Assembly: GCA_020444775.1 (NCBI GenBank)
Contig: JAGRHX010000265.1
Location: 1-12,696, forward strand
Direction: 5' to 3'
DNA length: 12,696 bases
Source: Gammaproteobacteria bacterium
Lineage (GTDB): Bacteria; Pseudomonadota; Gammaproteobacteria; HK1
Positions 1 to 12,696 of this stretch are shown one piece after another (within the stretch, counting starts at the first letter, position 1; every line of letters starts with the position of its first letter). A program made the translations under genes and the position numbers. The notes under the pieces were generated by a model that saw only the letters and a program-made list of their open reading frames with translations, made no database searches and was not told where the DNA came from.

Positions 1-131
1 GACCGGGAGTTACGGGTCGCCGCGCTGGCGCGTGCCAGCGCCAGCAGATCCGCCACCAGTGACGGATCGAGGAACTCCTCCACCTGCAACAGGGGCACCG
101 GGAACAGGCTCTTGAGCTCCGCTCTGCTCAT
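1..131 (-). CDS. TIGR02466-type 2OG-Fe(II) oxygenase, N-terminal fragment (cut by window edge)
   Basis: Only the first 43 residues lie in the window; the reading frame is open to base 1. The start matches the N-terminus of the oxygenase at 1431-793: LFPVPLLQVEEFLDP here against LFPTPLMHCERLLDD there, followed in both by a helical stretch and then RNS. LFPTP-like openings are typical of the putative 2OG-Fe(II) oxygenases called TIGR02466. The iron and 2-oxoglutarate ligands would lie outside the window, so activity cannot be judged. The ATG at 131 has no clear Shine-Dalgarno sequence. It lies 64 bp downstream of the EF-hand gene on the same strand and may be co-transcribed with it. The family assignment rests on homology to a neighbour, which I judge good despite the short length. 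Confidence 0.72.
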   Translation of the reverse strand, partial: MSRAELKSLFPVPLLQVEEFLDPSLVADLLALARASAATRNSR

Positions 132-195
132 CGGTTGATCGAAATCGGGCTGGTCAGTGTTCGTGCGGGCATGATCGACTCATCTCGCGACCGGT

Positions 196-702
196 TCAGG
201 GCACCGGGCGGATCTCCTCGGCACGCAGATCGCCATCGTGGTTGGCGTCCACCAGCGCGAAGCTGTGGGCCATGTGGTCACGGAACTCGCGCGAGCTGAT
301 GATGCCGTCGCCATTGCGGTCGGCGAGCTCGAACACCCTCGCCTGGTAGCGATACGCCGGCGTGCCGGCGGGCGAGGAGACCAGCTCTGACTTCGATAGC
401 GAGAGCGAACGATCGCGATCCAGCGGACCGAACATTGCCGCGAGGTGCATGTCGATCTCTCCAGCATCCACCAGCTGGTCGTTCTCGCAGTCGAGCAGCG
501 GGAAGAAGCGTCCGATCAGATAGTGAGCGGCGCTGAGCTCGTCGACTGCCGGCTCGTCTTTCTTCGGCGCCATGTCCGACGTGCTCGGCGCGGTCGGCTC
601 GTGGCCGGGGTGAGTTGCTGGTCCGGCCGAGATTGGCGATGACAACGTCGTCAACAGCAGGGCGCCGATGATGAGCTCGGGACGGATACGAAGCATGGGC
701 AT
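196..702 (-). CDS. Secreted EF-hand calcium-binding protein
   Basis: A 168-residue protein if it starts at the ATG at 702; an ATG at 696 is equally possible. A longer frame to a GTG at 744 exists, but it puts polar sequence before the signal peptide and has no ribosome-binding site. Residues 1-26 form a signal peptide (hydrophobic IIGALLLTTL, then ISAG). A Pro/Thr/His-rich linker follows. Two canonical EF-hand loops are visible: D128-R-N-G-D-G-I-I-S-S-R-E139 and D152-A-N-H-D-G-D-L-R-A-E-E163. Two degenerate loops precede them, at D71-E82 and D95-E106; the latter has lost the central Asp-Gly. This is therefore a probable Ca2+-binding periplasmic or exported protein with two working sites and two decayed ones. 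It sits 90 bp after one 2OG oxygenase and 64 bp before another. Its role is unknown. Confidence 0.85.
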   Translation of the reverse strand: MPMLRIRPELIIGALLLTTLSSPISAGPATHPGHEPTAPSTSDMAPKKDEPAVDELSAAHYLIGRFFPLLDCENDQLVDAGEIDMHLAAMFGPLDRDRSLSLSKSELVSSPAGTPAYRYQARVFELADRNGDGIISSREFRDHMAHSFALVDANHDGDLRAEEIRPVP

Positions 703-792
703 CAAGGACCGGTTGTCATGGCAAGAGCCACGATAGCCTGGCACGCGCTTGTGACAGCTTGATGGCGGATCGGGGACGCATCAGCCGCAGAC

Positions 793-1431
793 TCAGCGTG
801 GCCATGGCGTGCCGGCGAAGTAGATGTCATAGCCGAGTGAACGCAGACGCTCGGGAATGGCGTTGAAGGCCAGGGTGATGCGTTGCGCCCCCTGGTTCGG
901 TGGCACGCCGTGCAGCAGGTAGCTCGGATACAGCACCATGTCACCGGGTGACACCTCGGGCAGCACCCAGCGGTCCGCGCCGAACTGTCCGGGACGTTGC
1001 CCGGCCGCGTCGTTCTTGAAGATGAACTCGCCGCTGCCCGGACTTTTCATGAACACGGTATGGGTCGACGGATGTGGTCGGTTCAGATAGACGATCCCGG
1101 ATACGAAGCTGTTGGCATGCGAATGGATGAACTGACTGCCACCGGGTTCGAGCACGTTCAACCACATCTCCTTGATGGCCCAGGCCAGGGGCTCACCAAA
1201 CAGCAGCTCGCCAAAGCGACCGATGTCGGGGATCGCCGCGGTCTGCACGCGCGCGAACAGCGGGTCCGTGGACGGGTCGAGCAGCCGTGTATGCGAGAGC
1301 TGGCCGGACTGGCTGTTGCGCTCGAGCGTGTCGGCGCGGGCTCGTTCACGCAGCTGCGCGACCGTTTCGTCGTCCAGCAGGCGCTCGCAGTGCATCAGCG
1401 GTGTCGGAAACAGGCCGATGACCTTGCTCAT
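793..1431 (-). CDS. 2OG-Fe(II) oxygenase, TIGR02466 type
   Basis: A complete 212-residue protein, near the usual length for this family (about 200). It would be a cytoplasmic oxygenase using Fe(II), O2 and 2-oxoglutarate to oxidise an unknown substrate. The N-terminus carries the family opening GLFPTPLM. The iron-binding region is H103-S-H105-A-N-S followed by SGIVYL, the family pattern HxH...SGvyYl. The distal ligand is H174 in YLLHGVPPN, and R184 in QRITLAFN is the expected 2OG carboxylate binder. All expected ligands are present, so it looks active. The ATG at 1431 follows GGGAG with 8-nt spacing, which supports this start. It lies 94 bp downstream of the spermidine-synthase-like gene on the same strand. 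Other members of the family occur at 131-1 and 10790-11485. Confidence 0.9.
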   Translation of the reverse strand: MSKVIGLFPTPLMHCERLLDDETVAQLRERARADTLERNSQSGQLSHTRLLDPSTDPLFARVQTAAIPDIGRFGELLFGEPLAWAIKEMWLNVLEPGGSQFIHSHANSFVSGIVYLNRPHPSTHTVFMKSPGSGEFIFKNDAAGQRPGQFGADRWVLPEVSPGDMVLYPSYLLHGVPPNQGAQRITLAFNAIPERLRSLGYDIYFAGTPWPR

Positions 1432-1525
1432 CGAATGGACTCCCGGTGTCGTCGTCTACGCATCTATCGGCCGTGTCGCGCTGGCCGACGGGCGAACAAC
1501 GTCGTGCGCGGGCACATCCGGACCT

Positions 1526-4276
1526 TCACGGTGAGAGCCGGCGCATCAGCGCGGCTGCCTCGGGACGGCTCGGCCCGGCTCGTTTCAGATCGAGCAGCAG
1601 GTCGCGGGCCGCGGCGGGGTCCTTGGCCGCCAGCAGGTTCGCCATACCCAGCAGGGGCATGTAGGCCGGGTCGAAGTCGGCGCTCTGCCGGACCACGGCC
1701 AGCAGCGGCTCGCGCGTCTGCTCCAGCATGACCTGCAGATCATGCGAGGGGCGTACATCCACGCCTGCGTGCAGGAAGGCGTTGCGGGCCCGCCAGTAGT
1801 CGGCCAGTCGGCGATGGAAATCGCTTGTCCGCGGGTCGGCGGCGGCGCCCAGCAGGTCCACGGGACTTGCCCGCAAGGCATCGACCAGGGCGAGCAGTCG
1901 TACCGCCGGCGCGGCCTGGGGGCGATAGCTGAAATCGGGCGCTTTGTAGATCACCACCGGGTGATCGTCGGTATTCGGCCGCAGGTCCGGGTCGAGCTCG
2001 TCGGCCACGACCCTCAGCGCCGCCCCCGAGGCGAGGAAGTTACCGAACAGATCGAAGTCGGAGCGCAGTCTCAGGCTCGTCAGCTCGCGGCGCAGCGTCG
2101 GATCCTCGACCCGGGTATCCAACCAGCCAGGGTGGTACTCGATACCTTCAGGGTGGGAGATCAGGGCCAGCAGGGGTTGTCGCAGCGTGAAGTGCGCGAG
2201 CCAGGCCTGGCCGTCCGGAAACACGTCGGTGAAGGTGCGCAGGATGATGCCGAGGGTCTCGAGGTCGAGCTGGAAGACAGGCAGCCACTGACAGAACAAT
2301 CCGCCCTCGCGCAGACGGGCGCGGACCGCTTCGAAGTGCTCCGTCGTGTACAAGGCCCCGGCGCCGTCGCGCGAAGGATGGAACACCTCGGCGATGATCA
2401 CATCGTAGCGTTCCGGACTGGACCGGACGAAGCGCCGCGCGTCGGCGCTGAGCACCTGGAAGCGCGGATTCTCGCGTAGCGTGCGTAGCGATGGTCCGAA
2501 GTGGTGCAGCAATGGCAGGGTCTCCGGGATCAGCTCCACCGCAGTGGCCTTCAGACCCGGGTGGGTGGCCGAGGCGACGAAGGTGCTGCCGGTTGCCAGA
2601 CCAAGGAACAGCGCGTCGCGTGGCGCCGGATGCAGCAGCAGCGGGATATGCGCCTGACGACGGTCCGAGAAGGTGGTTGCCGTACCACCCATGGTGAAGC
2701 GATTGTTGATCTTCAGATGACGATGCTCGTCGCGGTCCTGCACGACCGCGACCGAGGCCATCACGCCTTCGTTGTAGTCGAGCAGCCGGCCGCCTGCTGG
2801 CAGGGTCACGAAGCGTAGCGCGCCCGGCACCACGAGCAGACAGCCGGCTGTGGCAGCGACGGCGATGCCGATGCCGATCTGGCGGCGTCCGATGGTCGGT
2901 ACCAGCAGCAGATAGGCAAGGCAGACCAGCAGCAGTGCGGTCTTGCTGCCGGTCATCGGCAGCACGATCACGCCGAACAGTGCCGGTGCGAGCGCCGCGC
3001 CGAAGGTGTTGAGTCCCAATGCCCGCCCCAGACCGAAGCGCTCGGTGGCGCCCTCTCCGAGATGGGCGAAGGTCGCGCCCATCAGCAGTGTGGGCAACAG
3101 GAAAATGCTGAGTGCGACGGCGAGCTCGGCGGCGATCGCGCCGAGGTAGGTGTGCCCGCTCCAGCCCAGCACGGTGGTATGCAGGGGCGCGGCCAGCCAC
3201 AGCAGGGCAACGCCAGCCAGCGCCGCGAGCGCCGTGACACACAGCAGAGTTCCCAGGGTAGCCGCGAAATCGGTGTGCCCGGTGTCAGCCCGATGACGTG
3301 CCCCCCGGCCACGAATGATGCCGAATGCTCGATAGACTGCGGCTCCCACGGCGGTACCGAGCAGGTAGACCGAGAGCAGGCAGGCAAAGGTATAGACGGT
3401 GTTCTCCAGTATCTGGCTGAGCACTCGAATGACCAGGACCTCGTAGCCGATCCCGAGCAGCCCGGTCATGAACAAGATGAGCATGAAGCGTGTCCGACCC
3501 ACACCTTCAATCGCCGCTGCTTGTCGCCCGCTCGCGCGCGGCGTCGAGCGGTCGGTGCGTAGCAAAGGCGCGGATCGGTCAGCGCGCGCCATCAGAAAGC
3601 CGATCGCCGCGCACAGCGCGTTCACCGCGAACAGCACCAACAAGGTTCGCGAGTAGCCGAGTGCCGGTGCCAGCACGAAGGTGCCGAGCAAGGTGCCGGC
3701 GACCGCGCCCAGGGTGTTGGCCGCATACAGCGCGGCAACGCCCCGACGGTTGTTGCCCGGGCCCGAGAGCAAGCGTTGCAGGGCCGGCAGCGTCGCGCCC
3801 ATGGCAAAGGTCGCGGGTAACAGCAGCAGCAGTGTCGAGGCGAATGCGCAGATCCACTGCCACGGGGCGGAGGGCTGCGGCCCCATCAGCTCGGCGACGA
3901 GGCGGTTGAATCCGGGTACCAGGAATACCAGCGCGAGCGCCCAGAAACCGATCACCAGCTCCACAGCGGTGTACCACGCGGCAGGCGCGCGGCTGCGTCT
4001 GATGACACCATCCAGTGACCAGGCGCCAAGGGCGAGACCGCTGAAGAACGCAGCAATCACCGCCAGCACCGAGCCGATCTCGTGGCCGAGCGCGACGCTG
4101 AGCATGCGCGTCCAGACCATTTCGTAGCCGAGGCCGGCGACACCCGAGAGCAGCGCGAGCAACAGCACCGGCAGCGTGAGCTTCAGGCCGGCTTGCGTCG
4201 CGACCGTGCCTTCGGTCCGGCGCGGCGGGTGGACGAAGCGACTTGGGAGCGAGGCAGGCTGGGGATCCGGGGTCAT
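1526..4276 (-). CDS. Polytopic membrane protein fused to spermidine-synthase-like domain
   Basis: 916 residues with about 13 hydrophobic segments between residues 32 and 490, then a Rossmann methyltransferase/spermidine-synthase-like domain, then a helical, possibly TPR-like tail (about 800-916). It belongs with the 'fused MFS/spermidine synthase' proteins common in environmental bacteria. The soluble part has the family entry DYNEGVM (500-506), a nucleotide-binding glycine motif GLATGST (559-565) and acidic E-L-I-P-E after the next strand. The residues that carry the catalytic Asp in SpeE (YDVIIvDSTDP) read YDVIIAEVFHP here, with A629-E630-V-F-H633-P, so ordinary aminopropyl transfer to putrescine is doubtful. 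The membrane half contains an internal duplication (see findings). The ATG at 4276 has only a weak upstream GGTG, so the start is less certain than the gene. Substrate and role are unknown. Confidence 0.88.
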   Translation of the reverse strand: MTPDPQPASLPSRFVHPPRRTEGTVATQAGLKLTLPVLLLALLSGVAGLGYEMVWTRMLSVALGHEIGSVLAVIAAFFSGLALGAWSLDGVIRRSRAPAAWYTAVELVIGFWALALVFLVPGFNRLVAELMGPQPSAPWQWICAFASTLLLLLPATFAMGATLPALQRLLSGPGNNRRGVAALYAANTLGAVAGTLLGTFVLAPALGYSRTLLVLFAVNALCAAIGFLMARADRSAPLLRTDRSTPRASGRQAAAIEGVGRTRFMLILFMTGLLGIGYEVLVIRVLSQILENTVYTFACLLSVYLLGTAVGAAVYRAFGIIRGRGARHRADTGHTDFAATLGTLLCVTALAALAGVALLWLAAPLHTTVLGWSGHTYLGAIAAELAVALSIFLLPTLLMGATFAHLGEGATERFGLGRALGLNTFGAALAPALFGVIVLPMTGSKTALLLVCLAYLLLVPTIGRRQIGIGIAVAATAGCLLVVPGALRFVTLPAGGRLLDYNEGVMASVAVVQDRDEHRHLKINNRFTMGGTATTFSDRRQAHIPLLLHPAPRDALFLGLATGSTFVASATHPGLKATAVELIPETLPLLHHFGPSLRTLRENPRFQVLSADARRFVRSSPERYDVIIAEVFHPSRDGAGALYTTEHFEAVRARLREGGLFCQWLPVFQLDLETLGIILRTFTDVFPDGQAWLAHFTLRQPLLALISHPEGIEYHPGWLDTRVEDPTLRRELTSLRLRSDFDLFGNFLASGAALRVVADELDPDLRPNTDDHPVVIYKAPDFSYRPQAAPAVRLLALVDALRASPVDLLGAAADPRTSDFHRRLADYWRARNAFLHAGVDVRPSHDLQVMLEQTREPLLAVVRQSADFDPAYMPLLGMANLLAAKDPAAARDLLLDLKRAGPSRPEAAALMRRLSP

Positions 4277-4573
4277 TCGGCACCGATGTGGTCGGGTCGG
4301 TCTGTCGGAAAAGCAGACTTCGTAGCAGCGGCTTGGGGCGGCGGTGTAGGGCGGCGCCGCGCCGGCTGGACGTGGATCACGGCTTGCGTTGCGGGCGTGG
4401 CGCGCGATCGGCTCAATTGTCTACAGGCCCGCTACAACGTCCGGATGCGCCCGACTACGCAACCCTACGCTCGGGTCTTGTCACAGGTGTGACATCCCGG
4501 TGGTCGCGTCCGAGCGATGCGCAACCGGCGGCGAGCCACTGCTCGAATGAACGCCGCCGTGTCTTGGCTCGTA
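4277..4573. other. Intergenic region upstream of the spermidine-synthase-like gene
   Basis: About 300 bp with no convincing gene; small open frames here have arginine-rich or repetitive translations typical of high-GC shadows. It should contain the promoter of the minus-strand gene starting at 4276. I could not pick a credible -35/-10 pair. The one clear element is the palindrome at 4479-4494. Confidence 0.6.
4479..4494. promoter_or_regulatory. Perfect 7-2-7 palindrome, candidate operator
   Basis: TGTCACAGGTGTGACA: the arms TGTCACA and TGTGACA are perfect inverted repeats around a GG centre. Read as TGTCA-N6-TGACA it has the 5-6-5 spacing of many dimeric regulators, including CRP/FNR-type proteins, but the half-site is not the CRP TGTGA. 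It lies about 200 bp upstream of the minus-strand gene starting at 4276 and downstream of the hairpin that ends the previous gene, so it probably acts on 4276. The regulator is unknown. Confidence 0.5.
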
Positions 4574-4616
4574 CCGGATACCCCGGGCACGCTCAGCGCG
4601 TGCCCGGGATGTCCGG
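4574..4616 (-). terminator. Strong hairpin downstream of the PEP-CTERM gene
   Basis: The core stem pairs 4582-4592 (cccgggcacgc) with 4598-4608 (gcgtgcccggg), 11 perfect base pairs around the 5-nt loop tcagc. After one C/A mismatch the pairing continues outward for seven more pairs, 4574-4580 with 4610-4616, including one G-T wobble. It starts 6 bp past the stop codon of the gene ending at 4622. No T-run follows on the minus strand, so it is a terminator-like or mRNA 3'-end-protecting hairpin rather than a textbook intrinsic terminator. Confidence 0.65.
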
Positions 4617-4621
4617 ATCGC

Positions 4622-5329
4622 TCAAGCGCGTCGTCTGGCGATGCCGACCAGGCCGACCAGGCGCGTCGGCGACAGCGGCAGCGCCGCCGGCACCGGCACC
4701 ACGGTCAGCTCACCGCTGCTGGTCGCGGCCAGGCTGATGAGTGCGCTTTCGCCGGGCGCCAGGGTCAGCATGAAGGCCAGGCTGTCGGCGAGCCCGGCCG
4801 AGTCGGGCCCGGTCGTCGAGCTGGCGAGCACCGAGTAGCTGGTGACGCTGCCGTCCACGTCCAGCTCCAGGGCAGCCGACGCCAGGGCGCTGCTCAACGG
4901 GTCGTCGACCAGCGTGAAGGCGTCCAGCACGTAGTCCAGGCTGAGCGCGATCTCGAGGGTCGCCTCGCTGGAGGCGTTGCTCAGCGCAAGATACGAGAGC
5001 GACTCGACCGTGCTGTATGCCTCGCCGCCGGTGCTCGCTGCATAGCCCGCCGAGTAGACACAGCCTCCGGGCAGGCCGAAGCACGCTTCGACCAGCGCGT
5101 CCGGCGTGAAGCTGGAGGCGCCGGTCACGAACTCGTCGATGAACACGTCGTCGTCCGAGCTCAGCATCAGATCGCCGAAGGCGTCGATATAGGTGATGGT
5201 ATCGATATGCAGCGCCGCATCCACGCTCGAGCCATAGTCGGCAGCGGCGTACGCGGCATTCGAGCCAAGCAGCAAGGCCAGCGCGATCACGGTGCCGCGC
5301 GCAAGCTCAGAAAGTCCAACAAGTCTCAT
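4622..5329 (-). CDS. PEP-CTERM-like secreted protein
   Basis: 235 residues. A signal peptide spans about residues 1-29 (hydrophobic VIALALLLGSNAAYA). The mature part is rich in Ser, Ala, Asp and Leu, acidic and low in charge clusters, as in extracellular PEP-CTERM proteins. The C-terminus (211-235) has VPVPAALPL, then LVGLVGIA and the basic end RRRA. This is the tripartite VPxPAA / hydrophobic / RRR sorting signal normally read by exosortase (EpsH/XrtA). The hydrophobic stretch is interrupted by SPTR, so the signal is atypical. No exosortase lies in the window. The ATG at 5329 is chosen because GGGGA (5338-5342 on this strand) lies 8 nt upstream; a TTG at 5344 is in frame but would include that site. 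Cys residues in FGLPGGCVYS and VEACF may form a disulfide. The function of the mature domain is not recognised. Confidence 0.78.
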   Translation of the reverse strand: MRLVGLSELARGTVIALALLLGSNAAYAAADYGSSVDAALHIDTITYIDAFGDLMLSSDDDVFIDEFVTGASSFTPDALVEACFGLPGGCVYSAGYAASTGGEAYSTVESLSYLALSNASSEATLEIALSLDYVLDAFTLVDDPLSSALASAALELDVDGSVTSYSVLASSTTGPDSAGLADSLAFMLTLAPGESALISLAATSSGELTVVPVPAALPLSPTRLVGLVGIARRRA

Positions 5330-5337
5330 TGTCCTGG

Positions 5338-5342
5338 TCCCC
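5338..5342 (-). promoter_or_regulatory. Ribosome-binding site of the PEP-CTERM gene
   Basis: GGGGA on the minus strand, 8 nt before the ATG at 5329. It decides this start over the in-frame TTG at 5344. The PHP gene on the other side of the region has the same GGGGA at the same 8-nt spacing. Confidence 0.6.
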
Positions 5343-5417
5343 AATTAAAATCATCGATTCGACACGGTCTGGCAGTGTCCGATTCGAGCTGACCGCGTCG
5401 ATAAGCCCCCTGGAAGG

Positions 5418-5439
5418 TTTCTGAAAAGTTCCTGAAAAG
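5418..5439. repeat. Tandem 11-bp direct repeat, possible operator
   Basis: tttctgaaaag is followed directly by ttcctgaaaag, two 11-bp copies with one mismatch. The period is close to one DNA helical turn, so both copies face the same side of the helix. It lies about 90-110 bp upstream of the PEP-CTERM start. The second copy runs into a 10-bp palindrome, aaagcgcttt (5436-5445), whose TGAAA-AGCGCT-TTCC context resembles LacI-family operators. Confidence 0.45.
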
Positions 5440-6039
5440 CGCTTTCCGAGAGACATCCCCTCAGTAAGCCACTCGAGAGAAGTCCCGGGACGGCCGCCTC
5501 GGACGAGCTCCACGACTGCTGGCGACCGCACCCTCCAGCCATCGCGAGGCAACGTCCGAGGCGTGAGCTCTCCGTCCCATACTCCGTGTCCGCAGGCGCT
5601 GCGGCTCGGAACCGACCCGGGACCGTGATTCTGCGCAGGCCAGGTGTTGAGCGCGTGGCGCTTCTGTTTCGCTTCGATGACATCTGGAGGTCAATCTGCC
5701 CGAATACCGCTACCGATTCGGCAGGAGCTGATTGGCCACGTCGTCACGAAGAAAGGACCGAATGCGTCGGATCTGCCGGTCGTGAGGTCACACAACCAAC
5801 ACCTGAACGTCACAACTGGCCGCTACTCTTGCAAACGCTGCGTCCTGTCTGGACGCGCAGGGGGACGCGCTCATCCGCCGCACCGGGAGCCGCACGGTCT
5901 CATCACAGCACGCACGTCGCGGGCACATCCGTTCCGACCACTCGAAGTTCACCCGATTGCACGGCTGGCCGTCATCGGGTGGGTGGCGGATGGCGGTGTC
6001 ACGTGGCCAAGAAACCTATCTGGCTGAGTACGAACTCAC

Positions 6040-6044
6040 GGGGA
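6040..6044 (+). promoter_or_regulatory. Ribosome-binding site of the PHP gene
   Basis: GGGGA with 8-nt spacing to the ATG at 6053. Together with the signal peptide that starts at this ATG (MKKHVLAAAIV), it sets the start there rather than at the in-frame upstream ATG at 5957. Confidence 0.65.
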
Positions 6045-6052
6045 CGTCTTTG

Positions 6053-8110
6053 ATGAAAAAGCATGTGCTTGCAGCTGCCATAGTCACCGCTCTCGCGTCC
6101 GGCGCGAGCAGCGCCGCGGATGGCAACGGCGAATACCTGGCGGGGGATTTCCACAACCATACGGCCTGCTCGGACGGCTGGACCTCGGTGAAGACGCTGG
6201 CGCGTCAGAGCCTTGTGTACCTGGACTGGTTCGTGCAGGTAGGGCATAGCGGATCCAGTCAGCGTGACTGCCGCTTCGACGATTTCTACTACTACTCGAA
6301 TGCGAGCTCCAACTCACCGAACATCTGGTACAACTCGTTGCTGAGTGACGAGGAGAAGACCGCGTGGCTGGACTCCGGCGCGCTGCCCGAAGACAAGTTC
6401 AAGGGCAACAACCACGGTGCCAGCACCCAGGGCGACGGCGTCCGGGTGCCGCGCATGTGGAAGTGGCAGGAGATGCAGGATTTCATGCTCGAGCCCCTGG
6501 TATCGGTTCGGAATGAACCGGGCAACAAGGCAGCCGCGAAGGAGGCGATGCTGGGTCTGGAGTGGGTGGTGCCCGGTCACGAGCACGGCAGCGACATCAT
6601 CACGGCCGGGCAGTACGACCCGCAGCCGAATGCCAACGCGATGGCGCAGTGGGAGTACTGCTTCGCACGGAACTCCGAGGACACCTCCGGCGGTGGCGAC
6701 AACGGCTGGACCTGCGAACTCAGCGAAGCTTCCAACGACGTCCTCAAGTCGATGTTCGAAGGCCGGCCCGAGGAAGGCGTGGCGGACTACAACTCGACGC
6801 TCGGCGCCGACGGGATCAACACCGAGGCCGACGCGGGTGACCATGTCAAATCCACGGCCGCGGTGCTGTGGATGAACGAGAACTTCCCCCAGGAGAGCGT
6901 CGCGGTGATGGCGCACATCGAGCGCCAGGGCGCGCACTACGCGCCGAGCAACGATCCGGCCAACACCAGCGACCGCGGTTTTGGCTGGAACGTCGAGCAC
7001 GTTCGTGACCACAACACCGCAGCGCCCAACGTTGCCTTCGGCTTCGAGAGCCAGCCCGGTCACCAGCCGATCCCCAGCCGCGGCGGCTACGGCACAAACG
7101 CTGCCGGTCTGGGTACCTATGGCGGGACCGGCTGCTATGCGGGCGCCGAGGCGGCGAGGCCAGGCATGGATTTCGACGGCACGCCGCTCACCCAGGCCGA
7201 TTTCCAGGAAGGTGGCAAGTACCCGCTGGTGGCGGACAACCGCAATCCGAAGCGGGTCACCGTGTGCCGCCCGGGTGTGCGCACGATGTGGGACGCGCTG
7301 CTCAGCGAGGGTCGCCGTTTCTGGTCGTTTGCAAGCTCTGACTGGCATAGCCGCGGCGCCTTCGGCCCGCTCGACTACGAGACCACGGGTGACTTCTGGC
7401 CAGGCGAGTTCCAGAAGAACTACGTGTACATCGACAAGACCGCGTATGCCGATCCGGGTAAGGCGCTGGTCGCCGGGCTGCGCAGCGGCAACAGCTGGCA
7501 CGTGATGGGTGATCTGGTCGACCAGCTCGAGTTCGAGGTCTGCGCGGGCAACCAATGCGCGACCATGGGTGAGGCGCTCGAGGTCCGCAAAGGGCGCTGG
7601 ATACGGGTGTCGCTGAAGGTTCGGGATCCAAACGGTCCGAACAACAGCCCGTATCGCTTCGACAACCCCTACCTGACCCAGATCGGCAAGCAGGTCCCGA
7701 TCAACGAGCCTGAGCTTGCCCAGGTGGATCTGATTTCCGGCGTGGTGCACGGCCGGATGTACAAGCCCACCGATCCTGAGTACTACGAGCCGATGGCACC
7801 TGCGACGACCAGGATCGCCAAGACCTGGACCCAGGCGAACTGGTCGCGCAGCCCGATCAAGACCATGCGCTACTGGGTGAAGGTCGATGAGGACATGTAC
7901 TTCCGTGCGCGCGGCTCGAACATCCCGGCCGGGACCCCCCATTCCCGGGACGTGGATGGCAACCCGCTGCTGGACTGGGAGACCGACAACATCCCCTGTG
8001 ACGACGCGGCATGTCCGCCGCACGTGAACGGCGTGCTGGATGCCGACGTGCAGGCCTGGGCCGACGTCTGGTTCTATGCGAACCCCGTGTTCGTGAAGGT
8101 GACCCGCTAG
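6053..8110 (+). CDS. Secreted PHP-domain metallohydrolase-like protein
   Basis: 685 residues. A signal peptide covers residues 1-21 (KKH then LAAAIVTALASGASSA), so the protein acts in the periplasm or outside. It opens with GDFHNHTACSDGWTS, the PHP-superfamily motif I (H34, H36, D41). Later candidate metal ligands follow in PHP order: H65 in VQVGHSG, E170 in GLEWVV, H176/H178 in PGHEHG, H288 in MAHIERQG and D430-W-H432 in ASSDWHSRG. The PHP fold binds two or three metal ions and usually hydrolyses phosphoesters. DUF3604 proteins carry a similar GDLHxHT opening and are the closest alternative label. A long insertion lies between H288 and D430, and about 200 extra residues follow the last motif; their function is not recognised. 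The ATG at 6053 is supported by a ribosome-binding site and signal peptide. It leads the plus-strand cluster, with a hairpin separating it from the next gene. The substrate is unknown. Confidence 0.82.
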   Translation: MKKHVLAAAIVTALASGASSAADGNGEYLAGDFHNHTACSDGWTSVKTLARQSLVYLDWFVQVGHSGSSQRDCRFDDFYYYSNASSNSPNIWYNSLLSDEEKTAWLDSGALPEDKFKGNNHGASTQGDGVRVPRMWKWQEMQDFMLEPLVSVRNEPGNKAAAKEAMLGLEWVVPGHEHGSDIITAGQYDPQPNANAMAQWEYCFARNSEDTSGGGDNGWTCELSEASNDVLKSMFEGRPEEGVADYNSTLGADGINTEADAGDHVKSTAAVLWMNENFPQESVAVMAHIERQGAHYAPSNDPANTSDRGFGWNVEHVRDHNTAAPNVAFGFESQPGHQPIPSRGGYGTNAAGLGTYGGTGCYAGAEAARPGMDFDGTPLTQADFQEGGKYPLVADNRNPKRVTVCRPGVRTMWDALLSEGRRFWSFASSDWHSRGAFGPLDYETTGDFWPGEFQKNYVYIDKTAYADPGKALVAGLRSGNSWHVMGDLVDQLEFEVCAGNQCATMGEALEVRKGRWIRVSLKVRDPNGPNNSPYRFDNPYLTQIGKQVPINEPELAQVDLISGVVHGRMYKPTDPEYYEPMAPATTRIAKTWTQANWSRSPIKTMRYWVKVDEDMYFRARGSNIPAGTPHSRDVDGNPLLDWETDNIPCDDAACPPHVNGVLDADVQAWADVWFYANPVFVKVTR

Positions 8111-8141
8111 GGAGCCATCCTGACCCGTCGGGTGTGCAAGC

Positions 8142-8169
8142 AGACGGGAGACCACCCGGTCTCCCGTCT
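8142..8169 (+). terminator. Intercistronic hairpin after the PHP gene
   Basis: agacgggagac (8142-8152) pairs perfectly with gtctcccgtct (8159-8169), 11 bp around the 6-nt loop cacccg. Only a short TTT follows (acgtttcagc), so termination may be partial. It starts 31 bp after the PHP stop and ends 25 bp before the next ATG. It could reduce read-through or protect the PHP mRNA 3' end, making the secreted protein more abundant than the membrane proteins downstream. Confidence 0.65.
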
Positions 8170-8194
8170 ACGTTTCAGCTGAGAGACTACCGAC

Positions 8195-9091
8195 ATGTGG
8201 ATGCGTGGATTCAAGAGTCTTGCCAGTGAGCCATTGATCCAGTTCCTGCTCATCGGTCTGGTGATGTTCATCGCCCACGACCGCTTACTGGATGGCAACA
8301 ATCCTCGTCGCATCGTCGTCGACGACGCGCGTTTGAACGAGATCCGCGCCATATTCGAGGAAGCCCAGGGGCGTGCGCCTTCCACCCAGGAGCTCGACGA
8401 CCTGCTGGTTCGCTGGGTGCGTAACGAGGTGTTGTTTCGTGAAGCCCTGAAGATGGGTCTGGACCAGGGTGACGATATGATACGCAGCCGTCTGATCCTG
8501 AAGATTCGCAATATCCTCTTTGACAATCTGGGCGTGGAGACACCGCCAGACGCGGTTCTTCAAACGTGGTTCGAGGAGAATCGAGACGCTTATGATCTGC
8601 CGGCGCTGTACAGCTTCGAGCAGTTCCGTCTGGAAGATGGTGTCGATAGAGAACAGGCCGAGCAGCTCGCGCAAACGCTGGGCAGCGCGCCGCCCCAGGG
8701 TCGTCATGCCGCGGCCTTGCGCCGATACGCGCGTCGTCCCGAAGTCAACCTGAGTCAGGTCTTCGGGGCGGATGACACCCGTCGACTGTTGTCCGTGCCG
8801 GATCATCACTGGACGGTGTTGAGCTCGGTGCAGGGCCTTCACCTGGCACGGATAACCGAGCGGTTTGCCGCCGATCCGGCCGAGTTCGATGCAACCCGGG
8901 CGCGCGTGATGCGCGATTGGGAGAAGAGCGCCCGACAGCTGCAGCTTGCGCGCGCGCTGAAGAAGATTCACGACAAGTACGATATTCGCTACGAGGTCGA
9001 CCGGCAGCCCGCGGACATTGCCGGACCCGATGCCGATCCGGCGCACAACGCGGGACTGCGTGAGCCGGGCAGAGCGGAGCCGCGCGGATGA
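8195..9091 (+). CDS. Membrane-anchored SurA/parvulin-like peptidyl-prolyl isomerase family protein
   Basis: 298 residues. Residues 12-29 (EPLIQFLLIGLVMFIAHD) form one N-terminal membrane anchor. The rest should face the periplasm. Residues 38-130 are the helical SurA_N-like part: IVVDDARLNEIRAIFEEAQGR, then LVRWVRNEVLFREALKMGLD, and R-S-R-L-I-L-K-I-R-N. The EPLxxFLLIG...IVVD...EVLxREALxxGLD layout is that of annotated 'peptidylprolyl isomerases' that, from memory, often precede HupE/UreJ genes. The C-terminal parvulin domain is short and poorly conserved, so chaperone activity is likelier than isomerase activity; this is inference. The acidic/proline tail after 285 is probably disordered. The gene ends in ATGA, overlapping the HupE start by 4 nt, so it is probably translationally coupled and may help assemble that protein. 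An alternative start is the ATG at 8201. Confidence 0.78.
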   Translation: MWMRGFKSLASEPLIQFLLIGLVMFIAHDRLLDGNNPRRIVVDDARLNEIRAIFEEAQGRAPSTQELDDLLVRWVRNEVLFREALKMGLDQGDDMIRSRLILKIRNILFDNLGVETPPDAVLQTWFEENRDAYDLPALYSFEQFRLEDGVDREQAEQLAQTLGSAPPQGRHAAALRRYARRPEVNLSQVFGADDTRRLLSVPDHHWTVLSSVQGLHLARITERFAADPAEFDATRARVMRDWEKSARQLQLARALKKIHDKYDIRYEVDRQPADIAGPDADPAHNAGLREPGRAEPRG

Positions 9092-10092
9092 AGGCGGGTA
9101 CGACTGGCGTGCCAGCGGGCATCATGACCCGACTGTCGCTGGGGCTGCTGGCCCTGCTGCTGCTGGCCGGCTCCTGCCGGGTGCTGGCACACAGCACGCC
9201 AGTGGCGACCTTGAACCTGCGTGCCACCGCCACCCAGGGCACCTACGTGGAGAGCTGGAACTGGGCCTCGCCACGCGATGTCGCGCGACCGACCGCGATC
9301 TTTCCTGAGCAATGCAAGAGCGAGCCGCCACTGGTGGTTTGTGGCGACCAGGGGCTGGTCGGTGCATTGAGCGTGGAACGCCTCGGTGAGCGGTACTCGG
9401 CGGTGGTGGTGCGCGTGGTCGGCCGCGACAGCAAGGTGCGCAGCTACACACTGACCGCGGCTCAGCCGGTGTTGCAGCTCAGCGCTGATGGGGCGATGCC
9501 CTGGACACACGTGGCCAAGGCCTACGTGCCGCTGGGTATCGAGCACATCATGCTCGGTGTCGACCATCTGATGTTCGTCGCCGGCCTTCTGCTGCTGGTC
9601 GGGTCCAGGTGGATGTTGTTCAAGACCATCACTGCCTTCACCGTCGCCCATAGCCTTACCCTGGCCGCGGCGACCCTGGGCTGGGTCGGGGTACCGGAGA
9701 AGCCGGTCAACGCCGCCATCGCGCTGAGCATCGTGTTCGTCGCGGTGGAGGTGATGAAGCTGCGTGCCGGGCGGCCCAGTCTCAGCGCGCGGTATCCGTG
9801 GCTGGTGGCGTTCGGCTTCGGGCTGTTGCATGGCTTCGGATTCGCCGGCGCCTTGACCGGGGTTGGTCTGCCGCGCGAGAGCATTCCAGCGGCGTTGCTG
9901 TTCTTCAACGTGGGCGTCGAGATCGGTCAGCTGATCTTCGTGTTCGTTGTGCTGGGTCTGATGTGGTCCCATCGCAGCCTGCAGGTGGCCGCGCCGCGCT
10001 GGACTGAATCGGCGGTCGTGTACGCGATGGGCTCGGTGGCGAGCTTCTGGTTCATCGGGCGCGCGCTGCTGATCCTGACGCCGGCGACCTGA
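9088..10092 (+). CDS. HupE/UreJ_2 family membrane protein, probable metal transporter
   Basis: 334 residues. A signal peptide (hydrophobic 16-30, RVLA|HS) would leave His35 as the mature N-terminus; the ATG at 9124 (residue 13) is a possible alternative start. A periplasmic domain of about 105 residues follows, with C76 and C85 as a possible disulfide. Six or seven membrane segments then fill 148-332. Family motifs are clear: GIEHIMLGVDH (H153-x5-D159-H160, the HX5DH motif of HupE), FTVAHSLTL (H188), LLHGFGFA (H248) and FNVGVEIGQ (N274, E278). HupE/UreJ proteins are linked to nickel or cobalt uptake; no hydrogenase or urease gene lies in the window, so the metal here is uncertain. It overlaps the upstream gene by 4 nt (ATGA) and is followed 2 bp later by a related gene. 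Confidence 0.88.
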   Translation: MKAGTTGVPAGIMTRLSLGLLALLLLAGSCRVLAHSTPVATLNLRATATQGTYVESWNWASPRDVARPTAIFPEQCKSEPPLVVCGDQGLVGALSVERLGERYSAVVVRVVGRDSKVRSYTLTAAQPVLQLSADGAMPWTHVAKAYVPLGIEHIMLGVDHLMFVAGLLLLVGSRWMLFKTITAFTVAHSLTLAAATLGWVGVPEKPVNAAIALSIVFVAVEVMKLRAGRPSLSARYPWLVAFGFGLLHGFGFAGALTGVGLPRESIPAALLFFNVGVEIGQLIFVFVVLGLMWSHRSLQVAAPRWTESAVVYAMGSVASFWFIGRALLILTPAT

Positions 10093-10094
10093 AG

Positions 10095-10793
10095 ATGGGG
10101 AAGGGTGGGAAACCGATGATTGACTTGTCGACGAACCGCGGTGGGCGAACGGTCGGACGTTGCCACCAGCCCCTGACCAGGCTGCGTGCCGCGACGATCC
10201 TCGCCGCGCTGATGATGACCCTGCCGATGCCGGCCTCGGCACATCTGGTATCGACTCGCTTTGGGTCGTTCTACAGCGGCTTGCTGCATCCGCTGACTGC
10301 CTTCCAGCATCTGCTGCCGTGGCTGGCGTTGGCTTTGCTGGGGGTGATGGCCGGCGGTCGTGGGGTGAGATTCGGTTTCTCGCTGTTTCCGCTTGCGGTC
10401 CTGGGCGGTGTGCTTGCCGGTACGATCTGGCCGTTGCCGGAGACGCTGATGCGCGAGACCGACCTGCTCAACGTCGGCTCCTTCGTTCTCTTCGGCGGAC
10501 TTGCCGCGCTGTATGTGCGTCTGCCAGCTTGGTTGTTCGCCATGCTGTGCGTGCTGTTCGGGTTCAGCCATGGTCTGGCGAATGCAGATGCTTCGTTGCA
10601 TGGCAACGCGCGCTGGCTTTACGTCGGTGGGGTAACGCTGGCTGCCTACGTGTTGTTCGCCCTGGCCGCAGCCGGCGCGGCCGGGGTCCGCGACCGGCTC
10701 GACTTTGGTGGCATCGCGCTGCGCGTCGCCGGCAGCTGGGTAGCCGCCATCGGTCTGGTGCTCGGGGCTTTCGAGCTGGTGCGAGCAACGTGA
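10095..10793 (+). CDS. Divergent HupE/UreJ-like membrane protein
   Basis: 232 residues from the ATG at 10095, 2 bp after the previous stop. The in-frame ATG at 10116 has a better purine-rich upstream (GGGTGGG) and may be the true start. A signal peptide (ILAALMMTLPMPASA) would be cut before H50, giving mature HLVSTRFGSFYSG. About six membrane segments follow. The HupE/UreJ layout AHLxxTxxGxFYxGxxHPL...H is present: H65-P-L-T-A-F-Q71-H72 lines up with HX5DH, but the usual Asp is Gln71. GFSHG (H159) and H169 form a second His region. This is the shorter HupE/UreJ type, distinct from the longer protein just upstream, and probably works with it. Its stop overlaps the next start as GTGA. Metal transport is inferred from the family; the altered motif makes it less sure. 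Confidence 0.78.
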   Translation: MGKGGKPMIDLSTNRGGRTVGRCHQPLTRLRAATILAALMMTLPMPASAHLVSTRFGSFYSGLLHPLTAFQHLLPWLALALLGVMAGGRGVRFGFSLFPLAVLGGVLAGTIWPLPETLMRETDLLNVGSFVLFGGLAALYVRLPAWLFAMLCVLFGFSHGLANADASLHGNARWLYVGGVTLAAYVLFALAAAGAAGVRDRLDFGGIALRVAGSWVAAIGLVLGAFELVRAT

Positions 10794-11485
10794 GAGAGCC
10801 GTCCGCGGCGACAGCCGCTGCCACGCATGGACCGGGGCAGGCCGCGCTGGACCCTGCGCGTGTGGCCAGGCACACCTTGTCCATCTTTCCGACGACCATC
10901 GCCAATTTCCTCTGGCCGGACTGCGATGCCCTCAATGCCCGGCTCTGCGCGACGATCCTGGCGCGCGCCGGGTATGCGCCAGGGCTCGCGCGCAGCATCG
11001 TCGGTGGTTGGCATTCGGCGCTGGATCTGTTCGATTGGTCGGAGCCGTGCGTGCAAGAGCTGAAATCACGTATCGTCTCGTTCATGCAGCCCTTCACGCG
11101 GATCAGCGAACAGATCCAGGGCGATGATCCGCGCGACTGGCCATATCGGCTGCAGGGCTGGGCCAACGTGCTCTCGCACGGGGACTATCACATCGCCCAT
11201 ACCCATCCGAACGCGGCGTGGTCGGGTGTCTATTACGTGACCGACAACGAGCCGGTCGCCGGCCATCCGTACAGCGGCAAGCTGGAGCTGATGGACCCCA
11301 GACCCGGCGCCTCGGTCACCTACGCCGAAACCAGCCGTCTTTACGGACGCTTCCTGCTGAGCCCTTGTGCCGGACAGATGATCGTCTTTCCCGCCTGGTT
11401 GCAGCACAGCGTGCATCCATACTTCGGCACCGGGCAACGGATCGCCGTCGCCTTCAATCTGCTGCCGGTCGCGCGCCAGGCCTGA
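10790..11485 (+). CDS. 2OG-Fe(II) oxygenase, TIGR02466 type
   Basis: 231 residues from a GTG at 10790 that overlaps the previous stop by 4 nt (GTGA). A longer in-frame start at 10160 exists but would lie wholly inside the HupE/UreJ-like gene. An N-terminal extension of about 28 Ala/Thr-rich residues precedes LSIFPTTIANF, the family opening. The Fe region is H137-T-H139-P-N-A-A-W-SGVYYV, a textbook TIGR02466 pattern. The distal ligand is H206 in WLQHSVHPY (H209 nearby) and R217 in QRIAVAFNL binds 2-oxoglutarate. All expected ligands are present. It is the last gene of the coupled cluster behind two HupE/UreJ-like proteins and needs Fe(II). It differs strongly from the copy at 793-1431, so it is not a recent duplicate. 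The substrate is unknown. Confidence 0.88.
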   Translation: MREPSAATAAATHGPGQAALDPARVARHTLSIFPTTIANFLWPDCDALNARLCATILARAGYAPGLARSIVGGWHSALDLFDWSEPCVQELKSRIVSFMQPFTRISEQIQGDDPRDWPYRLQGWANVLSHGDYHIAHTHPNAAWSGVYYVTDNEPVAGHPYSGKLELMDPRPGASVTYAETSRLYGRFLLSPCAGQMIVFPAWLQHSVHPYFGTGQRIAVAFNLLPVARQA

Positions 11486-11505
11486 CCTTCCCGACAGGTA
11501 TTCCC

Positions 11506-11536
11506 CCCGGTCCTGTTTCCGGGTCCTCTCTCTTTT
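11506..11536 (+). terminator. Weak candidate terminator at the end of the cluster
   Basis: cccgg (11506-11510) pairs with ccggg (11519-11523) around an 8-nt loop. A pyrimidine-rich tract ending in TTTT (tcctctctctttt) follows. The stem is only 5 bp, so this is tentative. It is the only terminator-like structure I see just after the last gene of the cluster. Confidence 0.35.
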
Positions 11537-11829
11537 CGGGCTCGTGCCCAGCACCTTCCGGGCCTCCTGCGTCGGCCTACCGTGGTGGCCCGTGGCAGCG
11601 CCAGCGATGCGCTCGCCTCGGCCGCTCGATGGCTCCACGCTGCACTGCGGCATGGGGATAAAGTTGGCCGCGCAATGACCGATGTAGTTCGGTGAATGCA
11701 TCACGTTTCGGGCTGCGGACGGGCTCCAGGGAACCATGGCCATCGAGCTCGACCCCTCATCCTCACATACCGAGTCCCCAATGATTGCTTGTCCGGCTGA
11801 AAGCGCTCGATCTGCTCGAGCCCGGTCGC

Positions 11830-11834
11830 GGAGG
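11830..11834 (+). promoter_or_regulatory. Ribosome-binding site fixing the TTG start of the kinase
   Basis: GGAGG followed by 5 nt (ccgaa) and TTG at 11840. There is no ATG or GTG between this site and the in-frame upstream TGA at 11798. The first in-frame ATG (11876) would cut off the first strand of the receiver-like domain. Confidence 0.65.
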
Positions 11835-11839
11835 CCGAA

Positions 11840-12696
11840 TTGCGCGCACTGATCCTGCATCGCTCGAAGCGCTTCATGCGTGGTCTGCGTCAGCGGCTGG
11901 CCGAGATCCATCCGGATGTGGAGACCACCGAATGGGACACCGAGCAGCGCGGTTTTCCGGCGCCCGGCTTCGCCTGGGTGACCTATGACGTGATGTTCTG
12001 CGAGTGTGGGGGCGGCGCGGCGAATGACGTGCTGGCGCGGGTCCTGTCGTTGTTGCCCAAGGTGATGCGCTCGTGCGTGGTTGGTGTGAGTGTCGACCGC
12101 GATGTCTACGCGGCCATCGACGCGATCCACCTGGGCGCCGGTGACGTGCTGATCGAGGACGAGCTCGAAAGCGAACGTCTGGCCAGCGTCATCGACCGCA
12201 TACTGCATCCCGCGGACGACACCCAGACCGTCGAGATCTCGCGGATCCGCAACGAGGCCGAGAGCGTCGTGCTCAAGGCCGATCCGATCAACGAGCTGTT
12301 GAGCAAGCTGAGCCTGTACAACCCTCGGCTGATCGGCCAGGGCGGGATGTCAAAGCTGTACCTGGCCTGGTCGCTTCCCAACTCGGTGCCGGTGGTCGTG
12401 AAGATCCTGCGCAAGCAGAGCTCGCGTGAGGAGAAGCGTTACAAGCGGATGATGCTCGAGGGGCAGATCACCACTGCGTTGCAGAGCCGGCACGTGGTCG
12501 ACATCCTCAAGTGTGGCGAGTGTGACGATTTCGCCTATCTGATCATGGAGTTCCTGCCCGGTGGCGATCTCAAGGAGCGCATCGAGACGGGACTCACGCC
12601 ACGGCAGAGCGTGGACATCACCGTGCAGCTGTGCGCCGCGCTAGACGCTCTGGCTGCGCACGGTATCGTGCACCGTGACATCAAGCCCTCGAACGT
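11840..12696 (+). CDS. Ser/Thr protein kinase with degenerate receiver-like N-terminus (3' truncated by window)
   Basis: 285 complete codons are in the window; the frame is open to the last base. Residues 1-125 look like a response-regulator receiver: LRALILHR as strand 1, YDVMFCEC as strand 3, VVGVSVDRDVYAAIDAIHLGAGDVLI as strands 4-5. The acidic pair after strand 1 is H7-R8, the phospho-Asp site reads C-E-C (54-56) and the strand-5 Lys is missing, so phosphorylation is unlikely. A linker (about 125-160) leads to a Hanks-type kinase: glycine loop LIGQGGMSKLYLA (164-176), ATP-binding K188 in VVVKIL, helix-C E207, hinge LIMEFLPGGDL and catalytic H278-R-D-I-K-P-S-N285. The catalytic Asp is D280. 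The DFG motif and C-terminal lobe lie beyond the window. The TTG start is supported by GGAGG. It is separated from the oxygenase cluster by 354 bp, so it is probably an independent unit. Confidence 0.85.
   Translation, partial: MRALILHRSKRFMRGLRQRLAEIHPDVETTEWDTEQRGFPAPGFAWVTYDVMFCECGGGAANDVLARVLSLLPKVMRSCVVGVSVDRDVYAAIDAIHLGAGDVLIEDELESERLASVIDRILHPADDTQTVEISRIRNEAESVVLKADPINELLSKLSLYNPRLIGQGGMSKLYLAWSLPNSVPVVVKILRKQSSREEKRYKRMMLEGQITTALQSRHVVDILKCGECDDFAYLIMEFLPGGDLKERIETGLTPRQSVDITVQLCAALDALAAHGIVHRDIKPSN

Follow-up and report, generated by a model that had tools for sequence, protein, structure and literature searches.

Which of the genes at this locus belong together, and what might they do? 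The window (the whole stretch of DNA analysed, 12,696 nucleotides of a gammaproteobacterial contig) contains a plus-strand cluster at 6053..11485, which the original prediction took to be a metal-linked unit of five genes. We verified the coordinates, genes and junctions on the sequence, and the cluster exists as described, with its last four genes tightly joined. OxyB and SpdS lie beyond it on the minus strand. The features of the window are as follows:

196..744, minus strand: secreted EF-hand protein; 8 of 80 loci have a relative close to the module.
793..1431, minus strand: OxyB, a PF13759 oxygenase of the core subfamily.
1526..4276, minus strand: SpdS, with a predicted MFS transporter (about 25–465), an aminopropyltransferase-like domain (about 490–784) and a helical C-terminus; soluble domain about 485–916; core.
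6053..8110, plus strand: PHP, a predicted secreted PHP-superfamily enzyme of 685 aa with a signal peptide, a PHP domain and a C-terminal Ig-like domain (about 486–685); core.
8111..8194, plus strand: gap between genes that contains a perfect stem-loop of 12 bp, resembling a terminator or stabiliser.
8195..9091, plus strand: SurA-like protein, a Rotamase_2 domain with a hydrophobic segment in front; core.
9088..10092, plus strand: HupE1, a HupE_UreJ_2 permease whose non-membrane N-terminal domain begins with His once the judged signal peptide is removed; core.
10095..10793, plus strand: HupE2, a HupE_UreJ permease in which His likewise follows the judged signal peptide; lineage extra.
10790..11485, plus strand: OxyA, a PF13759/TIGR02466 oxygenase starting at 10790 or 10862; lineage extra.

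The conserved core consists of PHP, the SurA-like protein, HupE1, OxyB and SpdS. A class-wide sample of 168 genomes gave a PHP match in the centre genome alone, which was too sparse, so a single family was sampled densely; of 150 genomes from that family, the same 14 carry all five, with clearly separated scores. OxyB is present in 71 of the 80 loci and SpdS in 66, whereas HupE2-type genes (22/80) and OxyA (7/80) are extras. Of the five genes first proposed as a unit, PHP, the SurA-like protein and HupE1 are core, and HupE2 and OxyA are not. The genes of the module are linked in loci whose record titles name alpha-, beta- and gammaproteobacteria; laboratory strains of environmental bacteria that have it include Xanthobacter aminoxidans, Variovorax ginsengisoli and Paucibacter oligotrophus. 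The window carries one form of this probable metal-handling module, which is retained or lost largely en bloc. Because it tends to stay or vanish in this way, the set, which is larger than the five genes first described and apparently uncharacterised in bacteria, is probably one metal-handling pathway.

Some genomes hold only part of the core. A SpdS match at E 1e-30 was absent in 6 of 16 genomes, a partly incomplete set mostly chosen for SpdS-less loci. In L022, a delta-proteobacterial genome, PHP and SpdS were the only core genes found. L022 is the sole example of this pair, because in L013 PHP adjoins a mere N-terminal piece of SpdS; the full SpdS homologue there is weaker and sits on a separate contig with no other core genes nearby.

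The stem-loop between PHP and the SurA-like gene has a z of -3.4, and a hairpin is present at this junction in 47 of 80 relatives versus 4 of 400 random windows. No sigma-70-like promoters were found in 4200–11900, which is uninformative given that shuffles average 1.0.

From sequence and model, PHP is predicted to be an exported metallohydrolase. H34, H36, D41, H65, E170, H176, H178, H288, D430 and H432 are conserved in 80–81 of 81 alignment rows, and by analogy these His, Asp and Glu residues may be metal ligands. Foldseek gave no match at E <= 0.001, and a PDB search with the PHP profile returned just two weak matches, to designed proteins; realignment of the Foldseek candidates placed the window protein in the PHP fold. 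Assignment to DUF3604 (PF12228) was considered and rejected: no Pfam family matched at 0.001, while four DUF3604 proteins scored 637–817 bits. A profile comparison with those four was not confident either way (probability 21.9%, 48 columns). Against the CehA/McbA metallohydrolase family (NF038032), PHP scored 44.8 bits, under the cut-off of 80.

SpdS is predicted, on the same kinds of evidence, to be a fusion protein: its MFS transporter part would act as a pump, and its aminopropyltransferase-like domain as a SAM-binding enzyme. It scored 83.4 bits against the fused MFS/spermidine synthase family (NF037959, cut-off 40), and both the MFS fold and the aminopropyltransferase fold were found. Position 562 corresponds to the Asp of GGGDG, and the 65 sequences that have a residue at this site all carry Thr, Ser or Ala, so SpdS lacks the Asp that is selective for decarboxylated SAM. 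Both oxygenases exceed the PF13759 cut-off, and for TIGR02466 (cut-off 62.5) OxyA scored 70.9 and OxyB 57.4, the latter slightly under. The HxH...H...R pattern is conserved in both, and their metal site is predicted to be intact.

HupE1 matched HupE_UreJ_2 (PF13795) with 161.1 bits (cut-off 24.5). With cleavage sites placed by eye rather than by a signal-peptide predictor, His is the first residue after the judged signal peptide in the window's HupE proteins and in 72 of 73 hits, the remaining one being a fragment. HupE is known as a nickel/cobalt permease family, with relatives described as importing nickel. A hydrogenase or urease accessory role was set aside, as neither kind of domain occurs in the 10 window proteins scanned; this absence applies to window proteins, the 24 recurring flank families being annotated in part. 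The SurA-like protein matched only Rotamase_2 (PF13145) at 0.001, and the combination of a SurA N-terminal domain and a parvulin domain was not found in it. SurA-HupE is a wider pair than the module. The original prediction was right about this pairing; of 23 pairs sampled beyond the module, 16 adjoin DUF3604. Neither SpdS nor a core oxygenase was found with such pairs in the fetched stretches (0 of 25), so HupE need not serve a ligand.

Neighbouring genes bear on which metal is handled. PCuAC- or CopC-family genes occur in 41 of 80 loci, the PCuAC identity having been checked on one representative of 33 (60.1 bits, cut-off 29.4). The judged mature start of the PCuAC-like proteins is His (13/33) or Cys (20/33), HPW is present in 31/33, and HxM in only two (L024 and L029). 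The canonical copper ligands of PCuAC are Met and His, and the usual copper ligands are not conserved in these PCuAC- and CopC-like neighbours. Copper as the settled metal, which the neighbours had suggested, was downgraded to likely after this ligand check. The metal link originally proposed is thus supported around the secreted PHP (by its ligand-type residues, the HupE His and the PCuAC/CopC neighbours), while the five-gene cluster as its unit is not supported.

Our best explanation, which we hold tentatively, is that SpdS and OxyB make and export a metal ligand, while PHP, the SurA-like protein and HupE1 free and import the metal. In the cytoplasm, SpdS would modify an amine-type compound with a group taken from SAM, methyl rather than aminopropyl. 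OxyB would hydroxylate the product, and the MFS half of SpdS would export it as a metal ligand. Outside, the membrane-anchored SurA-like protein may help PHP to fold, PHP would hydrolyse the ligand once it carries metal, and the freed metal, most likely copper or nickel, would be captured by the His1 domain of HupE1 for import. HupE2 and OxyA would give added capacity in the window's lineage.

Several observations count against this explanation. Only 17 of 80 loci have a TonB receptor in the stretch fetched around the module, no metal-responsive riboswitch reached its gathering score in the 7 of 90 sources scanned, and the N-terminal domain of HupE1 matched no Ang-1 structure by sequence. The unconserved copper ligands, the SurA-HupE-DUF3604 loci without SpdS or oxygenase, the genomes in which SpdS was missed and the SpdS piece in L013 count against it as well. 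A more specific version is unlikely: a metallophore route without a peptide synthetase, in which SpdS builds and exports the ligand, the oxygenase finishes it, PHP breaks it and HupE imports the metal, with the PHP-SpdS pair of L022 as the oldest part.

The chief rival, also no better than a tentative reading, is that the SurA-like protein works as a dedicated foldase for secreted PHP and HupE1 supplies its metal, perhaps likewise for DUF3604. PHP would then attack an environmental compound, with OxyB and SpdS (its MFS half as importer, alongside the SAM enzyme) processing the product. The DUF3604 genes beside so many SurA-HupE pairs fit this, as do the conserved ligand-type residues of PHP, its faint CehA/McbA resemblance and the T2SSG- or T2SSE-like secretion genes that 8 alphaproteobacterial loci have close to the module. 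However, it leaves unexplained why SpdS and OxyB co-occur with PHP across the 150 genomes as strictly as the SurA-like protein and HupE1 do, and HupE relatives are described as nickel uptake permeases.

It is improbable that what the module exports is a polyamine or lipid in modified form, destined for the cell surface and tied to PEP-CTERM proteins and type II secretion, with metal serving PHP only. PEP-CTERM-type families (13/80 and 10/80 loci) and T2SSG- or T2SSE-like genes (9 loci) suggest such a role, but they were not found in most loci, and no surface-polymer genes were recognised among the annotated flank genes, a minority of all flank genes. We give almost no credence to ordinary nickel/cobalt uptake genes with unrelated enzymes adjacent by chance, which the HupE family alone would suggest but which five families in the same 14 genomes and linkage across three classes of record title contradict. 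The same goes for the five plus-strand genes as a functional unit, since, despite the tight joining of the last four, HupE2-type genes and OxyA are seldom present, OxyB and SpdS fall outside and the hairpin sets PHP apart.

The module binds five families of general or obscure function into one testable unit, across loci with alpha-, beta- and gammaproteobacterial titles, and provides a functional context for PF13759 oxygenases and MFS-spermidine-synthase fusions. It also suggests that serving PHP-type enzymes is a frequent role of SurA-HupE pairs and, if the ligand reading is true, would represent a novel way of making a natural product that binds metal. In the open-licence PubMed Central literature, no title or abstract opening was found to describe the module, and DUF3604 and HupE were not found together.

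Known systems resemble its parts. PHP shares the PHP fold with 3e38 and 2anu at 12% identity, although the window protein is longer; 3e38 has two domains, as PHP does. Its sub-threshold resemblance to CehA/McbA suggests that it hydrolyses small esters or carbamates. SpdS shares the aminopropyltransferase fold and SAM-binding motifs with spermidine synthase and putrescine N-methyltransferase but carries an MFS fusion and has Thr for the GGGDG Asp, which would fit a SAM rather than a decarboxylated-SAM enzyme. The oxygenases matched solved TIGR02466/PF13759 structures (2rg4 at 1.3e-18, 3bvc at 5.2e-18), from which no function transfers because both are annotated as uncharacterised.

HupE1 is like the 'anglerases', HupE/UreJ_2 permeases reported from Pseudomonadota that have an Ang-1 domain and His as the first mature residue (PMC12537917): it too is a PF13795 permease with an N-terminal domain beginning with His. 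Searched as a profile, HupE1 had no match among solved chains at E 1, and as a single sequence it hit only two unrelated thioesterases (E 0.7–0.9). In the text of the anglerase paper, HupE relatives are cited as nickel permeases, the neighbours given as most frequent are proteins without a known function, followed by DUF4198, indigoidine synthase and PfkB, and PHP, SurA-like, PF13759 and SpdS proteins are not named (PMC12537917). Another parallel is the DUF3604 neighbourhood, in which another secreted PHP-like enzyme, of a family that the window PHP does not match, stands next to the same SurA-like and HupE1 pair.

The window carries these genes:

6053-8110, plus strand: PHP enzyme, with no family match in a Pfam scan
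8195-9091, plus strand: SurA-like protein (PF13145)
9088-10092, plus strand: HupE1, a permease (PF13795)
10095-10793, plus strand: HupE2, a permease (PF04955)
10790-11485, plus strand: OxyA, an oxygenase (PF13759)
1526-4276, minus strand: SpdS, an MFS transporter fused to an aminopropyltransferase-like domain (spermine synthase in Pfam/NCBIfam, plus MFS/spermidine-synthase models)
793-1431, minus strand: OxyB, an oxygenase (PF13759)
196-744, minus strand: EF-hand protein

The original prediction described five plus-strand genes at 6053..11485, and their order, overlaps and gap were borne out when coordinates were rechecked in the window. OxyA could alternatively start at GTG 10862, in agreement with its homologue in L005 (a locus of a window-PHP relative). 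The SpdS, OxyB and EF-hand protein genes share an orientation (minus strand). Two further genes were observed: one (4622-5344, minus strand) encodes a secreted protein with a C-terminal VPLPA-like sorting motif judged by eye and no family match in Pfam/NCBIfam scans, and the other (11840-12694, plus strand) is the start of a Ser/Thr protein kinase gene that runs past the window end; what kind of segment its N-terminus forms is unclear.

We consider it almost certain that the conserved unit is real. A profile built from an alignment of 26 PHP proteins, including that of the window, was used to collect loci from one-genome-per-species records; 303 were confirmed, of which the best 80 were kept. 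This set was picked by likeness to PHP, so PHP occurs in 80/80 by construction. Among these best 80, many of whose fetched stretches end at contig ends, we found SurA-like in 76, HupE1 in 72, OxyB in 71 and SpdS in 66. Non-core families, whose profiles were built from the same 80 loci and whose counts are therefore not independent of them, comprised PCuAC-like proteins (33/80), HupE2-type permeases (22/80; more than 3 kb away from HupE1 in L018 and L080), TonB receptors (17/80), two PEP-CTERM-like families (13/80 and 10/80), EF-hand and CopC-like proteins (8/80 each) and OxyA (7/80). Where more than 8 kb was available either side of PHP, all five core families (PHP, SurA-like, HupE1, OxyB and SpdS) were found in 45/52 loci, the others being L013, L022, L026, L035, L037, L041 and L047. 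Across 61 complete loci plus the window, distance matrices of the core families correlate at 0.71-0.96 vs at most 0.27 in label shuffles, which shows shared inheritance, not function. Record titles are mostly alpha-, beta- or gammaproteobacterial, with the exceptions of L022 (Delta proteobacterium) and two metagenome bins, L039 (Planktophila) and L055 (Phycisphaerales).

Other genes were also seen near the module. A further family profiled from these loci, small (170 aa), lipoprotein-like and of unknown function, has members close to PHP in 12/80 (L018-L032). T2SSG-/T2SSE-like secretion genes occur in alphaproteobacterial loci (L010, L016, L035, L037, L050, L073, L075 and L079) and also in L054; in L050, OxyB and a CopC-like gene lie downstream of them on the same strand.

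Because the 80-locus set is biased towards PHP, the families were counted separately in 150 genomes of one taxonomic family, the one holding L041 (titled uncultured beta proteobacterium). Each genome search scored a limited number of first-look candidates, and we placed bit cut-offs at score gaps. Strong matches to HupE1 (at least 403 bits, next 328), SpdS (at least 1076, next 236), OxyB (at least 273, next 103) and SurA-like (at least 325, next 181) each occurred in 14/150 genomes, and the four sets are the identical 14. With weaker relatives included, at the E-value limits used, HupE1 matched in 67 genomes, SpdS in 15, OxyB in 28 and SurA-like in 19. The chance of an exact match between two random sets of 14 (of 150) is 5.6e-20, a figure that overstates the case since the genomes are related. 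At E 1e-50, PHP was found in 11 of the 14 core-bearing genomes and none of the other 136; in the remaining three of the 14 (G008, G227 and G258) it was in pieces with lower scores (one 64-position piece only in G258). Five near-miss genomes (G281, G285, G291, G191 and G303) had no PHP at E 1e-5, and the remaining 131 were searched for it at E 1e-50 only.

Some loci hold part of the core. A complete SpdS gene adjoins PHP in L022 (9968-14457; record title Delta proteobacterium NaphS2), and this genome has no HupE1, oxygenase or SurA-like match. If this organism is an anaerobe, as we take it to be, it is consistent that an oxygen-dependent step is missing. In L013 (record title Thiohalocapsa), just an N-terminal fragment of SpdS lies next to PHP; a full but weaker SpdS homologue and a SurA-like gene are on other contigs, and the one oxygenase match is short and weak. 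L013 therefore does not count as another clean PHP-SpdS case. The L006 genome has no SurA-like match at 1e-5; a SurA-like start lies at the contig end next to PHP (4.7e-5). In the L041 genome, SpdS and OxyB sit on a different contig.

Between PHP and SurA-like (8111-8194), the window contains a strong stem-loop with a 12-bp perfect stem, which argues against one transcript spanning the five genes. Perfect stems of at least 9 bp occur 3' of PHP in 47 of the best 80 of 303 loci vs 4/400 random windows from the same loci, often with a T-rich stretch behind them. Because most of the random windows are coding sequence, the comparison establishes a terminator-like element without tying it specifically to PHP.

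SpdS and OxyB look like enzymes making and exporting a small molecule; PHP, SurA-like and HupE1 appear to form a trio that handles metal on the outer side. Ligand-based metal acquisition is our preferred but tentative reading of the whole module; maturation of a secreted catabolic enzyme, which we rank close behind it, is likewise possible though doubtful. As for the metal, PMC12537917 shows that when a PF13795 permease carries a His1 domain, this domain binds both Cu (Kd 74 nM) and Ni (Kd 220 nM); the paper names such proteins anglerases. PMC9973294 describes some His-rich CutF-like proteins with HupE neighbours, tied to Ni or Co. The presence of copper-chaperone families close to the module agrees with the anglerase work. 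Among the PCuAC-like proteins, the judged mature start is His or Cys in 33/33 and HPW is kept in 31/33, with HxM anywhere after that start in only 2/33; the CopC-like proteins keep HxHxDGG in 8/8, and their first residue is other than His in 8/8. The usual copper ligands (canonical motifs) are not conserved in these neighbours, and we do not commit to one metal.

The original prediction also named a SurA-HupE pairing, which holds outside the module. We took 25 SurA-like matches with flanks (L085-L109; several stop at contig ends), namely 5/5 leftovers of the 150-genome SurA-like search and 20/24 from another search, leaving out G016 (which has the module) and matches in G396 and G415. HupE1 is present in 23/25, DUF3604 (PF12228, another PHP-like family) occurs in 17/25, and both occur together in 16/25; PHP, SpdS and the core oxygenase were found in 0/25 of these stretches. 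The DUF3604 profile was made from L085, L086 and L088 proteins, which makes their own matches circular, though Pfam upholds the three assignments with scores of 637-817 bits; the L109 match is weak (7e-12). DUF1254/DUF1214 genes adjoin SurA-HupE in L087 and L096 (DUF1254: 2/25), and sulfatase-like genes, judged by eye, lie next to SurA-HupE-DUF3604 in L093 and L105. The literature searched yielded no description of a DUF3604-SurA-HupE trio. Given HupE1 in 23/25 loci and DUF3604 adjoining 16/23 SurA-HupE1 pairs, the module seems to be a specialised form of a more widespread trio: a PHP-type enzyme, a SurA-like protein and a HupE permease.
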